Source of the DNA: Solirubrum puertoriconensis
GTDB taxonomy: Bacteria; Bacteroidota; Bacteroidia; Cytophagales; Hymenobacteraceae
NCBI RefSeq assembly: GCF_001483135.1
Contig: NZ_LNAL01000006.1
Coordinates: 868,003-932,002 of the forward strand
DNA: 64,000 nt
Direction: 5' to 3'
The translations under genes were made by a program, and so were the position numbers. The notes below the pieces were generated by a model that saw only the letters and a list, made by a program, of their open reading frames with translations, ran no database searches and was not told the origin of the DNA. Every line of letters begins with the position of its first letter. The first letter of the stretch is position 1. Shown here one piece after another: positions 1 through 64,000 of the stretch.

Positions 1-1
1 G

Positions 2-1300
2 GCCGGGCAGTTGGGCGACGGGCGCGCTATTTCGCTGGGCGAGCTGCGCGCCACCGACGGCACCACCTGGGAAATTCAGCTGAAAGGCGCTGGCATGACG
101 CCGTACTCGCGCCGCGCCGATGGCCGCGCCGTGCTGCGCTCCTCCCTACGCGAGTTTTTGTGCAGCGAGGCCATGCACTACCTGGGCGTGCCCACCACCC
201 GCGCCCTTAGCCTGGTAGGCACTGGCGCCAAAGTGGTGCGCGACATGTTCTACAACGGCAATCCGCAGGAGGAGCCCGGCGCCATTGTGGCCCGCGTAGC
301 GCCTACGTTTGTGCGCTTCGGCAACTTCCAGATTTTTGCGGCCAACGGCGAGATGGACAACCTGCGCGAACTGGCCGATTACGTCATTCGCCGGTACTAC
401 CCCGAGCTGGGCGAGCCGTCGCCGGAGGTGTACCTGCGCTGGTTTGCGGAGGTGAGCCGCCGCACTGCCGTCATGATTGCGCACTGGATGTCGGTGGGCT
501 TCGTGCACGGCGTGATGAACACCGATAACATGTCCATTCTGGGCCTGACCATCGACTACGGCCCTTACGGCTGGCTCGAGCCTTACGAACCCGACTGGAC
601 GCCCAACACCACCGACTTCAGCTACCGCCGCTACGCCTTCGGGCAGCAGCCCCAAGTGGCCCTCTGGAACCTGGTGCAGCTGGCCCGCGCCATTGCCCCC
701 CTCGTAGCCGACCCCGAGCAGCTGCGCCCCGGCCTCGACCTCTACGGCACTACCTTGGCCGAAACCATGCAGGCCATGATGCTGCGCAAGCTCGGCCTCA
801 CAACTCACGAAACCGCCGACGATCAGCAGCTGATCGAGGATATGCACCAGGTTTTGGTTGATGCCGTGATGGACATGACGCTGTTCTTCCGCAACCTCTC
901 GCACCTGGCCCCCAAGCTGCTGCACGATGCCGCCAACGAAGAAACCCAGCTGCTCGAGTTTGTAGAAGCCAACTCCTACGCCCAACCCGGTTACGCCGGC
1001 CATATCGTGCTGGTGCAGTGGCTGCAACGCTACCTAAAACGCTTGCGCCAAGAGCCGATTACACCCGAGGCCATTCGCGAAAGCATGTTGGCGGCCAATC
1101 CCAAGTATGTACTGCGTAATTACTTGGCGCAGAAGGCTATCGAAGCCGCCGAAACCGGCGACCTATCGGTGCTGAGCCGCTTGATGGAAGTGCTGAAAAC
1201 GCCCTACGCCGAGCAGCCCGAGCACGACGACCTGGCCGCCATGCGCCCCGATTGGGCAGCCTCCAAGCCCGGCTGCGCTACGCTTTCGTGCAGCTCCTAA
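2..1300 (+). CDS. selO: SelO/YdiU protein adenylyltransferase (5' truncated)
   Basis: Pseudokinase-fold enzyme that transfers AMP from ATP to Ser/Thr/Tyr of target proteins, linked to redox homeostasis. The reading frame is open from the window edge (AGQLGDGRA, a conserved SelO block), so the N-terminus is missing; about 430 residues remain. QLKGAGMTPYSR near residue 30, HGVMNTDN near 168 and DYGP near 180 are family ATP/metal-binding motifs. The C-terminus ends GCATLSCSS: the penultimate-region Cys sits where eukaryotic SelO carries selenocysteine, so this is the Cys form. Family assignment is secure; the target proteins cannot be read from the sequence. Confidence 0.93.
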   Translation, partial: AGQLGDGRAISLGELRATDGTTWEIQLKGAGMTPYSRRADGRAVLRSSLREFLCSEAMHYLGVPTTRALSLVGTGAKVVRDMFYNGNPQEEPGAIVARVAPTFVRFGNFQIFAANGEMDNLRELADYVIRRYYPELGEPSPEVYLRWFAEVSRRTAVMIAHWMSVGFVHGVMNTDNMSILGLTIDYGPYGWLEPYEPDWTPNTTDFSYRRYAFGQQPQVALWNLVQLARAIAPLVADPEQLRPGLDLYGTTLAETMQAMMLRKLGLTTHETADDQQLIEDMHQVLVDAVMDMTLFFRNLSHLAPKLLHDAANEETQLLEFVEANSYAQPGYAGHIVLVQWLQRYLKRLRQEPITPEAIRESMLAANPKYVLRNYLAQKAIEAAETGDLSVLSRLMEVLKTPYAEQPEHDDLAAMRPDWAASKPGCATLSCSS

Positions 1301-1316
1301 GGCACCGTTCCCTTAG

Positions 1317-1629
1317 CTGTCATTGCGATGAGGTACGACATTCCGCGCATCGAGCGGCGGCAATCGGTCCTCTCGCGGCATAACTCCTTGGTGAGCAGCA
1401 ACCGAAAACCAAGTAGCGCGGACTTTGTAGTCCGCGTCCCCGGATAGTAACTCTAATCAGCTGAACGCTTGAGAATACTATCCGGGGACGCGGACTACAA
1501 AGTCCGCGCTACATTGTTCTGCGGCGCCCTAGGTCGGTTGCGCTAAGTGCTACCTGAACGGTTGTGCCCTGCTCAGGACCGATTGCCGCCGCTCGATGCG
1601 CGGAATGTCGTGCCTCTTCGCGATGACAG
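1317..1629. repeat. Nested inverted-repeat intergenic element
   Basis: Two inverted repeats lie one inside the other. Outer arms 1317-1370 and 1576-1629 (54 bp each) match at all but a few positions. Inner arms 1413-1449 and 1476-1512 (37 bp) are perfect complements starting GTAGCGCGGACTTTG. The inner family recurs near 14965, 41808 and 44221. It fills most of the gap between selO and the PhyH gene; no coding potential is seen. Confidence 0.85.
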
Positions 1630-1773
1630 TGGCGGGAATGGTCGGTGCTAAGCTCCACTGTTGCCACCCATTGCCGCCCAATTTCGTTATCAGCAGAGAA
1701 GCTTGCTGCCTCTTTGCCCTGCAACTAGTGCAGCCACCTAGGGCGCAAGCATCGGCCACCAAACACCAGGAGT

Positions 1774-2613
1774 ATGATAGCAGAGGAGCGTAAAACCCAA
1801 ACCAGCTACGACATAGCCCAAATCATGGGCGGCCTGTACGGCGACGGCATCATTGGCCTGAAGGGTGCTTTCAGCCGTGAGTGGGCGCAGCAGCTAGGCG
1901 AAGACATTGCCGTGCTGTACCAAGATGCCCTGAAGCGCCCGGGCGGCGCCATAGGGCGCGGGCCCAAGCGCCACTATGTCGAAATTCACCCGGAAGGCAT
2001 CCGCGGCTTTGTGGAGCTGTGCACGCACCCGTGGGTGGTGGCTGTGTGCGAAGCGGTGCTTGGGCCCGAGTACAAAATCGTGGAAATCGGCTTTGATGTG
2101 CCCAACCCCGGCGCCGTACACCAACCTTGGCACCGCGACTTTCCGGCCCCCGACGACACTATTGTGGGCCGGCGCCTCAACTCCTTGGCTTTCAATCTTA
2201 CCACCGTCGACGTTACGCCCGATATGGGGCCGTTTGAGGTGGCGCCGGGCACCCAGTGGGACTTGCCCGACGGTTTCGAGCACGGCATGTTTCCGCCTAG
2301 GTCGTTGTACCCGCGCTACGAGGAAAGAGCACAGCAAAAAATGCCGCAGATGGGCGACATCTCGGCCCGCTCGGCGCTTACCATCCACCGCGGCACAGCC
2401 AACATCTCCAATACGCCGCGCCCGGCATTGGTACTAGGCGTAGATGCCCCCACCGCCAACAACGCCGAGCGCCACGATCTGCAAGTAACGCGCGCCTACT
2501 ACGAAGCCCTTCCCGAAAGCCTGCGCCAGCACCTAACCTGCCGCGTAGTTGATAAGCTCGAGCCCATCGTGCAAGCGCATACTATCGAAGGGCTGATGAT
2601 GGGCGAAGCTTAG
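1774..2613 (+). CDS. Phytanoyl-CoA dioxygenase (PhyH) family protein
   Basis: Predicted Fe(II)/2-oxoglutarate-dependent oxygenase of 279 residues. The iron-binding facial triad is visible as HRD near residues 120-122 and a distal His in TIHRG near 205; the Arg of RPALVLG, about ten residues later, fits the 2-oxoglutarate carboxylate site. No signal peptide, so cytoplasmic. It stands alone between two repeat-filled gaps, so context gives no substrate. PhyH-family bacterial enzymes act on many small molecules; the substrate is unknown here. Confidence 0.82.
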   Translation: MIAEERKTQTSYDIAQIMGGLYGDGIIGLKGAFSREWAQQLGEDIAVLYQDALKRPGGAIGRGPKRHYVEIHPEGIRGFVELCTHPWVVAVCEAVLGPEYKIVEIGFDVPNPGAVHQPWHRDFPAPDDTIVGRRLNSLAFNLTTVDVTPDMGPFEVAPGTQWDLPDGFEHGMFPPRSLYPRYEERAQQKMPQMGDISARSALTIHRGTANISNTPRPALVLGVDAPTANNAERHDLQVTRAYYEALPESLRQHLTCRVVDKLEPIVQAHTIEGLMMGEA

Positions 2614-2660
2614 CGTATGTGTGAGCTACTAGAGCTGCTAATAGCTAAGGCCAGGTGCTA

Positions 2661-2708
2661 GTTCCCCTCCTCCTCTGAGGAGGGGTGCCCGAAGGGCGGG
2701 GTGGTTGA
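2661..2708. repeat. GAGGAGGGG palindromic intergenic element
   Basis: A CCCCTCCTC/GAGGAGGGG hairpin is followed by a second small hairpin (TGCCCGAAGGGCG) and the invariant tail GGGTGGTTGA. Same family as the copies near 14862, 17935, 18407, 24986, 29443, 34579 and 50591. The flank is rich in CTA/TAG words, as at the other copies. Confidence 0.8.
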
Positions 2709-2751
2709 TGGTCGTTGGGCTGACGCTGGAACGATTACCCTAGGTCAAATA

Positions 2752-2923
2752 GAACGTCATGCAGAGCAAAGCGAGACATCTCGCCGGATAGTGATTACTA
2801 CCTGCCATCAGCACGCGAGATGCTTGGCTCCGCTGACCTTCGGTTCGGCTCACGCCTTTGCATGACGTTCAATGAGGAGTGCAACGAAGCGGTAGAGATG
2901 CTTCGGCGGGGCTCAGCATGACC
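2752..2923. repeat. Inverted-repeat element, GTCATGC family
   Basis: Arms GAACGTCATGC (2752) and GCATGACGTTC (ending 2870) enclose a second pair, ATCTCG and CGAGAT. A further GATGCTTCG...CAGCATGAC copy follows to 2923. A sister element lies at 25107-25300. Noncoding; it occupies most of the gap before the GH43 gene. Confidence 0.7.
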
Positions 2924-2984
2924 GTTCCAATATCCTTACGCAAACAGCATCAGCTCAACCTACATTCTACCCAAAACCCACCTC

Positions 2985-3983
2985 ATGCACACGCCTGACG
3001 ACCACATTTACCAGGAGGCGCACCTGGCCCCCATGACGGTAGATGAAATAAACGTGATGACGGCCCGGGCGCGGGCACAGCCGCCCAGCGGCGACCAAAC
3101 CCACGTGCTGGTGCCCGATGGCGAAGATCCGTGGGTGATTTCGCACGAAAATCAGCTGTACTACTGCACCGTCGATCGGCTGAAGCAGAAGATCCTGATC
3201 AGCCGGTTTTCGCGGCTCGCGGAAATGGCTACTGCCGAGTTGGTGCAGGTGTGGCCCGGCAACCACGGCGCCGTGCCCGAGTACCGCGAAATTTGGGCAC
3301 CCGAGCTGCAGCGCATCAACGGCAAATGGTACATCTACTTTGCGCTTTACAATGCCCGCAACGGCGAAGAACGGCTCTACGCCCTTGAAAGCCTCACCGA
3401 CGACGCCCTAGGTGAGTACGCGTTCCGGGGCAAGCTGGAGGTGCCCACCGACCGTTGGGCCATCGACGGCACGGTGCTGCAGCTCGAGGGCGAAATGTAC
3501 TTCCTGTGGTCGGGGTGGGAGGGGTTCAGCAACACCAGCCAGAACATCTACATCGCCCGCATGAGCAACCCCTGCACCATTGCTTCGGACCGGGTGTGCA
3601 TCTCGAGGCCCGAGCATGATTGGGAAAAGCAGGGCTATCCGCACGTAAACGAGGGGCCGCAGGTGCTGCAGCATGCAGGGCGCACGTTCATCATCTACTC
3701 CGCCAGCGGCAGCTGGACGGACGATTACTGCCTTGGCCAACTTACCTACCTAGGCGGCTACCCGCTCGAGCCCTCGTCATGGCGCAAGGAGCCGCAGCCG
3801 GTGTTCTCGAAAACCGATACCATCTTCGGGCCGGGCCACGCTTCGTTTGTGGTGATTGACGGGCAGCACTACATCATCTACCACGCCGCGCGCAGCAGCC
3901 AGGCCGGCTGGGCGCGGCAAATCAGGGCCAAGCCGTTTGAGTGGCACCCCGATGGCTCGCCCAACTTTGGGCGGCCTTTGTAG
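2985..3983 (+). CDS. Family 43-type glycoside hydrolase (five-bladed beta-propeller)
   Basis: A 332-residue protein with GH43/clan GH-F motifs in order: EDPWVI near residue 46 (candidate general base Asp), EIWAPEL near 104, AIDGT near 158 (candidate pKa-modulating Asp) and NEGPQVL near 222 (candidate general acid Glu), then GPGHASF. GH43 enzymes usually release arabinose or xylose from plant polysaccharides. No signal peptide is visible, so it would act in the cytoplasm on imported oligosaccharides, unless the start is wrong. Class is well supported, substrate is not. Confidence 0.8.
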   Translation: MHTPDDHIYQEAHLAPMTVDEINVMTARARAQPPSGDQTHVLVPDGEDPWVISHENQLYYCTVDRLKQKILISRFSRLAEMATAELVQVWPGNHGAVPEYREIWAPELQRINGKWYIYFALYNARNGEERLYALESLTDDALGEYAFRGKLEVPTDRWAIDGTVLQLEGEMYFLWSGWEGFSNTSQNIYIARMSNPCTIASDRVCISRPEHDWEKQGYPHVNEGPQVLQHAGRTFIIYSASGSWTDDYCLGQLTYLGGYPLEPSSWRKEPQPVFSKTDTIFGPGHASFVVIDGQHYIIYHAARSSQAGWARQIRAKPFEWHPDGSPNFGRPL

Positions 3984-4084
3984 GTTAGCAGGCAATAAGT
4001 TGCGCCGCGTGCACCGGCCACCCGCCCGGCCCAGCGCACGTATGTATGCTTAATCAACCTCTCTGAACCCGTTCGCCCGCTGGT

Positions 4085-4219
4085 ATGAAGTTTCCCGGAT
4101 TAAAGCGTCGACCCCTCCGCGACGAATCGCCCGATGACAAATACATCAAGTGGGGGTGGTACATGATGGGCCTGCTCGCCGCGGCCTGGGTTATCTACAG
4201 CTTGTTCTTCGAGAAGTAA
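4085..4219 (+). CDS. Small single-span membrane protein (44 aa)
   Basis: ATG opens a 44-residue frame: a charged N-terminal half (KRRPLRDESPDDKY), then one hydrophobic span (WGWYMMGLLAAAWVIYSLFF) and a Lys stop. Codon use matches the surroundings, and it precedes the LRR-kinase by about 70 bases in the same direction. No family recognised. Confidence 0.55.
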   Translation: MKFPGLKRRPLRDESPDDKYIKWGWYMMGLLAAAWVIYSLFFEK

Positions 4220-4288
4220 GCGCCTAGGTGGCCGCCGCCCGATGGGTTGCTGGCAAGATATGCTCCGCCTATTGCCGACCTTTGCGGC

Positions 4289-5617
4289 ATGCATACCCTC
4301 GAACAGCTGCGCACGGGGCAACTGGCTGGCGCTACCCGGCTCGATTTATCGTGTGGCCTCACCGAGTTTCCGCGCGAGATTTTTGACCTAGCCGACACAC
4401 TCGAAATCCTCAACCTGTCGGGCAATGCCTTGTCGGCGCTGCCCGCCGACCTAGGGCGCCTGCACCGGCTGCGCATCCTGTTCTGCTCCGACAACCAATT
4501 TACCGCCGTGCCCGAGGTGCTGGGCCAGTGCCCGCAGCTGAGCATGGTGGGCTTCAAGGCCAACCGCATCCGTACGCTGCCGGCTGCCGCCTTGCCGCCG
4601 CAGCTGCGTTGGCTGATTCTGACCGACAACGAGCTGGAGGAGCTGCCCGCGGAAATCGGCAATTGCACCCAGCTGCAAAAGCTGATGCTGGCCGGCAACC
4701 GCCTGCGGCACCTGCCCGAAACCCTCGCCCAATGCACTGGCTTGGAGCTGCTGCGCATTGCCGCCAACCGCTTCGAGGCCTTGCCCGAGTGGCTGTTGCA
4801 GATGCCCCGGCTTGCGTGGCTGGCCTACGCCGGCAACCCCTTCGCCGACCGCATTGAGGAGGCAGCCGTGGCCCGGCGCCCCATCGTCGGCATCGATTGG
4901 GCCACGTTGCAGCTCGAGCAGCAACTGGGCGAAGGCGCTTCGGGCATCATCCACCGGGCGCGTTGGCAGCCCGAGCTGCCTGCGCCCCAGGCCGAAGTAG
5001 CCGTGAAGCTGTTCAAAGGCGCCGTTACGAGCGACGGGCTGCCGCACAGCGAAATGGCCGCCTGCATCAGCGCCGGGGCGCATCCCAACCTGATTGCCGT
5101 GGCCGGTAAAATTCAGCAGCACCCCGCCGGTGCCGAAGGGCTGGTTTTGCAGCTCATCGAGCCAAGGTTTGGCAACCTGGCCGGGCCGCCCAGCTTTGCC
5201 ACCTGCACCCGCGATGTGTACGCTGCCGGCACCCGCTTCTCGTTGCCCGAGGTGCTGCGCATCGCCCTAGGTATTGCTTCGGCGGTGCGGCACTTGCACA
5301 GCCGCGGCATCTTGCACGGCGACTTATACGCCCACAACATTTTGGTAGCCGAAGGCGGCGAATGCCTGCTCGGCGACTTTGGCGCCGCCTGCTTTTTCGA
5401 CCCCTCCGACGAAGCCACTGCCCAAGCGCTACAGCAGGTAGAGGCCCGCGCATTTGGCTGCCTGCTAGAGGAGCTGCTGGAACGTTGCCCCGATTCCAAC
5501 CACACCGAGGTACTGCAGAACCTAGGTGCTTTGCAGCAGCGCTGCGTGCAGCCCGCGGTAACTAGCCGGCCGCTATTTGCCGAAATAGAGCAAACCCTGG
5601 CCGGGTTGCAGGGATAG
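4289..5617 (+). CDS. Leucine-rich-repeat protein kinase-like protein
   Basis: N-terminal half is about seven leucine-rich repeats (LxxLxLxxNxLxxLP, e.g. LEILNLSGNALSALP), a protein-binding solenoid. The C-terminal half is kinase-like: GEGASG glycine loop, VAVK Lys near residue 238, HGDLYAHN in place of HRDLKxxN near 343, and GDFGAA near 360. Catalytic Asp and Asn are kept, so activity is plausible. The ATG at 4289 is preferred over 4247 because the conserved pattern begins MHTLEQL. Cytoplasmic; substrate unknown. LRR plus kinase in one bacterial chain resembles plant-type signalling architecture but without a membrane span. Confidence 0.85.
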   Translation: MHTLEQLRTGQLAGATRLDLSCGLTEFPREIFDLADTLEILNLSGNALSALPADLGRLHRLRILFCSDNQFTAVPEVLGQCPQLSMVGFKANRIRTLPAAALPPQLRWLILTDNELEELPAEIGNCTQLQKLMLAGNRLRHLPETLAQCTGLELLRIAANRFEALPEWLLQMPRLAWLAYAGNPFADRIEEAAVARRPIVGIDWATLQLEQQLGEGASGIIHRARWQPELPAPQAEVAVKLFKGAVTSDGLPHSEMAACISAGAHPNLIAVAGKIQQHPAGAEGLVLQLIEPRFGNLAGPPSFATCTRDVYAAGTRFSLPEVLRIALGIASAVRHLHSRGILHGDLYAHNILVAEGGECLLGDFGAACFFDPSDEATAQALQQVEARAFGCLLEELLERCPDSNHTEVLQNLGALQQRCVQPAVTSRPLFAEIEQTLAGLQG

Positions 5618-5652
5618 GGCTACGCGTGCGGTTTTAAGCCGTATTGTGCAGT

Positions 5653-6099
5653 ATGCTTCGTTGGTCCGACGTTATTAAGTACGCCAAATACAGCAACCCC
5701 GAGCCGCCGCGGCGGGTGGAGAAAACCGATGCCGAGTGGCGCGCGCAACTTACGCCGGCGCAGTACCACATTGCCCGCGAAAAAGGCACCGAGCCGCCCT
5801 ACCGCAACGCGTATTGCCGCTCCTATGAGCCGGGCGTGTACGTGTGCATCGGCTGCGGCAGCCGGCTGTTCGATTCGGCTACCAAGTACCACGCTATTTC
5901 GGGGTGGCCCAGCTTCACGCAGCCCGCTGCCAAAAACGCCGTCAAATACGCCTTCGACGACAGCCACCACATGCAGCGCATGGAGGTGCGCTGCAACGTG
6001 TGCGATTGTCACCTAGGGCACGTATTCCCCGATGGGCCGGAGCCACACGGGTTACGTTACTGTATCAACTCGGAGTGTATGCGTAGGGTAGATGAATAG
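5653..6099 (+). CDS. msrB: Peptide-methionine (R)-S-oxide reductase MsrB
   Basis: Reduces the R-epimer of methionine sulfoxide in proteins, using thioredoxin-type donors. Seen: two zinc CxxC pairs (CIGC near residue 65, CNVC near 114), the GWPSF substrate motif, and the resolving region HLGHVFPDGP leading to the catalytic Cys in RYCINS near 135. Length (148 aa) is normal. It starts soon after the LRR-kinase stop, so the two may be cotranscribed. Confidence 0.93.
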   Translation: MLRWSDVIKYAKYSNPEPPRRVEKTDAEWRAQLTPAQYHIAREKGTEPPYRNAYCRSYEPGVYVCIGCGSRLFDSATKYHAISGWPSFTQPAAKNAVKYAFDDSHHMQRMEVRCNVCDCHLGHVFPDGPEPHGLRYCINSECMRRVDE

Positions 6100-6154
6100 A
6101 AGCGAAGCACACCCAGTGCTTCTCAGCGGAGTCTTAATAAACGACACCTAGGGC

Positions 6155-7384
6155 TTAATGCACCGGCTCAGCCACCGCGGCCTCGGCCGTAGCGGGCATG
6201 GGCGTAACATTGCGACGGCCCACCAGCAAAATCAGCAAGGCAACTACCGAGGTTACCATCATGATGGCCACCATGGGCACGGCCGTGTGGTTGTTGAACA
6301 CGCTAACGGCCGCCGAGGCCATAGCGCCAATGCCCATCCGAATGGCGCCCATCAGTGAGGAGGCGCTGCCGGCGTTTTGGCTGAACGGGGCCAACGACAA
6401 AGCCGCCGTGTTGGGGCTGCTGAAACCCAGGCAGCACAGAAAAACGAAGAGCAGCGCGATGGTGCCGTAGAGGCCGATCAGTCCGTTTACCGTGAGCACC
6501 AAAAACACCACGCTGGTAGCTACCTGGCAGCACAACGCGCCATACACCAGTTGCTCGCTCCGGAAGCGGCGCAGCAGCACGCTGTTTACCTGGCTGGCGC
6601 CAATGAGGCCAATGGATAGGAAGGCGAAAATCCAGCCGTACACTTTGCTGTCGACGCCGAATATATCCATGAACACCAGCGGCGAATCGGCCACGTACAC
6701 GAACAACCCGCAGAACGACAACGCCCCCGTGAAGGTGTAGGTGTAGAAGCTGGGGTCGCGCAGCACCCGCCAAAAATTGGTGAGGATGGGCCTGGGTTTC
6801 AGCGACAAATTGGGATTGGGCTGGTACGACTCGGGCAACCACAACAAGCAAGCGAGCAGCAGCGCCACGCCCATGAGGGCAAGCGTGCCGAAGACCCCTT
6901 GCCAACCAAATGCCGCCGTAACGTAGCCGCCCACGGTAGGCGCCAGCATGGGCGAGAGGCCCACCACCAGCAGCAGCAAGGCAAACACCTTGGCGGTATC
7001 CTGCACCGGAAACAGGTCGCGCACCATGGCCATGCAGGCTACCGCTGCCGCGCAGCTGCCCACCGCCTGAAAAAAGCGCAAGGCGATAAGCGAATCGATG
7101 GAGTGAACGGCGGCGCAGGCAATGGAGCTGATGATGTACACCGCCAAGCCAATGTAAAGCGGCTTTTTGCGCCCGAACCGGTCGAGGAGCGGCCCATAGA
7201 GCAGCTGCCCCGCCGAAATGCCGATAAAGTAGCTCGAAAGCGACAGCGCTACCCGGGCGGGCGTGGTCTGCAAATCCTTGGCAATGGCCGGGAAGCCCGG
7301 CAGGTACATATCAATAGTGAACGGACCTAGGGCAGAGAGGCTGCCCAGGATGAGGATAAGCGAAAAGTATCGTTGCTTCGTCAT
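6155..7384 (-). CDS. Bcr/CflA-type multidrug efflux MFS transporter
   Basis: Proton-driven exporter of the drug:H+ antiporter 12-span group, 409 residues. Seen: N-terminal membrane helix with SLSALGPFTIDMYLPGFP, the hallmark of Bcr/CflA, then the loop motif DRFGRKKP, and about twelve hydrophobic spans with a short acidic-free tail. The start MTKQRYFS is chosen; the frame extends 28 codons upstream but that extension looks noncoding. Substrates (bicyclomycin, chloramphenicol types) are known for the family only. Confidence 0.9.
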   Translation of the reverse strand: MTKQRYFSLILILGSLSALGPFTIDMYLPGFPAIAKDLQTTPARVALSLSSYFIGISAGQLLYGPLLDRFGRKKPLYIGLAVYIISSIACAAVHSIDSLIALRFFQAVGSCAAAVACMAMVRDLFPVQDTAKVFALLLLVVGLSPMLAPTVGGYVTAAFGWQGVFGTLALMGVALLLACLLWLPESYQPNPNLSLKPRPILTNFWRVLRDPSFYTYTFTGALSFCGLFVYVADSPLVFMDIFGVDSKVYGWIFAFLSIGLIGASQVNSVLLRRFRSEQLVYGALCCQVATSVVFLVLTVNGLIGLYGTIALLFVFLCCLGFSSPNTAALSLAPFSQNAGSASSLMGAIRMGIGAMASAAVSVFNNHTAVPMVAIMMVTSVVALLILLVGRRNVTPMPATAEAAVAEPVH

Positions 7385-7799
7385 GGAGAAAGTACCTAGG
7401 AAAATGCCGGCGGCACTTTGGGCGGGGTAAGCCGAAACGGATGCTGCACCAAGAAATGCCTGGGGCAAAAAGGCCGGCTAGGTGGGTGGCAGAATAAGCC
7501 GGTGGGAGAGGGGCAAGCGGTGCGGCGCCTCAATCAACCAGCTGCTACCTGCGCGTTGCCGGTGCAAAGTAACGGCATTGCGCGAGGATGGATGCGCACC
7601 TGCAGGTGAATTGTAGGTAACCTTTTGCCACACGCCCGAGCTTGTGGCTGCGTGTACAGCGCCGCATCAAGCCGCGCAAATGGGCCTAATCCCGTAGCCA
7701 CGCACAGCCTTGGCAAGCAGCTGTTCCAGCTAATCGGGGCCGTAGCTACGTATGAGTGCGGTGTTGGCCATTGCCTAGCTTTGGCCGCGCATCAGACAC
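7385..7799. other. Divergent intergenic region
   Basis: Holds the upstream regions of the exporter (minus) and the UvrA-like gene (plus). I see no convincing TAnnTTTG promoter, no repeat of the dispersed families and no likely gene. Confidence 0.5.
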
Positions 7800-10358
7800 A
7801 TGGCACAACACACCCCACCTGCTTCGGCAGCTCCTGATTTCACCGGCTTCGTGCACGTGCGCGGCGCCCGTGAGCACAACCTCAAAAACGTAGACCTCGA
7901 GATTCCGCGCGATGCGCTGGTGGTGTTTACCGGCGTGTCGGGCTCGGGTAAATCGTCGCTGGCATTTGGTACGCTCTACGCCGAGGCGCAGCGCCGCTAC
8001 CTCGAGTCGGTGTCGCCGTACGCGCGGCGGCTGTTCCACCAAATGGCCGTGCCCGAGGTCGATAGCATCGATGGTTTGCCGCCCGCCGTGGCCCTGCAGC
8101 AGCAGCGCGGCACACCCACCACGCGCTCCTCGGTGGGCTCAGTGACCACGCTTTCCAACCTGCTACGCATGCTGTACTCGCGCGCCGGCGACTACCCCAC
8201 CGGGCAGGGCATCATCTACGCCGAAGCGTTTTCATCGAACACGCCCGAGGGGGCTTGCCCCACCTGCCACGGCCTGGGTCGGATTTACGAGGTAACGGAG
8301 CAGAGCATGGTGCCCGACCCCTCGCTGACCATCCGCGAGCGGGCCATTGCCGCGTGGCCGCAAGCCTGGGGCGGGCAAAACCAGCGCGACATTCTCGTGA
8401 CCCTAGGTTACGATGTCGACATTCCGTGGCAGGAGCTGCCGCAGGAGCAGCGCGACTGGATATTGTTTACCGAGGAACAGCCCGTGGTGCCCGTGTACCC
8501 CGGCTACTCGCCCGCCGAAACCCAACGCGCCCTCAAGCGCAAGGAGCCGCCCAACTACATGGGCACCTTCAGCAGCGCCCGGCGCCACGTGCTGCATACC
8601 TTCGCTAACACCCAAAGCCCCCTCATGAAAAAGCGGGCTTTGCAATACATGCTCAGCACCGAGTGCCCCTTGTGCCACGGCAAGCGCCTGCGGCCCGAGT
8701 CGTTGTCGGTTACGTTTGCCGGGCTCGATATTGCCGAGATGGCCGCGCTGCCGCTCAAGCGCGTGGCGGCCTTGCTGCAGCCATTTGCCGAGGGCACCGC
8801 CAAAGGCCGCAAACGCCACGATGCCGAGCACCCCGAACAGGCCATTGTGGCCCAACGCATCGCCCACGACTTGGTGGCGCGCCTGCGGGTGCTGCTCGAC
8901 CTAGGGCTGGGCTACCTTTCCCTGGAGCGCAGCACACCCACGTTGTCGCCGGGCGAGCTGCAGCGCCTGCGGCTGGCCACGCAACTGTACTCCAACCTAT
9001 TCGGGGTGGTGTACGTGCTTGATGAGCCTTCCGCCGGCCTGCATCCCTCCGACACCGAGGCTCTGCTCAAAGCCCTCCACAGCCTCAAGCAAGCCGGCAA
9101 CTCGCTGTTCGTAGTCGAGCACAACCTCGACGTAATTCGGCAGGCCGATTGGCTGGTGGATGTGGGCCCCGCCGCGGGCGAAAAGGGCGGCGAGGTGCTC
9201 TACAGCGGTGCTCCGGCTGGCCTGGCACAAGTGCAGGCTTCGCAAACGCGCCGCTACCTGTTTGCCGAAACCGACAGTCGGGCACCTAGGGCGCCACGCA
9301 CCTCGGCGGGGTGGCTGCAGCTAGCGGGCATCACGCGCAACAACCTGCAAGCGCTTGATGTGGCTATACCGCTCGGCGTGATGACGACCGTAACGGGCGT
9401 GTCGGGCTCAGGCAAATCGAGCTTGGTAAGCCAAGTGCTGGTGGAGCTGGTGGCCGAGCACCTAGGGCAGGAGGTAGAGGCCGAAGAAGAGCAGGAAGGC
9501 GACCCGCTGGAGCGTACGGCCCCCGTAACCACCGGCGGCCGCATCGTCAGCGGCCTCGAGCACATCAGGCGCCTGGTGCGCGTCGATCAGAAACCCATTG
9601 GCCGCACGCCGCGCTCCAACATGGCCACGTACACCGGCCTGTTCGACCACGTGCGCAAGCTTTTTGCCGCCACACCCGCGGCCCGCAAGCGCCGCTACGA
9701 TGCCGGCCGGTTTTCCTTCAACGTTGCCAAAGGCCGCTGCGAAAATTGCCAGGGCGAAGGCTTCGTGATGGTGGAGCTGCTGTTTTTGCCGAGCGTGTAC
9801 GCGCCGTGCCCCGTTTGCCACGGCGCCCGCTACAACGCCAAAACCCTCGAAATAACTTACCGCGACAAGAACATAGCCGAGGTGCTGGGCCTGACGGTGG
9901 ACGCCGCTTGGGAGTTTTTCGACGAGGAGCCCGCCGTGCACCGCGCGCTTACCGTGCTGCGCGAAGTAGGCCTGGGCTACCTGCGCCTGGGGCAGCCGGC
10001 CACCGAGCTTTCGGGCGGCGAGGCGCAGCGCATTAAGCTGGCCACGGAGCTGCAGCGCCAAGGCCGCGGCAACACCCTGTACGTGCTCGATGAACCCACC
10101 ACCGGCCTGCACCCCTCCGATGTGGAGAAGCTGCTGGTGCAGCTCGAGGGCCTGGTAGAAGCCGGCAACACCGTGGTGGTAGTGGAGCACGACATGCGCG
10201 TGGTAGCCGGCAGCGACTGGGTTATTGACATGGGCCCCGGTGCCGGCGACGAAGGCGGGCACGTGGTAGCTGCCGGCCCGCCCGCCGAGGTAGCCCGGCA
10301 CAAGCAAAGCCGCACGGCGCCGTACCTGCGGCGGTTTTTGGGCTCGGCCAGAGCCTAG
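7800..10358 (+). CDS. UvrA-like ABC ATPase (class II UvrA paralogue)
   Basis: 852 residues, two ABC ATPase modules: Walker [10 protein letters not shown] near residue 46 and again near 535; signatures LSPGELQRL near 382 and LSGGEAQRI near 737; Walker [14 protein letters not shown] and [13 protein letters not shown]. Zinc-type CxxC pairs occur as CPTCHG, CPLCHG, CENCQG and CPVCHG. It is about 90 residues shorter than housekeeping UvrA (around 940), fitting UvrA2-type proteins that lack much of the UvrB-binding region. Such paralogues are linked to tolerance of DNA-binding drugs. It follows a drug exporter (divergent), which fits that role but does not prove it. Confidence 0.85.
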
Positions 10359-10469
10359 GTACGTGTCGGCAGCAGGCAGGCGAATAGCTCGGCTTTGCGC
10401 CAACCAATGCTACCTAGGGCAATACCCGCCGTACAATTAGCAACCATCCGCATCAAATTTTGTAGGCCT

Positions 10470-11060
10470 ATGGGCTCGTTTCTCGAAGAATTTATCCGCA
10501 ACCCGGCCACGGTGGGCTCAATGGTGCCCAGCTCGCGCGAGCTAACCGAGCAGGTTATGGCCCCCATCGATTTTGCTACTGCCAACTGCATTGTGGAGTA
10601 CGGCCCCGGCACGGGGGTATTTACCGAGGCCCTGCTGAAACGCCGGCGCCCCGAAACCGTGGTGGTGCTGGTTGAGGTAAACCGCCGCTTCAGCGAATTG
10701 CTGCGCCAGCGCTACGCCCAGCACGAAAACGTGCACGTCGTTCACGGCTCGGCCGATAAAACTGCCGAGTACCTGCAGCCGCTGGGGGTTAAGCAAGTCG
10801 ATTGTGTGGTGTGCGGCCTGCCGTTCTCGTCGCTCTCGCGGCGCTTGGGCTGGCGCATTCTGGAGCATACCCAGCAACTGCTCGAGCCCGACGGCAAGCT
10901 GGTGCTGTTTCAGTACTCCATGCGCAACAAGCGCTTGTTTGAGCGGTTTTTCCGGCCGGTTAGCCACGAGCACGTGCTCCTGAACCTGCCCCCGGCGCAC
11001 GTGCTGGTGTACGCACCCGCGCCGGCCGGCCGCAAGCAACAGCCGGCACAAGCTGCCTAG
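10470..11060 (+). CDS. Class I SAM-dependent methyltransferase
   Basis: 196 residues from MGSFLEEF; an earlier in-frame ATG at 10395 gives an unlikely N-terminus. SAM motif I EYGPGTGVF near residue 45, acidic end of strand 2 VVLVEVN, and DCVVCGLPFSS as motif IV. This pattern is close to bacterial phospholipid N-methyltransferase/rRNA-dimethylase-like proteins. The N-terminal FIRNPATVGSMVPSSREL is typical of the phospholipid methyltransferase-like group. Substrate not established. Confidence 0.75.
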   Translation: MGSFLEEFIRNPATVGSMVPSSRELTEQVMAPIDFATANCIVEYGPGTGVFTEALLKRRRPETVVVLVEVNRRFSELLRQRYAQHENVHVVHGSADKTAEYLQPLGVKQVDCVVCGLPFSSLSRRLGWRILEHTQQLLEPDGKLVLFQYSMRNKRLFERFFRPVSHEHVLLNLPPAHVLVYAPAPAGRKQQPAQAA

Positions 11061-11271
11061 GTGCTTTACTCGGGCCTACGTATTGGTACCTAGGGCAAGG
11101 CAGGCGGCACAAAATACGTACGCCAAATTACCGGCATCGCGCAGCCCAAATCCCGTAGTTACCGGCCCTACTCGCTGCTCCCACCAACGTTTAAGCTAGT
11201 GTGGTTCGGCGCCTTAATGCGGCAACTCGCGTAGTTTCTGGTGTGGTACTACGTGTGGCGCCGAATCAATT

Positions 11272-11316
11272 AAAAACGCCCCCTCGGCAGACGGCCGGAG
11301 GGGCGTTTTGTTTTTT
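11272..11316 (+). terminator. Rho-independent terminator
   Basis: AAAACGCCCC...GGGGCGTTTT stem with a GC-rich loop, followed by TGTTTTTT. It lies after the methyltransferase and could also act on the convergent DUF421 gene, since the reverse strand is A/T-flanked as well. Confidence 0.8.
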
Positions 11317-11347
11317 GGGTTACTGAATTTAAGGTTCTGTCAATCAG

Positions 11348-11878
11348 TCAGAAGACCTTCTTCTCTTCGGCGGCTTGGGCGGGTTTTTCATCTTCGCAAA
11401 TAATGCTGATGCGCCCTGAGGGCTCCATGTAGGCTTCGCGTATGGTCGTTAAATCGGCAATGCCGTTGGCGCGCACTTCGCTCATCAGCTCGCTGTGCGT
11501 GATGAGCTCCTTGCGCATGTTTTCGCGCAGCATCACGCCGTCTTTTACCAGCAGCAGTTTGCCGGGCTTCAGCAGCCGCTGAAACATAGGAAAGTGAAAG
11601 CCCAACCAGTTGAGCACGTAGCTCCAAGCAATGATGGTGACTACCAGAATCAGGCCCTCCGTAACGGAGGTGTAATCGTGGGTCATGCCGTTCTGCGAGG
11701 CGTCGGCAATCAGCACCACCAGCAGCATGTCGCTGATGCCCAGCGTACCCGATTCGCGCTTCAGAATTACGCGCATCAGCAAAAACAACCCGAGGTAAAT
11801 AAGGGTACCCCGAACGAAGATTTCCAGGATGGGTATTTTCGGCACGAACATGCTGTGCCAATCTACCTGCTCGAACAT
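11348..11878 (-). CDS. DUF421 (YetF-type) membrane protein
   Basis: About 176 residues from MFEQVDWHSMF. Three N-terminal hydrophobic segments, then a soluble domain with LLKPGKLLLVKDGVMLRENMRKE and ELMSEVRANGI, both characteristic of DUF421/YetF proteins. The frame extends 33 codons upstream without likely coding content. Function in the family is poorly defined; some members sit in spore membranes of Firmicutes. Acidic/Lys C-tail. Confidence 0.82.
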   Translation of the reverse strand: MFEQVDWHSMFVPKIPILEIFVRGTLIYLGLFLLMRVILKRESGTLGISDMLLVVLIADASQNGMTHDYTSVTEGLILVVTIIAWSYVLNWLGFHFPMFQRLLKPGKLLLVKDGVMLRENMRKELITHSELMSEVRANGIADLTTIREAYMEPSGRISIICEDEKPAQAAEEKKVF

Positions 11879-12046
11879 GGCGTAGCGGTTAGGTTCGACG
11901 TAAGCTCCACCAAGGCCAACCAAGGCGACCAGCATTGTACGCAACTCGCAGCCCAAGCAGCCAACGCCGCATAACAAACAGGCCTGGCCGATGTTTCGGC
12001 CAGGCCCTAGGTAATTACCGACGTGGTCAGTAAGGGTACGGGCAGC

Positions 12047-12394
12047 CTACCCAGCCGAGCTGAGCTTGGGCGCCTCGTGCTCGGCATGTAAGTGAAACAC
12101 AGCATCGAGCTTCAGCAGCTGCAGGCACCTGCGAAGGGCCGGGCTGGCGTTGCGCAGCCACACATCGGCGCCCGATTGGCGCAGCACCAGCAGTTCCGAT
12201 ACCACGTGGCTTACGCCAAGGGTGCGCAGGCACTGCAAGTTGGCGGCATCAACTAACAGCAAGGGGCGCGGCTCTTGCGCGCAGCGCTCCAGCGCCCGCA
12301 CCACCTGTACGGCGGGTACCGCGTCCAGATCAACCGACGCAATGTTGGAGGCATTCTGCCGGTTGGGCAGGAATTCCTGTTGAATGATTCTCAT
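12047..12394 (-). CDS. STAS-domain protein (anti-anti-sigma-like)
   Basis: 115 residues with the STAS beta-alpha pattern: LLLVDAANLQCLRTLGVSHVVSELLVLRQSGADVWL is spread over residues 45-80, with helix and strand spacing like SpoIIAA/RsbV. The usual phosphorylatable Ser after the Asp is replaced by Ala-Ala-Asn, so regulation by phosphorylation at that site is doubtful. It is divergent from an RsbQ-like hydrolase and PAS kinase, a setting reminiscent of the Bacillus general stress pathway. Confidence 0.6.
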   Translation of the reverse strand: MRIIQQEFLPNRQNASNIASVDLDAVPAVQVVRALERCAQEPRPLLLVDAANLQCLRTLGVSHVVSELLVLRQSGADVWLRNASPALRRCLQLLKLDAVFHLHAEHEAPKLSSAG

Positions 12395-12783
12395 GGCCGG
12401 GGAAGGGTTTTGGTTGTTCGCAACGAAAGAGGATTTGCTCTCGCGGGTCGCTTTGCGCTCTAGCTTCGATCAGGTTCTTATTTGCAAAGCTACGGCACTG
12501 AAAATGAGGATGTAAGCGTTTAAATGCTGAAAATCAAGGTGCGTGTTTGCTCTTTCTGCCCTGGGTATTTATGCCGAAACCATCTGCAAAGCACGGGCGC
12601 GGCGGCCAGTATGTGGGCTTACCGCATACCCCTGCCTGCGCAGCCAGTATAAACCCGCAATACAGGGCAGGCGCATGGGGCAGAATCTTTGTAAGTGCTA
12701 CATTAGAGAGGCGAAATGACTGCAAAAGGTCGATAGCACGGCCTTCTTGCCTGCAATAAGCCTTGGGCTAGTGTCACAACGAT
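12395..12783. other. Divergent intergenic region
   Basis: Upstream of both the STAS gene and the hydrolase/kinase pair. A near-consensus -7 element AATCTTTG lies near 12690 on the plus strand, without a clear -33 partner. No gene is recognised. Confidence 0.4.
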
Positions 12784-13599
12784 ATGGAAGTTCTTAAGCG
12801 CAACAACGTTACGGTATCGGGTGCTGCTGATAAGCAACCTATGGTGTTCGTGCACGGCTTCGGCTGCGACCAGCGCATGTGGCGGCTGGTGGCGCCGGCT
12901 TTCGAGGCCGACTACCGCGTGGTGCTGCTCGATTTGGTAGGAGCGGGGCAATCGGACCTGAGCGCTTACGACCCCGAGCGCTACCGCACTCTCGACGGCC
13001 ACGCCCTCGATGTGCTTGCGGTTATCGAGGCGCTTGGCCTGCGCGAAGTAGTGTTTGTAGGCCATTCGGTTAGCGCCATGATTGGGGTGCTGGCGGCTAA
13101 CAAGCAGCCCGAACGGTTTGCCCGTTTGGTGCTGGTGGGGCCTTCGCCGCGCTACATCAACGACCATGGCTACCAAGGCGGCTTCGAGCGGGCCGATATC
13201 GAGGAGCTGCTCGAGGCCATGGACAGCAACTACCTGGGCTGGTCGGGGGCAATTACGCCGGTCATCATGGGCAACCCCGAGCGGCCCGAGCTAACCGAGG
13301 AGCTTAACGACAGCTTTTGCAGCACCGACCCCGAAATTGCCCGCCACTTCGCCCGCGTCACATTCCTGTCGGATAACCGCGCCGATTTACCCAGGGTGCA
13401 GGTGCCCACGCTCATTTTGCAGAGTGCCCACGATGCCATAGCCCCCCGCACGGTAGGCAGCTACATGCAGCAGCACATACCCAGCAGCCAACTGGTACTG
13501 CTCGATACCTCGGGCCATTGCCCGCACCTAAGCGCCCCGGAGGCTACCATCGCCGTCATTGAAAATTATTTGGCTGCCGAGCGTATGCATTTGGTATGA
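12784..13599 (+). CDS. RsbQ-like alpha/beta hydrolase
   Basis: 271 residues, alpha/beta-hydrolase fold: oxyanion HGFGCDQRMW near residue 24, nucleophile elbow GHSVSA with Ser near 95, Asp in HDAIAP near 216 and His in TSGHCPHLSAPE near 244. The sequence pattern is that of RsbQ, which in Bacillus works with the PAS phosphatase RsbP in energy-stress signalling and is related to strigolactone/karrikin receptors. The stop overlaps the start of the PAS kinase (ATGA), so the two are translationally coupled and probably one signalling unit. Confidence 0.85.
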   Translation: MEVLKRNNVTVSGAADKQPMVFVHGFGCDQRMWRLVAPAFEADYRVVLLDLVGAGQSDLSAYDPERYRTLDGHALDVLAVIEALGLREVVFVGHSVSAMIGVLAANKQPERFARLVLVGPSPRYINDHGYQGGFERADIEELLEAMDSNYLGWSGAITPVIMGNPERPELTEELNDSFCSTDPEIARHFARVTFLSDNRADLPRVQVPTLILQSAHDAIAPRTVGSYMQQHIPSSQLVLLDTSGHCPHLSAPEATIAVIENYLAAERMHLV

Positions 13600-14783
13600 G
13601 CCAACCCGACGACGAGCTGCCCGAGCTGGACTTGCGCCTGACGCAGGAAAATCTCGACGACTTATACGAGAATGCTCCCTGCGGCTATTGCTCGTGCCTG
13701 CCCGATGGTACGCTGGTCAAGCTCAACCACACATTGCTGCATTGGCTGGGTTATACCCGGCCCGAGCTGGTGGCCAGCCAAGGCTTGCAGCAGCTGCTCA
13801 CGGTGGGCAGCCGGCTGCACTACGAAACCCACTGCGCGCCCATGTTGCTGCTGCTCGATCGGGTACGCGAAATCAGTTACACGCTGCGGTGCAAAAACGG
13901 TGCAACGCTGCCCGTGCTCATGAACGCCGAGCTACGTCGCGATTCCGACGGGAACCCCTTGGTGCTGCGCTTTACTTTTTTCGACATCACGGAGCGGCGC
14001 AAGTACGAGCAGGAGCTGCTGCGCGCCAAAGCCCAGGCCGAAGAACAGCGCGAGCAGCTGGCCCGCGCCAACGAGCTGCTAACCACCAAAAACGAACAGC
14101 TCACGCGCATCAACGCCGACCTCGACAGCTTTGTGTACACCGCCTCGCACGACCTCAAGCAGCCCATCAACAACATGGCGGGCTTGTTTGGCGAGCTGAA
14201 ACGCGTGGCCTCCTTCCACGACCCCGAGGCCGAGCCCATGATGCAGATGTTTGAGGACGCGCTGCAGCAAATTTTAGCTACCATTAGCGGCCTTAGCGAG
14301 GTAGTACAGCTCCAACGCCAGCTGGAGCGCGTGCCCGCCGAAGAAATTGTGCTGCAGCCCGTGTGCGAAGAAATCATCCGCAGCCTGCAGCGCTCCGACG
14401 AAGTAGCGGCCCAGTTCAGCCTCGACTTTGCCGCCGCGCCCACCTTGCGTATGGCCCGCCCCGGCCTGCACAGCATGCTCTACAACCTGCTGAGCAACGC
14501 CATCAAATACGCCCACCCCGAGCGCCCGCCCCGCGTGCACCTAAGCACCCAACCCAACGGCGACCAAGTAGTGCTGCGCGTGCAGGATAACGGCCGCGGC
14601 ATCAACCTGCAGCGCCATGGCCACGAGCTATTCCAGCTTTTCCGCCGCTTCCACCCCGAGGTAGTTGGCTCGGGCATGGGCCTGTACCTGGTAAACCGCT
14701 TGGTGCACCAAGCCGGCGGCCACGTCGAAGTTGATAGCACCGTAGGCGAAGGCACCACCTTCCGCATCTACCTACCTAGGTAG
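13596..14783 (+). CDS. PAS-domain sensor histidine kinase
   Basis: 395 residues. A PAS domain (about 20-130) with PAC-like end FDITERRKYEQE, a coiled-coil linker, then HisKA with ASHDLKQPI (phospho-His near residue 185), and HATPase_c with NLLSNAIKYA, DNGRGI, LFQLFRRFH and GSGMGLYLV. No membrane span: a cytoplasmic sensor. No response regulator lies beside it. Overlap with the RsbQ-like gene suggests the hydrolase product or partner is what the PAS domain senses, by analogy with RsbQ/RsbP. Confidence 0.9.
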   Translation: MSQPDDELPELDLRLTQENLDDLYENAPCGYCSCLPDGTLVKLNHTLLHWLGYTRPELVASQGLQQLLTVGSRLHYETHCAPMLLLLDRVREISYTLRCKNGATLPVLMNAELRRDSDGNPLVLRFTFFDITERRKYEQELLRAKAQAEEQREQLARANELLTTKNEQLTRINADLDSFVYTASHDLKQPINNMAGLFGELKRVASFHDPEAEPMMQMFEDALQQILATISGLSEVVQLQRQLERVPAEEIVLQPVCEEIIRSLQRSDEVAAQFSLDFAAAPTLRMARPGLHSMLYNLLSNAIKYAHPERPPRVHLSTQPNGDQVVLRVQDNGRGINLQRHGHELFQLFRRFHPEVVGSGMGLYLVNRLVHQAGGHVEVDSTVGEGTTFRIYLPR

Positions 14784-14861
14784 ATCAGAGGTAACAAAAC
14801 CAACACCCGGGCTACGGCTAGCTACAAGCTAAACCCAGCCGTGGATAAGGCTATAAAAAAA

Positions 14862-14901
14862 CTAGTTCCCCTCCTTCTAAGGAGGGGCTAGGGGTGGTTG
14901 A
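14862..14901. repeat. GAGGAGGGG palindromic intergenic element
   Basis: Short copy: CTAGTTCCCCTCCTT/AAGGAGGGG hairpin directly joined to CTAGGGGTGGTTGA. Preceded by a CTA/TAG-rich tract (14811-14860). Confidence 0.8.
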
Positions 14902-14928
14902 TTGGCCGCTTGAACTTTCTCCCTAGGC

Positions 14929-15180
14929 CGTCCTGCTGAGCATGCCGACGCCTCGTTGCGCGGTGTAGCGCGGACTTTGTAGTCCGCAGCCCGCAGATAC
15001 ATTTCTCAATCGTTCAGTTGATAAGAAGTTACTATCTGTGGACGCGGACTACAAAGTCCGCGCTGCAGTAGCGCCGTTCGTTCTGGCAAATGCGGACTGA
15101 ACTGAAAGTCGGCGTAGCCAAGTCCGTGCTACACCGCGCAACGAGGCGGAGGTGAGGCGTCGGCGGAGCTCAGCAGGACG
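14929..15180. repeat. Nested inverted-repeat intergenic element
   Basis: Outer arms CGTCCTGCTGAG (14929) and CTCAGCAGGACG (ending 15180), middle arms CCTCGTTGCGCGGTGTAG and its complement at 15128-15146, inner arms GTAGCGCGGACTTTGTAG (14965) and complement at 15042-15064. It is a three-layer version of the element at 1317-1629. Confidence 0.8.
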
Positions 15181-15208
15181 TTTAAACGTAATTATTAACC
15201 TCAAAAAG

Positions 15209-15246
15209 AAAACAGCCCCAGCTTCAGATCGCAACCGGGGCTGTTC
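15209..15246 (-). terminator. Terminator of the amylase gene
   Basis: ACAGCCCC/GGGGCTGT stem; on the minus strand it is followed by TTTTCTTTTT. It sits about 30 bases past the stop of the amylase. Confidence 0.75.
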
Positions 15247-15276
15247 GCTCAAAATCAACCTAGGGAAAAGCGCCAA

Positions 15277-17823
15277 TTAGTGCGCCACCACCAGTCGTTG
15301 CACCGAAACCGCGGTACCCGACTGCACCCGCAGCAAATAAGTGCCGTTGGCCCAGGCGTTGGTATCCAGCTGATAGCCGTTGCCGTTGAACGATACAGTT
15401 TGCACCAAACGGCCCTGCAGATCATACACGCGCAACTGCGTTTCGCCGGTGGGCTTGCCGGGCAGCTCCAAGCGTACTGCCTGGCTTGCCGGGTTGGGGT
15501 ACAACCTAGGGCTGAAATCAGCTTTACCAGCCCTTACCGGTGTAGGCTGAGCTGGTGACAGACGCAGCACCCACGTTTGGTTCGCGCCCAAAGCAGGCAG
15601 CCCCACGCGCCAGTTGCTAAAGCCACCCTGTGCATCGAGGGTAACCATGCCCGCTGCTTGCCCTGTAAGCAAATCGGTAACCTGGTAATTGCCCGCCGCC
15701 AGCGTGGAAAGTTGCACCGAAAGCGCCGTGTTGCTGGCGGCCGCGCTGCCCAGGTTGGCTACCGTCAGCACCGCCTCTTGGTTGTGCACGCGAGCATAGC
15801 CCAGCACCGAGCTGGCCGAAGCCGTAACCGGCAGCAAATAGCCCTTGCGCAGCGCCTCGTGAGTATTGCGCAGCCGAATGAGCTGCTTGTAGTGGTTGAG
15901 CAACGAACCGGCATCGGCCTGCTGCGTGGCCACGTTGAACTGCGCGTAATTGCTGTTGAGGCTGCGCCACGGCGTGCCGCCGGTAAAGCCTGCGTTCGAG
16001 CCGGCCGTCCACTGCATGGGCTTGCGCTTTTCCTCGTCGGCGCCGGCACCGAGCATGCCTACCTCTTCGCCGTAGTACAGGAAGGGCACGCCGGGCATGG
16101 TGAGGTACAAGGCGGCTGCCTGCTTCATGCGGGCCATGCCGCCACCTAGGGTGCCAAGCACGCGGTTCTGGTCGTGGTTGCTCAGGAAGGTGGCGTACTG
16201 CAGCTTGGGGTAGCTACGGTCGACCAGCTCCAGCTGCGTGCGCAACGCGGCCGGGTTGCCGCTGCTCAGGCTGCTGATAATGGCTCCCTGCAAATCAAAC
16301 TCAAAGCAGGCATCGAGGCGGTTGTTCACCACGTAAGGCACCACTTGCGGCGTGGTCGACCACGCCTCGCCCACGGTAAAAGCCGCCTGGTTTACGGCCC
16401 GCACCGAGTCGTGAAATTCCTCCAGTACCCCAAAGGTTTCGGGCGTGTTTTCGATGGTGCTGCCGTTTTCCACCAAGTACTTCACGGCATCGAGGCGGTA
16501 GCCATCCACGCCCTTCTTCAGCCAAAAACGTGAGGCATCCCACATGGCCGCGCGCAGCTGGGCGTTGCGCCAGTTCAGGTCGGGCATGCCGCTCCAGAAG
16601 TAAGCGTAGTAGTAGCTGCCGTTGGCGGCGTGCCAGCCCAGGCCGGGGTTGGTGGCCGACCACCGGAACCAGTCGCGGTAGGGGCTGCTGGCGCTGTTGG
16701 CCGCCTGCCGGAACCAGGGGTGCTCGTTGGAGGAGTGGTTCAGCACCAGGTCGATAATGACCTTGATGCCACGGGCGTGGGCAGCGGCCAAAAACGCCTC
16801 AAACTCGGCCATGGTGCCGTAGTCGGGCTCGGTGGCTTTGTAGTTGGTTACGTCGTAGCCGTGGTAGCTCGGCGACTCCATCATGGGCATCAGCCAAATG
16901 CCCGTAATGCCCAGGTCGGTGGTGGTATTGGGGTTGCCGTCGTTCAGGTAATCGAGCTTCTGCGTAAGGCCGGCAAAGTCGCCCTTGCCATCGGCGTTCG
17001 AGTCGTAGAAGCTGCGCACAAAGATTTCGTAGAACACGGCGTCGTTCCACCAGTGGGTGGTGTAGCCGGTGGGCGAGGCTCCACAATCCTGGCAGGTGCC
17101 GAAGCACGCAGGCGGAATGGTGTTTACGGCGGCCGTAGCATCAAAAACGCGGGCCAAAGTGCCGGTGCCATCATCAATGCCGCAGGCGGCGGGCACCTGC
17201 TCGGCACCGGCCAGCGTAGCGCCGTTCACGAAACGGTACTGAAAACGCATAGGAGCCGGCAGGGCTACCTGCGCTTCGTAAATACCGTCGCCGTTGTTAT
17301 CGGTTAGCGGTATGCTGGTGGGGTCCCAGTTGGTGCTGTAGCCCGCCAGCGTCTGAAAGTTGCCCACCACGTGCACGCCGGCCCGCGTTACGGTTTGGCC
17401 GCGCATGTTCACCTGAAATTGCACCAGCGTGGCGCACCCACTGAATGGCACCGCCGGCAGCCGGTAGGCCGTGCTACCTAGGGAAACCTGGCGGTTGACG
17501 TTGCCCGAACCATCGGCCACGCCGCAGGCCGCGCTGGGCTGCTCGGCGCCGCTCCAGCTGTTGCCGTTCACAAACTTGTAGAGGTACTGGCCCGCGGGCA
17601 CGTCAACGGTAGCCTCGTAAATCTGGTCGTTGTCAGCGTCGGTGAGGCGGGTAGTGGCGGGGTTCCAGTCGGAGCCAAAACCTGCCGCCGCCTGAAAGTT
17701 ACCGGCCACGTGCACGCCGCTCGCGGCCACGGTTTGCCCGCGCATATTCACGCGGAAAGTAAGCTGCACCGCCTGCGCCCAAAGGCCATGCAGGAGCAGC
17801 AAAAGGAGTAAACAGTATTTCAT
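15277..17823 (-). CDS. Secreted GH13 alpha-amylase with T9SS sorting domain
   Basis: 848 residues. Signal peptide (MKYCLLLLLLLHGLWAQA); two repeated immunoglobulin-like modules (about 20-130 and 133-245), each with VNMRGQTV, GVHVxGNFQ and YxYKFVNG-type blocks; a GH13 barrel from about 260 with GYRLDAV (nucleophile Asp near 441), GEAW (acid Glu near 484) and LSNHDQ (Asp near 547); and a C-terminal type IX secretion domain from about 770 (LYPNPASQAV ... GTYLLRVQSG). It would cleave alpha-1,4-glucans outside the cell or on its surface. Own terminator downstream. Strong call. Confidence 0.95.
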   Translation of the reverse strand: MKYCLLLLLLLHGLWAQAVQLTFRVNMRGQTVAASGVHVAGNFQAAAGFGSDWNPATTRLTDADNDQIYEATVDVPAGQYLYKFVNGNSWSGAEQPSAACGVADGSGNVNRQVSLGSTAYRLPAVPFSGCATLVQFQVNMRGQTVTRAGVHVVGNFQTLAGYSTNWDPTSIPLTDNNGDGIYEAQVALPAPMRFQYRFVNGATLAGAEQVPAACGIDDGTGTLARVFDATAAVNTIPPACFGTCQDCGASPTGYTTHWWNDAVFYEIFVRSFYDSNADGKGDFAGLTQKLDYLNDGNPNTTTDLGITGIWLMPMMESPSYHGYDVTNYKATEPDYGTMAEFEAFLAAAHARGIKVIIDLVLNHSSNEHPWFRQAANSASSPYRDWFRWSATNPGLGWHAANGSYYYAYFWSGMPDLNWRNAQLRAAMWDASRFWLKKGVDGYRLDAVKYLVENGSTIENTPETFGVLEEFHDSVRAVNQAAFTVGEAWSTTPQVVPYVVNNRLDACFEFDLQGAIISSLSSGNPAALRTQLELVDRSYPKLQYATFLSNHDQNRVLGTLGGGMARMKQAAALYLTMPGVPFLYYGEEVGMLGAGADEEKRKPMQWTAGSNAGFTGGTPWRSLNSNYAQFNVATQQADAGSLLNHYKQLIRLRNTHEALRKGYLLPVTASASSVLGYARVHNQEAVLTVANLGSAAASNTALSVQLSTLAAGNYQVTDLLTGQAAGMVTLDAQGGFSNWRVGLPALGANQTWVLRLSPAQPTPVRAGKADFSPRLYPNPASQAVRLELPGKPTGETQLRVYDLQGRLVQTVSFNGNGYQLDTNAWANGTYLLRVQSGTAVSVQRLVVAH

Positions 17824-17934
17824 CAGCCGCCTAGGTCAGGAGTAAGTCAACAAAGATAAGAGCCTGCTTGGGGCAGCCCTCGGTAAAATGATGCTCCTTG
17901 ACCTAGGGTTAAGGTTAGAACCAGGAGCTAAGCG

Positions 17935-17993
17935 CTAGTTCCCCTCCTCAGATGAATTCCGCGCCTGGAGCGGCGTGGGCTAGGGGTGGTTGA
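17935..17993. repeat. GAGGAGGGG-family element, long spacer variant
   Basis: CTAGTTCCCCTCCTCAGATG, then a spacer containing GAATTCCGCG and GGAGCGGCGTGGG, ending AGGGGTGGTTGA. The same spacer variant forms the 60-bp inverted repeat near 34579-34743. It overlaps the 3' end of the DUF559 gene and supplies its last codons. Confidence 0.75.
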
Positions 17994-18364
17994 TGCTCGT
18001 TGCTAACAAACACAGCCTCAATAGCCGCCAATACATTCTCCACCTGATGCATCACCGTTGCATTCTCGAACCGCAACACGCGCAGCCCCAAGCCCTGCAG
18101 GTAAGCCGTACGGGCCACATCATGCGCTTCACCGCTCACAGTGAAATGCCCGGCCCCGTCCAGCTCTACCACCAGCTGTTCAGCGGGGCAGTAGAAATCG
18201 ACGATGTACGGCCCTATGCTGTGCTGGCGCCGGAACTTGCGCCCTCGCAGCTGGCTGTTGCGCAGGCAGCGCCACAGAGTAGCCTCGGCAGGGGTAGCGT
18301 TGTTCCGCAGGTCGCGGCGGTGTTGCTTTCGATGAGGTAGGTTATGCAGATGTTCGGTAGCCAT
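17948..18364 (-). CDS. DUF559 (Vsr-like) endonuclease-fold protein
   Basis: 138 residues with RKQHRRDLRNNATPAE, LWRCLRN...GRKFRRQHSIGPYIVDFYC and LVVELDG: the Asp in VDFYC and the ELDG pair fit the PD-(D/E)XK-like active site of DUF559, a relative of very-short-patch repair nuclease. The last 15 or so residues (PPLAHAAPGAEF) are translated from an intergenic repeat, so the natural stop was probably lost and read into the repeat, or the repeat inserted at the 3' end. Such genes are common and often mobile-looking; role unknown. Confidence 0.8.
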   Translation of the reverse strand: MATEHLHNLPHRKQHRRDLRNNATPAEATLWRCLRNSQLRGRKFRRQHSIGPYIVDFYCPAEQLVVELDGAGHFTVSGEAHDVARTAYLQGLGLRVLRFENATVMHQVENVLAAIEAVFVSNEHQPPLAHAAPGAEFI

Positions 18365-18406
18365 AGTTTGCTTATAGTTAGAGCTAAACAGCGAAGGAGC
18401 TAGCGA

Positions 18407-18535
18407 CTAGTTCCCCTCCTCAGATGAGGAGGGGTTAGGGGTGGTTGAAAGCTAGCGTTAAGAGCTAGGCTAAACGTCGTTCATACGTCAGGGTCAACCA
18501 CCCCTAACCCCTCCTCATCTGAGGAGGGGAACTAG
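18407..18535. repeat. Inverted pair of GAGGAGGGG elements
   Basis: Arms 18407-18448 and 18494-18535 are perfect 42-bp complements. Each arm is a full element with its own inner hairpin, so the pair can form one long hairpin or two small ones. Confidence 0.85.
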
Positions 18536-18772
18536 CTTTATCCTTATACTTAATTTACCCTAACCTTAGCCTTCATCATAGCTTGCCATGCCTGCAGACT
18601 TAACTCTAGGTTCAACCCTAACCTTAATCCTAGCAGCAACCTTAGCTCTAGCCCTAGCCTGTAGCTCTTACCCCTAGGTCATCAACCCAACCAAAGCGCC
18701 AACACAGCTGTGCGTTCATCGCCTAAACCGCGTTACATTTAGGCTCCTCCACACTACAGCATTTCCACCTCC
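18536..18772. other. Low-complexity CTA/TAG-rich tract
   Basis: Dense degenerate words of the type AACCTTAGC, CCCTAGCC and CTCTAGG run from about 18541 to 18680. The same word bias flanks nearly every GAGGAGGGG element. The remainder precedes the DUF885 gene and shows no clear promoter. Confidence 0.5.
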
Positions 18773-20554
18773 GTGAAGCACCTTTTCCTGTCGGCTGCGT
18801 TGGCCACTGCCTTGCTTGGTACGCTGATGAGCCACCGCGCCGCGCCCGTGGCGGCCGATTCGCCGCAGCTGGCGAGCATGTTCGAGAAGTACTGGGACGA
18901 GCGCGCCCAGCTGTTCCCGCTCGAAGCCACCGCGCAGGGCGACAACCGCTACAACGATCTGCTGCCCAACGACGGCACCCAGGCCTACCGCGAAGCCCAG
19001 CGCCAGTTCTTTCAGCAGTACCTCGACGAGCTGAAGAAGTTCGACCGGGCCAAGCTCTCCACGGTCGACCAGGTGAGCTACGACATCTTCCGCTACGAAA
19101 TGCAAATGCGCCTCGAGGGCCTGAAGCAGCTCTCCTGGATGATGCCCTTCTCGCAGTTCAACGGCCTGCCTATTTCGCTGGCGCAGTACGGCGCGGGCAC
19201 CGGCAACCAGCCCTTCAAAACCACTCAGGACTACGACAACTGGCTCGGCCGCGTGCGCGCCTACCCCGTGTGGGCCGATACCGCCATCAGCAACATGCGC
19301 CGCGGCATGCGCGCCGGCGTGGTGCTGCCCAGGCCCTTGGTCGAGAAGATGCTGCCCCAGCTGCAGGCCATGGTTACTGCCGATGCCAGCAAGAGCATCT
19401 TCTACGGGCCCGTAACCAAGTTTCCGGCCGCGGTTTCGGCCGCCGATCAGCAGCGCCTCACGGCCGCCTACCAGCAGGCCATCAGCCAGCAGGTGGTGCC
19501 CACCTACCAAAAGCTGCACGACTTCCTGAAAAACGAGTACCTGCCCAAGGCCCGCACCACCACCGGCATTTCGGCGGTGCCCGGCGGCGAGGGCATGTAC
19601 CGCTACGCCGTGAAGTACTGGACCACCACCGACCGCACCCCCGACCAGATTTACCAAACCGGCCTTGCCGAGGTAAAGCGCATTCGGCAGGAGATGGAGA
19701 AGATCAAAAACGAGGTGGGCTTCAAGGGCGACCTGCAGGCCTTCTTCACCTACCTGAACACCGACCCCAAGTTCATGCCCTTCAAAACGCCCGAAGAAGT
19801 GCTGAACGTGTACCGCGGCATTCAGGCCCGGATTGATCCGAACCTGAAGAAGATGTTTGGCCGCGTGCCCAAAACCGGCTTCGAGGTGCGCCAGACGGAA
19901 GCCTTCCGGGCGGCCACTGCCTCGGCGCAGTACAACCGCGGCCTGCCCGACGGCTCGCGCCCCGGCATCTTCTACGTGCCCATCGTGGATGCTACCAAGT
20001 ACAACGTAACGCGCGGCATGGATGCGCTTTTCCTGCACGAAGCCATACCCGGCCACCACTACCAAATTTCCCTGCAGCAGGAAAACACCGCCCTGCCCAA
20101 GTTCCGTCGCTTCAACGGGTACAGCGCCTTTAGCGAAGGCTGGGCCCTGTACGTGGAGAGCCTCGGCCAAGACCTAGGCGTGTACACCGACCCCTACCAG
20201 CGCATGGGTGCCCTGAACACCGAAATGCACCGCGCCATCCGGCTGGTGGTGGATGTGGGCATGCACCACAAAGGCATGACGCGCGAACAGGCCATTCAGT
20301 ACATGCGCGAAAACCGCTCCATCGACGAGCAGGGCGCCACGGCCGAAATCGAGCGGTACATGGCCATGCCCGGCCAGGCGCTTTCCTACAAAACCGGCCA
20401 GATGCACATCCTCGGCCTGCGCAGCAAGTACCAAAAGCAGCTCGGCCCGAAGTTCAAGCTCAGCGCCTTCCACGACGAGCTGCTGGCCAACGCCGCCATG
20501 CCCCTAGCCATTGCCGAAAAGACGATGGATGCTTGGGCGGCGCGGCAGAGGTAA
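18773..20554 (+). CDS. Exported DUF885 family metallopeptidase-like protein
   Basis: 593 residues starting at GTG with a hydrophobic signal segment (HLFLSAALATALLGTLM). DUF885 hallmark HEAIPGHH near residue 421 offers zinc ligands; the downstream FSEGWALYVE provides the conserved Glu. Family members are predicted zinc peptidases of the periplasm or surface, generally uncharacterised. A GTG start is chosen because the signal peptide begins there. Confidence 0.85.
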   Translation: MKHLFLSAALATALLGTLMSHRAAPVAADSPQLASMFEKYWDERAQLFPLEATAQGDNRYNDLLPNDGTQAYREAQRQFFQQYLDELKKFDRAKLSTVDQVSYDIFRYEMQMRLEGLKQLSWMMPFSQFNGLPISLAQYGAGTGNQPFKTTQDYDNWLGRVRAYPVWADTAISNMRRGMRAGVVLPRPLVEKMLPQLQAMVTADASKSIFYGPVTKFPAAVSAADQQRLTAAYQQAISQQVVPTYQKLHDFLKNEYLPKARTTTGISAVPGGEGMYRYAVKYWTTTDRTPDQIYQTGLAEVKRIRQEMEKIKNEVGFKGDLQAFFTYLNTDPKFMPFKTPEEVLNVYRGIQARIDPNLKKMFGRVPKTGFEVRQTEAFRAATASAQYNRGLPDGSRPGIFYVPIVDATKYNVTRGMDALFLHEAIPGHHYQISLQQENTALPKFRRFNGYSAFSEGWALYVESLGQDLGVYTDPYQRMGALNTEMHRAIRLVVDVGMHHKGMTREQAIQYMRENRSIDEQGATAEIERYMAMPGQALSYKTGQMHILGLRSKYQKQLGPKFKLSAFHDELLANAAMPLAIAEKTMDAWAARQR

Positions 20555-20701
20555 ATGGTTAGATACAAATTGTTTATGAACCTAATAGTCAGCGTAATGC
20601 TAATGTTGCGCTGACTATTTGGTTCATATTACTTTGAGTTAATTCTTCAATGGTTTTACATTTTATCAGTATGTCAGAGCAGAGGTTCTGATGCTTGAGT
20701 T

Positions 20702-21802
20702 ATGGTGAATTGGATATTTGATGATAAGATTAGAACTGATATGAGCTTTGCGCAGCACTTGGATGATACATATGACTTCTATGACAGAACTGCTCTGCCT
20801 GAGTTTGCCTCGATAAGAGAGACTATAAACTTATAGTTTAATGATTATCCGGATAGTGAAAAGTTTGAGTTAAGCAGACGGTTTCGAAAGACCTTCTCTT
20901 CTGCTTTCTTTGAATTGTTTATCTGTCAAATATTCAAAAAGCAAGGCTTTGATTTAGTGCCTCATCCAATAGTTAAAGGAACATCAAAAAGGCCAGACTT
21001 CCTGGCTGTGAAAAACGATTTTGAATTTTATATTGAGGTTAAAGAAGCTAATTACGTTACCGAAAGTGAAGTAGCTTCATCGAAGAGAGAAAGCGCTATT
21101 CTTGATGCAATCAATAGGCTAATTATTTCTGACTTTTGGTTGGTCATAAAAGAACTTACAATAAAGAGTGCAGCTCAGCCAAGTGGAAAGAGTATAGCTC
21201 GTGCAATCAAACTAAAGATTGAAGAATTCGCTTCTGGCTGTTTGCCTATGCCAATGAATAGCAAAGAAAACGATGAGCTTGGTTCTGTTATTGGTGATAT
21301 TGTTATAGATAATGATGATGTACGTGTTGTAATAGATTTACTGCCTCAGTCCAAAAAGGCTATCAAAGGTGAAGGGTCAATTGGAGTTTACCCAATGCAG
21401 ACTTTTTGGGGTGGTCCAGAGGATTCAATTCGGACATCTATCAGGAAGAAAGCAACTCGATATGGAGAGTTGGATAAACCTTATTTAATATGTATTAATG
21501 CCTTAAGTACAAAAGGTGTTTCAAGAGAAGGAGTTGAATTTGCTCTACTTGGTTCTCCAACAGTTATCTACTCGGCTGATCCAGGAGCATGTGAAGGAAA
21601 GTGGAAATTTGAGAAGGATGGAGTCTTTCTATCTGCCAGAGGTCCTCAATTAACCAGAGAGAGTGGTGTGCTGGTTACAAATGTGTTCCCTTCTAACATT
21701 CATGTGGCTCCACATTGGTTTTATAAACATCCATTTGCTAGAAACGAGTTATACTTTTCAGAATTCGACTTAAGCTACCATCATCTCGTAGGAAGTTATT
21801 GA
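20702..21802 (+). pseudogene. PD-(D/E)XK nuclease-like gene interrupted by TAG
   Basis: A frame opens at ATG 20702, meets TAG at 20834-20836, and continues in the same frame to 21802. Both sides read as protein (ETINL, stop, FNDYPDSEKFEL). One base change from TGG to TAG explains it. The downstream part contains RPDFLAV, then about ten residues on EVKEA, matching the PD-(D/E)XK nuclease signature. Total would be about 366 residues; the part after the stop alone, from TTG 20915, is 295. The region is far richer in A/T than its neighbours, suggesting transfer. It may be dead, translated from an internal start, or read through. Confidence 0.6.
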
Positions 21803-21930
21803 CAACATGTGCCAGGAATTAGCTTGAATGACATAATAAATAGATAGTCATTGTTTGGTAGTACTATCATTTGGAGTACATGTTTATTAGGTAGTGTTTT
21901 GATAATGGGGTGTCTTATAAGTTTATATGA

Positions 21931-22362
21931 CTATAAGAACCAAGCTGAAACACTAAATAATATTGCTGCAGCACCAACTAACATGAAGCTTAAGAGCCAA
22001 TCCTCTACTTTCTCTTTGTGTGCCACCAATCGAAATTCCTGCGGCTTATCTACTAGATATCGCAGCATCAATCGTTGGTCTATTTGCCATTGTGTAAGGC
22101 TGCTAGATTCATAATGAACTGTCATCACAACTTCTTCTAGCGTCACAAACTGGATCAAGGGCTGGTAGCCAATTGGCTCGTGTGAATCGGGATACTCCTC
22201 GTCTCTAATTGGAATTAGGGAAATCACTCTGCCTTCAGCTTCTTCGCCGTGCTGCATGATGAAGCGCGTTAGGCGGTACTCATTTAATGCCCAAAAGAAA
22301 ACGATAGCGCCGACTACAATGGCAATAATTTGGACTATCAGAGTATCATCAAACTGAATCAT
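21931..22362 (-). CDS. DUF3592-like two-span membrane protein
   Basis: 143 residues: N-terminal span (IVQIIAIVVGAIVFFWAL), a soluble beta domain with GYQPLIQFVTLEE and a VxVxY-like segment, and a C-terminal span (LLSFMLVGAAAILFSVSAWF). This layout matches DUF3592 proteins, of which the window has two more and a fragment. Lies inside the AT-rich islet. Function unknown. Confidence 0.6.
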   Translation of the reverse strand: MIQFDDTLIVQIIAIVVGAIVFFWALNEYRLTRFIMQHGEEAEGRVISLIPIRDEEYPDSHEPIGYQPLIQFVTLEEVVMTVHYESSSLTQWQIDQRLMLRYLVDKPQEFRLVAHKEKVEDWLLSFMLVGAAAILFSVSAWFL

Positions 22363-22472
22363 AGATGTGGAAGCCTCCTAAGTGCTGTTAGAGGTTCAGG
22401 GCTTTTTTAGCCCACGAGCTCCTGTATGGTGGAAGTTTATTAATGTAATAATCAACCTGTACGTCTTAAAAA

Positions 22473-22510
22473 CAAAAATCCCGGCAGTGAAGCTGCCGGG
22501 ATTTTTGTTT
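22473..22510 (-). terminator. Rho-independent terminator of the M3 peptidase gene
   Basis: AAAATCCCGGCAG/CTGCCGGGATTTT stem with a 4-base loop and T-rich ends on both strands; on the minus strand it follows the M3 peptidase stop by about 20 bases. Confidence 0.85.
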
Positions 22511-22528
22511 TGTACTAGCTCTGCACCG

Positions 22529-24757
22529 CTAAGCCTTCTTGTTGCTGGTTTTCGGCGCCGGCTTTTTGTTGCTGGGCTTGGCCGTGGTGGCCGGGAAGCC
22601 GCGTTCCTTCATCAGCGCATCCACTTTCGGGTCGCGGCCGCGGAACTTGCGGTAGGCTTCGGCGGGGTCAACGGTGTTGCCTACCGAGAACACGTGCTTG
22701 GTCAGGCGCTGGCCCACGGCTTTGTCGTAGGCGCCACCAGCTTCGGTGAAAGCGCTGAAGCCGTCGGCCGCCAGCACCTGCGACCAGAGGTAGCCGTAGT
22801 AGCCGGCCGCGTAGCCTTCGCCCGAAAACACGTGGCCAAACTGCGGCGTGCGGTGGCGCATCACAATCTCCTTGGGCATGCCTAGCTCGGCCAGGGTTTC
22901 GCGCTCAAACTTGTCGGGGTCAATCTTCTGGTCGCCAGCCAGGTGCAGCTTCATGTCGATGAGGGCGCTGCCCAGGAACTCCGTGGTTTCAAAGCCTTGG
23001 TTAAAGGTCGAGGCCTTTTCAATGCGGTCGACGAGCTCCTGCGGAATGGGCTTGCCGGTTTTGTAGTGCAGGGCAAAGCGCTGCAGCACCTGCGGGGTGG
23101 GCAGCCAGTTCTCGAGGATCTGCGAGGGAAACTCCACGTAGTCGCGCAGCACGCTGGTGCCCGAGAGCGAAGGGTACGTAACGTTCGACGACAGGCCGTG
23201 CAGGGCGTGGCCGAACTCGTGGAACAAGGTGCTGGCGTCGGTCCAGGAAATCAGCGTCGGTTCGCCGTCCTTGCCCTTCACAAAGTTCGAGTTGTTCGAT
23301 ACGATGGTGGTAACCTCGCCGTCGAGGCGCTCCTGCTTGCGGTAGGCGTTCATCCAGGCGCCCGAGCGTTTGCCGGGGCGGGCGTACGGGTCGAAGTACC
23401 ACAGGCCTACGTGCTTGCCCGAGGTCTTGTCTTTCACCTCCCACACTTTCACATCGGGGTGGTACACGGGCACGTTGCTCACGGGCACGAAGGTGAAGTT
23501 GAACAGCTCGCCGGCCACCCAAAACATGCCCTCGCGCATTTTATCGAGCTGCAGGTATTGCTGCACCTCGTTCTGGTCGAGGTCGTAGCGGGCTTTGCGC
23601 ACTTTCTCGGCGTAGTAGCGGTAGTCCCAGGGCTCAATCGTGATGTTGGCGCCCTCTTTGTTGGCTACGGCTTGCATATCGGCTACTTCCTCGCGCACGC
23701 GAGCCACGGCGGGCTTCCACACGTCCTCCATCAGCTTCATGGCGGCTTCGGGCGTTTTAGCCATGGTGTTGTCGAGGCGCCAGTGGGCGTAGGTTTTGTA
23801 GCCCAGCAGCTTGGAGCGCTCGGCCCGCAGCGGCAAAATCTGCGAAATGAGGGCGTTGTTGTCGCGGGCTCCGCCGTTGTCGCCGCGGTTGTAGAACATG
23901 CGCCAGGCCTTCTCGCGCAGCTTGCGCTGGTCGGAGTAAGTCAGGAACGGCTCCACCGAGGAGCGGGTGTTCACGATGAGGCCCGCGCCCTGAATTTTGC
24001 GCGCCGCGGCGGCGTTGGCCGCGTCGGTTTGCAGCGAAGCGGGCAGGCCCCCTAGGTCGGCCGCAGTTTTCAGCACCAGCACCGAGTCGGTCTCGTCGGC
24101 CAGCAGGTTCTGCGAAAAGCGGGTGTAGAGGTTGGCCAGCTCCTGGTTGATTTTGGAGAGGCGGGTTTTGGCGGTGGCGTCGAGCTTGGCACCGGCTCGC
24201 ACAAAGTTGTTGTAGTACACCCAGGTAAGGCGCTGCTGCTCGGGTGTCAGCTTCTTCTTGTCGGGCGAGTTATAAACCGCCTCAATGCGCTTAAACAAGG
24301 CTGCGTTCTGGTTGATCTGGTCGCTGAACGCGGCCAGCTTCGGGGCCATTTCGCGCTGCACGGCCTGCACCTCGGGCGTGCTGAGCGTGCCCGACCAAAT
24401 GCCGTAAACCGTCTGCACTTCATCGAGGCGCTGGCCGGCGCGCTCCAGGGCGGCAATGGTGTTGTCGAAGGTGGCGGGTTGCTTGTTATCGGCAATGGCC
24501 TGAATCTCGCGCAGGTTTTCGGCCATAGCACCTTCGAGGGCGGGCTTAAAGTGTTCCACCTTCACCTTGTCGAAGGGCGGTACGCCGCCGTAGGGGCCCG
24601 CCCAGCCCGCCAGCAGCGGATTTGCTGACGTGGTGGCTGAGGCGGTAGGTTGGGTAGTTTGGGCCGAGCTGGACATAGGCACGACAGCCGTAAGCTGTAG
24701 GGTAAGGAGGGAGCCGGCTAGCAGCAGGCGAGTGGGGAAAGGTCGGAAATCGGGCAT
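22529..24757 (-). CDS. dcp: Exported M3-family peptidyl-dipeptidase
   Basis: 742 residues with a signal peptide, then the thermolysin-like M3 domain: HEFGHALHGL near residue 510 holds the two zinc His and catalytic Glu, with the third ligand Glu in EFPSQILENW about 25 residues on. FGHVFSGEGYAAGYYGYLWSQ spans the substrate loop. Dcp-type enzymes remove C-terminal dipeptides. Unlike cytoplasmic Dcp of enterics, this one is exported. The C-tail is Lys/Pro/Ser-rich (SNKKPAPKTSNKKA). Confidence 0.92.
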   Translation of the reverse strand: MPDFRPFPTRLLLAGSLLTLQLTAVVPMSSSAQTTQPTASATTSANPLLAGWAGPYGGVPPFDKVKVEHFKPALEGAMAENLREIQAIADNKQPATFDNTIAALERAGQRLDEVQTVYGIWSGTLSTPEVQAVQREMAPKLAAFSDQINQNAALFKRIEAVYNSPDKKKLTPEQQRLTWVYYNNFVRAGAKLDATAKTRLSKINQELANLYTRFSQNLLADETDSVLVLKTAADLGGLPASLQTDAANAAAARKIQGAGLIVNTRSSVEPFLTYSDQRKLREKAWRMFYNRGDNGGARDNNALISQILPLRAERSKLLGYKTYAHWRLDNTMAKTPEAAMKLMEDVWKPAVARVREEVADMQAVANKEGANITIEPWDYRYYAEKVRKARYDLDQNEVQQYLQLDKMREGMFWVAGELFNFTFVPVSNVPVYHPDVKVWEVKDKTSGKHVGLWYFDPYARPGKRSGAWMNAYRKQERLDGEVTTIVSNNSNFVKGKDGEPTLISWTDASTLFHEFGHALHGLSSNVTYPSLSGTSVLRDYVEFPSQILENWLPTPQVLQRFALHYKTGKPIPQELVDRIEKASTFNQGFETTEFLGSALIDMKLHLAGDQKIDPDKFERETLAELGMPKEIVMRHRTPQFGHVFSGEGYAAGYYGYLWSQVLAADGFSAFTEAGGAYDKAVGQRLTKHVFSVGNTVDPAEAYRKFRGRDPKVDALMKERGFPATTAKPSNKKPAPKTSNKKA

Positions 24758-24985
24758 AGGAGTGAGGCCGGCATTAAGGCCAGCCTAGGCTAAAGTACAG
24801 GAAAGCAGGAAAAGCAAGCGCCCTAGCAAGCAGCTGTCGGGGCAACGCGGCACGCCTGGGAGGATTGTGGGTTTTCTAAGTCAGGCACACAACGCCTTAA
24901 TGCTGCCCCTAGGTGCTATTTGCTTGGAATGCCACGCAGCTTAACCCGAAGCGTGCCACTACCAGAGCTACAACTAAGACTACAG

Positions 24986-25028
24986 GCTAGCTCCCCACCT
25001 CAGCTGAGGAGGGGCTGGGGGTGGTTGA
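24986..25028. repeat. GAGGAGGGG palindromic intergenic element
   Basis: GCTAGCTCCCCACCTCAG and CTGAGGAGGGG hairpin (one base changed in the left arm), then CTGGGGGTGGTTGA. A CTA-rich tract precedes it. Confidence 0.75.
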
Positions 25029-25106
25029 CCAATCGTTGCCTCCTATCTATCATCTTGCGGGGCAAGCCGAAGGCTCCTACCATTATAGGGCTACTTATAT
25101 AAGAAC

Positions 25107-25300
25107 GTCATGCTGAGCGAAGCAGAAGCATCTCTACCGCTGATGTTGGATAGTAACCTCGTACAATAAGAAGTTGCTATCTGTGAACGCGGACTTAAGT
25201 CTTCGTTACATCGCGCTAATTAAGCGGGCGAGACAATTCGACGGGGCTTAGCATATCCTTCAACGAAGCGGTAGAGATGCTTCGACAAGCTCAGCATGAC
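25107..25300. repeat. Inverted-repeat element, GTCATGC family
   Basis: Arms GTCATGCTGAGC (25107) and GCTCAGCATGAC (ending 25300), with inner GCATCTCTACCGC and GCGGTAGAGATGC. The centre holds a degraded copy of the GCGGACT inner repeat. Sister of the element at 2752-2923. Confidence 0.75.
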
Positions 25301-25425
25301 CTAAGCTTAAATTTTCACTCTGTTGCTGGGGCCGGTTGGACGGGACGCTGTATGCCCCGGCGGGTTAAAGACCTAGGGCCTCGGCCTTTCGGCAAGGTCT
25401 CGGGGTTAGCCAGTGTCCGAAATAC

Positions 25426-27294
25426 CTACACCGTCCACAGGCGTAGGCTCAGCCAGCCATGCGCGGCAAGGGCATAGGCTAGCCAACCCAGGGAGGCGTA
25501 AGTGAACAACAGGAACCAGGCCACCGGGCGGCTGCGGAACTGCTGGAAGCGGAGCACCGTGAGCAGCAGGCCGGCCAGGGTGAAAACGGCAAAAGCCAGC
25601 GGCCCCAGGCTGGCCAGCACGGGGGCGGGCTGCGGGGTGCCGCTCAGCCAGAGGTGGTCGGCGAGGTACGCAAAGGCCGCGAACGTAGCGACAAGGGCCA
25701 CGGTGGCGAGCAACGGCAGCAGCCGGGGCAGCACTTGGCCGCGGGGCACCAAGCGGCGCAAGGCCAGAATCAGCCACACCAGGCCCGCCAGGCTGCTGCT
25801 TACGATGAGCAGCAGGCTGAGCGCAAACAGGGCGGGGCGCACCCACCACCAGGTGTTGCTAGCTTCGAGGAAGTAACCCGTGGAGGAAACCAAAGCGCGG
25901 CGGCCGTCGCGGTCGTGGGTGAGGGCGAAGGACGCCACCCGCTGGCCCGGCAGGCGGAACGTAAGCGGGCCGGTGGGCAGCAGCGTGTCGGCGGCGCCCA
26001 CCAAGGGCTTAAGCAGCAGCAGCTGGCCTTGCCGGATCAACTGCCGGTCGCCGAGCAGGTAACCGTTGATGCCGGTTAAAGCGTTGCGCGGCGCCGCGCC
26101 TTCGTAGTGACCTAGGAAGGGCGCCACCGCAGCGGCATCCAGCGCAACCGGGGCAGGCTCGGCGGGGGCGGATACTTGGCGCAGCAAGAACTCCTGAATC
26201 AGCTTATCGAGAGCCTTGGTGCTTTGGTCGCCGTTGTTCGACAGGGCGTAGCCCAGGCCCAGCTCGCGGTTGTAGGCAAAAGTGGAAGAGAAGCCCCCGA
26301 TGCCGCCGCCGTGGCCCCGGAACGTAGCCTTTCCCTTCCGGTTAATCACGTGGTTAGCCAGGCCGTAGTCGGCGGGCAGGCCGGCCCGGGCGGCCAGCGA
26401 CGAATGGGTGGTTTCTATCTCGCGTAGAAAGTCTGGCTGCAGCACCACTGCGCCGTTGGCGGGACGGAAGTCGCGCAGGAAAAATTGCACCCAGCGCGTC
26501 ATATCGGCCGCCGAAGCGCTAAGCGAGCCGGCGGGGCCGCTGTAAATGGGCAAAGCCTCCACGCGCCGGTACCGGCCCTCGGCGTATGCGTAGCCGCGGG
26601 CCAGCTTGGGGTGGGCAGCCGGGCGCAGCGCAAAGGTGGCTTCGGGCATGCCCAACGGACGGAGCACGCGCTCGGCCAGGTAGGTTTCGTAGGGTTGGCC
26701 GCTCAGCTTTTCGAGCAGGTAGCCGGCCAGCTGGTAGCCGGGGTTGGAGTACGACATCCGTTCGCCGGGGCGCCAGCGGCAGCGCAGCTCCTCGCGAAAC
26801 ACCTGCACGGCGGCGGGGCCGCGCGGGTCGGTGGCCGTGGGGTTGTAGATGTGGTTCAGGTGCATATCGTCGAAGCCGGCGGTATGCTCCAGCAGGTGCA
26901 CCACCCGCACCGGGTCGGTGGCTTCCCAAGGGTTTTCGAGGGGGATTTCGGGGGCCAGCTTGCGCACTTCGTCGTCGAGGCGAAGCTTGCCCTGCTCCAC
27001 AAGCTGCAGCAGCCCCACGGCCACGAAGCTCTTGGTAACGGAGCCCACCCGAAACAGGGTGTGAGCCGTGACGGGCTTGCGGTTTTCCACGTCGGCCAGG
27101 CCCAGCCCACCTTCGAAAAGCACGGAATCACGCGCGACCAACGTGAGCAGCAGCCCAGGCATGTGCTGCCGGCGCATAATGCTCTCCAGCGAATCAGTTA
27201 GTTCGGACACGGTGGTAACAGGCCGGCGCTGGGCGTGGGCCGCAAAAGCGGCAAGGCCCACCAGCAGCGGCAGAATCAGCAGTAATTTCTTCAC
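25426..27294 (-). CDS. Serine hydrolase, class C beta-lactamase family, membrane-anchored
   Basis: 622 residues. N-terminal signal segment; Ser-xx-Lys as SVTK near residue 85 (catalytic Ser), YSN near 180, and HGGG near 325 standing for the KTG-type triad motif. After the catalytic domain comes a beta-domain and then about five hydrophobic spans at the C-terminus. Members cleave D-amino peptides or esters, sometimes in cell-wall recycling; true beta-lactamase activity is not implied. The membrane tail suggests a periplasm-facing enzyme. Confidence 0.85.
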   Translation of the reverse strand: MKKLLLILPLLVGLAAFAAHAQRRPVTTVSELTDSLESIMRRQHMPGLLLTLVARDSVLFEGGLGLADVENRKPVTAHTLFRVGSVTKSFVAVGLLQLVEQGKLRLDDEVRKLAPEIPLENPWEATDPVRVVHLLEHTAGFDDMHLNHIYNPTATDPRGPAAVQVFREELRCRWRPGERMSYSNPGYQLAGYLLEKLSGQPYETYLAERVLRPLGMPEATFALRPAAHPKLARGYAYAEGRYRRVEALPIYSGPAGSLSASAADMTRWVQFFLRDFRPANGAVVLQPDFLREIETTHSSLAARAGLPADYGLANHVINRKGKATFRGHGGGIGGFSSTFAYNRELGLGYALSNNGDQSTKALDKLIQEFLLRQVSAPAEPAPVALDAAAVAPFLGHYEGAAPRNALTGINGYLLGDRQLIRQGQLLLLKPLVGAADTLLPTGPLTFRLPGQRVASFALTHDRDGRRALVSSTGYFLEASNTWWWVRPALFALSLLLIVSSSLAGLVWLILALRRLVPRGQVLPRLLPLLATVALVATFAAFAYLADHLWLSGTPQPAPVLASLGPLAFAVFTLAGLLLTVLRFQQFRSRPVAWFLLFTYASLGWLAYALAAHGWLSLRLWTV

Positions 27295-28007
27295 GATAGA
27301 GGAGGTTGGCGGCTATAAGATTTTACGGAAAATATAGGAGGTTTAAAAAGAATATGAATTTGTTAATATAATGATCGAGATGAGAAGATGGGCGCGATAG
27401 GGCCCGGCCGCTTAACAGCGCCGAGAGGCTTGCACCAGTGATGGTCGTTTGAATCAGAACTTCGGCGGTAGTGGTACCTGCACCAGCGAAAATTTCTGGT
27501 AGGTAAACGCACCAGGGCAGACCCTTCTGTTGCGGAAGCACAGGCATGAGCGCCTCCTTGCCCAACCCGAAACCACCTGCGCTGGCACACCACGAAGTGG
27601 CCGCCGAGAATATATGTTGTAACTAGCTGAACTTAACTGACCGGGAGCCGCTTGCTCTTGTATCAGCATCGGGAGTTGCAACCGAGCAAATAAGGGCTAA
27701 ACTGGGGCAGTGCGAACGGCCCGCCCGGCGCCCTGCTCAGCTTTGCCGGTTTTGCATCCCCAACAAGCCTTGCCAAGGTAGGCAACAGGCACTTTACGGT
27801 TTAGCGCGCCGCCATCCCAACGCCGCTGCAATCATCCTGAAGGGTGTGGCAAGAAACCGTACTGCCGCACGACCTAGGAGACAAGCACCCCGCATCTTTT
27901 CGCTGCTGCCTTTCGGGGCGGTATTGGCATGGCGTAGCGGCCATTACCGGAGCGGCCCATCATCAGGCCGGCCGATGTATTCCTCCTTCTGCAGTTCTTC
28001 TATCGAC
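27295..28007. other. Long intergenic stretch without a recognised gene
   Basis: The first 60 bases are AT-rich, then mixed composition. Open frames on the minus strand around 27323-27600 have no family resemblance and overlap one another. No element of the two repeat families is seen. Possibly decayed coding DNA. Confidence 0.4.
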
Positions 28008-28349
28008 ATGACCGATACTTACCTGCGCAGCCTCGGCTTTGCGCCCCTCGACCAAAACGACCTAGCCGGCCGCCGCGCCTTCGATACTTCCTGGCGGTAC
28101 CAGCACGAGTGCCGCGCCCTTGATGGGGCTTCCTTGTTCATCGAGCATCCGTTGGGCGTAGCCAGCTGCCGCCTAAGCGCACTGGCCGCACCCCTGGCCG
28201 CCCAGGATGTCTTTGCCACCACCACGCTCCACGACCGCCCCGGCCTGGAAACTGCCATCGAAGCCTTCTACAGCGCGCACGGTGGCAAGGGCGAGGTGGT
28301 GCCCCCCTTTGTGCCTTATGTGTACCGGCCGTTCCGCCGCCGGCACTAG
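28008..28349 (+). CDS. Hypothetical protein (113 aa)
   Basis: Start MTDTYLRSLGF is chosen over an upstream in-frame ATG whose product would be Arg-rich and unlike coding sequence. A compact soluble protein, with SLFIEHPLGVASCRLS and ending PPFVPYVYRPFRRRH. It is followed 35 bases later by another small gene on the same strand, so they may form an operon. No family recognised. Confidence 0.6.
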   Translation: MTDTYLRSLGFAPLDQNDLAGRRAFDTSWRYQHECRALDGASLFIEHPLGVASCRLSALAAPLAAQDVFATTTLHDRPGLETAIEAFYSAHGGKGEVVPPFVPYVYRPFRRRH

Positions 28350-28384
28350 CCGACTCCCTTTTCTGCTTTCAAATCAACGTTTAT

Positions 28385-28660
28385 ATGAATCAAGACCTAC
28401 AAGACAGCCTGGCCAACAACGCAAAGGAGTGGTTGGCGTTGTCGCTGTCCATTTCCTCGGCCGAGAAACAAGCCTTCAACAAAGTCCACGACGGCTTTTA
28501 CACCTCCTACGGCCCCGCGTTTATGGCGCACGTGTACCGCAGCACCATCGAGCAAGCGCTGCAAAGCATGCCCGATGCCGAGCGCACCAAGCTGCTGGCG
28601 GCTTTTCAGGATGCCATGAGCAAAGCCATCGACGAACACTACGCGCAATCGGGCAATTAA
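28385..28660 (+). CDS. Hypothetical small helical protein (91 aa)
   Basis: Predicted all-helical soluble protein (MNQDLQDSLANNAKEWLAL..., ends HYAQSGN) without Cys or membrane spans. A strong terminator follows directly, marking the end of a two-gene unit with the preceding hypothetical gene. No family recognised. Confidence 0.6.
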   Translation: MNQDLQDSLANNAKEWLALSLSISSAEKQAFNKVHDGFYTSYGPAFMAHVYRSTIEQALQSMPDAERTKLLAAFQDAMSKAIDEHYAQSGN

Positions 28661-28671
28661 TCGTTCGGCGC

Positions 28672-28722
28672 CCTGCAAAAGCAACGACCCCGGCCAATGG
28701 CCGGGGTCGTTGCTTTTGCAGG
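28672..28722. terminator. Bidirectional terminator hairpin
   Basis: Near-perfect palindrome CCTGCAAAAGCAACGACC ... GGTCGTTGCTTTTGCAGG with a short central loop (CCGGCCAATGGCCGG). It separates the plus-strand hypothetical pair from minus-strand genes. Confidence 0.85.
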
Positions 28723-28732
28723 GGTGGCTACA

Positions 28733-28927
28733 TCAAGGGTTCAGGTATTTGAGTAGTCCGTACACACATATGGCAACGCCGCCTAGGATTGAAATCCAGA
28801 GGTTGACGCTGGAGCCGCCCGTATTGATTGTAAAGTGGCTTGGGTTGACTGGGTCGAAACGCACCCGCACGGTGTCGCCGGCTTTGCAGCTAGGTACGTC
28901 GGTTCCGTAAGCGGCACGAGCGGTTAC
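28733..28927 (-). pseudogene. C-terminal fragment of a DUF3592 protein
   Basis: The minus strand encodes about 65 residues containing CKAGDTVRVRFDPVNPSHF and a final span WISILGGVAICVYGLLKYL before TGA at 28733. VRVRFDPxNP is the DUF3592 signature. The frame is closed upstream by a stop at about 28930, so the N-terminal half is missing. A complete paralogue lies immediately upstream (28994-29446), pointing to an old tandem duplication. Confidence 0.6.
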
Positions 28928-28993
28928 TTATTCGCACTGCGGAGTCCAGAACCGGACCACGGCGTGGCCGCTGCTCAGAAAAACGAGCAGCGG

Positions 28994-29446
28994 TTAAGAT
29001 CCTATAGGTGCAAACAGGCCGGCCAGTATTAGAATGATGCCAATACCTATAAACACCAGCGGGCGTGCATTTAGGAGGTAGTAGTCGGCTAGGGCAAAGT
29101 TGTGCTGCGGATCTCCAGGGTTGTAGTATAGTGAGACAACCGCGCCGCGAGCAAAGTAAGACTTGCCGCCAGTTTCGGGCTTGATGCGCACTAGGTGGCC
29201 GGCTTCGGTGTGAAACTCCACGATGGGGCCCTCGTCGTGGTCGACGACGAGCCCAGTGGTGAAGTGGCCGTGCTGGCAGAGGCGTTGGTGACGCTGCCGC
29301 AGCGCGAAGCCGTAGATGATGGGCACGGCGCTGAAGAGGATAACTAGAAGGCGCTCGTTGAAAATAGGCCTAAGCTCATAAGGATGTGACAATAGAAGGA
29401 ATGCGGTTGCATAACGTAAGAATGAACATCGCCTGCAAGCTTTCAA
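28994..29446 (-). CDS. DUF3592 membrane protein
   Basis: About 150 residues: first span LLVILFSAVPIIYGFAL, beta domain with GPIVEFHTEAGHLVRI and GAVVSLYYNPGDPQH (DUF3592 pattern VxVxYxPxxP), second span LVFIGIGIILILAGLF. The start is uncertain: the frame has only a TTG at its head, lying at the edge of a GAGGAGGGG element, so either the repeat donates the start or the real start is a weak internal codon near 29350. Function unknown. Confidence 0.65.
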   Translation of the reverse strand: MKACRRCSFLRYATAFLLLSHPYELRPIFNERLLVILFSAVPIIYGFALRQRHQRLCQHGHFTTGLVVDHDEGPIVEFHTEAGHLVRIKPETGGKSYFARGAVVSLYYNPGDPQHNFALADYYLLNARPLVFIGIGIILILAGLFAPIGS

Positions 29447-29485
29447 CCACCCCCTAACCCCTCCTCATCTGAGGAGGGGAACTAG
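29443..29485. repeat. GAGGAGGGG palindromic intergenic element
   Basis: Reverse-orientation copy: TCAACCACCCCCTAACC, then CCTCCTCATCTGAGGAGGGG and AACTAG. It separates the AAA+ gene from the DUF3592 gene. Confidence 0.85.
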
Positions 29486-29493
29486 CCTTAGTT

Positions 29494-32400
29494 TTAGTTA
29501 GTGGATGGGCCTTTCAGGGCCTCCCGAATCCCGCTTAGGTTGCCCGCAATGGCTTCGAGCTTAGTGAGCACCTGCAGCACCTGCCCGGCTTGCGAGTTGC
29601 GCAGGTTGTCTTGGTAAGTTTGCTTGATCTGCTGCCAGCGCTGCTGCTGCTCGGGCGTGAGCCAGCCGAGCAGCTCGCGCAGCTTAAGTAGGTTGGCTTC
29701 GGCAGCGCTGGTTAAGGTTTGGGCTTCGCTTTCGTAGTGGGCGGCCAACAACTGCTCTACTTCCTGCTCGTTCATCACCGGGCGCACCTTTTCGGCCAGT
29801 TTGTTCATGTTGCGGTACGAGCCCTGCAGCTTAAACGGCGGCTCGGTGCGGTATGCGTCGGCTTGGGCGGCGCTGGCAATGTAGGCGGCGTTTACGCGGG
29901 CCACCACGTCGCGTAGGCGCAGCAGCTTTTGCAGCACGGCCACGTACTCGCTGAGCTCCTCGGGAGCGTGGTTGCCCTCGAAGGTTAAGCCGTCGGCTTG
30001 GCCGGTTTCGGCGAGGCGAATGAGGGCGGGCACGTCCTGCGGCGCCTGGGTGGCCAGGCGACCTAGGGCGGCGTTGCTGGTGAGGGCGTTTTCGAGGTAG
30101 GAGAGGCGGAAGGCTTCTTCGGAGCCGGCCGTCAGGATGTCGCCGAGGTTGTAGATGTCGGCGCGGTTGGCGAGCATGTCGGGCAGCTTAAACACGTCGC
30201 CGGTTTCGGTGTAGGGGTTGCCGGCCATTACCACGCACACCTTGCGGCCGCGGAAATCGTAGGTGCGGGCGCGGCCCTGGTACACGCCTTCAATCTTGCG
30301 CTGTGCATCGCAAAGCGAGATAAACTTCTGCAGAAACTCGGGGTGGCAGTGCTGTATGTCGTCGACGTAAATCATCACGTTGTCGCCCATCTCGAAAGCC
30401 AGGTTCAGCTTTTCCAGCTCCTGCCGCGCGCCGGCATTCGGCGCCTGTGCCGGGTCGACGCTCGTAACGGCGTGGCCGATGGCCGGCCCGTTGATCTTCA
30501 TGAAGATTAGACCTAGGCGGTTGGCCACGTACTCGAGCAGCGTGGTTTTGCCGTAGCCCGGCGGCGAAATAAGCAGCAGCAAACCCATGAGGTCGGTGCG
30601 CTTGCTCTCGCCGGCGGTACCAATTTGCTTGGCCAAGTTGGCTCCAATCAGCGGCAGGTACACCTGGTCGATGAGGCGGTTGCGCACAAAGGAGGTGAGC
30701 ACGCGCGGGCGGAAGTCGTCGAGGCGCATGGCGTCGGCGGCTTGGGCCAGCAGCTGCTTTTTCAGCTCGGCAAACTGCTCGAACTGCGGCTGCGTGTGCT
30801 GCACGTAGTCGTGCAGCCGGCGGCGGAAGTGCGGGAAGTTGAGCGCGTAGCTGTGGTCTTCCTGGATGCGCGGGTGCGTACCGCGCAGGCCGGGCAGCAC
30901 CTCCGTAAGCGGCGTGCGCACCACCTGCGCGGGGTTGTAGCTACGCGTAACGAGAAGCGCGGCGGCCTCGTCGCCGTACTCAACCCAAGCGGTGTGGTTG
31001 GCTTGCTTGAGGAAAGCCTGCAGCCACTGCCGTACCAGTTGGTACTGCGCCGTGGGTTGCTGACCTAGGGCCGCTACCGAAGCCTCGAAGGTGTCGGTGG
31101 CGCGGCGGTCCTTCAGTTGCTTCAGGAAGGCATCGTGCAGATCGGCGGCTTCGGCGGAGGTGGTGAAGGGGGTAGCGCGGGGTTGATACTGCTCAACCAC
31201 CATGCTGCCGCGCCCCTCAACCAAACCACCTTGGTTGATACTTGCCGGCAACTGTCGGTTTTCCGAAGCCGAGGCTTGCTGAATCAACTCGTGCAGTAGG
31301 TAGTTGCCTGCTTCGGCCACTTCGGCTTGGGTAAACAGGCCACTTTCTTGCGCAAACTGGCTGATGGCAGCCTGCAACTCGGCGGCGAGCTTGCTGGTTT
31401 CCAGCGCGCCAGGGAATACCTGCAACAACAGGGCAAGGCCCCGAATCTGGTGCAACCAGTGGGCTTTTTTATCGGCTGGGGCAAAGCGGTGCCAGTACAG
31501 GCTGGCGGCGGCGCGGGTTTCGGTGGGGTAGCGCAGCAGGCCGGTGGTGCGGGTTAGGCGCACAAGCGCAGCCAGGATTTGCGCCGCGTCGTGGTCGTGT
31601 ACGCCTTTGAGGTAGCCCTCGGCGTAGCGCGGGGCCATGTGCTGCTGCACGTAGCTCAGCAGCTCGGTGGCACCTAGGCGCTCCAGCTCCGCCACCTGCA
31701 GCGTGGCCGGTGCACCCTCAGCGGCCGGTGCTGGATGCTGGGCGGCTGCGAGCAGCTGGTAGGCCAGAAACTCGGCGCGGTACACGTCGTGGTTTTCGGA
31801 GGGCAGCGTTTGCTCCCACACCGGGCGGGCCTGCTCCACGGCGGCATCGGCCACGGGCCGGAAGAAGTTGGTGCCGGTGAGGTGGTAATGCAGCTGCCCA
31901 TCGCGCAGCACCAGAGTCAGCTCCAGCGGTTGGGTATTTACCGTGAAGGTGTGCGGGCCAAAGCGCACGCCCTGGCCACCGTCCACGAATAAATCGGCGC
32001 GGTCTTTCAGCTGGCGCACGGCGTCTTCGCGCACAGTTTTCAGGCGCGATTGTAAGTCGTCGGCCTTCACGGCGTCGCCTAGGGCCAGCAGCTCATCCAC
32101 GGTGCGGCGCACCTTCTCCACCATCACGTCGGCCGCGAAGTAGCCGTTGATGTCGGCCACCGACGTGAGCTTGGCTACGCGGTTGTGCACTGCCTTCAGC
32201 ATGCGCTCGGCCGATTGCAGCAGGGCCGTGGCGCGTTGGTTGCGCGCGGCTACCAGGCTTTGCTTGCGGGCCTCGAAGGCTTCGTAAGCTTCTTCGCGGC
32301 GGGTAGCCAGCTGACTCAAAAACTGGTCGAACTCCGGAAACTTGCCCTCCAACTCCTCCAACTGCACCATCAGGCGCGAGAGGTACTCGTCGCACTTGGC

Positions 32401-34506
32401 AGGCGTGTCGGAGAGGTCGAGGTAGTTTACCAACGACTGCTCGAGCAGCTTCAGCTGGGCAGCAAACTCGGCTTGGGCCTCGGTGCCGGCCAGGGCCTGG
32501 CGGCGTTTCTTGAGGGCGGCCCGCAGCTGATTAAAGCCGGCGTAAATCCCCGAGATGTTGTCGATGATGCGGGTGGTCTGCGTGGGGTCGGCAATGGGCA
32601 GGTTGCCCACTACTTCAATCAGCAGCTCTAGCTCGGCGGCCACGGCGTTCATGTTCTGCTCGAGGCGGTTGGCTTCGGTTACCGTGGGCACCTGCTCGAT
32701 GCCCGCACCTAGGGCAGCCACGCGCTCGGCGTAAGGGGCCAGGGCATGGTCGCGCAGCAAGAAGTCGACCGTACGCTGGGCAACTTCCTGCGACAAACTT
32801 TGCAGCTCCTCGGCGGTGCGCTCTACGACTGCGGCGTCAACGTAGCGCAGTTCTTTCAGCGAAATAACCTCGCCGCGCACTTGGCGCAAGTTGGCCAGTT
32901 GCTGTACGTATTCCTGCACCTCGGTAGCATCGGCCGTGCGCTTGATGTAGTCGCGCAATTCGGCGGCGCGGCCGAGCACTTGCTGGGTTTGCTCGTGCGT
33001 GCTGCGACGAATGCGCTGCACCTTATCAAATTCCTCTACCGCCGAGGTAGCAGCCTGGCGGATGTCCTGCAGCGGCTCGGCCAGCTTCTCGGCGCCGGGC
33101 TCGGCCAGCCAATGGTACGAGTCGGAGAGTGTAGTGGTGCGGCGGATCAGGTCGAGGTACAGGCCGGTGTAAGAGTCGTCCTTGCCAATGAGCGTGAGCA
33201 CCTCCTGGGCCTCGGCCATGGCCCGCACAATTTCCTTGTTGCCCAGTTTCCCTAGGTAACCATCCTGCACGGCAGGCAGCTGAAAGTTGGGGGCGGTGTA
33301 GGGCGTTTGCCAGATCTGTACGGCGTGGTGCTTTTTGGGCTCCTCGTCGGCGCGGAAGTAGCACAGTTCGCCGTTCTCGAACAGCGCGTAGCCGTGGCAC
33401 ACGATGGGCGCGGCCACCTTCTGGCTGATCAGGTTGTAGCTCAGCAGCAGGTACAGGCCGTTGTCTTTCTGAAAGAACACGTACAGGAAATCCTCGCCGT
33501 TGGGCGAGGCCACACGCTTCTCAAACACCAGTTCGGTCGGCACGTTTTCGAACTGCTTGCCGTCGCCGGTTTGCAGGTAATAGCCGTGCGGGAAGATGAG
33601 GCCGTGGCCGTCGGGCAAGAGCACGCAGGCGTCGGCCAGGGCATCGAGGCGTTGGGCCTGGCGCAACTTGGTGTTGTAGAGGAAGTAGCGGAACTGCTGC
33701 TCCTGGTACGGCCTAATCTTGAGCAGTACCAACTGGCCCACCACCGCATAATGAATTTCGGCGTCGTCGAGGGTCTGGTCTTTGTTGTCGACGGGCTCGG
33801 AGTAAATACCTTGTCCCGTCTTGGTGTTGTCTTCGACCTTGATGGTAAGGTCGCCGCCCACCGTCTCTACAAAAACTTTGTCTTCGATGCTGATGTGCGG
33901 GTGCTTGCCAGCCCGTTGCATGTCGCGGGTGGCACGCTTCCAGCTGAACTCGTGCTGGGGCGGAAAGGTGTACTCGTGGTCGGAGCGGTTGTCGAGGTAC
34001 GTCAGCGCCTCGCCCTGCACCAGCCACTTAAATGTCTTGATATCATTAGCCGTTTTGCCCACCCGAAACACCATAAACAGGTGCTCGCCGCGCTGGGCAA
34101 ACTTCACGAAGCGCGCATTTTTGTAGTAGCGGTACAAGTTGCGCAGCTCCTCCAGAAAACCCTTGTCCCGAATGATGTCAAGCCCCACAGGGCGGAACTC
34201 TGGCCGTTGGTATGCATACACGCCAAATACATCATGCAAATCGACCTCGGTTTTGAGACCTAGGAGCACGTTGAACCCGAACAGGAACTTGTCGCCGAGC
34301 GCCACCATGTCCATGGGCACGCAGTTGTGCTCGGTGGTGATGCGCCCGGTGCCGAGCAGAGCCCAGTCCAGCGCTCCGAAAACTTGCTTGCGGGCAGTGT
34401 TGAGCTTGTCGAGGCGGATGCGCAGGTCGGTGCCGCCCTTGGTAAGGCGGTTGCGCAGGATTTCGTAGGTGCCGGTTTCGAGTTGAGGAGCGGCGGTAGT
34501 TTCCAT
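29494..34506 (-). CDS. Giant AAA+ ATPase with coiled-coil body (DNA-repair-ATPase family)
   Basis: 1,670 residues. The N-terminal 450 or so are beta-rich without a known motif. About 470-900 is dominated by heptad-type helices (long Glu/Leu/Arg runs). A MoxR/AAA-like ATPase lies near the C-terminus: Walker A PPGYGKTT near 1315, Walker B MIYVDDIQH near 1377, sensor-like VVMAGNPY. Proteins of this architecture are annotated as DNA repair ATPases, but neighbours here are flotillin and PspA, so a role in membrane-stress remodelling is at least as likely. It is the last gene of the minus-strand cluster, separated from flotillin by a 60-bp inverted repeat. Confidence 0.75.
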   Translation of the reverse strand: METTAAPQLETGTYEILRNRLTKGGTDLRIRLDKLNTARKQVFGALDWALLGTGRITTEHNCVPMDMVALGDKFLFGFNVLLGLKTEVDLHDVFGVYAYQRPEFRPVGLDIIRDKGFLEELRNLYRYYKNARFVKFAQRGEHLFMVFRVGKTANDIKTFKWLVQGEALTYLDNRSDHEYTFPPQHEFSWKRATRDMQRAGKHPHISIEDKVFVETVGGDLTIKVEDNTKTGQGIYSEPVDNKDQTLDDAEIHYAVVGQLVLLKIRPYQEQQFRYFLYNTKLRQAQRLDALADACVLLPDGHGLIFPHGYYLQTGDGKQFENVPTELVFEKRVASPNGEDFLYVFFQKDNGLYLLLSYNLISQKVAAPIVCHGYALFENGELCYFRADEEPKKHHAVQIWQTPYTAPNFQLPAVQDGYLGKLGNKEIVRAMAEAQEVLTLIGKDDSYTGLYLDLIRRTTTLSDSYHWLAEPGAEKLAEPLQDIRQAATSAVEEFDKVQRIRRSTHEQTQQVLGRAAELRDYIKRTADATEVQEYVQQLANLRQVRGEVISLKELRYVDAAVVERTAEELQSLSQEVAQRTVDFLLRDHALAPYAERVAALGAGIEQVPTVTEANRLEQNMNAVAAELELLIEVVGNLPIADPTQTTRIIDNISGIYAGFNQLRAALKKRRQALAGTEAQAEFAAQLKLLEQSLVNYLDLSDTPAKCDEYLSRLMVQLEELEGKFPEFDQFLSQLATRREEAYEAFEARKQSLVAARNQRATALLQSAERMLKAVHNRVAKLTSVADINGYFAADVMVEKVRRTVDELLALGDAVKADDLQSRLKTVREDAVRQLKDRADLFVDGGQGVRFGPHTFTVNTQPLELTLVLRDGQLHYHLTGTNFFRPVADAAVEQARPVWEQTLPSENHDVYRAEFLAYQLLAAAQHPAPAAEGAPATLQVAELERLGATELLSYVQQHMAPRYAEGYLKGVHDHDAAQILAALVRLTRTTGLLRYPTETRAAASLYWHRFAPADKKAHWLHQIRGLALLLQVFPGALETSKLAAELQAAISQFAQESGLFTQAEVAEAGNYLLHELIQQASASENRQLPASINQGGLVEGRGSMVVEQYQPRATPFTTSAEAADLHDAFLKQLKDRRATDTFEASVAALGQQPTAQYQLVRQWLQAFLKQANHTAWVEYGDEAAALLVTRSYNPAQVVRTPLTEVLPGLRGTHPRIQEDHSYALNFPHFRRRLHDYVQHTQPQFEQFAELKKQLLAQAADAMRLDDFRPRVLTSFVRNRLIDQVYLPLIGANLAKQIGTAGESKRTDLMGLLLLISPPGYGKTTLLEYVANRLGLIFMKINGPAIGHAVTSVDPAQAPNAGARQELEKLNLAFEMGDNVMIYVDDIQHCHPEFLQKFISLCDAQRKIEGVYQGRARTYDFRGRKVCVVMAGNPYTETGDVFKLPDMLANRADIYNLGDILTAGSEEAFRLSYLENALTSNAALGRLATQAPQDVPALIRLAETGQADGLTFEGNHAPEELSEYVAVLQKLLRLRDVVARVNAAYIASAAQADAYRTEPPFKLQGSYRNMNKLAEKVRPVMNEQEVEQLLAAHYESEAQTLTSAAEANLLKLRELLGWLTPEQQQRWQQIKQTYQDNLRNSQAGQVLQVLTKLEAIAGNLSGIREALKGPSTN

Positions 34507-34578
34507 ATCGGTCAGCCCGTGCGGGCAGTACTAAAAGCTGGAGCTAGCTTAAAGGAAGAGGCTAGAGCTAGTGCTAAG

Positions 34579-34743
34579 GCTAGCTCCCCTCCTCAGATGA
34601 ATTCCGCGACTGGAGCGGCGTGGGTTGGGGGTGGTTGAAAGGCTAGAATTAAAGACTAGGTTTAAAAGCCGTTCAACGAACAGTCAACCACCCCCAACCC
34701 ACGCCGCTCCAGTCGCGGAATTCATCTGAGGAGGGGAGCTAGC
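34579..34743. repeat. Perfect 60-bp inverted repeat (GAGGAGGGG family)
   Basis: Arms 34579-34638 and 34684-34743 are exact complements with a 45-base spacer. Each arm starts GCTAGCTCCCC, carries GAATTCCGCG, and ends GGGTGGTTGA. The folded RNA would be a very stable hairpin between the flotillin and AAA+ genes and could attenuate or protect the operon transcript. Confidence 0.9.
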
Positions 34744-34795
34744 TCTAATCCTAGCATTAGAGGCTAGTTTGCCCTGGGGCTAGGAGGTGAGGCCC

Positions 34796-36964
34796 CTAAT
34801 TCAGCGTGCTCACCACCTTGTCCGAAATACCCAGCATTTTGGCGGTGCCGGCTAGTTGGGTAATCGTGTTGCGGGTGGCGTCGTCGCCGGCTTTGTTCAT
34901 CATCTGCAACAGCAGGGCCGAGATGCTCAGGTTCTTTACATCATCCGAGCTCAGACCGAACTGATTAACGAACTTGGTTAGGTTGGTTTTAAAGTCTACG
35001 CCTCCAGCGGCATCGAGCGGGAAGAAGGTATCCTTCACGGTGGTCAGCACCTGGGAGTTGCCCACGGCACGGTCGATGCTCTTGCCCTTGGTGATGGAGC
35101 CGATGATCTGGTCGAAGAACATGGTTTCGCCGCCCACGATGTCGATTTTGGCGGCTTTCAGAGCCTCGGCAATAACGCCCGACTGCGCGGCCGCAATGTC
35201 TTTCTGGATGCTGATTTCGGCCAGCTCCACGGCTTGGTCTTTGGCCAGGCGCAGCTTGAACTCCTCGTGCTCTTTGCCCACGCCGTCGAGCTTTTTCATG
35301 GCATCGGCTTTGGCTTCGATGCCTTTGGCCTCTACCGCAAACTTTTCTTCGTTCACGCGCACTTCGGCCAGGCCTTTCTTCTGCTGAGCGTCGGCCATGG
35401 CGTCTACTACTTCCACTTCTACCATCGCCTTCTCGCGATTCACTTTGGCAGCTACCACCCCCAGTTTCTCATCGGCTTCGGCTTGCGCTGTGGCTTTGGC
35501 CTGAATGGCCTGGGCTTCGGCCGAGGCGGTAAGCTGCAGCACGTTGGCTTCGGTTTCGCCTTCTTTCTGGCGGGCAACGGCTTTGGCTTGCATCACCTGC
35601 GCTTCGGCCAGGCCTACGGCAGCGGCTTTCGAAGCCTCGGCTTCGGCCAATGTGCGGATGGCTTGAGCCTTAAACTCGGCCGAGGCTTTTTCGGCTTCGG
35701 CATCAATAAGGGCTTGCTTGGCGCGCAACTCGGCGGCTTGCTTTTCCATGTCGGCCGAGCCTACGAAGTTGATAGTCTGCGCGTCGGTTTCCTGCTTGGC
35801 TTTGGTAAGCGCCACCAGCTTCAGGCGTTCGGCTTCGGCCTGAGCGCGAGTGTCTTTAATGCGCTCTTCTTCCTGCACGGTGGCTTTTTCCACGGCAATT
35901 CGCTCGCGGATGATGGCCTGAATATTCTTGCGCTCTTCTTCCAGCGCCTTTTCCTTTTCAATCTGGGCCAGCGCCACAATACGCTCCCGCTCGTTGGCCT
36001 CCAGGGCCTGGGCCTGCGCCACGCGCTCGGTTTCCACGGCGTCGGTACGTTGCTTGTTGCGCTCGGCCACCAGCACCTGACGGTCGCGGTTTTGCTCGGC
36101 CACTTTTACTTCCTCCTCGGTAGCTAGGCGGGCGCGCTCCGATTTGAGCAGCTCTTCCTGCTGCACCTTGGCAATTTCGGCGGCTTCGCGGGCCTTGATG
36201 CTGGCAATTTCGCGGCGCTGCTTTTCCTGGTTTTCGGTCAGTTGCTTTTCCAGCTGCAGAATGGTTTCCTGCGCTTCTACGTCCTGCTTCTTGATGGTCT
36301 TCTGGGTTTCCCGCTCAATAGCGTTGGCCTGAATCTTCTGCTCCGAGGTCAGGGCAATGATTTTCTTGATGCCCTCGGCGTCCAAGATGTTGTCGTGGTT
36401 CAGCGACGTAAGCGGCGTTTGCTCCAGGTAGTCGATGGCGCAGTCGTCGAGCACGTAACCGTTCAGGTCGGTGCCGATGATGCGCAGGATTTCCTGCTTG
36501 AACTGCTCACGGGAGTTGTACAGCTCGATGAAGTCGAACTGCTTGCCTACGGTCTTCAGCGCTTCCGAGAACTTGGCATCAAACAAGGCCTCCAGCGCGG
36601 CGGGGTCCGAAGCACGGCGCGTGCCGATGCTCTGGGCTACCTGCACCACGTCGTCTTGGGTTTTGTTGACGCGCACAAAGAAGTTCACCTTCACGTCGGC
36701 GCGCAGGTTGTCTTTGCAGACGAGGCCTTCCTTGCCGCTGCGGCTGATGACGATGGTTTTCAGGGTGATATCCATCACCTCGAGCTTGTGCAGCACTGGT
36801 ATAACGAAGATGCCCGAAAACGACACGCGGGTGTCGCCGAGGCCTGTGCGCACAAGGGCTTCGCCCTGCACGGCTTTCTGGTACATCTTCACCACAATGG
36901 CGATGATGCCGAGCAGGAACAGGCCGGCAATAACCAGCACTGCCAAGGATAATTGTTCGATCAT
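34796..36964 (-). CDS. Flotillin-like SPFH/band 7 protein
   Basis: 722 residues: N-terminal membrane anchor (LSLAVLVIAGLFLLGIIAIVV), SPFH domain (about 35-200), then a long Ala/Glu/Lys-rich coiled coil with repeated AEA motifs (about 220-560) as in flotillin/YqiK, and a C-terminal helical region. Flotillins scaffold membrane microdomains. Next to an OB-fold membrane protein (YqiJ-like) and PspA, the standard partner set for bacterial flotillins. Confidence 0.9.
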   Translation of the reverse strand: MIEQLSLAVLVIAGLFLLGIIAIVVKMYQKAVQGEALVRTGLGDTRVSFSGIFVIPVLHKLEVMDITLKTIVISRSGKEGLVCKDNLRADVKVNFFVRVNKTQDDVVQVAQSIGTRRASDPAALEALFDAKFSEALKTVGKQFDFIELYNSREQFKQEILRIIGTDLNGYVLDDCAIDYLEQTPLTSLNHDNILDAEGIKKIIALTSEQKIQANAIERETQKTIKKQDVEAQETILQLEKQLTENQEKQRREIASIKAREAAEIAKVQQEELLKSERARLATEEEVKVAEQNRDRQVLVAERNKQRTDAVETERVAQAQALEANERERIVALAQIEKEKALEEERKNIQAIIRERIAVEKATVQEEERIKDTRAQAEAERLKLVALTKAKQETDAQTINFVGSADMEKQAAELRAKQALIDAEAEKASAEFKAQAIRTLAEAEASKAAAVGLAEAQVMQAKAVARQKEGETEANVLQLTASAEAQAIQAKATAQAEADEKLGVVAAKVNREKAMVEVEVVDAMADAQQKKGLAEVRVNEEKFAVEAKGIEAKADAMKKLDGVGKEHEEFKLRLAKDQAVELAEISIQKDIAAAQSGVIAEALKAAKIDIVGGETMFFDQIIGSITKGKSIDRAVGNSQVLTTVKDTFFPLDAAGGVDFKTNLTKFVNQFGLSSDDVKNLSISALLLQMMNKAGDDATRNTITQLAGTAKMLGISDKVVSTLN

Positions 36965-37059
36965 GGAAGTAAAGCGTAGAGTTGTGTCAGAGCTAAAAGG
37001 GGTAGGGTGGTTGAGAAACCTTGCCTAGGTTGGCGAAGCCAAGCCCGGGCTACATTGTT

Positions 37060-37464
37060 CTAACCGAGCTGGATGCTGGGGTTGATTTGCTGCAAGGCAG
37101 CGATGAACTCCGCTTTGTCGCGCGGCGAAATCATCACTTGGCCGAACTGGTTGTAGCTGATCTTCAGTCGGTCGAGCGACGGGGCCGGCGAGCTGAGCGG
37201 GTTGTTGGTGGGCACAATGCGGGTGATTTGCTGCACCGGCACCTGCCACGTAAATGGGCCCGATTGAATGTGTAAAGTGGCCTTGTCGGTTAGCTCGTAG
37301 CGGGTGTAGAGCACCACGTAAGCCACAAAAGCTGCTACTGCCAAGCACACCAGCGCACCCATAAGGGCACCGTAGAGTAAGTTGGCAACAGCGCTGCCAA
37401 CGATAAGAGCCAGGATAGGGCCAAAAAGCCACCAAGAAACCTTGGCAGGAAATAAGCGCGGCAT
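37060..37464 (-). CDS. PH-domain membrane protein (YyaB-type)
   Basis: 134 residues: two hydrophobic spans (WWLFGPILALIVGSAVANLLYGALMG region and the following one), then a bacterial PH-like domain with YELTDKATLHIQSGPF, IPVxxI-type pattern (VPVQQITRIVPTNN) and FIAALQQINPSI at the end. Lies in the flotillin/PspA cluster, so probably a membrane-associated partner. Function inferred only from context. Confidence 0.7.
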   Translation of the reverse strand: MPRLFPAKVSWWLFGPILALIVGSAVANLLYGALMGALVCLAVAAFVAYVVLYTRYELTDKATLHIQSGPFTWQVPVQQITRIVPTNNPLSSPAPSLDRLKISYNQFGQVMISPRDKAEFIAALQQINPSIQLG

Positions 37465-37634
37465 TGGTTAGTGAATTGAATTAGAAAAGCTCGAAGAAGA
37501 ACTCGAAGGCAAACACGACGACGCGGCCTAGGACTTTGGTGCTTCGGAAAAGCAGCTGAAACGAAAATTCGAGAAGAAATTCGAACAGCACCTCAAATTA
37601 AAGCGGATCGTCGGTGCGCTGCGAGCGAGGGGGA

Positions 37635-38300
37635 TTAGCAGGCGGCATCGAAGGGCTCGATGAGGTAGCAGCGGCGCTGGGCGTCGTAATCGATTACCAA
37701 AGCCGTGTCGCCTTTGCGCAGCTCGGCGTTGGAGGCCGCGCGCACATTCAGCACCAACGCGGCGCCCTCGGCGCGCAACGTGGCCTGGCCGAGCTGGTCG
37801 GCGGAGGTGGGCAGCAGCACCGTGCATACTTTGCCCAAGGGTTTGGCACCGGCTGCGGCATCTTGTTCGAGCGTAGCAAAAAGCCGTACAAATGGCGTGG
37901 TAAGCACTTTAGCCACGAACAAACTGGCCAGCAGCAGCGGCACCAAAAACAGCAGGCCTAGGGCAAAAGAGCTGTTGTGGGTGTAGTGGTTGAGCAGGAT
38001 GCTGCCTACCCACAGGGGCAGCGACACAAAGCCCACGAACACCATCAGCGGCACGCGGCCCAGGTTGAAAAAAGCCAGCGCGTTGTTGAGCCAGTCGACG
38101 CCTAGGTGAGCGTGGTGGCCGTGGTGCAAATCGGAGTTGCCTAGGTGCGCATCGGCAGGGTGGGTGCTTAAGTCGAGCGTTTTAAAATCGAGTAAGCCGA
38201 TAATTACAGTAAGCCAGTACAGCAGCACAAAGATTAGCAGACCGGTAGAGAGCAGATTAGGCGGAGAAACTGCAGCGCGTAATAGTTCTGTCATAAGCAT
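37635..38300 (-). CDS. YqiJ-like OB-fold membrane protein
   Basis: 221 residues. Four hydrophobic segments, a His-rich loop (HHGHHAHLG), and a C-terminal OB-fold-like beta domain (GKVCTVLLPTSADQLGQATL ... GDTALVIDYDAQRRCYLIEP). This matches NfeD/YqiJ proteins that pair with flotillins and modify or stabilise their microdomains. Two alternative starts two codons apart. Ends with a Cys. Confidence 0.75.
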   Translation of the reverse strand: MLMTELLRAAVSPPNLLSTGLLIFVLLYWLTVIIGLLDFKTLDLSTHPADAHLGNSDLHHGHHAHLGVDWLNNALAFFNLGRVPLMVFVGFVSLPLWVGSILLNHYTHNSSFALGLLFLVPLLLASLFVAKVLTTPFVRLFATLEQDAAAGAKPLGKVCTVLLPTSADQLGQATLRAEGAALVLNVRAASNAELRKGDTALVIDYDAQRRCYLIEPFDAAC

Positions 38301-38405
38301 AACGAGGGTAGCTTAAAAGTAGAAGAATTACCGTGGACCAATACGCTGCCATCCGGCAACCGAAGTGAAGAAATTGTTACGCCGCCTAGGTCGAAAAGCC
38401 GAGGC

Positions 38406-38627
38406 TTATTCCGTGGCGTGCAGCCTACGAACTTCCGCTTCCAGCTCTTGCACCCGCTGCTTTAGCCGCCGCATGTGGCGGTGGTTGGCAATGCCGAACA
38501 AAGCCATGCCCGAGGTAAGCATCATTACCGCCTGGCTCGCCCCGATGATGTGCACAATGTGCAAGACCACCGCTGCATAAAGCATGGCCATGGAGGCGTA
38601 GTAGAAAGTTTTCTCGTAGGCGTTCAT
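38406..38627 (-). CDS. Small two-span membrane protein with coiled-coil tail
   Basis: 73 residues: two hydrophobic stretches (YYASMAMLYAAVVLHIVHII; AVMMLTSGMALFGIA) and a charged helix (RRLKQRVQELEAEVRRLH). Same strand and spacing as the cluster genes. The tail could interact with PspA, itself a coiled coil; this is inference. Confidence 0.6.
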   Translation of the reverse strand: MNAYEKTFYYASMAMLYAAVVLHIVHIIGASQAVMMLTSGMALFGIANHRHMRRLKQRVQELEAEVRRLHATE

Positions 38628-38678
38628 CGGGGTAAAATGAGGCCAGAAGCGGTTGCTAGAGGGCGGCCCTAGGTCGGG

Positions 38679-38918
38679 CTACTGCCGCTCAGGGGCGGAC
38701 GGCAAAGCCTGGGGTGGCTGGTTCTGGTTAGCCGCATTCGTGCGGCGGTTATAACGCGAAATCGCCGCTATGGCAAAGGTGAAGCTAAACAACACCAGGG
38801 TGGGCGCCACCCCTTTGTGCAGCCAATGCCCCGCCCGGCCCGCAATGCTGATAATGATCATGCAAAGCGCCAGCACCAAAAACCGTTTTTCTTCGGGGTT
38901 CATCTGTTCGAGTCTCAT
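38679..38918 (-). CDS. Small two-span membrane protein
   Basis: 79 residues: charged start MRLEQMNPEEKR, spans FLVLALCMIIISIAG and VLFSFTFAIAAIS, and a polar Asn/Gln/Pro tail. It lies 31 bases downstream of pspA on the minus strand, consistent with membership in the envelope-stress cluster. No family recognised. Confidence 0.6.
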   Translation of the reverse strand: MRLEQMNPEEKRFLVLALCMIIISIAGRAGHWLHKGVAPTLVLFSFTFAIAAISRYNRRTNAANQNQPPQALPSAPERQ

Positions 38919-38949
38919 GGGATGCTGTTCAAGTAATTGCCTAGGTGCG

Positions 38950-39669
38950 CTATTGCTGCGGCTGCTCGGCGAGGCCCAGCTTCTGCTTCAGGGCCTGCAA
39001 ATCGGCGGCCGCTTTGCCACCGGCGCTTTGCTCCAAGGCCTTGTCAATTTCCTGATCGACGGTGCGGCTTTCCTGTGCGATTTCGCCGTACGATTCGGCC
39101 AGGGCTTCTTCCACGGCCACCTTCTCCTTCATGCGCTCGAGCAGGGCCACCGTGCCCGACGAATCGAGCTGGGCCAGCTGCTTGTTGATGGTTTTCGTAG
39201 CCGAGCTCACGGCGGCGCGGGCCTTCAGCGTTTTCAGCTCGTTTTCCCAGGTGCCAATGGTTTGCTTCAGGGTTTGCACGTTGGCATCGAGCTGCTGCGC
39301 CGAGACTTCAAACTTTTGCTGATCGGCGGCGGCCCGCTCGGCCTGGGCTTCGTTTTCGGTTTTCTTACCTAGGGCTTCGCTGGCGAGGCGGTCGGCCTCG
39401 GCGGTGGCCAGGTCGCCGCGGTGGGCGCGCTGTAGCAGCAGCACCGCCTTGGTTTCGTAGTCCTGGGCTTTGGTGCGGAAGCTTGCGGCCTCGTTGCGGC
39501 TCCGGATGGCCATGGCTTTCACCTCGGCTAGGGCGTGCAAGCTTTTGTCGAGGTCCTGGCGCAAGTCGCGCAGGCCTTGCTCGGTCATCTTGATGGGGTC
39601 TTCAAGCTGATCGACTGCGGAGTTGGCTTCGGCCTGACCAATCTTAAACAAGCGGGAAAAGATGTTCAT
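38950..39669 (-). CDS. pspA: PspA/IM30 family protein
   Basis: 239 residues, nearly all helix: MNIFSRLFKIGQAEANSAVDQLEDPIKMTEQGLRDL is the start pattern of PspA (amphipathic helix 0 then helix 1 with the DP motif), followed by two long coiled-coil helices. PspA proteins assemble ESCRT-III-like polymers on damaged inner membrane. Length is typical. Followed by membrane proteins and flotillin, the usual company. Confidence 0.92.
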   Translation of the reverse strand: MNIFSRLFKIGQAEANSAVDQLEDPIKMTEQGLRDLRQDLDKSLHALAEVKAMAIRSRNEAASFRTKAQDYETKAVLLLQRAHRGDLATAEADRLASEALGKKTENEAQAERAAADQQKFEVSAQQLDANVQTLKQTIGTWENELKTLKARAAVSSATKTINKQLAQLDSSGTVALLERMKEKVAVEEALAESYGEIAQESRTVDQEIDKALEQSAGGKAAADLQALKQKLGLAEQPQQ

Positions 39670-39790
39670 GGCGTTACTGGGGTTGATAGTTCGAAGAGAA
39701 AATGAGGTGACAACAAGGGCAAAGGCGCGGCCATGCCCCGGGCACCTAGGGCTGTTGGCAAACCGGCTGCGAGTAAGCTGCAGGCAGAAA

Positions 39791-40213
39791 TTAAGAGGCT
39801 AGTACGGGCGCGGCCACGCCGCGCGAAAACTCAATCAGCTCGTCGGAAAACTCCGTGAGCAGCAGGCTAAGCGAGTTGAGCACGGCTTCAAGCTCCGATT
39901 GGTCGAGGGTTTCGATTTGCAGCGTGTCGCGGAAAATCACTTTGCGGCCCGATTCGTCGAGGGCAAAAGCCCCGTGAATGATGTCGCGGTTTTTCTGCAG
40001 CAGGCGTTGGTACACCTCGCACGATGGGGCCGGCAGCTCCAGCAGGTATTGCTCCATAATCAGGAGCGGCTCGCCACAACCCAGCACCAGGTTGCGGATG
40101 CCCAGCGCCGGGTTGTCAACCACCAATACGCCGTCGTGCTCGTCGGCGTGGCGGATATCGAAACCAAGCGCCAGCAGGTAGTTCTTAACAGTAGCGAAGT
40201 AGCGGTTGGGCAT
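39791..40213 (-). CDS. YbjN/Tir-chaperone-like protein
   Basis: 140 residues with the alpha-beta pattern of the YbjN/CesT-like superfamily: YFATVKNYLLALGF, the hydrophobic central strand, GAFALDESGRKVIFRDTL and a final Leu-rich helix. Related genes lie beside pspA in many genomes. Probably the first gene of the cluster; the promoter is described separately. Binding partner unknown. Confidence 0.7.
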   Translation of the reverse strand: MPNRYFATVKNYLLALGFDIRHADEHDGVLVVDNPALGIRNLVLGCGEPLLIMEQYLLELPAPSCEVYQRLLQKNRDIIHGAFALDESGRKVIFRDTLQIETLDQSELEAVLNSLSLLLTEFSDELIEFSRGVAAPVLAS

Positions 40214-40333
40214 ATGCGGCAGTATTGGCGGTGTGGTAGTAGCGGAAGGTAACCAAACTTAGCTGGGTTGCCAATGCTCAAAAAAGTAGCGGTGGCAGGT
40301 GTTGGTTGCGGTGTTTGTGGTAGATTTACGACA

Positions 40334-40373
40334 CAACATTACTGAAAGTTTTAGATGTGCTCAAAGTTTGAGC
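40334..40373 (-). promoter_or_regulatory. Promoter of the PspA cluster with overlapping operator
   Basis: On the minus strand: -33 TTTG (40362-40365), 20-base spacer, -7 TAATGTTG (40334-40341), one mismatch from TAnnTTTG. The -33 lies inside a perfect 15-base palindrome GCTCAAAGTTTGAGC (40359-40373). It is between the cluster and the divergent XRE/S24 gene, so this regulator most likely binds here and controls both. Confidence 0.55.
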
Positions 40374-40392
40374 GTAAAATTTTTTCGGCAGA

Positions 40393-41166
40393 ATGTCCTA
40401 CATCGGAAATAATATTCGGAAGATTCGTGCGGTTAAAAAGCTGAGCCAGGCAGCTTTTGCTGAATTGTTTGGTTTGGCGCGACCAAGTGTTGGGGCCTAC
40501 GAAGAAGGTCGCTCTGAGCCAAAAATGGAGACGCTCATTCAGATTGCTCAACATTTTGGCTTATCGGTTGACTTGCTACTAACAAGAGAGCTTACCGTAA
40601 ACGACCTCTACCGCTTCGATATATTTCAGCAGGAGTTGAAGGCTGCACCAGCGCCCGATGTGAAAGCCGAAGCCGACAAACAGGCCCACCTAACGCCGCT
40701 AGTGCCCGCCGACCGGGTGCTCGAGTACATTGTGCACCACCACAACCCGCAGTTCATCGACGAGCTAACTGCCCTCACGTTTCCGCACCGCCTCGGGCCG
40801 GCCACGCGGGCTTTCGAACTTAGTGGGGCCGATATGCACCCCACGCTGCGCCATCACGATGTGGTGCTGTGCTGCCCCGTGGATAAGGCCGCGCCCGTGC
40901 TGCGCGTGGGCGAGGTGTACGCATTCGTGATCCAAAACCGCTTGCTGGTGCGCCGCCTGGCCGAGCGCCTGCCCGATAGCCCCGTGCTGCGCCTGCGCGC
41001 CGACAACCCCGATTACCCCGTGCAGGAATTTGACCTGGGGCAGGCCCTGGAAATTTGGGAGGTAAAGGCCGTATTCAGCACCCACCTGCGCCCGCCGGCC
41101 GTGCTCGAAGACCGCGTAAGCAAGCTAGAGCGGCAAGTAGAAGAACTGCTAACGCGGTTGCAGTAG
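40393..41166 (+). CDS. XRE-type regulator with S24-like domain lacking catalytic Ser
   Basis: 257 residues. HTH_3 domain at about 5-60 (IRKIRAVKKLSQAAFAELFG, ARPSVGAYEEGRSEPK). An S24/LexA-like domain follows at about 130-225, but the usual G(D/N)SMxP motif reads GADMHP near residue 145, with Asp where Ser is expected, so self-cleavage looks impossible. C-terminal coiled coil (DRVSKLERQVEELLTRL). Divergent from the PspA cluster and preceded by a palindrome. Probable sensor/repressor of envelope stress; the signal would act other than by autoproteolysis. Confidence 0.8.
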   Translation: MSYIGNNIRKIRAVKKLSQAAFAELFGLARPSVGAYEEGRSEPKMETLIQIAQHFGLSVDLLLTRELTVNDLYRFDIFQQELKAAPAPDVKAEADKQAHLTPLVPADRVLEYIVHHHNPQFIDELTALTFPHRLGPATRAFELSGADMHPTLRHHDVVLCCPVDKAAPVLRVGEVYAFVIQNRLLVRRLAERLPDSPVLRLRADNPDYPVQEFDLGQALEIWEVKAVFSTHLRPPAVLEDRVSKLERQVEELLTRLQ

Positions 41167-41244
41167 CCCGGGCGGCTGTATATTTCAAGCCGCAAAACGC
41201 GCGGGCAACACGTCAGCGGCCCGCGTGCTACTCCCCACAACCGC

Positions 41245-41712
41245 ATGAGCCAACTTACCATCAGCAGCCTCGCCGACCTCGAGCAGTACGAGGGGCAAAT
41301 GCTAGGCACCTCCGAGTACCACACCATCAGCCAGGAGCAAATCAACAGCTTTGCCGCCGCCACGCTCGATTTTCAGTGGATACACACCGACGCGGAGCGC
41401 GCCCAACGCGAGTCGCCGTTTAAGGCCACCATTGCGCACGGCTACCTTACGGTGGCGTTGTTGCCTTACCTCTGGCAGCAGATTGTGCGCATCGAGAACC
41501 TGAAGATGCAGGTGAACTACGAAATCGAGAGCCTGCGCTTTAACCAGCCCGTGGCTGTGAATAGCGAGGTGCGCTTGTTGGCCAAGCTGTTGTCGGTGAA
41601 GAACCTACGCGGCATTGCCAAAGCGAGCATCGAGGTAATTTTGGAAGTGAAGGACAGCAAGAAGCCCGCATACACAGGTATTGTCACCTTCCTGTACCAC
41701 TTCAACGACTAG
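41245..41712 (+). CDS. MaoC family (R)-hydratase
   Basis: 155 residues with a hot-dog fold: catalytic Asp/His pair in DFQWIHTD near residue 43 and IAHGYLT near 73. MaoC/PhaJ hydratases add water to trans-2-enoyl-CoA to give (R)-3-hydroxyacyl-CoA. Length is normal. It has its own terminator. Starts 78 bases after the XRE gene; no functional link is evident. Confidence 0.88.
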   Translation: MSQLTISSLADLEQYEGQMLGTSEYHTISQEQINSFAAATLDFQWIHTDAERAQRESPFKATIAHGYLTVALLPYLWQQIVRIENLKMQVNYEIESLRFNQPVAVNSEVRLLAKLLSVKNLRGIAKASIEVILEVKDSKKPAYTGIVTFLYHFND

Positions 41713-41739
41713 GTAGCTGTAGCTACAGCTAAATAAAGC

Positions 41740-41790
41740 AAACCGCCAGCACTTGCCTTTCGAGGTGAAGTGCCGGCGGTTTACTTTTTG
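41740..41790 (+). terminator. Terminator of the MaoC gene
   Basis: AAACCGCCAGCACTT / AAGTGCCGGCGGTTT stem with one bulge, then ACTTTTTG. Confidence 0.85.
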
Positions 41791-41807
41791 TAAGAGGTGC
41801 CAGTAGC

Positions 41808-41907
41808 GTAGCGCGGGCTCCAGCCCGCGTTTTCCAGCACGAAATCGTTTGGCTAGACCTGCGCGGTACCTGCTGTTCTGGCAAACGCGGGCTAAAGCCC
41901 GCGCTAC
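41808..41907. repeat. Inverted repeat of the GTAGCGCGG family
   Basis: Arms GTAGCGCGGGCTCCAGCCCGCG and CGCGGGCTAAAGCCCGCGCTAC, each also self-complementary, with a 50-base centre. Single-layer relative of the nested elements. Confidence 0.8.
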
Positions 41908-41998
41908 ATCCATTTACCGCAAAGGTTATCCCGCTTGAGGCGCGTTGGCTGAATAGACGCCTTCAGATTTTGCGTGTTGCACAGCCCTAGGTGCCGCG

Positions 41999-42415
41999 CT
42001 ACTCTTGCTCGAACAGGGGCAAGTAGCCCAGTATCTGCAAAGTCCCCACAATGAGAAAGCCCAACCCAATAACTACAGCGAAGCCAATGCCGGTTGGCTT
42101 TTCGGTGGCGAAGTCGGCATTTTCGGGGTTCTGCGGATCATAGATTACTTCTACCTCTTGGCCCACCGTGTACCTGCCGGCTTCCACGAGCGACTCGGTA
42201 TCGGTGGTGATTTGGCCGCCACCCCGGACGGAAAACTGCACCATAGAAGTAAGCAAGCCGCTGCGCGAAGGCGTTTGCCCGATGAGGGTAGCCTTGCTGC
42301 GCACGCCGCGTTGCGCGCGCGTTTGCTGACTGCGCCGGGCGTACAAGCCCGTGAACATGAAGAACAGCCCCATGGCAGCGAAAACAACGGACTCGACGTG
42401 GAAAGAAGGATTCAT
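41999..42415 (-). CDS. DUF3592 membrane protein
   Basis: 138 residues from MNPSFHVESVVF; the frame extends seven codons upstream. Span 1 VVFAAMGLFFMFTGLY, beta domain (SMVQFSVRGGGQITTDTES ... VGQEVEVIYDPQNPENADF), span 2 IGFAVVIGLGFLIVGTLQIL. VEVIYDPxNP is the DUF3592 signature. Third paralogue in this window. Function unknown. Confidence 0.75.
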   Translation of the reverse strand: MNPSFHVESVVFAAMGLFFMFTGLYARRSQQTRAQRGVRSKATLIGQTPSRSGLLTSMVQFSVRGGGQITTDTESLVEAGRYTVGQEVEVIYDPQNPENADFATEKPTGIGFAVVIGLGFLIVGTLQILGYLPLFEQE

Positions 42416-42484
42416 GAGGGGGAGGAGCGGAGTCAAAAACTCCGAAAGCTAGTGCCCGTCAGCAAATATTCAAGCACTCAACTA

Positions 42485-42515
42485 TTGCTTACTTACTAGT
42501 AAGTAAGTACGTTTG
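42485..42515 (+). promoter_or_regulatory. TetR promoter with operator in the spacer
   Basis: TTG (42485-42487), exactly 20 bases, then TACGTTTG (42508-42515, TAnnTTTG). The 20-base spacer is a perfect palindrome CTTACTTACTAGTAAGTAAG. The ATG follows seven bases after the -7 element, so the mRNA is nearly leaderless. A half-site TAGTAAGTAAG recurs after the TetR gene near 43132, ahead of the hydrolase. Confidence 0.75.
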
Positions 42516-42521
42516 GGCGTT

Positions 42522-43115
42522 ATGTCTGCTCAAGCAACGTCCTCCGCTTACGATACCCGCACCCGCATACTTGACCTAGGCGAGCAGTTTATGCTGGCCC
42601 GTGGGTTTAATGCGTTCAGCTACCAGCACATTGCCAAGGAGTTGGAGGTGAAGCCGGCGGCCATTCACTACCATTTTCCGAGCAAGGAAGACCTAGGCGT
42701 GGCCATTATTCGGCGGCAACTCAACCGCTTGCACAAATGGCGCGGCTTACCGCGCGTAACCGAGCTTACGCCCACGCAGCAGTTCGATGCTTTGCTCGAG
42801 GTGTATCATGGCCGCGTAACCGAACGGCAGCAGGTGTGCTTTTTCGGGGCCTTGGCCGCTGATTTTCAGACGCTGCCCGAAGCCATGCAGCAGGAGCTGC
42901 GCACCTTCACCACGGAGCTAACCGAGTGGGTAGCTGGGGTGTTGGCCGCCGGGCGCGAAGCAGGCACCATGCACTTTAGGGGGCACCCGGTTTCGAAGGC
43001 CTCGCAGGTGCTCACCACCTTGGCCGGTGCGCTGCAGGTAGCGCGCGTGTACGATGCGCGCCAGTACGAACGCATTGTAGCGCAGCTACGCACCGAGCTG
43101 CTGGAGCCCGCCTGA
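42522..43115 (+). CDS. TetR family transcriptional regulator
   Basis: 198 residues from MSAQATSS; a closely upstream ATG at 42513 would start before the transcript. TetR HTH: ILDLGEQFMLARGFNAFSYQHIAKELEVKPAAIHYHFPSKEDL region at about 15-60. Ligand-binding C-terminal helices differ as usual. Operator placement suggests autorepression; the downstream alpha/beta hydrolase, preceded by a half-site, is the likely target. Confidence 0.9.
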   Translation: MSAQATSSAYDTRTRILDLGEQFMLARGFNAFSYQHIAKELEVKPAAIHYHFPSKEDLGVAIIRRQLNRLHKWRGLPRVTELTPTQQFDALLEVYHGRVTERQQVCFFGALAADFQTLPEAMQQELRTFTTELTEWVAGVLAAGREAGTMHFRGHPVSKASQVLTTLAGALQVARVYDARQYERIVAQLRTELLEPA

Positions 43116-43194
43116 GCGCCGGCTGTGGCTTAGTAAGTAAGAAAGCGGCGCCAATGCGGCGCCCCATGTGTCACCTTATAACATTACCCTAGTT

Positions 43195-44121
43195 ATGGTG
43201 AATACGTATTCGCCCGCGTACGACCGCGCCGCGACCCTCATGCCCCCACTTGTTTCGCCTTCGGAGTTTCGGTACGCCGAGCCGCCCGGCATTGGGTGGG
43301 TGCGGCTGAAGTTCCGAGTGCTTTCGGCTATTTCAACCGAGCTGGCGTTTCGCGAGGCGTGGCGCATGTTCTGCACGCCGCGGCGGCTACCTCGCAAAAA
43401 GTGGGAAGAGGCCGCGCTAGCCACGGCCCGGGCTTTTCGGGTGCCGTTTGAGCGGGGCTCGTTGGCCGCTTACGAATGGAATCCCAAGGGCCAGCGCACC
43501 GTGCTGATGGTGCACGGCTGGGAGCACCGTGCTGCTTTTTGGGGCGTGTTTGTGGATGCGCTGGTGCGCGCCGGCTACCGCGTAGTAGCTTTTGATGGGC
43601 CCGCCCACGGCGACTCCAGTACGGGCCGCCGCACCAACCTGCCGCAGTACGGCCGCGCCACCCAAACCGTAGCCAACCACCTAGGCGAGGTGTGGGCGGT
43701 GGTTAGCCACTCCTTCGGCGCGGCTACCACGGCGGGGCTGCCGGTGGTGTTCAACCAGGGCCAAGGGCTGCCTAGGTTGGTGCTGATGAGCGCCCCCGGC
43801 AACACGCCCGCCGTGGCCCAACGCTTCGCCGATTTGCTGCACCTATCGCCCAAGGTGCTGGCCCGCATGGCGCGCCACGTGCGCGAGCAGCACGGCCGCG
43901 ATGCCGAGAGCTTCAGCCTAACCCAAGCCGGTCCGCGCGTGCAGGCCGAGCGCGTAATGCTGCTCCACGACTGCAACGACGACTCAGTGCCGTTTACGGA
44001 GGCGCAAGAAGTTGCCCGCAACTGGCCCGGCCTGGATTTTCGGCCCACCAATGGCCTAGGTCATAACAAGATCATGCGCGACAAAGGGGTGATTCGGCAG
44101 GTGGTAGAGTTTTTGGGGTAG
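43195..44121 (+). CDS. Alpha/beta hydrolase
   Basis: About 308 residues (start at 43195 or 43240). MVHGWEHRAAFW oxyanion loop near residue 113, FDGPAHGDSS, nucleophile elbow SHSFGA near 180, Asp in DCNDDSVPF, His in GLGHNKI near 293. No signal peptide. Follows the TetR gene, so probably regulated by it. Substrate unknown. Confidence 0.82.
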   Translation: MVNTYSPAYDRAATLMPPLVSPSEFRYAEPPGIGWVRLKFRVLSAISTELAFREAWRMFCTPRRLPRKKWEEAALATARAFRVPFERGSLAAYEWNPKGQRTVLMVHGWEHRAAFWGVFVDALVRAGYRVVAFDGPAHGDSSTGRRTNLPQYGRATQTVANHLGEVWAVVSHSFGAATTAGLPVVFNQGQGLPRLVLMSAPGNTPAVAQRFADLLHLSPKVLARMARHVREQHGRDAESFSLTQAGPRVQAERVMLLHDCNDDSVPFTEAQEVARNWPGLDFRPTNGLGHNKIMRDKGVIRQVVEFLG

Positions 44122-44126
44122 CCGTT

Positions 44127-44555
44127 CCCCCGGCTGTCATTGCGAGGACGAAGGACGAAACAATCGGTCTTGGGCCGGGCACAACTCTTCACCCAGCACT
44201 AAGCGAAACCGACCAAGGGTGTAGCGCGGACTCTGCAAGTCCGCGTCCGCAGATAGTAATTTTTGTTTTCCGGACCTAGGGATGCAACGCGGTGTAGCGT
44301 GGGCTTGGCTACGCCTTCCTTCGGTTCAGCCCGCGTTTGCTAGAACAAGCGGTAGCGCCCGGTTGCGAAACAACGGCATCATGCAAGCCTGCGCGGACTG
44401 AAGTCCGCGCTACACCGCGCAACGATTAAGATTACTATCTGCGGACGCGGACTTGCAGAGTCCGCGCTACAGCAGGCGGCGCTTTTTGGTTACTACGGGA
44501 ACAGATCTACCCAGCCCAGGACCGATTGCTTCGTCCTCGCAATGACAGCCGGGGG
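44127..44555. repeat. Nested inverted-repeat intergenic element (largest copy)
   Basis: Outer arms CCCCCGGCTGTCATTGCGAG (44127) and complement ending 44555; inner arms 44221-44260 and 44431-44470 are 40-bp perfect complements; a third layer with GTGTAGCG and CGCGCTACACCGCGC lies between. The same outer sequence type begins the element at 1317. Noncoding. Confidence 0.85.
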
Positions 44556-44562
44556 ATAGAGG

Positions 44563-45594
44563 TTAAATCTCCTCGTGGCCGGCTTCGTCCAGCTCGCGAA
44601 TCAGCTGGCGAAGGTTCTCCGGGTCTTGCACGGCTTTCTGCACTAAGTCCAGGTACTCAGCTTCGCCGCGTAGGCTGCGCTTTACTTGTCGCAACTCGGC
44701 TTCCTGTTTTTTGCCGGTACCCATAAAGGCGTTCCGGTCGCCGAACTTTAGTTGTTGCAGACGCAGCTTTAGCTCCGTTTGCTGTTGCTGCAGCGCCCGG
44801 GTGTAGCGCATCAGCAGCTCATCGGATTCGGCGTCGGAGTCGCCTTGGCGGTGCTCGGCCAGGAGCTGAAGCAGGGCGTAGAGGTCGTCGGCTTCGTAGG
44901 CGCGGGTGATGCGCTGCATGCGTTCGGTTTTCTGGCGGGCCAGCTCCGGGTCGCGCTCCAGATCGGGGTGGTTGGCGCGGGCCAGCTGGCGGTATACGGC
45001 TTTGGTACCGGCTTGCAGGCGCTTCTGGTCGGCCGCGAGTGCTCGGGCAGCAGCTTCCTGCTCGCGTTCTTGCTTTGATTTGCGCTTGCCGCGCTGGTGC
45101 GCGTGGTGCTCGGCGTGGTCTTGCCAAGCGTCGGGCGCGGTCTTGCGCTGCTCTTCCGAAGCTGTAGGCTTGGGTTCCGCTGCGCGTTGCTGCGGGGCGT
45201 AACGGCGGATGAGTTCGGCTACGTCTTCGCCGAAACGGTTCTGCAATGTAAGCGCATTGCGCAGCAGCAGCTCCTCGATGCGCTGCTCTTCCAGGCGGCT
45301 GAAGTAGCCGGTGGTAAGCGCGGCTTCCAGGGGTTCAAACAACGAGCGGCGGGCGGCTACCACGGCATCGGCCAGCGGGCCTACCTGGCGCCAGTACTTG
45401 TTTTTAGCTTCGCGTTGGGCCTGCTCCAGCTCCTGCACTTGGTTGCGCAGGTTTTCTACATCCTGCACGGCCTGCCGAAATGCCTGCTGCGCCGGGGTGC
45501 CGGTGGGTTCGGGGGCCTGACCGTGCCGGCCTACCTCGCGCTGGGTTTTGGGCGTGTGGCGGGCATCAAACTCTTCAAACTCGGGTAGGGGCAT
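44563..45594 (-). CDS. J-domain protein with coiled-coil body
   Basis: 343 residues from MPLPEFEEF. Helical N-terminal two thirds; a J-like segment near residue 200-245 with VYRQLARANHPDLERDPE holding the HPD tripeptide and a following helix III (RMQRITRAYEADDLYALL), then a helical tail. It lacks the Gly/Phe and zinc regions of DnaJ, so it is a specialised Hsp70 co-chaperone if the HPD works. The start overlaps the end of the upstream deacetylase by about 20 bases, implying coupled translation. Confidence 0.75.
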   Translation of the reverse strand: MPLPEFEEFDARHTPKTQREVGRHGQAPEPTGTPAQQAFRQAVQDVENLRNQVQELEQAQREAKNKYWRQVGPLADAVVAARRSLFEPLEAALTTGYFSRLEEQRIEELLLRNALTLQNRFGEDVAELIRRYAPQQRAAEPKPTASEEQRKTAPDAWQDHAEHHAHQRGKRKSKQEREQEAAARALAADQKRLQAGTKAVYRQLARANHPDLERDPELARQKTERMQRITRAYEADDLYALLQLLAEHRQGDSDAESDELLMRYTRALQQQQTELKLRLQQLKFGDRNAFMGTGKKQEAELRQVKRSLRGEAEYLDLVQKAVQDPENLRQLIRELDEAGHEEI

Positions 45595-46549
45595 GGACGT
45601 TGGCAGCGGTAATGGGGGACGAAGCAGCGGGCAAAGGTCGGCAAGAAGCGGCGCCCCACAGCTCGTAGGCCACGGCAAAGGTGTTGCAGTGGGCATTCAC
45701 GATGTCGGCAGTACGCTCGGAGTAGCCGCCGCCCATGCTCACGGCCACCGGCAAGCCCAGGCGGTGGCACAGGCCAAGCACGTACTCATCGCGTTGCCGA
45801 CAACCGGCGGGAGTAAGGGCCAGCTTGCCGAGTTTATCGGTAGCCAGCACGTCCACCCCGGCCTGGTAGAAGATAAAATCTGGCTGCACGCGCTCGATGA
45901 GGCCCGGCAGCACCGCGTGCAGCTGCCCTAGGTAAGCAGCGTCGTCTGTACCTAGGGGCAGCTCAATGTCGAGGTCCGATTGCTCCTTGCGCAGCGGGTA
46001 GTTGGCGCCGGCGTGCATGGAGAAGGTAAACACCCGTGGCTCGTGCCGGAAGATGGCAGCCGTGCCGTCGCCTTGGTGTACATCGAGGTCGACAACCAGC
46101 ACCTGCCGCGCCAGGCCGTGGTGTAGCAGGTGGGCGGCGCCGATGGCAATGTCGTTGAGCACGCAAAACCCTTCGCCGCGGTCGGCAAAGGCGTGGTGGG
46201 TGCCGCCGGCGCAGTTCAGGGCCACGCCGTCGCGCAGGGCGCGTAGCGCCGATTGCAGCGTTCCTGCCGACGATGACAAAGAGCGCAGCACCAGCTGCTC
46301 GCTCTGCGGCAACCCCAGGCGGCGCACCTCGGCAGGGGAGAGCTGCAGGTCGCGCACCTTGTGCCAGTATTCTGTTGTGTGCACGCGCAGCACGTCTTCT
46401 TCGGCGCACAGGCCGGGGTCGTAAAAGTCTTCGGGCGGCGCAATACCCTGCCATAGCAGCTGTTCCCGAATCAGCTCGTACTTGGCAATAGGAAAGCGGT
46501 GGCCCTGGGGTAGCGCAATGGTGTAGCGGTCGGAGGTAGCGAGGCAGGG
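45575..46549 (-). CDS. Histone-deacetylase-superfamily protein (acetoin/acetyl-lysine deacetylase-like)
   Basis: 324 residues from MPCLATSDRY. Arginase/deacetylase-fold motifs: GGTHHAF near residue 118 (paired His), VLVVDLDVHQGDGT near 157 (zinc Asp and His), QAGVDVLATDKLGKL near 240, and GGGYSERT near 283. Bacterial members deacetylate small molecules or proteins. The last 20 bases overlap the J-domain gene. Confidence 0.9.
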   Translation of the reverse strand, partial: PCLATSDRYTIALPQGHRFPIAKYELIREQLLWQGIAPPEDFYDPGLCAEEDVLRVHTTEYWHKVRDLQLSPAEVRRLGLPQSEQLVLRSLSSSAGTLQSALRALRDGVALNCAGGTHHAFADRGEGFCVLNDIAIGAAHLLHHGLARQVLVVDLDVHQGDGTAAIFRHEPRVFTFSMHAGANYPLRKEQSDLDIELPLGTDDAAYLGQLHAVLPGLIERVQPDFIFYQAGVDVLATDKLGKLALTPAGCRQRDEYVLGLCHRLGLPVAVSMGGGYSERTADIVNAHCNTFAVAYELWGAASCRPLPAASSPITAANVHAPTRV

Positions 46550-46700
46550 CATGCGAGTGAGCCAATGAGACAATTCTAGAACGCAAAGCTGCTCGTTTCA
46601 GATGAGAGCAGTCGAGCGGTAGCGCCGAGCAGTACGCGTTAGGAAACAGTCGCCCGCGCCAACATCTTTACGGCAGTACATCAATCCTTATCCGGCTTTT

Positions 46701-47201
46701 ATGAAACCCGCTTCTTATCTGACTACAGCCGCCTTGTTTGCTACCCTGGGCGTAGCGGCGCAAGCAAAGGAACCCACGCTCGATTACAAAGCCCTGCGCA
46801 TCGACGGTTTGCTGTTCTACACTTCCAAGGCCAGCATTCTTAAAACCTACGGCAAGCCAACCAAAGTAACCGAACCCAATTATGAGTGCGGTTTTCACGC
46901 CGCTCAGCAGGGTAAACGGTATTATTTGCTGCACTACCCCGGCCTGAAGTTTATCGGTAATGCGGCCGAAGGCTACGTGCTGGAGGAAGTTGACCTAGGG
47001 CCGCGGTACCCGCAGCGCACCATCTCGTACCGCGGCAAGCGCCTTTCGCGCCTCACCACCACCGCCGATTTTCAGAAGCTGTTTGGAGTGAAGGTAGAAG
47101 GCAACGAGAAGGGCCTGTTCAACACCAATGCCGATGATGCCTTCCGCTTCCATTTTGTGGGCGGGCGCCTGGTGAAAATTGATTATTGGTCGCCGTGCTA
47201 A
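46701..47201 (+). CDS. Hypothetical exported protein (166 aa)
   Basis: Signal peptide (MKPASYLTTAALFATLGVAAQA), then a mixed domain with two Cys (ECGFH; final YWSPC) that could form a disulfide. Phrases ILKTYGKPTKV and LEEVDLGPRYP occur in exported Bacteroidota proteins of unknown function. Divergent from the deacetylase pair. Confidence 0.65.
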   Translation: MKPASYLTTAALFATLGVAAQAKEPTLDYKALRIDGLLFYTSKASILKTYGKPTKVTEPNYECGFHAAQQGKRYYLLHYPGLKFIGNAAEGYVLEEVDLGPRYPQRTISYRGKRLSRLTTTADFQKLFGVKVEGNEKGLFNTNADDAFRFHFVGGRLVKIDYWSPC

Positions 47202-47345
47202 TCGAAACGAATTACCTAGGTTGTGGTATTGCGATATGCGCTATTCATTGAAATGAAATTGTAAATGAGTTGTGTTAGTTGGAGAAGTCTTGCGAATGGA
47301 GAATTGCTGCATAGTGGAAAAAAATATTTTTTGAAAAATAATTGC

Positions 47346-47373
47346 TTTGCAGAAAATAACCTTTCTATCTTTG
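47346..47373 (+). promoter_or_regulatory. Bacteroidota-type promoter
   Basis: TTTG (47346-47349), 16-base spacer, TATCTTTG (47366-47373, matches TAnnTTTG). The spacer is slightly short of the usual 19. Immediately upstream is an AT-rich tract. It would start a transcript near 47380 that meets the terminator at 47539-47575. Confidence 0.6.
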
Positions 47374-47380
47374 ACCCGTT

Positions 47381-47577
47381 CAAAGCACAAAACACAAACG
47401 CCTTACCCGACTTCACTCGTCATGCGCTGCCACTTCAACCAATACCTAGGGATGCCAACCAGCTCGGTGAATAAGATCCAGCCGGGGTTCGGCGCGCACG
47501 CAGCGAGATGAGGTTTTAGAGATAGAAGCCATCCATTGCAAAACGCCCGAACCCCGCCAGGTTCGGGCGTTTTGCTT
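47381..47577 (+). ncRNA. Candidate short transcript upstream of Ro60
   Basis: A promoter-like sequence and a strong terminator bracket about 195 bases that contain no normal-length gene. A 29-codon frame from ATG 47422 (MRCHFNQYLGMPTSSVNK...) is the only coding option. The 5' end can fold (CTTTGA/TCAAAG). Could be a small RNA, a leader, or a short-peptide gene; no Rfam family is recognised. Confidence 0.35.
47539..47575 (+). terminator. Rho-independent terminator
   Basis: Perfect 15-bp stem GCAAAACGCCCGAAC / GTTCGGGCGTTTTGC with a 7-base loop and a T-rich end. Confidence 0.9.
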
Positions 47578-47869
47578 TCCCAATCAGTTCCTTAACTGCT
47601 CACGCTCATGCTGTCGAATCAATACACCCAGCTTCTAGCCCTGGCCCATGCACCAGCCGCCACAATGCTTTGGTATTTCGGCAGCGTAGCAGATATACAG
47701 GCTGATTTTGGCTGGCGAAAACGGGTTAGCCCCTGCTGGCAATATCCGGGCCTATAGGTAACCACCTAGGGTATTTTTCGAGGTATTTATTTCTTGAGCA
47801 TCGCTGATAATAATTAGCGGTTTCGAAAACTATTGCCTTTGCAAAACGGTAATTATTTTACTTGATAAC

Positions 47870-47894
47870 GGCAATAAATTCCGTAGGAATTGCC
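47870..47894 (+). other. Hairpin in the Ro60 5' region
   Basis: GGCAA(TAAA)TTCC and GGAATTGCC pair across a GTA loop, 35 bases before the Ro60 ATG. The apex reads TTCCGTAGG, echoing the CCGTAG core of the downstream Y-like units. A poor -7 candidate TGCCTTTG lies at 47834-47841. The rest of 47600-47929 shows no gene. Confidence 0.35.
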
Positions 47895-47929
47895 GAACGA
47901 ATTTCTACACCCTTTACGCAACGGTAACT

Positions 47930-49459
47930 ATGCGCTTCAACTTTACTTTCCGCAAAAACAAGCCGGCGCAAGTGATAAACCACGAGGGCGCGCAGGCCTT
48001 CCAACTCACCCCGGCTTTGGAGCTGTACGCCGCCGTGGCAACCGCTGCGCTGAACGACCAGTTCTACGAAAATGCCGGTACCCGCCTGCAACGCTTGCGC
48101 GAGCTGGTGGCCCAAAACGATCCGCGCTTCGTGGCCCAAATGGCGGTGTACGCCCGGGAGCGGCTGTACCTGCGCTCGGTGCCGCTGGTGTTGGCCGTAG
48201 AGCTGGCCCAGGTACACCGCGGCGACGACCTCGTGAGCCGCATGGTAGCCCGCGTGGTGCAGCGCGCCGACGAAATAACCGAACTGCTGGCTTTCTACGC
48301 CTTGGCCAATCAGCGGCAAGGCCCGAAAACGCTTAACCGTCTCTCGAAGCAGCTGCAGAAGGGTTTGGCCCTGGCCTTCAACCGCTTCGATGGCTACCAG
48401 CTGGCCAAGTACGACCGCGCCGGCCAGGTGCGCCTGCGCGATGCCTTGTTCCTGGTGCACCCCACCGCCAAAAGCACCGAGCAGCAAGCCTTGTTCGACC
48501 AGCTGGTGCGCGGCGAGCTGCCCACGCCCTACACCTGGGAAACGGAGCTCTCGGCCCTAGGTCAGGAGTCGTTTGCTACGGCTGAGGAGCGGCAGGCAGC
48601 CTTCCGCAGCAAGTGGGAGGAGCTGATTGCGAGTGGCAAGCTGGGCTATATGGCCTTGCTGCGCAACCTGCGCAACATCCTCGAAGCCGAAGTGTCGGCG
48701 GCGGCGATGGAGCAGGTGTGCACCAGCCTTTCGGACCGCTTTGCCGTGGCGCGCAGCAAGCAGCTGCCGTTCCGCTACCTGGCCGCTTACCGCGAGCTGC
48801 TGCAGGTGCGCTCGGGCCACGTGCCCCGGGTGCTCGAAGCCTTGGAAACAGCTATCGGACACTCCATCCAAAACCTGCGCGGCTTTGAGGCCAACACGCG
48901 GGTGGTGGTGGCCTGCGACGTGTCGGGCTCGATGCAGCAGCCGGTATCGGCGCGCAGCAAAGTGCAGCTCTACGACGTGGGCCTGGTGCTGGGTATGTTG
49001 CTGCAGAGCCGCTGCGCCAACGTGGTAGCCGGCATGTTCGGCGACCGGTGGAAGCGCATTGCGCTGCCCCGCAACCAGGTGCTCAGCAACGTGCAGGAGT
49101 TCTACCGCCGCGAAGGCGAGGTAGGCTACAGCACCAACGGCCACTTGGTGGTGCGCGAGCTGCGGCAACAGCGCGAGGTGGTAGACAAGGTGATGCTTTT
49201 CACCGACTGCCAGCTCTGGGACAGCCACAACCACGGCGCCACCTTGGCGCAGGAATGGGCCGAGTACCGCCGCTCGGTGGCACCTCAAGCCCGCCTGTAC
49301 CTCTTCGACCTGGCTGGCCACGGCAACACGCCCGTGGAGGTACGCCACAACGATGGCGTGGCCCTCATTGCGGGCTGGTCGGATAAGGTGTTCGACGTGC
49401 TGCAGGCGCTGGAAAATGGCGGCTCTGCCTTGTCGGAAATTGAGCAGATCGAGCTGTAG
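47930..49459 (+). CDS. rsr: Ro60/TROVE-domain RNA-binding protein (Rsr-like)
   Basis: 509 residues. TROVE HEAT-repeat ring at about 20-320 (LELYAAVATAALNDQFYE, LREVVAQNDPRFVAQMAVYARERLYLRSVPLVLAVEL pattern), then a von Willebrand A-like domain with MIDAS DVSGSM near 330, GMFGD near 367 and LFTDCQLWD near 423. Ro proteins bind misfolded and Y RNAs; in Deinococcus and Salmonella they work with Y RNAs and nucleases or lie beside rtcBA. The start ATG follows a possible leader hairpin. The Y-RNA-like array begins 216 bases after its stop, and rtcB follows the array. Confidence 0.92.
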   Translation: MRFNFTFRKNKPAQVINHEGAQAFQLTPALELYAAVATAALNDQFYENAGTRLQRLRELVAQNDPRFVAQMAVYARERLYLRSVPLVLAVELAQVHRGDDLVSRMVARVVQRADEITELLAFYALANQRQGPKTLNRLSKQLQKGLALAFNRFDGYQLAKYDRAGQVRLRDALFLVHPTAKSTEQQALFDQLVRGELPTPYTWETELSALGQESFATAEERQAAFRSKWEELIASGKLGYMALLRNLRNILEAEVSAAAMEQVCTSLSDRFAVARSKQLPFRYLAAYRELLQVRSGHVPRVLEALETAIGHSIQNLRGFEANTRVVVACDVSGSMQQPVSARSKVQLYDVGLVLGMLLQSRCANVVAGMFGDRWKRIALPRNQVLSNVQEFYRREGEVGYSTNGHLVVRELRQQREVVDKVMLFTDCQLWDSHNHGATLAQEWAEYRRSVAPQARLYLFDLAGHGNTPVEVRHNDGVALIAGWSDKVFDVLQALENGGSALSEIEQIEL

Positions 49460-49547
49460 GCCTGCCTGGCAGGCAATCGGCTAGCAACTACAACTACCAT
49501 CATCTGTGCCCAATTCTTACCCACAATTCTGCTAAACCAAAGCTGCC

Positions 49548-49577
49548 GGGGCGGCGGCTAATCCGAGCCGCTGCCCC
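49548..49577 (+). other. Strong hairpin after Ro60
   Basis: GGGGCGGCGGCT and AGCCGCTGCCCC form a 12-bp stem with an AATCCG loop. CTTTTT follows only 15 bases later, so termination is possible but not typical. It may separate the Ro60 mRNA from the RNA array. Confidence 0.5.
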
Positions 49578-49635
49578 ATCATCCCGGACACCTTTTTAAT
49601 TCTCTACTGCCATGAATTGCAGATAACAACATCAA

Positions 49636-49658
49636 GCATCAGCCCTGGTAGCTGATGC
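49636..49658 (+). other. D-arm-like hairpin preceding the array
   Basis: GCATCAGC / GCTGATGC, eight perfect pairs, with loop CCTGGTA, like a D-loop with GG. It lies just before unit 1, whose own D-arm position is degenerate. CGGCCAA (49667-49673) just after it can pair with TTGGCCG inside unit 1 as an alternative fold. Confidence 0.4.
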
Positions 49659-49675
49659 CTCCGCCGCGGCCAATC

Positions 49676-49827
49676 AACTTGCAAGGTGCCGTAGACGGGC
49701 GTTACTTCGTGGTATAGTTTTCGGGTGCGGCGCAATGGTCGCCGCATCAACGCGGGTTCGAATCCCGTCCTTGGCCGGTGGCCAGGTGGTGAAAACATTT
49801 CGCTTGTCGCCTGTAGCCCTTGCAGTT
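49676..49827 (+). ncRNA. Y-RNA-like unit 1 with tRNA-like module
   Basis: Closing helix AACTTGCAAGG (49676-49686) with CCTTGCAGTT (49818-49827), one bulged T. 5' core TGCCGTAG. Second helix ACGGGCG (49695-49701) with CGCTTGT (49801-49807), two G-U pairs. 3' core CGCCTGTAGC. TTACTTCG follows the second helix strand. Inside: a hairpin TGCGGCG/CGCCGCA with loop CAATGGT, resembling an anticodon arm; a T-arm CGGG-TTCGAAT-CCCG (49753-49767); and an acceptor-like helix CCTTGGCC/GGCCAGG. The D-arm is reduced to an unpaired A-rich stretch. Confidence 0.8.
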
Positions 49828-49852
49828 GGTTGGGCCAGTGGATACTAGCTTG

Positions 49853-50000
49853 CTGAACGGGTGCCGTAGCTCGGCCATCCTTCGTACCATTCAAACAGAG
49901 TCTTGTCGCGGGTTCGACTCCCGAAGTGGCACCCTAGGGTGCTGCGCATACGTGAACGGTAGGGCAGACTCGTTGGCCGGGCACCAGTTGCCCCGTTTAG
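49853..50000 (+). ncRNA. Y-RNA-like unit 2 with tRNA-like module
   Basis: Closing helix CTGAACGGG (49853-49861) with CCCGTTTAG (49992-50000), nine pairs. 5' core TGCCGTAG; second helix CTCGGCC (49870-49876) with GGCCGGG (49975-49981); ATCCTTCG follows; 3' core CACCAGTTGC. T-arm CGGG-TTCGACT-CCCG (49909-49923). Acceptor-like helix GTGGCACC (49926-49933) with GGTGCTGC (49938-49945) closed by the loop CTAG. D-arm degenerate but keeps AACGGTAGGGC. Alternatively GGGTGCC at the unit start could pair with GGCACCC, a competing tRNA-like fold. Confidence 0.85.
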
Positions 50001-50010
50001 CCTAAACCCT

Positions 50011-50151
50011 TGTTGGGTGCCGTAGCCGAGCCATACTTCGACTTTAGTTCGCCGTGTCGCGGGTTCGATTCCCGCTCGCCTGCCCTAGGTGGCTGGCGGT
50101 AGCTCAGTTGGTAGAGCAGGATATGTAGGCTTGGCGCCTGTTGCCCCAACA
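50011..50151 (+). ncRNA. Y-RNA-like unit 3 with intact permuted tRNA-like module
   Basis: Best-preserved unit. Closing helix TGTTGGG (50011-50017) with CCCAACA (50145-50151). 5' core TGCCGTAG; second helix CCGAGCC (50026-50032) with GGCTTGG (50128-50134); ATACTTCG follows; 3' core CGCCTGTTGC. T-arm GCGGG-TTCGATT-CCCGC (50059-50075), acceptor-like helix TCGCCTGCC (50076-50084) with GGCTGGCGG (50091-50099) closed by CTAGGT, then TA and a canonical D-arm GCTC-AGTTGGTA-GAGC (50102-50117). The order T-arm, acceptor, D-arm is a circular permutation of tRNA. CTTTTTCTT follows and may be a terminator or 3' U-tail. Confidence 0.9.
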
Positions 50152-50163
50152 CTTTTTCTTAAT

Positions 50164-50311
50164 GCTGACCGGGTGCCGTAGGACGGCGTTACTTCGGTAA
50201 GATCTAACGATCATGCAGGTTCAAATCCTGCAGCTTGCCGCCTAGGTGGCAAGTGGCGCACTCGCCTGCGGGTGTGCCGGCAACGCCTGCCGCTTGTTGC
50301 CCTTGGTCAGC
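50164..50311 (+). ncRNA. Y-RNA-like unit 4 with tRNA-like module
   Basis: Closing helix GCTGACC (50164-50170) with GGTCAGC (50305-50311), extended by GGG/CCC. 5' core TGCCGTAG; second helix region GACGGCG (50182-50188) with CGCCTGC (50284-50290), four pairs plus mismatches, the weakest of the seven; TTACTTCG follows; 3' core CGCTTGTTGC. T-arm GCAGG-TTCAAAT-CCTGC (50215-50231). Acceptor-like helix CTTGCC (50234-50239) with GGCAAG (50248-50253), loop GCCTAGGT. D-arm-like hairpin GGCGCAC/GTGTGCC (50255-50278). Confidence 0.85.
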
Positions 50312-50321
50312 AGCTTGTTTA

Positions 50322-50392
50322 CCTGTTTGGTGCCGTAGCACAGCCCTACTTCGCAACCTGTAATAGGCTGTGCGGCTGGTTGCCCACGCAGG
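50322..50392 (+). ncRNA. Compact Y-RNA-like unit 5
   Basis: 71 nt without a tRNA-like module. Closing helix CCTG/CAGG and TGG/CCA around a small internal loop; 5' core TGCCGTAG; second helix CACAGCC (50339-50345) with GGCTGTG (50366-50372), seven perfect Watson-Crick pairs; CTACTTCG starts the 20-base apical loop; 3' core CGGCTGGTTGC. Confidence 0.85.
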
Positions 50393-50395
50393 TTT

Positions 50396-50481
50396 GGTGC
50401 CGCCAAAGGTGTCGTTGGGTAGCCTTACTTCGACTGAACACGCGCAACAGGCTACTCGCATTGTAACCCTTCGGCTGCACC
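50396..50481 (+). ncRNA. Compact Y-RNA-like unit 6 (divergent core)
   Basis: Closing helix GGTGC (50396-50400) with GCACC (50477-50481), continued by AAGG/CCTT. The 5' core reads TGTCGTTG instead of TGCCGTAG; second helix GGTAGCC (50418-50424) with GGCTACT (50450-50456); TTACTTCG follows; 3' core CGCATTGTAAC. The core changes make this the most divergent unit, yet both helices are kept. Confidence 0.75.
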
Positions 50482-50485
50482 GCCC

Positions 50486-50575
50486 AACCCGCCCGATGCC
50501 GTAGGCCAGCGTTCCTTCGACCTGTTAAGTCGCCTTTGGCCAAACGCTGGCCGCTTGTTGCTCGGGCTTTGGGTT
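50486..50575 (+). ncRNA. Compact Y-RNA-like unit 7
   Basis: Closing helix AACCC-GCCCGA (50486-50496) with TCGGGC-TTT-GGGTT (50562-50575), eleven pairs and a TTT bulge; 5' core TGCCGTAG; second helix GCCAGCG (50505-50511) with CGCTGGC (50545-50551), seven perfect pairs; TTCCTTCG follows; 3' core CGCTTGTTGC. The 33-base apical loop has no T- or D-arm. Confidence 0.85.
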
Positions 50576-50590
50576 TATGCACGTCAAAAA

Positions 50591-50783
50591 CTCCCCTCCT
50601 CAGATGAGGAGGGGACGCCGCGCCGCAGGCGCGGCTGGGGTGGTTGACGGGCGTCCGCGCCACTTGCACGGCCTGCCTCTAAAACAGCCTTGTAGGGCTC
50701 AGCTATGCACGGCCTGCTAAGTGTAACCTCACCATCAACAACCCCGCCCTTCGGGCACCCCTCCTCATCTGAGGAGGGGAGTT
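50591..50783. repeat. Inverted pair of GAGGAGGGG elements between array and rtcB
   Basis: Forward copy 50591-50647 (spacer hairpin CGCGCCGCAGGCGCG) and reverse copy 50735-50783 (spacer CGCCCTTCGGGC). The 87 bases between contain the direct repeat TGCACGGCCTGC at 50665 and 50706. The repeats interrupt the array-rtcB interval but leave the rtcB start intact. Confidence 0.8.
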
Positions 50784-50809
50784 CGTTCTCACTTCACAAC
50801 ATCACTTTT

Positions 50810-52210
50810 ATGGCTAATCAATTACGCGGCAACGACCTTCGGCAGCTTGGCTTCCCCGAAGGGCGTGCCATCGGGCTGGCGCTGGCCCAACTGCAGCGCA
50901 AACACCTAAAACGCCTGTCGCAAACCGACCAGCTCGCCTTGCTGCAGGCCCTCATCCGCAACCCGCACAACTTCCTCACTGACCTCGACTGGAGCCACAC
51001 CGCCGCGGCGCTGTTGCCCCCGCCCAGCCGGCACATTGCCTTGGCCGAGCGCAAAGAGTACGTCACGTTTGGGGCCGAGTACATCGACCCCAGCGCCGTG
51101 CACCAGATGGAGGTAGCCATGAAGCTGCCCGTGACGGTAGGCGGCGCCCTTATGCCCGACGCCCACCACGGCTACGGCCTGCCCATCGGCGGCGTGCTGG
51201 CTACTGATAACGCGGTGATTCCGTATGCGGTGGGCGTCGACATCGGTTGCCGGATGGCCTTGTCCATCTTCGCGCTGCCGCCGCAGTACCTCACGCAGCG
51301 CGTGCAGGAGCTGAAGAATATCCTGCTCGCCAACACCAAATTCGGCAACCGCGACGTGTTCCGGCACGGGCAAAAGCTCGGGCACGAGGTGCTGGAGCGC
51401 GACGAGTTCAGCACGATTCCGTTTTTGCGTAACAAGCAGGAAACGGCCGCGGCGCAGATCGGTACCTCCGGCTCGGGCAACCACTTCGTGGAGTTCGGCT
51501 TCGTCGAAATCACCGACCCCGCCAACGAAATGGGCGTGCCCGTTGGCCAGTACCTAGGGCTGCTCTCGCACTCCGGCTCGCGCGGCCTGGGCGCTAGCGT
51601 GGCGCAGCACTACACCAAGCTCGCCAAGGATACCTGCCAGCTACCCGCCGAAGCGCAGCACCTAGCGTGGTTGTCCCTCGACTCGGAAGCGGGGCAGGAG
51701 TACTGGGCCGCCATGAACCTGGCCGGTGATTACGCCTCGGCTTGCCACCACCAGATTCATCAGCGCATTGCCCGCGCCCTAGGTGAGCGGCCCCTGGCTA
51801 AGGTGGAGAACCACCACAACTTTGCCTGGAAGGAGCGCCTCGCCGATGGCCGTGAGGTTATCGTGCACCGCAAGGGCGCCACGCCGGCCGGCAAAGGCGT
51901 GCTGGGCGTGATTCCGGGTTCGATGACGGCGCCCGGGTTCATTGTGCGCGGTCGGGGAGTGGCCGAGTCGCTGGCGTCGGCTTCGCACGGGGCTGGCCGA
52001 CTGATGTCGCGTACCCGGGCCAAGCAGGAGCTGGGCGAAGCCGACGTGCGCCGCCACCTGCAGCAGCACGGCGTGGAGCTCATCGGCGGCGGTGTCGACG
52101 AAGCGCCGCAGGCGTATAAGGACATCTTTTCCGTGATGGAAAGCCAGCACGATTTGGTGAATGTGCTCGGCACCTTCACGCCGAAAATCGTGCGCATGGA
52201 TGGGGCCTGA
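50810..52210 (+). CDS. rtcB: RtcB 3'-5' RNA ligase (copy 1)
   Basis: 466 residues from MANQLRGNDLRQLGF; the frame extends upstream but into the repeat. RtcB joins 2',3'-cyclic phosphate or 3'-phosphate ends to 5'-OH ends with GTP and Mn2+. Seen: metal-binding VDIGCRM near 143, SGSGNHFVE near 222, LSHSGSRGLG, the ENHHNFAW His, HRKGATPAGKG, and SHGAGR near 391 whose His is guanylylated. All key residues are present. No rtcA cyclase or rtcR regulator is nearby. Last gene of the Ro60-array-rtcB unit; strong terminator follows. Confidence 0.95.
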   Translation: MANQLRGNDLRQLGFPEGRAIGLALAQLQRKHLKRLSQTDQLALLQALIRNPHNFLTDLDWSHTAAALLPPPSRHIALAERKEYVTFGAEYIDPSAVHQMEVAMKLPVTVGGALMPDAHHGYGLPIGGVLATDNAVIPYAVGVDIGCRMALSIFALPPQYLTQRVQELKNILLANTKFGNRDVFRHGQKLGHEVLERDEFSTIPFLRNKQETAAAQIGTSGSGNHFVEFGFVEITDPANEMGVPVGQYLGLLSHSGSRGLGASVAQHYTKLAKDTCQLPAEAQHLAWLSLDSEAGQEYWAAMNLAGDYASACHHQIHQRIARALGERPLAKVENHHNFAWKERLADGREVIVHRKGATPAGKGVLGVIPGSMTAPGFIVRGRGVAESLASASHGAGRLMSRTRAKQELGEADVRRHLQQHGVELIGGGVDEAPQAYKDIFSVMESQHDLVNVLGTFTPKIVRMDGA

Positions 52211-52257
52211 TCGGCCTAAGTGCCGCCTAGGTGCCAAGGCCTTTCTGAGCCGAAAAC

Positions 52258-52304
52258 AAACAAGCGGGTCCGACGAACAGCCGTTCGTCGGACCCGCTTT
52301 TGTT
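52258..52304. terminator. Terminator between rtcB and the DUF4394 gene
   Basis: Perfect long stem AACAAGCGGGTCCGACGAAC / GTTCGTCGGACCCGCTTTT, A/T-flanked on both sides, serving the convergent genes. Confidence 0.9.
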
Positions 52305-52323
52305 GTATGCACCTAGGGCGCTG

Positions 52324-54291
52324 CTATTCCACGAACAGGCGCTTGGTCAGCTGGCCTTCGGCGGTGTTTACTTGCACCAGGTACAGGCCGGTTTTTACGC
52401 CCGCCAACGAAATGGCTGCCGGCTGCGCACCACGCGCCGTGAGGGTTTGCTGGCTAACCTCCTGGCCCAGCGCATTCAGCACCCGTACGGTGAGAGGCTG
52501 CTTGGTGAGTTCGGTGGGCAGTACCAGGTTGGCCGTGCCTTGGGCCGGGTTGGGGTACAGCGACACTTGCGCGGCCAGTACGCTGGGCAACGTAGCCGTG
52601 GGCAAGCCAGCCTGCGAGTAGGCCGCCATGCCGCTGATGTTGATGCCGCCGCCAACGGGGCCCACCAGCGTAGCGGCGCCCGTAGTCAGGTTCACGGAGT
52701 AGAGGTTATCGACGGTGCTGGTGCCGGTGCTGGCCGCCAACAGGGCCTGGTTGGTGGTACCGTCGGTGATGATGTCGAACTCGACGGCGTTGGTGGTGCG
52801 GTTCACGGTGATGCCCGAGCTGCCCACGGTGTTCAGCACGCCGTCGTTGGGCGGGGTTTGGGTCACCAGCACGTTCAGGGCGTCGTCGTAATTGAAGAGC
52901 GTAGTGCTAGTGGCGTTGCTCAGGTTGTTGGTGTAGGCCGAAGCCGAAACCGACGGGGTGGCGCTGGCATTGGCATCGGTAGCGGCGTAGTTCAGCTGCC
53001 CATCGGTGGCCGCAATGGTACCGTCGTTGGGGTTGAGGCGGAAGTTGCCGCGGCTGGTACTGGTTACGCGAATGCGGTCGACTGTCGGGTTGAAGTCAAA
53101 ACCGATGCGGTCGGTAGCAGCCCCTAGGTTGAGGGTGAGGGCCGAGCCCACGGCAGTTGCGGCGCCGGTGGTCAGGTTGAGGCGGTAGAGCTGCGCCGTG
53201 GTGTTGGCGGCGCTGTACCCTAGGGCAAACAGCTGGTTGGTAGCGGGGCGGAAATCAACCCCTACCAAAGCTTGCCCGGCCGTAAGGCCCGTGATGGGCG
53301 TGAGCGTGCGGATGGTACCGGGCAGGGCCGAATCAAATGACAACAGGTTGGTGCCCGATACGGCGTAAATCAGGCGGCCCGTAAGCGTGGCCGGCACCGT
53401 GCGGTCGATGGCCACGGCAATGTCGGTAACCATGCTGGTGGCCGTGCCCACGGCACCCGCCGCGGTAGCCGCGCCGGTGGTCAGGTTTACGGTGTAGAGC
53501 GTGGTGCCCGTGGAGGTACCCGCCATTGTTACCACCAGGTAGGCCGTATTGGTTTGGTTGGTGGCGTTGTAAGCAATGTCGAGGTCGGCGCTCTGGGTGG
53601 CGCCGCTGGTGGTTACCCCTAAGGCGCCAATGGTGTTGAGGGTGCCGTCGTTAGGCGGTACCTGCGATACCAGGCGGCTGTTCACCTCATCCACGTTGTA
53701 GAGCGTGGTGCTGCCCGTGCCGATGTAGCTGTTGGTGTAAGCCGAGGCGCCTACGCCGGGTGTTTGGCCCGAGTTGGCATCGGCGGGGGCGTAAGTAAGT
53801 TGCCCGTCGGTAGCGGCTAGGGAGCCATCATTCGGGTTGAGGCGGAAGTTGCCGCGGTTGGTGCTCGTGACGCGAATGCGGTCGACTGTCGGGTTGAAGT
53901 CGAAACCGATGCGGTCGGTAGCGCCGCCCAGGTTCAGCGTGAGGGCCGAGCCCACCGTAGTAGCGGCGCCGGTGCCCACGTTGATGCGGTAGAGCTGCGC
54001 CGTGGTGGTGGCCGGGTTGTAGCCCAGGGCAAACAGCTCGCCGGTGTTGGGGCGCACATCCATGCCTACAATGGTTTGGCCGGCGGCTACGCCCGTAATG
54101 GCCGCAGTAGCCGTGAGCGTGCCCGGGGCCGAGGCCTGGAAGGTAACTAGGTTAGTGCCCGATAGGCCGTAAATGGTTTGGGCCGCGGCGGGCGCTAAGG
54201 CAGCCAGGCTCAGCACCGAGCCTAGCAGGGAGGCGCGGCGCAAACGGCGAGCAATCGGACTAATAGTGGGCAACAGTACTGGTGTTTGCAT
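52324..54291 (-). CDS. Secreted protein with two DUF4394 domains and T9SS sorting
   Basis: 655 residues: signal peptide, two DUF4394 repeats (about 40-290 and 305-560) sharing IYGLSGTNLxxFxxxxPG, DRIGFDFNPTVDRIRV and GNFRLNPNDG, then a T9SS C-terminal domain (LYPNPAQGTANLVLP ... GLYLVQVNTAEGQLTKRLFVE). DUF4394 likely forms a beta-propeller. It would be cell-surface or secreted. It separates the two rtcB genes and has no obvious link to RNA repair. Confidence 0.88.
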   Translation of the reverse strand: MQTPVLLPTISPIARRLRRASLLGSVLSLAALAPAAAQTIYGLSGTNLVTFQASAPGTLTATAAITGVAAGQTIVGMDVRPNTGELFALGYNPATTTAQLYRINVGTGAATTVGSALTLNLGGATDRIGFDFNPTVDRIRVTSTNRGNFRLNPNDGSLAATDGQLTYAPADANSGQTPGVGASAYTNSYIGTGSTTLYNVDEVNSRLVSQVPPNDGTLNTIGALGVTTSGATQSADLDIAYNATNQTNTAYLVVTMAGTSTGTTLYTVNLTTGAATAAGAVGTATSMVTDIAVAIDRTVPATLTGRLIYAVSGTNLLSFDSALPGTIRTLTPITGLTAGQALVGVDFRPATNQLFALGYSAANTTAQLYRLNLTTGAATAVGSALTLNLGAATDRIGFDFNPTVDRIRVTSTSRGNFRLNPNDGTIAATDGQLNYAATDANASATPSVSASAYTNNLSNATSTTLFNYDDALNVLVTQTPPNDGVLNTVGSSGITVNRTTNAVEFDIITDGTTNQALLAASTGTSTVDNLYSVNLTTGAATLVGPVGGGINISGMAAYSQAGLPTATLPSVLAAQVSLYPNPAQGTANLVLPTELTKQPLTVRVLNALGQEVSQQTLTARGAQPAAISLAGVKTGLYLVQVNTAEGQLTKRLFVE

Positions 54292-54490
54292 GGGATATGG
54301 TAAGAATGAAAATGGCGTGCAGCTACGCTGGCTTACTCAGCCAGTGATGTAGGAGCTACGCAGCGCCCGTGCCCGGCGGATTGCCAAAAGGCATTAAATC
54401 CACATTAAATATTTAAGATGGACTATACACAATCGGTTAAGCTGAGCTAAAAAGTGGATCAGATACTGCTCACCGCGAATAGACAAACTA

Positions 54491-55036
54491 CTAACTACTA
54501 GTGCGATAGATGATGATGGTCTTGCCGTCGCGAAGGAATCCTACAAACTTGTAGGGCCGGTAAATACTGGAATACGCCGCACTGCAGGTTAATTTCACAT
54601 CCACGCCGGGATTCACGTATTCGAACGTGTCGGAGTGGATAAAGAGAAATTTCGGGCTGCTCAAGGATTGAAACGTAGTATCGCGGCGAAGCCGGAGCAA
54701 CAAATTGGTGTAGTCGGCTGGTGCTAGCCTGATACGCGCACAAGCTGCATAAGCACCGTGTTGGTCGGGGTAGCTGGCATCCTTGCGTTGGATATCGGCC
54801 GAAGCCGGTAAGGGAACTCCGGTGATGCTGCGGAATTCGTCGTGGTAAAAAGCATCGTTGGGGTAAATGGCAAAGTGTACGCAGTAGCCAATGCCCGACA
54901 TCAGCAAGCCCGGCAGCAGAAGAGCTAACCGGCGGTTGCCTTTGCGGCGTTGCCAATGGTACAGCGCCCAACAAACAAGTACAATTGAGCCCACAAGCAG
55001 GAGGGCGCTGAACAAAAAGAGCAGGACTAATTCCAT
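54491..55036 (-). CDS. Hypothetical membrane-anchored protein (181 aa)
   Basis: Two N-terminal spans (VLLFLFSALLLVGSIVLVCWAL; LALLLPGLLMSGIGYCVHFA), then a soluble domain (FRSITGVPLPASADIQRKDASY, ending DGKTIIIYRTSS). An overlapping frame on the same strand is a shadow: its composition is Pro/Arg-rich. It is divergent from rtcB copy 2. No family recognised. Confidence 0.6.
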   Translation of the reverse strand: MELVLLFLFSALLLVGSIVLVCWALYHWQRRKGNRRLALLLPGLLMSGIGYCVHFAIYPNDAFYHDEFRSITGVPLPASADIQRKDASYPDQHGAYAACARIRLAPADYTNLLLRLRRDTTFQSLSSPKFLFIHSDTFEYVNPGVDVKLTCSAAYSSIYRPYKFVGFLRDGKTIIIYRTSS

Positions 55037-55164
55037 GGAGAGCCAAAAGTGTTTGCCTTCACTGCTTCAAAAGTATAGCAAGCTAGCTGACATCAAGTAG
55101 CGCAAACCGAAACCTAGAGATGAGCGAAGTCGGTAAACCCACTACCATCCTTCCCATCCGCATC

Positions 55165-56601
55165 ATGGCCAAAAACACGAATAAGCTGCACGGCAAAGAC
55201 CTGCGTCAACTCGGTTTCACCGACGACAAGCAGATCAGCCTGGCCCTCGACATACTCGACCAACGCGAGCTGCGCAAGCTCGATAAGGGCAGCGCCCTGG
55301 CGCTGCTGCGCGAAATAAAAGCCGACCCCTACAAGTACGTGCGCGACCAAACCTGGCGCCCCTTAGCCCAGGAGCTAGTGCCCCAACCCAGCCGCGACGT
55401 AAAGCTGAACCCCGAAATAAAAGACTACCGCCGCTACGGCGAAGCCTTCATCGAAGACGGTGCCCGCAAGCAGATGGACACCGCCATGCAGCTGCCCGTT
55501 TCCATCGACGGGGCCCTAATGCCCGATGCCCACCAAGGCTATGGCTTGCCCATCGGCGGCGTGCTGGCCGTGGATAATGCCGTAATACCCTACGGCGTGG
55601 GCATGGACATTGGCTGCCGCATGGCCTTGTCGGTGTTTGAGCTGCCGCCGCGCTACCTCGAGCAGCGCCGCGACGAGCTGAAAAAGCTGCTGCACAACCA
55701 CACCCGCTTCGGCAACAAAGAGGTGTTCAAGAACCCCGCCGACGACCCCGTGCTGGAGCGGCCCGAGTTCAAGGAAATAGCCGTGGCGCGGGGCAAACAC
55801 GAAGCCGCCGTAAAGCAGCTCGGCTCGTCGGGCTCGGGCAACCACTTTGTGGAGTGGGGCATTGTCGATATCACCGAGGAAGAAAACGACCTGAACTTGC
55901 CCCTAGGTCAGTACCTCGGGCTGCTCTCGCACAGTGGCTCGCGGGGCCTAGGTGCCGCCATTGCCCAACACTACACCAAGGTGGCCATGAACAAGTGCCC
56001 GCTGCCGCCCGAAGCGCGCTACCTCGCCTGGCTCGACCTCGACTCGGAGGAAGGGCAGGAGTACTGGCGCGCCATGAACCTGGCCGGCGACTACGCCTCG
56101 GCCTGCCACCACGACATCCACCGCCGCCTCAGCAAAGCCCTAGGTTACAACCCGCTTGCGCAGGTTGAGAACCACCACAACTTTGCCTGGAGGGAAACCT
56201 TAGCCGACGGCCGCGAAGCCATTGTGCACCGCAAAGGCGCCACGCCGGCTGGCAAGGGCGTATTGGGCATTATACCTGGCTCCATGACGGCCCCTGGCTT
56301 TATCGTGCGCGGCCGCGGCGAACGTGACTCTATTCAGTCGGCTTCGCACGGGGCGGGGCGGCGGCTTTCGCGCACGCAAGCCAAGCAGCAAGTAACCGAA
56401 GGCGAGCTGCGCCGGCTGCTGCGCGACCAAGGCGTGGAACTCATCGGTGGTGGGCTAGATGAGGCACCGATGGCTTACAAAGACATCCATCAGGTAATGG
56501 CACACCAGCGTGACTTAGTAGATGTGCTAGGCTCCTTTACGCCGCGCATTGTGCGCATGGATGCCGGCGGCTCGGGCAAAAGCAAGTACGGCGGCGAGTA
56601 G
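55165..56601 (+). CDS. rtcB: RtcB 3'-5' RNA ligase (copy 2)
   Basis: 478 residues from MAKNTNKLHGKDLRQLGF. Same motif set as copy 1 (MDIGCRM, SGSGNHFVEW, LSHSGSRGLG, ENHHNFAW, HRKGATPAGKG, SHGAGR), all intact, with a short Gly/Ser/Lys tail. The two copies are clearly related but differ throughout, so the duplication is not recent. Not adjacent to any Y-like unit; it has its own terminator. Substrate specialisation between copies is possible. Confidence 0.95.
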   Translation: MAKNTNKLHGKDLRQLGFTDDKQISLALDILDQRELRKLDKGSALALLREIKADPYKYVRDQTWRPLAQELVPQPSRDVKLNPEIKDYRRYGEAFIEDGARKQMDTAMQLPVSIDGALMPDAHQGYGLPIGGVLAVDNAVIPYGVGMDIGCRMALSVFELPPRYLEQRRDELKKLLHNHTRFGNKEVFKNPADDPVLERPEFKEIAVARGKHEAAVKQLGSSGSGNHFVEWGIVDITEEENDLNLPLGQYLGLLSHSGSRGLGAAIAQHYTKVAMNKCPLPPEARYLAWLDLDSEEGQEYWRAMNLAGDYASACHHDIHRRLSKALGYNPLAQVENHHNFAWRETLADGREAIVHRKGATPAGKGVLGIIPGSMTAPGFIVRGRGERDSIQSASHGAGRRLSRTQAKQQVTEGELRRLLRDQGVELIGGGLDEAPMAYKDIHQVMAHQRDLVDVLGSFTPRIVRMDAGGSGKSKYGGE

Positions 56602-56625
56602 CTACTTGCTGTGTTGAGAATCGAC

Positions 56626-56667
56626 AAAATACGGGGATGCTATTTCAGACAGCATCCCCGTATTTTT
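56626..56667 (+). terminator. Terminator of rtcB copy 2
   Basis: AAAATACGGGGATGCT / AGCATCCCCGTATTTTT with a 9-base loop; T-run at the end. Confidence 0.9.
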
Positions 56668-56955
56668 AGCTTTTGCCCGGTTGAGTACAACGTTTTGACA
56701 GGCGCACCTGACCTGGTGAAAGGTGTTTTCGTTCTCCTCATTTCGTGACGAAAGAAGCTCAGGTGCCTGGCCTCAACTACTAGAGGTACATCTGCCTTGT
56801 TAACGATGGATTAGGAGTTGCCTAAGGATTTGGCTTGTTGAAGCATAAATTCAGAATAAAAAACCAATGAATTGAATAACAGAATGTTATGTATATATTA
56901 AACTAAATATATTCGCTGGGCTTGCTTAGTTTCGGCTATTACTATTGGCTACCGC
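56668..56955. other. AT-rich intergenic stretch
   Basis: Contains an AT-rich tract (56860-56930, ATGTATATATTAAAC) and a possible inverted pair CAGGTG/CACCTG. No gene or dispersed repeat is recognised. Confidence 0.4.
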
Positions 56956-57735
56956 CTAGTGGGCCCGCTCCGACATGCGCCGTACCAAAGCCGTTACCAT
57001 TCTGCGAGGCGCAAAGCGTACCGATTGTGCCATCAGCGAGTTCATGAGACCATGCACCGCTACGGTTTCGCCCTGCATAAAGGCACGGTAGCCGTACTCG
57101 GCAACTTCGGCCGAAGTCGGTAGCTTTTTGCCTTTCACCAACTTGGAGTCGTTGAGGGCCGCCGCATCCTGAAAGCCCGAGGCGGTAGGGCCGGGGCACA
57201 GGGCCGTTACGGTTACGCCCGTGCCTTGCAGCTCGTTGGCAATGGCCTCCGAAAAACTGAGCACGTAAGCTTTGGTGGCGTAATACACCGCCATCAGTGG
57301 GCCGGGCTGAAAAGCGGCTGTACTGGCCAACTGCATAATGCGTCCCGAGCGGCGCTGTACCATGCCGGGCAAAAAGAGTTTGGTAAGGTGCGTGAGGGTC
57401 CGAATATTCACATCAAGCATTTGCTCTTCCTTGGTCCACTCGGTTTCGGCGAAGAAGCCAAAGTCGCCAAAGCCGGCGTTGTTGATGAGGTAATCAACCG
57501 CAATGCCGCGGCGCTGCAGCTCCTCAAACAGCTGCTGGGGTGCCTCGCGTTGGCCTAGGTCGGCGGGCAGCACTAGGGCCTCGATGCCGTGCTGCTGCTG
57601 CAACTCTTGCTGCAGTTGCTCCAAGGCTTTGCGGTTACGGGCTACTAACACGACGCGATGCTTCTCGCGGGCGAAGATGCGCGCTAGCTCAAGGCCAATG
57701 CCGCTGCTGGCGCCGGTAATCAGGGCAGTTTTCAT
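56956..57735 (-). CDS. Short-chain dehydrogenase/reductase
   Basis: 259 residues, classical SDR: TGASSGIGLE at 7-16 (NADP-type with Arg in ARNRK), NNAG near 87, catalytic Ser in LASTAAF near 138 and YxxxK as YYATKAY near 152. DltE/YqjQ-like family by pattern. The TetR gene lies just upstream on the same strand, so the two are probably cotranscribed from the TetR promoter. Confidence 0.9.
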   Translation of the reverse strand: MKTALITGASSGIGLELARIFAREKHRVVLVARNRKALEQLQQELQQQHGIEALVLPADLGQREAPQQLFEELQRRGIAVDYLINNAGFGDFGFFAETEWTKEEQMLDVNIRTLTHLTKLFLPGMVQRRSGRIMQLASTAAFQPGPLMAVYYATKAYVLSFSEAIANELQGTGVTVTALCPGPTASGFQDAAALNDSKLVKGKKLPTSAEVAEYGYRAFMQGETVAVHGLMNSLMAQSVRFAPRRMVTALVRRMSERAH

Positions 57736-57797
57736 GGGTGTGGTTTTGGGGTTGCGTTGATGACCTAGGGCCTCGGTTTGTTGAGCAGCAGCTTAAG

Positions 57798-58403
57798 CTA
57801 CTTCTTAAGGCCGTTCAGGAGGAGGGTGAGGGTGTAGGTAAGTTTCTCCTGCACCGGGGCGTAATCTACCTCGTGGGCAAAGCGCGTGCGGGAGCGTTGC
57901 ACGGCTTCGTGCTTGATGCCATCGGCCACGGTGAGCAGGGCATCGGCCGCACGCTCGGGCTGCAGCTTCAGGAACTCGCGGTCGGCTACGCCTTCGCTTA
58001 GCAGTTCGCCCAAAAAGGCCAGCTCCTGGCCGCGCACGGCCTGGTACACATCGTCGAACATCGGCTCGAGGCGCTGCAAGTTCTCGATGCTGAGCTGGTG
58101 CAGGTTGAGCACCTGCCGGTAGTACTCGAGGCGCCCCGTTAGGTACGCCACAATCTTATCAGTGGCGCGCATCAGCGGCTTCACTTGCTCCTGCAGCGCG
58201 CCTAAGTAGCGCTCGGCCTCGAGCAGCACTACCTGGATAAACAGGTCTTCCTTATTCTTGAAGTAGTAGTAAAGCGAGGCCTTGTTTAGTTTGGCCGCAT
58301 CACCAATGTCCTGCAGCGTGGTTTTGTCGTAGCCGAAGCGGCTAAAACATTGGGCTGCTGCCTGTAAAATCAAGTCGCGCTTGTCGTCCCTTTTGGCTGT
58401 CAT
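57798..58403 (-). CDS. TetR family transcriptional regulator
   Basis: 201 residues from MTAKRDDKRDLIL. HTH with CFSRFGYDKTTLQDIGDAAKLNKASLYYYFKNKEDL in the first 60 residues. The ATG is at or near the predicted transcription start, which supports this start over one 13 codons upstream. It likely represses itself and the SDR gene through the palindrome in its promoter. Confidence 0.9.
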   Translation of the reverse strand: MTAKRDDKRDLILQAAAQCFSRFGYDKTTLQDIGDAAKLNKASLYYYFKNKEDLFIQVVLLEAERYLGALQEQVKPLMRATDKIVAYLTGRLEYYRQVLNLHQLSIENLQRLEPMFDDVYQAVRGQELAFLGELLSEGVADREFLKLQPERAADALLTVADGIKHEAVQRSRTRFAHEVDYAPVQEKLTYTLTLLLNGLKK

Positions 58404-58410
58404 GGTGCCA

Positions 58411-58462
58411 CAAAGGTACGCGTTTTCTGAATTTTCAAACAAATAACTTCAAAGTTTGAAAA
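58411..58462 (-). promoter_or_regulatory. Promoter and operator of the TetR-SDR pair
   Basis: Minus strand: TTTG, 17 bases, TACCTTTG (58411-58418), then TGGCACC and the ATG, i.e. a leaderless mRNA. TTTTCAAAC (58432-58440) and GTTTGAAAA (58454-58462) form a 9-bp inverted repeat with 13-base spacing; a tighter palindrome TTCAAAGTTTGAA (58448-58460) overlaps the right arm. Binding would cover the -33 element. Confidence 0.7.
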
Positions 58463-58577
58463 TTAGACTCGTCATCTAGGCTGACTTCTAAAAGCCATGG
58501 TAAACAAAGCTACTTATATCTAAGCCGCACATAACCAATGCTCTTGCGTTGAAAGCGAGCAAATGGGTAAGTACACC

Positions 58578-58614
58578 GGCGCCCGGCAACAAGCAAGTGC
58601 TTGTTGCCGGGCGC
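58578..58614. terminator. Terminator-like hairpin
   Basis: GGCGCCCGGCAACAAGCA / TGCTTGTTGCCGGGCGCC, perfect, 1-base loop; no strong T-run on either side, so termination strength is uncertain. On the minus strand it lies after the MOSC gene. Confidence 0.6.
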
Positions 58615-58646
58615 CTAGGTTAAATAAAGATGATTGAAAGCTCGGC

Positions 58647-59168
58647 TTACTTTTCCTGCAGCACCTGCACAGCGTCGCCTACACGAATTTGGCCGCCTTG
58701 CAGGATGCGGGCCGTGAGGCCGCCGTGGCCGCGCATGGCGTTGTAGCCGCCCGGGCCGAGCTCTTCCTCCATGCGGGAGCAGGGGTGGCATTCGCCGGTA
58801 ATCTCCAGCACCACTTGTTCGCCAATGCGTACGCGCCGATTTTTTAGTGCCAACAAATTAAGGCCACTGATGCTGAGGTTGCGACGCAGCCGGCCAGGCT
58901 CAACGGGCTCGGGCAGGCCCAGAAAGCCCGCCACCGATGCCAGATGCTCGTGCTGAATGAGCGTTACCTGCCGCCTTCCGCCGGGCTTGGGCCGCGCGTG
59001 GTCGCCGGTTAGGTGGGCGTCGGTTAGGGCCTCCACTTCGGGCACCGATAGCAGGGGCTGGCGCCGGGCGGGGCGTACCCCAATCCACTCCACGCGGCCA
59101 GTTTGCGGCAGGGTAGCCAGCAAGCGGGCTACCACCGATTTTTCATCGCTGAAGGAAGGAAAGGCCAT
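58647..59168 (-). CDS. MOSC-domain protein
   Basis: 173 residues. MOSC features: RRNLSISGLNLLAL, the Cys in GECHPCSRMEEELGPGGYNAMRGHGGL (molybdenum-cofactor sulfur-carrier Cys) and a C-terminal VGDAVQVL beta-barrel strand. MOSC proteins move sulfur to molybdenum enzymes or reduce N-hydroxylated compounds. No molybdenum genes are nearby. Confidence 0.88.
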   Translation of the reverse strand: MAFPSFSDEKSVVARLLATLPQTGRVEWIGVRPARRQPLLSVPEVEALTDAHLTGDHARPKPGGRRQVTLIQHEHLASVAGFLGLPEPVEPGRLRRNLSISGLNLLALKNRRVRIGEQVVLEITGECHPCSRMEEELGPGGYNAMRGHGGLTARILQGGQIRVGDAVQVLQEK

Positions 59169-59235
59169 GGTGGAGCGGACTAAAGTGGCTAACTCAGGAG
59201 AAGATCCTAGGTGTACGAAGCTAGCAAAACAGCAG

Positions 59236-59706
59236 CTAAGGCATGGGTTGAGGCGCCTCGGCCGCGGTTTGAGGCTCTGTTAATTCGGGGTGGTTGATTT
59301 TGCCGCCCTCCCAACCCGCGTACGCCATCAGGGCAAAGCTAAGGGCTGCGCCACCTAGGGTAAGCAACACCAGCAGGCGGGCGCGGGCGTGTTGCCACAG
59401 CATCAGCGCTACCAAGGCGGGAATGGCCGTAAGCTCGAGCATCCAAAACGCTAGCTCGGCGGCATCCTCGTGGGCCTCAATCTGCGCGTGCGAAACGGTG
59501 GGCCGGTGTTCAATCAGCTCTTCGGCACCTTCGCCGGTAAGTTGGGTAGGCAGAGCAAAGGCCGCGGCTACAAGCAGCATGATCAAGCCGGTTTTCGTGA
59601 CGCTGGCATTGTGGCGCAACACGCCAACCAGCAGTATCACAAAACCGGCGAGGCTGCCCAGTATGGGTACGTGGTTGAGCAGCAGGTGGAGGTGGGCTTC
59701 GTTCAT
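59236..59706 (-). CDS. Four-span membrane protein (156 aa)
   Basis: From MNEAHLHLLLNHVPILGSLAGFVILL; four hydrophobic segments with a polar loop (EGAEELIEHRPTVSHAQIEAHEDAAELA). The HLxLNHxPI start is typical of small heme- or DUF2231-like membrane proteins, where His residues might bind a cofactor. The frame extends upstream but the extension is not hydrophobic or conserved-looking. Role unknown. Confidence 0.65.
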   Translation of the reverse strand: MNEAHLHLLLNHVPILGSLAGFVILLVGVLRHNASVTKTGLIMLLVAAAFALPTQLTGEGAEELIEHRPTVSHAQIEAHEDAAELAFWMLELTAIPALVALMLWQHARARLLVLLTLGGAALSFALMAYAGWEGGKINHPELTEPQTAAEAPQPMP

Positions 59707-59778
59707 GGCAGAGCACCTAGGCAAATAGTGCCGAAAGGTACGTGCCCGAAGCTGAAGCACACGCGGCGGGCGGTGGTT

Positions 59779-60489
59779 CTACAAGCTTTCGACCAGCCGG
59801 GCTACCCCAAAGGCGGCCGCTGCTGCCAGTGCTCCAATGGCTGCCATTTTAAGAGCGCCTAGCACGGGTGGCTGGCCGGTAAGCCGGCTCTTGAAATACC
59901 CAAATACGAGCAGGCACAGCAACGTAATCAGCGCCGACCAGGTCAGCCCCTCGGTGGGCGTTGCCGCTACAAAATACGCACTGAGCGGGATAAGCCCACC
60001 TAGGGCGTAGGCCAGCCCAATGGTGGCCGCGCTATTGCGGGCCCGCTCGGGGTCGGGCTGCTCCAGGCCAAGCTCGTACTTCATCATGAACTTAACCCAC
60101 TGGTCGCGGTCGGAAGTAAGCTCGCGCACGGCTTGCTCTTGGGTAGCGGGCGAGAGGCCCATGTCGGCGAGCAGCTCGCGCACTTCTTCGCGCTCTACGT
60201 GCGGCACCTCGTCTACCTCGCGGTACTCGCGCTGCAGCTCCGATGCGTAATGATCGAGCTCGGTGCGGCCCGAGAGGTAGCCGCCCAGGCCCATAGCAAT
60301 GGAGCCGGCCACGATTTCGGCTAAGCCAGCCGTTATTACCAACTCCGACGATTGCACCGCGCCGCTTAGCCCGGCGGCCAGGGCGAATGGCACCGTAAGG
60401 CCATCCGACAAACCAATTACAATGTCCTGCAACACGGCCGAACTGGTGAGGTGTTCTTCGGGGTGGGGGTGCTGATGATGCGCTGCCAT
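59779..60489 (-). CDS. VIT1/CCC1-family iron/manganese transporter
   Basis: 236 residues from MAAHHQHPHPEEH, a His-rich start. Five spans; VIT signature GLSDGLTVPFALAAGLSG in span 1, AEIVAGSIAMGLGGYLSG in span 2, and a Glu-rich cytosolic helix pair (REYREVDEVPHVEREEVRELL) that binds metal in plant VIT1. Family exports Fe2+/Mn2+ from the cytosol. It is divergent from the Dps gene with 109 bases between, so the pair may respond together to iron. Confidence 0.9.
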   Translation of the reverse strand: MAAHHQHPHPEEHLTSSAVLQDIVIGLSDGLTVPFALAAGLSGAVQSSELVITAGLAEIVAGSIAMGLGGYLSGRTELDHYASELQREYREVDEVPHVEREEVRELLADMGLSPATQEQAVRELTSDRDQWVKFMMKYELGLEQPDPERARNSAATIGLAYALGGLIPLSAYFVAATPTEGLTWSALITLLCLLVFGYFKSRLTGQPPVLGALKMAAIGALAAAAAFGVARLVESL

Positions 60490-60598
60490 GGTGGGTAAAG
60501 ATAGGCGCGGGTGCGAACCTGCAGCCGCGCCGTGCGTAAGCCAAACCGAGCAGCTGCAAGGCTGTTTCACTTGAACACTCGAATTCACACCACACCCA

Positions 60599-61330
60599 AT
60601 GGCTACTAAAACATCTGCTAAGTCTTCGGCTGGTAAGGCCACCAAAACCTCGGCCTCGGCAAACGGCCGCGCTGGTGGCAAATCGGCCCAAGGCCTCTCG
60701 ACCAAAGCAACCGCTACCCGCGGCGACATCGACTCGCCGATTACGCTGGCTAAAAACGGTACCGATGCCGTGCAGCCCGTGCTCAACCAACAAGAAAACT
60801 CGCCCCGCGTGCTGCAGCGCTATGGCACGGTATCGCAGCGTTTGCCCATCGGGTTGGATGATGCTACCCGGCAGGAAAGCGTGGACATGCTGAACCAACT
60901 GCTGGCCGACACCATAACGCTGCGCGACCTTTACAAGAAGCACCACTGGCAAGTGGTAGGTCCTACCTTCTATCAGCTGCACCTGCTCTACGATAAGCAC
61001 TACGAGGAGCAGAGCACCCTGGTGGATACCATTGCCGAGCGCATTCAGATTTTGGGCGGTATTTCGCTGGCCATGGCGCCCGACATTGCCGAGGCCACGA
61101 GCATTCCGCGCCCACCGCGCGACCGTGAAGAAGCGCCCGTGCAGGTTTCGCGCTTGCTCGAAGCGCACGAAATCATTTTGAACGAATGCCACGAGTACGC
61201 CAAACGCTCGGCCGACTCGGGCGACGACGGCACCAACGACCTGGTGGTAAGCCAGGTTATTCGCACCAACGAAATGCAGGTGTGGTTCCTGTCGGAGCAC
61301 TTGGTTGACACGCCCTTGGCTCGCTCCTAA
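60599..61330 (+). CDS. dps: Dps family ferritin-like protein with basic N-terminal tail
   Basis: 243 residues. First about 45 are Lys/Ala/Ser/Thr-rich (ATKTSAKSSAGKATKTS), a likely DNA-binding tail. The Dps four-helix bundle follows: DLYKKHHWQVVGPTFYQLHLLYDKHYEEQ near 110-140 supplies ferroxidase His, Asp and Glu. It stores iron and shields DNA. Longer than standard Dps (about 160-170) because of the tail and a second linker. Neighbours VIT/CCC1 and iron permease agree with an iron role. Confidence 0.9.
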   Translation: MATKTSAKSSAGKATKTSASANGRAGGKSAQGLSTKATATRGDIDSPITLAKNGTDAVQPVLNQQENSPRVLQRYGTVSQRLPIGLDDATRQESVDMLNQLLADTITLRDLYKKHHWQVVGPTFYQLHLLYDKHYEEQSTLVDTIAERIQILGGISLAMAPDIAEATSIPRPPRDREEAPVQVSRLLEAHEIILNECHEYAKRSADSGDDGTNDLVVSQVIRTNEMQVWFLSEHLVDTPLARS

Positions 61331-61349
61331 ACGGCACTGCAACCGAAGT

Positions 61350-61390
61350 AAAACGGCCCGGCCTGCACCTGCAGGCCGGGCCGTTGTTTG
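61350..61390. terminator. Terminator between dps and the iron permease
   Basis: AACGGCCCGGCCTGCA / TGCAGGCCGGGCCGTT, 16 perfect pairs, followed by GTTTGTTT; serves the convergent genes. Confidence 0.88.
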
Positions 61391-61407
61391 TTTACCGCGT
61401 CATTAGC

Positions 61408-61893
61408 TTACCGGGAGCGGTGCTTCACCATCTTCTCGGCGTGGTTTTCTTCGGCCTCCTCCACGGAATGCGTGCGCCCTAGGTCGTTGTCTTTTCTGGC
61501 TTTCTCAGCCAACAAGCAGTAAAACCGGTGCAGCGTGTCTATCTCTTCCTCCGTGAAGTCCTGGGCGTTGATGAGGCGGTTGCTGGCACCCTTGGTAGCG
61601 GCAATCAGCTCGTTTAGCTTCAGGTGCAGCACCAGCGAGTCTTTGTTTTGCGCCCGCTGAATCAGGAACACCATCAGAAAGGTAACGATGGTAGTACCGG
61701 TGTTGATGACGAGCTGCCAGGTTTCGGAATACTTAAACATAGGTCCGGTAACCGCCCAGCCCAACACAACGCCCAGCGCCAACATAAAGGCCGCCGACGA
61801 GCCCGACCAAACGGTAATGGCGTGCGCGAAACGCTGGAAGACGGAGCCTTGGTGCTGGCTGCCTATTTCTTGCAAGGCTTCTTTGGTAGTCAT
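61408..61893 (-). CDS. Low-affinity iron permease family protein
   Basis: 161 residues. Two spans (AAFMLALGVVLGWAVTGP; WQLVINTGTTIVTFLMVFLIQ) with GPxFxxSxTWQLxxNTGTTIVTFLMVFLIQ-type conserved core, then KLNELIAATKGASNRLI and an acidic helical tail. This matches the low-affinity iron permease (Fet4-like) domain family, although small bacterial members are not proven iron transporters. Third gene of the iron group. Confidence 0.85.
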   Translation of the reverse strand: MTTKEALQEIGSQHQGSVFQRFAHAITVWSGSSAAFMLALGVVLGWAVTGPMFKYSETWQLVINTGTTIVTFLMVFLIQRAQNKDSLVLHLKLNELIAATKGASNRLINAQDFTEEEIDTLHRFYCLLAEKARKDNDLGRTHSVEEAEENHAEKMVKHRSR

Positions 61894-62031
61894 GGCGACA
61901 GGTGTGGCTAGAATACGACGTAAGCCTAATTTACGATGGGTGAGGAACGCATGAACTGCGCCACCCGATAATTTTTGTCGCTGATAACCTTGTTAGTACA
62001 ACGGTAAAGGGCAAAAATGCCCGGGCAAGGC

Positions 62032-62062
62032 TTGCACCAACCAAACCCACCTACTACTTTTG
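62032..62062 (+). promoter_or_regulatory. Promoter of tRNA-Leu
   Basis: TTG (62032-62034), 20 bases, TACTTTTG (62055-62062, fits TAnnTTTG). Transcription would start near 62070, about 56 bases before the mature tRNA. Confidence 0.65.
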
Positions 62063-62125
62063 TCGCCACTTCGCCGCCCTCTACGGCGGAGCGGGCGCAA
62101 CCAAAGCGCCGATACAATGTGACCT

Positions 62126-62207
62126 GCGCACATGGTGAAATTGGTAGACACGCCATCTTGAGGGGGTGGTGCCTTCGGGTGTGGGAGTTCGACTCTCCCT
62201 GTGCGCA
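62126..62207 (+). tRNA. tRNA-Leu (anticodon GAG)
   Basis: Acceptor GCGCACA/TGTGCGC, D-arm with AATTGGTAGAC, anticodon stem CCATC/GGTGG with loop TTGAGGG, a long variable arm (GTGCCTTCGGGTGT, class II tRNA), and T-arm GGGAG-TTCGACT-CTCCC. Discriminator A; the next bases are CAC, so CCA is added after transcription. Confidence 0.95.
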
Positions 62208-62217
62208 CACCAGCTGA

Positions 62218-62257
62218 GTGGCTCGCTTTCTTCGGAAGGCGAGCCACTTTGGTTTTT
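62218..62257 (+). terminator. Terminator after tRNA-Leu
   Basis: GTGGCTCGC / GCGAGCCAC stem with a TTTCTTCGGAAG loop, then TTTGGTTTTT. Confidence 0.8.
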
Positions 62258-62337
62258 CAGCGCTGCAACCACCCAGTCAAAGCTGTCATGCACTTAAGCT
62301 TCACCTAGGTGCTAGAGGCGCCAACCTGAGCGGGCAC

Positions 62338-63909
62338 CTAGGCGTGGCGCTCGTACGGGTTGGCGGGCACTACCAGCACCACCTTTTCGCGCTCCACTAT
62401 TACTTGGCCGGCTGCGGCGCCTTTGGGCTTGCGCACAAACTTTTTGGGCGTAACCGTTACGGGGCACAGCGAGTCGTTTTTGCGCCGCGAATACCACGCC
62501 GCCAGCTGCGCTACCCGCTCGAGTACGGGCTCGGGTACGGTTTGGCCGGGTCGCTGCTTAATTACCACGTGCGAGCCGCTTACGTCTTTGGCGTGCAGCC
62601 ACAAGTCGTCTTTGTGGGCGTAGCGTTGGGTAAGCAGGTCGTTGTTTTGGGCGTTGCGGCCCACCAGAATGGTAAAGCCACCATCCTCGAACACCTTAAA
62701 GGGTAGCTCGTTGGCGGTTTTGGTTTGCGCCGCGGGGTCGAGGCTGTGCTGCTTGCGCCATTGGCGCAGCGTGCGAAGGTCGGCGAGGCCAGGGAGTTCC
62801 TCGAGGCGCTCTAGGCACCATAGCGCTTCGGTTTCGCGCTTCTCTACGCGCTCCTGCAGCTGCTGGGTTTCTATCTGTTGATTTTTGGCCTTGCGGTAGA
62901 GGTTTTGAGCGGTGCGCTGCGGCGTTTCGCTTGGCTTCAGCTTGATGGTGCGCGGCTGGTCGTGCTGGTAAAAATCGAGCACCTCAACCTGCTCGGCGCC
63001 GGCCGGTATCTGGTGCAGGTTGGCCATAATCAGGTCGGCGGTTTGGCGGTAGCTGGCCTCGTGCTCGAGGGCGTGTAGGCGGCGGCGGGCCAAGGCGGCG
63101 CTGGTGGTGGCTTCGTCGGCGCGTTTTTCCAGCTGCTGCCGCAGTTGGCGCAGCTCGGCCTCGTAAGCCCCGCGGCCCAGCAACAACGGCACAAATGCCC
63201 GGAGCGCTACAACTGGCTCCGGAGCCAAGGTTTGCTCTACGGCGCCTACCGGCAGCAAGCTAAGGCGCGTGCGCCCTTCCAACTGAATTATGTAAAACGC
63301 GTCGGGTGCGCTAAGCCGCTGCAATACTTCGTGCACCAACTCTTTGCGCCTAGGTTGCGGAGCCGTGTCGTAGCCTTGGGCACGCAGCCACAAACGGGGT
63401 ACTTCGCCGAGGGTTGGAAACAGCCGCGCCGGGTCGGGGTGCGCGCTTATTTCCTCGTCGGTCGGGGTGGTATTAGGTTGTCGGTGCAGCAAGCCAGCAT
63501 CCTCGGTTACGCGCTGCTGAAACAACTGCCCCGGCGCCTCGGGGGCGGGGTAGAACACCGCATTGGGCCTAGGTCCGAACAGCTTCAGCAGCAGCACGGC
63601 ACCATCGGCAAAGCCAATGCGCAGCACCCGGTCGTTGGGTACGGTACTTACTTCGGCTACTGCCCGGCCGAGCATGTCGGGCAACAAATCGACGGAGTTC
63701 TGGCGGGCGCGGTGGAAGCTCTCGGGCAACGACAACAGCGGCTGCGTACCGGCCAAATGGGCCTTCAACCAAAACTCCGCCGCGCCATTTGTCAGCCCGA
63801 TTACCAGCTCATCTTTTTCCTGCGAAAAGCACGCCACTACGCGGTAGCCGCCTAGGTGCTGGGTGAGGGCCGGAGCCAGCAAACGCAGAAAGAAGTAGTT
63901 GTTGTGCAT
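62338..63909 (-). CDS. rqcH: RqcH/NFACT ribosome quality-control protein
   Basis: 523 residues from MHNNYFFLRLLAPAL. N-terminal NFACT-N with GxRVVACFSQEKDEL and RVLRIGFADGAVLLLKLFGPRPN; a coiled-coil middle (about 240-380); and C-terminal NFACT-R with GRNAQNNDLLT, DDLWLHAKDVSGSHVVIK. RqcH recruits tRNA-Ala to split 50S subunits and adds Ala tails to stalled peptides. Codon two in-frame upstream (63915) is an alternative ATG. Confidence 0.9.
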   Translation of the reverse strand: MHNNYFFLRLLAPALTQHLGGYRVVACFSQEKDELVIGLTNGAAEFWLKAHLAGTQPLLSLPESFHRARQNSVDLLPDMLGRAVAEVSTVPNDRVLRIGFADGAVLLLKLFGPRPNAVFYPAPEAPGQLFQQRVTEDAGLLHRQPNTTPTDEEISAHPDPARLFPTLGEVPRLWLRAQGYDTAPQPRRKELVHEVLQRLSAPDAFYIIQLEGRTRLSLLPVGAVEQTLAPEPVVALRAFVPLLLGRGAYEAELRQLRQQLEKRADEATTSAALARRRLHALEHEASYRQTADLIMANLHQIPAGAEQVEVLDFYQHDQPRTIKLKPSETPQRTAQNLYRKAKNQQIETQQLQERVEKRETEALWCLERLEELPGLADLRTLRQWRKQHSLDPAAQTKTANELPFKVFEDGGFTILVGRNAQNNDLLTQRYAHKDDLWLHAKDVSGSHVVIKQRPGQTVPEPVLERVAQLAAWYSRRKNDSLCPVTVTPKKFVRKPKGAAAGQVIVEREKVVLVVPANPYERHA

Positions 63910-64000
63910 GCCCAAAAGCGTCGGGTTCAGCAGCCCCGACGCAGCCAGAAAAGTACCTGTTCGGAAAGATATTACAGCTGCACCCGCAGGCCATCGTAGG
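63910..64000. other. Region upstream of rqcH
   Basis: Contains the hairpin CGTCGGG/CCCGACG near 63920-63942. No promoter is clear on the minus strand, and no gene can be assigned before the window ends. Confidence 0.4.

Follow-up and report, generated by a model that had tools for sequence, protein, structure and literature searches.

What do Y RNAs do for a bacterial Ro60 protein beyond tethering? This is an open question in the field, and it is raised again by a locus of Solirubrum puertoriconensis in which several small units with the look of Y RNAs are packed between the gene for Ro60 (rsr) and that for the RNA ligase RtcB. We analyzed a stretch of 64,000 nucleotides containing this locus (hereafter, the window) together with the corresponding loci of relatives, and asked what the units are, whether they recur, and which functions their architecture would allow.

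Seven units between rsr and rtcB

The protein genes that frame the array are the following:

47930..49459, + strand: rsr, Ro60/Rsr-like protein, 509 aa (Pfam TROVE 99.4 bits, vWA_Ro60 37.7 bits)
50810..52210, + strand: rtcB-1, RNA ligase (Pfam RtcB 281 bits)
55165..56601, + strand: rtcB-2, second RtcB paralogue, 3 kb downstream (Pfam RtcB 272 bits)

The rsr product has both the TROVE ring and the vWA domain that mark the Rsr/Ro60 family. Among PDB structures, it matched the TROVE chains 9l5y/9kop at 2e-29 and Deinococcus radiodurans Rsr (2nvo) at E 1e-4, and it reached just 39 of 900 bits against the NCBIfam model RNA-bind_Rsr. For rtcB-1, the ORF list has a start at 50705; the N-terminus common to both RtcB paralogues begins at 50810, as given above. 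No match to the RTC family (PF01137) of rtcA was found in the whole genome, while E. coli, included among the controls, gave one; the locus lacks the pairing of rtcA with rtcB that characterizes the RtcBA/RtcR repair operon. A Pfam scan of eight proteins encoded between 44563 and 56601 found no RtcR-like protein, and none of five proteins submitted to PADLOC was matched.

The interval between rsr and rtcB-1 holds seven units (49681-50566) with a common Ro-stem consensus:

49681..49822, + strand: unit 1, cluster B (R1 47.2 bits, E 4.6e-11)
49856..49996, + strand: unit 2, cluster E (R1 63.1 bits, E 1.8e-15)
50012..50149, + strand: unit 3, cluster A, class I (R1 125.8 bits; unit in the training set)
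50168..50305, + strand: unit 4, cluster M (R1 59.7 bits, E 1.6e-14)
50325..50388, + strand: unit 5, short (R1 44.6 bits, E 2.3e-10)
50404..50472, + strand: unit 6, short, cluster D, TGTCGTTG variant (R1 30.5 bits, E 1.8e-6)
50491..50566, + strand: unit 7, short, cluster C (R1 47.6 bits, E 3.5e-11)

The pattern TGCCGTAGNNNNGCNNTNCTTCG occurs within 49687-50519 as six exact matches and one with two mismatches, and these six were the only exact matches across the 4.8 Mb genome. When up to three mismatches were allowed, 13 matches were obtained in the 64 kb, compared to 0.98 expected from 100 shuffles. The covariance model R1 was trained on 65 class I units, mostly from relatives and with unit 3 as the sole member from the window. 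It detected all seven units at E-values from 9.7e-33 to 1.8e-6, with the next match in the window at E 0.095. Pattern and model thus both bear out the tandem Y-RNA-like genes that a first-pass annotation had placed here, and likewise its two size classes: by the limits of R1, units 1-4 are 138-142 nt long and units 5-7 are 64-76 nt. Units of the types of unit 1 (cluster B) and unit 6 (cluster D) have 52 and 26 members, respectively, among the loci of the same family.

A permuted tRNA-like module in the long units

Single-sequence folding alone was unconvincing for most units (z of -3.2 for unit 4, -2.4 for unit 7 and -1.2 to +0.2 for the others); the structural evidence is comparative. Across the 65 class I units, pairing reached 96.6% of cells, compared to 75.3% after shuffling, and double-change cells numbered 390 against 104, a value reached in 0/500 shuffles. 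This covariation is distributed across the Ro stem, T-arm, acceptor and D-arm; in helices 1-3, which form the Ro-type stem of the class I alignment A1, 95.6-96.9% of cells are paired. All seven window units could be aligned to R1 and have a basal Ro-type stem with conserved internal-loop cores; the earlier description of these cores as Ro-stem-like was right.

Judged from the sequences, units 1-4 each hold a circularly permuted tRNA-like module made up of a T-arm, a capped acceptor and a D-arm or its remnant. The parts of the long units follow in this order, preceded in some by an anticodon-arm-like hairpin, and the module varies from unit to unit. Within the window, a near-complete tRNA-like body is found in unit 3 only, where the Ro stem is joined by a T-arm (50059-50075), a capped acceptor (50076-50099), a D-arm (50102-50117) and an anticodon-arm-like hairpin (50039-50051) of 3 bp and 7 nt, CGA-CTTTAGT-TCG. 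D-arms are altered or absent in the other three: unit 1 has a Ro stem, a variable-arm-like hairpin, a T-arm (49753-49767), a capped acceptor-like hairpin and a degenerate D-arm; unit 2 has a Ro stem, a T-arm (49909-49923), a capped acceptor and an atypical D-arm; and unit 4 has a Ro stem, a T-arm (50215-50231), a capped acceptor and a different hairpin at the place of the D-arm.

Units 5-7 are without the permuted tRNA-like domain. Unit 5 is a Ro stem with a small loop and no tRNA-like body, and unit 7 carries an anticodon-arm-like hairpin (50518-50532, CGAC-CTGTTAA-GTCG), present in its MFE fold, whose loop CUGUUAA is that of the host genome's tRNA-Asn(GUU). The tRNA mimicry of the long units had been overlooked in the earlier sequence-only reading.

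Recurrence of the array and linkage to RtcB

Seven units in one locus had been called unusual, a view that the relatives contradict: the 64 family loci with a full-span Ro gene have 3-11 pattern units each (median 7), and multiple units also occur in many loci elsewhere in Bacteroidota. At E <= 6.6e-12, R1 matched in 66 of 150 family genomes, 64 with Ro and 2 with a Ro remnant. Weaker matches (3.6e-8 to 7.2e-6) occurred in 52 more of the 150, and the six places inspected among them, in five genomes, were all tandem tRNA pairs. The prediction that such a search would find matches only beside rsr/rtcB therefore held for the Ro gene or its remnant, which accompanied every strong match, but not for RtcB, which is not tied to the array. 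RtcB lies downstream in 53 of the 64 family loci and in none of the other 11 (L090-L100), which come from three sister genera and of which two are cut off by a contig end. Beyond the family, it was seen in 3 of 20 order-level loci, a set that includes short stretches. With these counts, the earlier description of RtcB as a dedicated ligase is supported only in part.

In 16 of 70 family loci, ARAGORN made calls inside the array zone; these fell at Y-unit positions and were not tallied as tRNAs. Outside the family, some ARAGORN calls overlapped Y units in loci L173, L183, L250 and L255.

tRNA classes copied by the units

Among the family loci, different units resemble different tRNAs, including Leu-like and Ser-like groups, which are not represented in the window array. 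The permuted T-arm/acceptor/D-arm architecture extends to the Leu-like (19 units) and Ser-like groups (14 of 15 units). The two halves of the module agree on tRNA class, since units with a Leu T-half had a Leu D-half in 15 cases and never a Ser or class I one (0 each; 2 ambiguous, 6 without D-half). When the T-half was Ser, the D-half was Ser in just 4 units, compared to class I in 5, and outside the family none of nine units with a Leu T-half received a Leu call for the D-half. Isotype calls for class I units were scattered (Thr, Lys, Gly, His), and no isotype is claimed for them.

Recent capture of a host tRNA was considered for one Leu-like unit, that of genome G153 (L192), and rejected. 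Its halves are identical to the nearest gene, the genome's own tRNA-Leu(UAA), at only 24/42 and 22/27 positions, which suggests that this unit is either ancient or fast-diverged.

Candidate functions of the array

The reading that we favor, and to which we would give about an even chance, is that of a YrlA-type array of stem-held, module-varied adaptors whose tRNA surfaces would couple Ro60 to tRNA enzymes or shield it from them. Since the spacers between the extended lower stems of neighboring units are only 8-26 nt, the array would be co-transcribed and then cut into single units. Each Y RNA would be bound by Ro60 via its Ro-type stem, leaving the modules to expose tRNA surfaces (elbow, acceptor and sometimes anticodon loop) to tRNA-acting proteins; a single Ro60 could then connect to several enzymes of tRNA handling, or be protected from them, when tRNA is damaged, and RtcB, where linked, would reseal cut RNA. 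The array may in this way link Ro60 to damaged-tRNA handling or repair. In favor of this adaptor reading are the pattern and R1 matches, the covariation, the recurring order of unit types, the agreement between Leu halves, the hairpins with host anticodon loops and the company that strong matches keep with Ro; counting against it are the altered or lost D-arms of units 1, 2 and 4, the absence of Leu-like and Ser-like clusters from the window array, the mixed D-halves of units with a Ser T-half, the order-level loci where RtcB was not seen, the missing RtcA and the lack of YrlA fragments in Salmonella upon tRNA damage. The multi-client Ro RNP of the first-pass annotation is plausible, and the diversified modules add to its support. 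If the adaptor reading is true, Ro60, tRNA damage and RtcB repair would be linked in soil and water bacteria, and an ordered, recurrent Y RNA set copying different tRNAs would permit a direct test of protein–module recognition.

A plainer alternative, unlikely yet the most serious of its competitors, is that the units are RYPER-type tethers which gate Ro60 and attach it to PNPase, the variation of the tRNA-like modules being drift. Tethering is the role demonstrated in Deinococcus, as told in the excerpts of PMC7790460 and PMC8394870, and D-arms are absent or degenerate in 76 of the 312 units having a T-arm. Drift, however, sits poorly with the order of unit types, which is largely kept across genera in the family loci, and with the Leu and Ser units, whose D- and T-loops are strongly conserved while the acceptor stems vary by compensation. 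Nor would drift predict hairpins whose loop has exactly the sequence of a host anticodon loop, which were found in 43 of 431 units (200 shuffles: mean 0.2, maximum 2), the effective sample being smaller than 431 because the counts take in related units. These loops were CUUUUAA (Lys) in 18 units, CUGUCAC (Asp) in 14, CUGAAAA (Phe) in 4, CUGUUAA (Asn) in 4, UUGUGAU (His) in 2 and UUUUGAU (Gln) in 1. The U33 and R37 signature was present in 51 of 114 class I units, compared to 2.4 after shuffling. Among 173 units outside the family, this signature alone of the hairpin tests was distinct (26 vs 2.9); the 3-bp/7-nt hairpin, in 33 units against 22 shuffled (maximum 36), was not.

The same six kinds of loop would suit anticodon-nuclease decoys, in which anticodon-arm hairpins and tRNA bodies absorb or suffer nuclease cuts that RtcB reseals: tRNA-Lys is cut by PrrC, and tRNAs Asp, Asn, His and Tyr by colicin E5. 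We regard this as improbable, since 388 of the 431 units have no host-identical loop, many hairpin stems are merely 3-4 bp, and RtcB is frequently unlinked to the array. Competitive inhibition of a nuclease by YrlA is listed as a possibility by Hughes et al. (PMC7790460, in excerpt). A shade more doubtful is a broader proposal, in which the Y RNAs of Bacteroidota Ro60 loci would be a set of permuted tRNA mimics, each type dedicated to one client tRNA or enzyme and some bearing authentic anticodon loops; displayed by Ro60 as decoys or sensors, cut by anticodon nucleases and resealed by RtcB, they would form a reusable shield of the tRNA pool.

A cis-acting leader, with the array as a long 5' region of the rtcB mRNA sensing uncharged or broken tRNA, would fit the position between rsr and rtcB and the short spacers, but we reject it as very improbable because arrays adjoin Ro where RtcB was not seen downstream (L090-L100 and 17 of 20 order-level loci, some stretches being short) and strong R1 matches go with Ro. 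Just as improbable is that the array is a decayed cluster of tRNA genes or a selfish repeat derived from tRNA: outside the family, 13 of 48 loci have ARAGORN tRNA genes <=15 nt from Y RNAs, but neither ARAGORN nor the Rfam tRNA cut-off recognizes a tRNA within the window array, class I units covary, and strong matches among family genomes are confined to those with Ro or its remnant.

Comparison with known systems

The array can be set beside several known RNAs. Its Ro-stem cores (CCG.. on the 5' side, CUUGU.. on the 3' side, with an internal loop) may resemble those of animal Y RNAs, which differ in that the tRNA-like body and the packed array are features of the units here. In algal and archaeal tRNA genes of the permuted type, the tRNA 3' half precedes the 5' half; here, in contrast, the acceptor is capped, the anticodon side is joined to the Ro stem, and there is no sign of processing into functional tRNA.

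The closest relation is to YrlA/YrlB (RF02553; Salmonella rsr-yrlBA-rtcBA; crystal structure 6CU1), which also adjoin rsr and partly rtcB and have a Ro-type stem. The YrlA Rfam model likewise has a permuted T-arm, capped acceptor and D-arm, a domain complete in unit 3 and with the D-arm altered or lost in units 1, 2 and 4; that YrlA is a circular permutation of tRNA is stated in the excerpt of PMC11472068. The RF02553 gathering cut-off of 69 bits was not reached (35.3 bits, E 9.9e-6, for unit 3; no match for the other units), so we class the units as a divergent variant of YrlA-type Y RNA. Because matches were sub-threshold or missing in all arrays tested, those of the window and 13 relatives' loci, the group is easily overlooked. 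Enzymes that modify tRNA also act on YrlA (PMC8394870, in excerpt), and the excerpt of PMC7790460 gives tRNAs cut in the anticodon loop as the inducer of the Salmonella operon and reports YrlA fragments as undetected upon tRNA damage. Neither arrays of this length nor class II mimics, hairpins of the anticodon kind or neighboring tRNA genes appear in the abstract openings of the literature matches listed or in the excerpts; all of these may have been described before.

By sequence and comparison, the seven units belong with the YrlA-type Y RNAs. They differ from known YrlA in their recurrent multi-unit arrays, where up to about nine units of recurrent types are packed together, in modules that resemble Leu, Ser and other tRNAs, and in the anticodon-arm-like hairpin that some units carry and the YrlA Rfam consensus lacks.

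The Ro60 locus and its array

The locus begins with the TROVE/Ro60 protein gene rsr (Ro) and continues in the following order:

47930-49459, rsr, first in the locus
49681-50566, seven YrlA-type Y RNA units, after rsr
50810-52210, rtcB-1, after the array
55165-56601, rtcB-2, 3 kb beyond rtcB-1

The cores that the first-pass annotation had assigned to seven repeated units were borne out: the array holds six exact matches plus a near one, and no exact match lies elsewhere in the genome. A whole-genome search found no RtcA. The assembly holding the window comprises 8 contigs (4.80 Mb), and the nearest named Ro records, at up to 86% identity, come from Hymenobacter, which points to a Hymenobacter-like organism. 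Between the array and rtcB lies a 26-nt perfect inverted repeat (50589-50783), whose palindrome has 54 genome matches with at most one mismatch (26 forward, 28 reverse), often paired ~90-250 bp apart; it is a mobile or REP-like repeat.

Many Y RNA units contain permuted tRNA modules

A consensus for class I (cluster A) was built from 65 units of 48 loci, window unit 3 among them, drawn from the 103 cleanly trimmable members of a cluster of 118. Its 5' part consists of a lower stem, the GGUGCCGUAG/GUUGCC internal loop, the upper Ro stem, ACUUCG, and a loop region, followed by a T-arm, a cap-closed acceptor hairpin, a D-arm, and the 3' strands. Across the 65 units, 96.6% of cells were paired in this structure, compared with 75.3% after shuffling; both sides changed in 23 of the 31 pairs, and double-change cells numbered 390 versus 104 in shuffled alignments. 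When partners were slid by 1-3 columns, 33-57% were paired, a control that is biased toward the class I structure, since this very alignment had served to derive it. The class I unit is a circularly permuted tRNA, as in YrlA; circular permutation is stated for 6CU1 in a passage of PMC11472068.

In the window, where the array in cluster letters is B E A M Q D C, unit 3 has nearly canonical anatomy. In unit 1, a variable-arm-like hairpin and a T-arm are accompanied by a degenerate D-arm; the D-arm of unit 2 is atypical, a different hairpin stands where the D-arm would be in unit 4, and units 5-7 are without a tRNA body. Neighboring units are separated by 15 to 33 nt by the limits of the covariance model, which was built from the 65 class I units, and by 8 to 26 nt once the lower stems of units 1-5 are extended outward. 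The closest relative's locus (L016, Ro 96% identical) yielded the four long units and no others.

We then compared the T-arm and D-arm sides separately, leaving out the acceptor, with the 39 distinct tRNAs that the window's genome encodes.

D-arm assignment by T-arm assignment for the 312 Hymenobacteraceae units with a T-arm (counts inflated by relatedness among units)
T Leu: D Leu 15, Ser 0, class I 0, ambiguous 2, no D 6
T Ser: D Ser 4, Leu 0, class I 5, no D 4
T class I: D class I 123, Leu 6, Ser 8, ambiguous 12, no D 35
T ambiguous: D Leu 8, Ser 7, class I 38, ambiguous 8, no D 31

All 19 units of cluster G were nearest to Leu and all 15 of cluster H to Ser, counts that relatedness likewise inflates; in both, the D-loops are strongly conserved and the acceptor stems vary by compensation (14 of the 15 cluster H units aligned). 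Outside the family (167 units), agreement between the two sides was lower: the T side was Leu in 9/167, none of these had a Leu D side (class I in 3, no D in 6), and six units paired a Leu D side with an ambiguous or class I T side. Single units in two such loci, L187 and L192, appear Leu-like across both halves.

Hairpins resembling anticodon arms

In many units, the sequence directly 3' of ACUUC can fold into a stem of at least 3 pairs with a 7-nt loop. In 43 of 431 family units this loop was identical to one found in an anticodon arm encoded by the window's genome (Lys 18, Asp 14, Phe 4, Asn 4, His 2, Gln 1), whereas 200 shuffles gave 0.2 such units on average and never more than 2.

Fixed-position hairpins in units with a recognizable ACUUC (shuffled values in brackets)
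Class I: hairpin 63/114 (19.9, max 29); U33 and R37 51/114 (2.4, max 7)
Cluster C: hairpin 20/21, omitting 11 of 32 members (2.5); U33/R37 14 (0.16)
Cluster D: hairpin 5/25 (1.7, max 6; not distinct); U33/R37 4 (0.15)
Outside the family: hairpin 33/173 (22, max 36; not distinct); U33/R37 26/173 (2.9, max 7)

The class I stems covary (GCA/TGC 29, CGA/TCG 14, GCG/CGC 8). In the window, such hairpins occur in unit 3 (CGA-CUUUAGU-UCG) and unit 7 (CGAC-CUGUUAA-GUCG), and none was found in units 1, 2, 4, 5, and 6. The signal is a statistical one, and the hairpins may serve as functional anticodon mimics.

Conservation within Hymenobacteraceae

Ro matched in 69 of 150 family genomes, as 64 full-span genes, of which three contain stops or a frameshift, and as five remnants. 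All 64 full-span loci carried units by the Ro-stem core pattern, at 3-11 per locus (median 7), a range whose top end may include false units of this loose pattern and in which some stretches stop at contig ends. When the 431 units were clustered into types at a threshold of our choice, a rough order recurred, B - J/F - E or G - A - H, M or P - A - D - C, incomplete forms of it being numerous.

The covariance model matched 118 of the 150 genomes. Each of the 66 matching at E 6.6e-12 or better has Ro or a Ro remnant; the other 52 matched only at 3.6e-8 or weaker, and all six weak matches inspected, in five genomes, were tandem tRNA pairs. The sole same-genus genome without Ro (G004) had no match. 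At the remnants (loci L103-L107 in genomes G059, G149, G086, G036, and G032), the model found six units in G149, four in G036, two weak ones in G032, and none in G059 and G086. A second Ro in G145 (L102, 36% identical) had no array units by pattern and one weak partial model match upstream.

Other genes accompany the arrays of relatives: in many, a microbial-type PARG gene separates rsr from the array, and in several, a PcfJ-like gene is found inside or after the array.

PARG gene, L050:3150-3992 and L080:3239-4090; PF10021 (two proteins tested), TIGR02452 (one tested)
PcfJ-like gene, L077:4334-5572 and L083:4055-5362; PF14284 (two tested)

ORFs of 16 further family loci have a PARG-like N-terminus as judged by eye; the window has no PARG gene between rsr and the array.

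Ro loci beyond the family

At the order level, 58 of 241 genomes matched Ro, 38 after removal of 20 in-family. All 20 loci examined from these 38 had a model match at E 0.01 or better, 19 of them at 1e-5 or better, in some cases upstream of Ro; RtcB was seen in 3/20, several of these stretches being short. Among 80 named loci in genome_contigs, the 28 outside Hymenobacter, Pontibacter, and Rufibacter were searched (Flavobacterium, Chitinophaga, Spirosoma, Sporocytophaga, and others), and the best match was 2.1e-11 or better in every one. IMG/VR viral contigs held 231 Ro relatives, of which 80 were kept (L325-L404), with Y RNA matches in 15 of the 23 searched; some of these loci may be host fragments. 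PMC7824862 describes a TROVE protein of some jumbo phages that acts together with a tRNA-like partner inside cells. The Rfam YrlA cut-off was passed, under stricter filters, in 1 of 296 phylum genomes, taken regardless of whether they have Ro, and that genome too has a tandem array; at E 0.001, 84/296 gave candidate matches, mostly weak.

In 13 of the 48 loci outside the family, ARAGORN placed tRNA genes no more than 15 nt from Y RNAs, although a few calls overlap Y units and are possibly false.

tRNA genes beside Y RNAs: L264:9661-11070, alternating with Y RNAs; L250, L252, L183, L255, L187, L192, L176, L177, L175, L181, L190, L191

Some of these tRNAs look unusual, e.g., a 76-nt tRNA-Leu in L264. 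At such loci, the ends of the Y RNAs might be released by tRNA-processing enzymes.

Possible roles of the array and comparison with known Y RNAs

The analysis establishes the order of the genes, the structure of the units with their permuted tRNA modules, their conservation, and their association with Ro. Since the spacers are too short for separate promoters and terminators, the array would be one transcript cut into units, which Rsr would bind through the stem and tRNA-handling proteins through the modules. The anatomy is common to three readings. We rank first the one in which the modules show surfaces to tRNA-handling enzymes; passages of PMC8394870 report both that YrlA is modified by tRNA enzymes and that Y RNA tethers Rsr to PNPase, the latter being all that a pure tether would do. 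We place below it both this tether and a decoy for anticodon nucleases. According to PMC7790460, the Salmonella operon responds when tRNAs have been cut in their anticodon loops; its authors name as a possibility that YrlA inhibits the nuclease competitively.

A limited literature search, which does not establish priority, found no earlier account of the array's scale and order, of Leu-like/Ser-like modules or anticodon-loop hairpins, or of tRNA genes packed among the Y RNAs of other Bacteroidota. YrlA Y RNAs adjacent to rsr and rtcB are an already known kind, and the element order of the Rfam YrlA model is identical to that of class I units. In the Rfam consensus, CUAc leads directly into the closing stem, without the anticodon-arm-like hairpin seen in part of the units described here.
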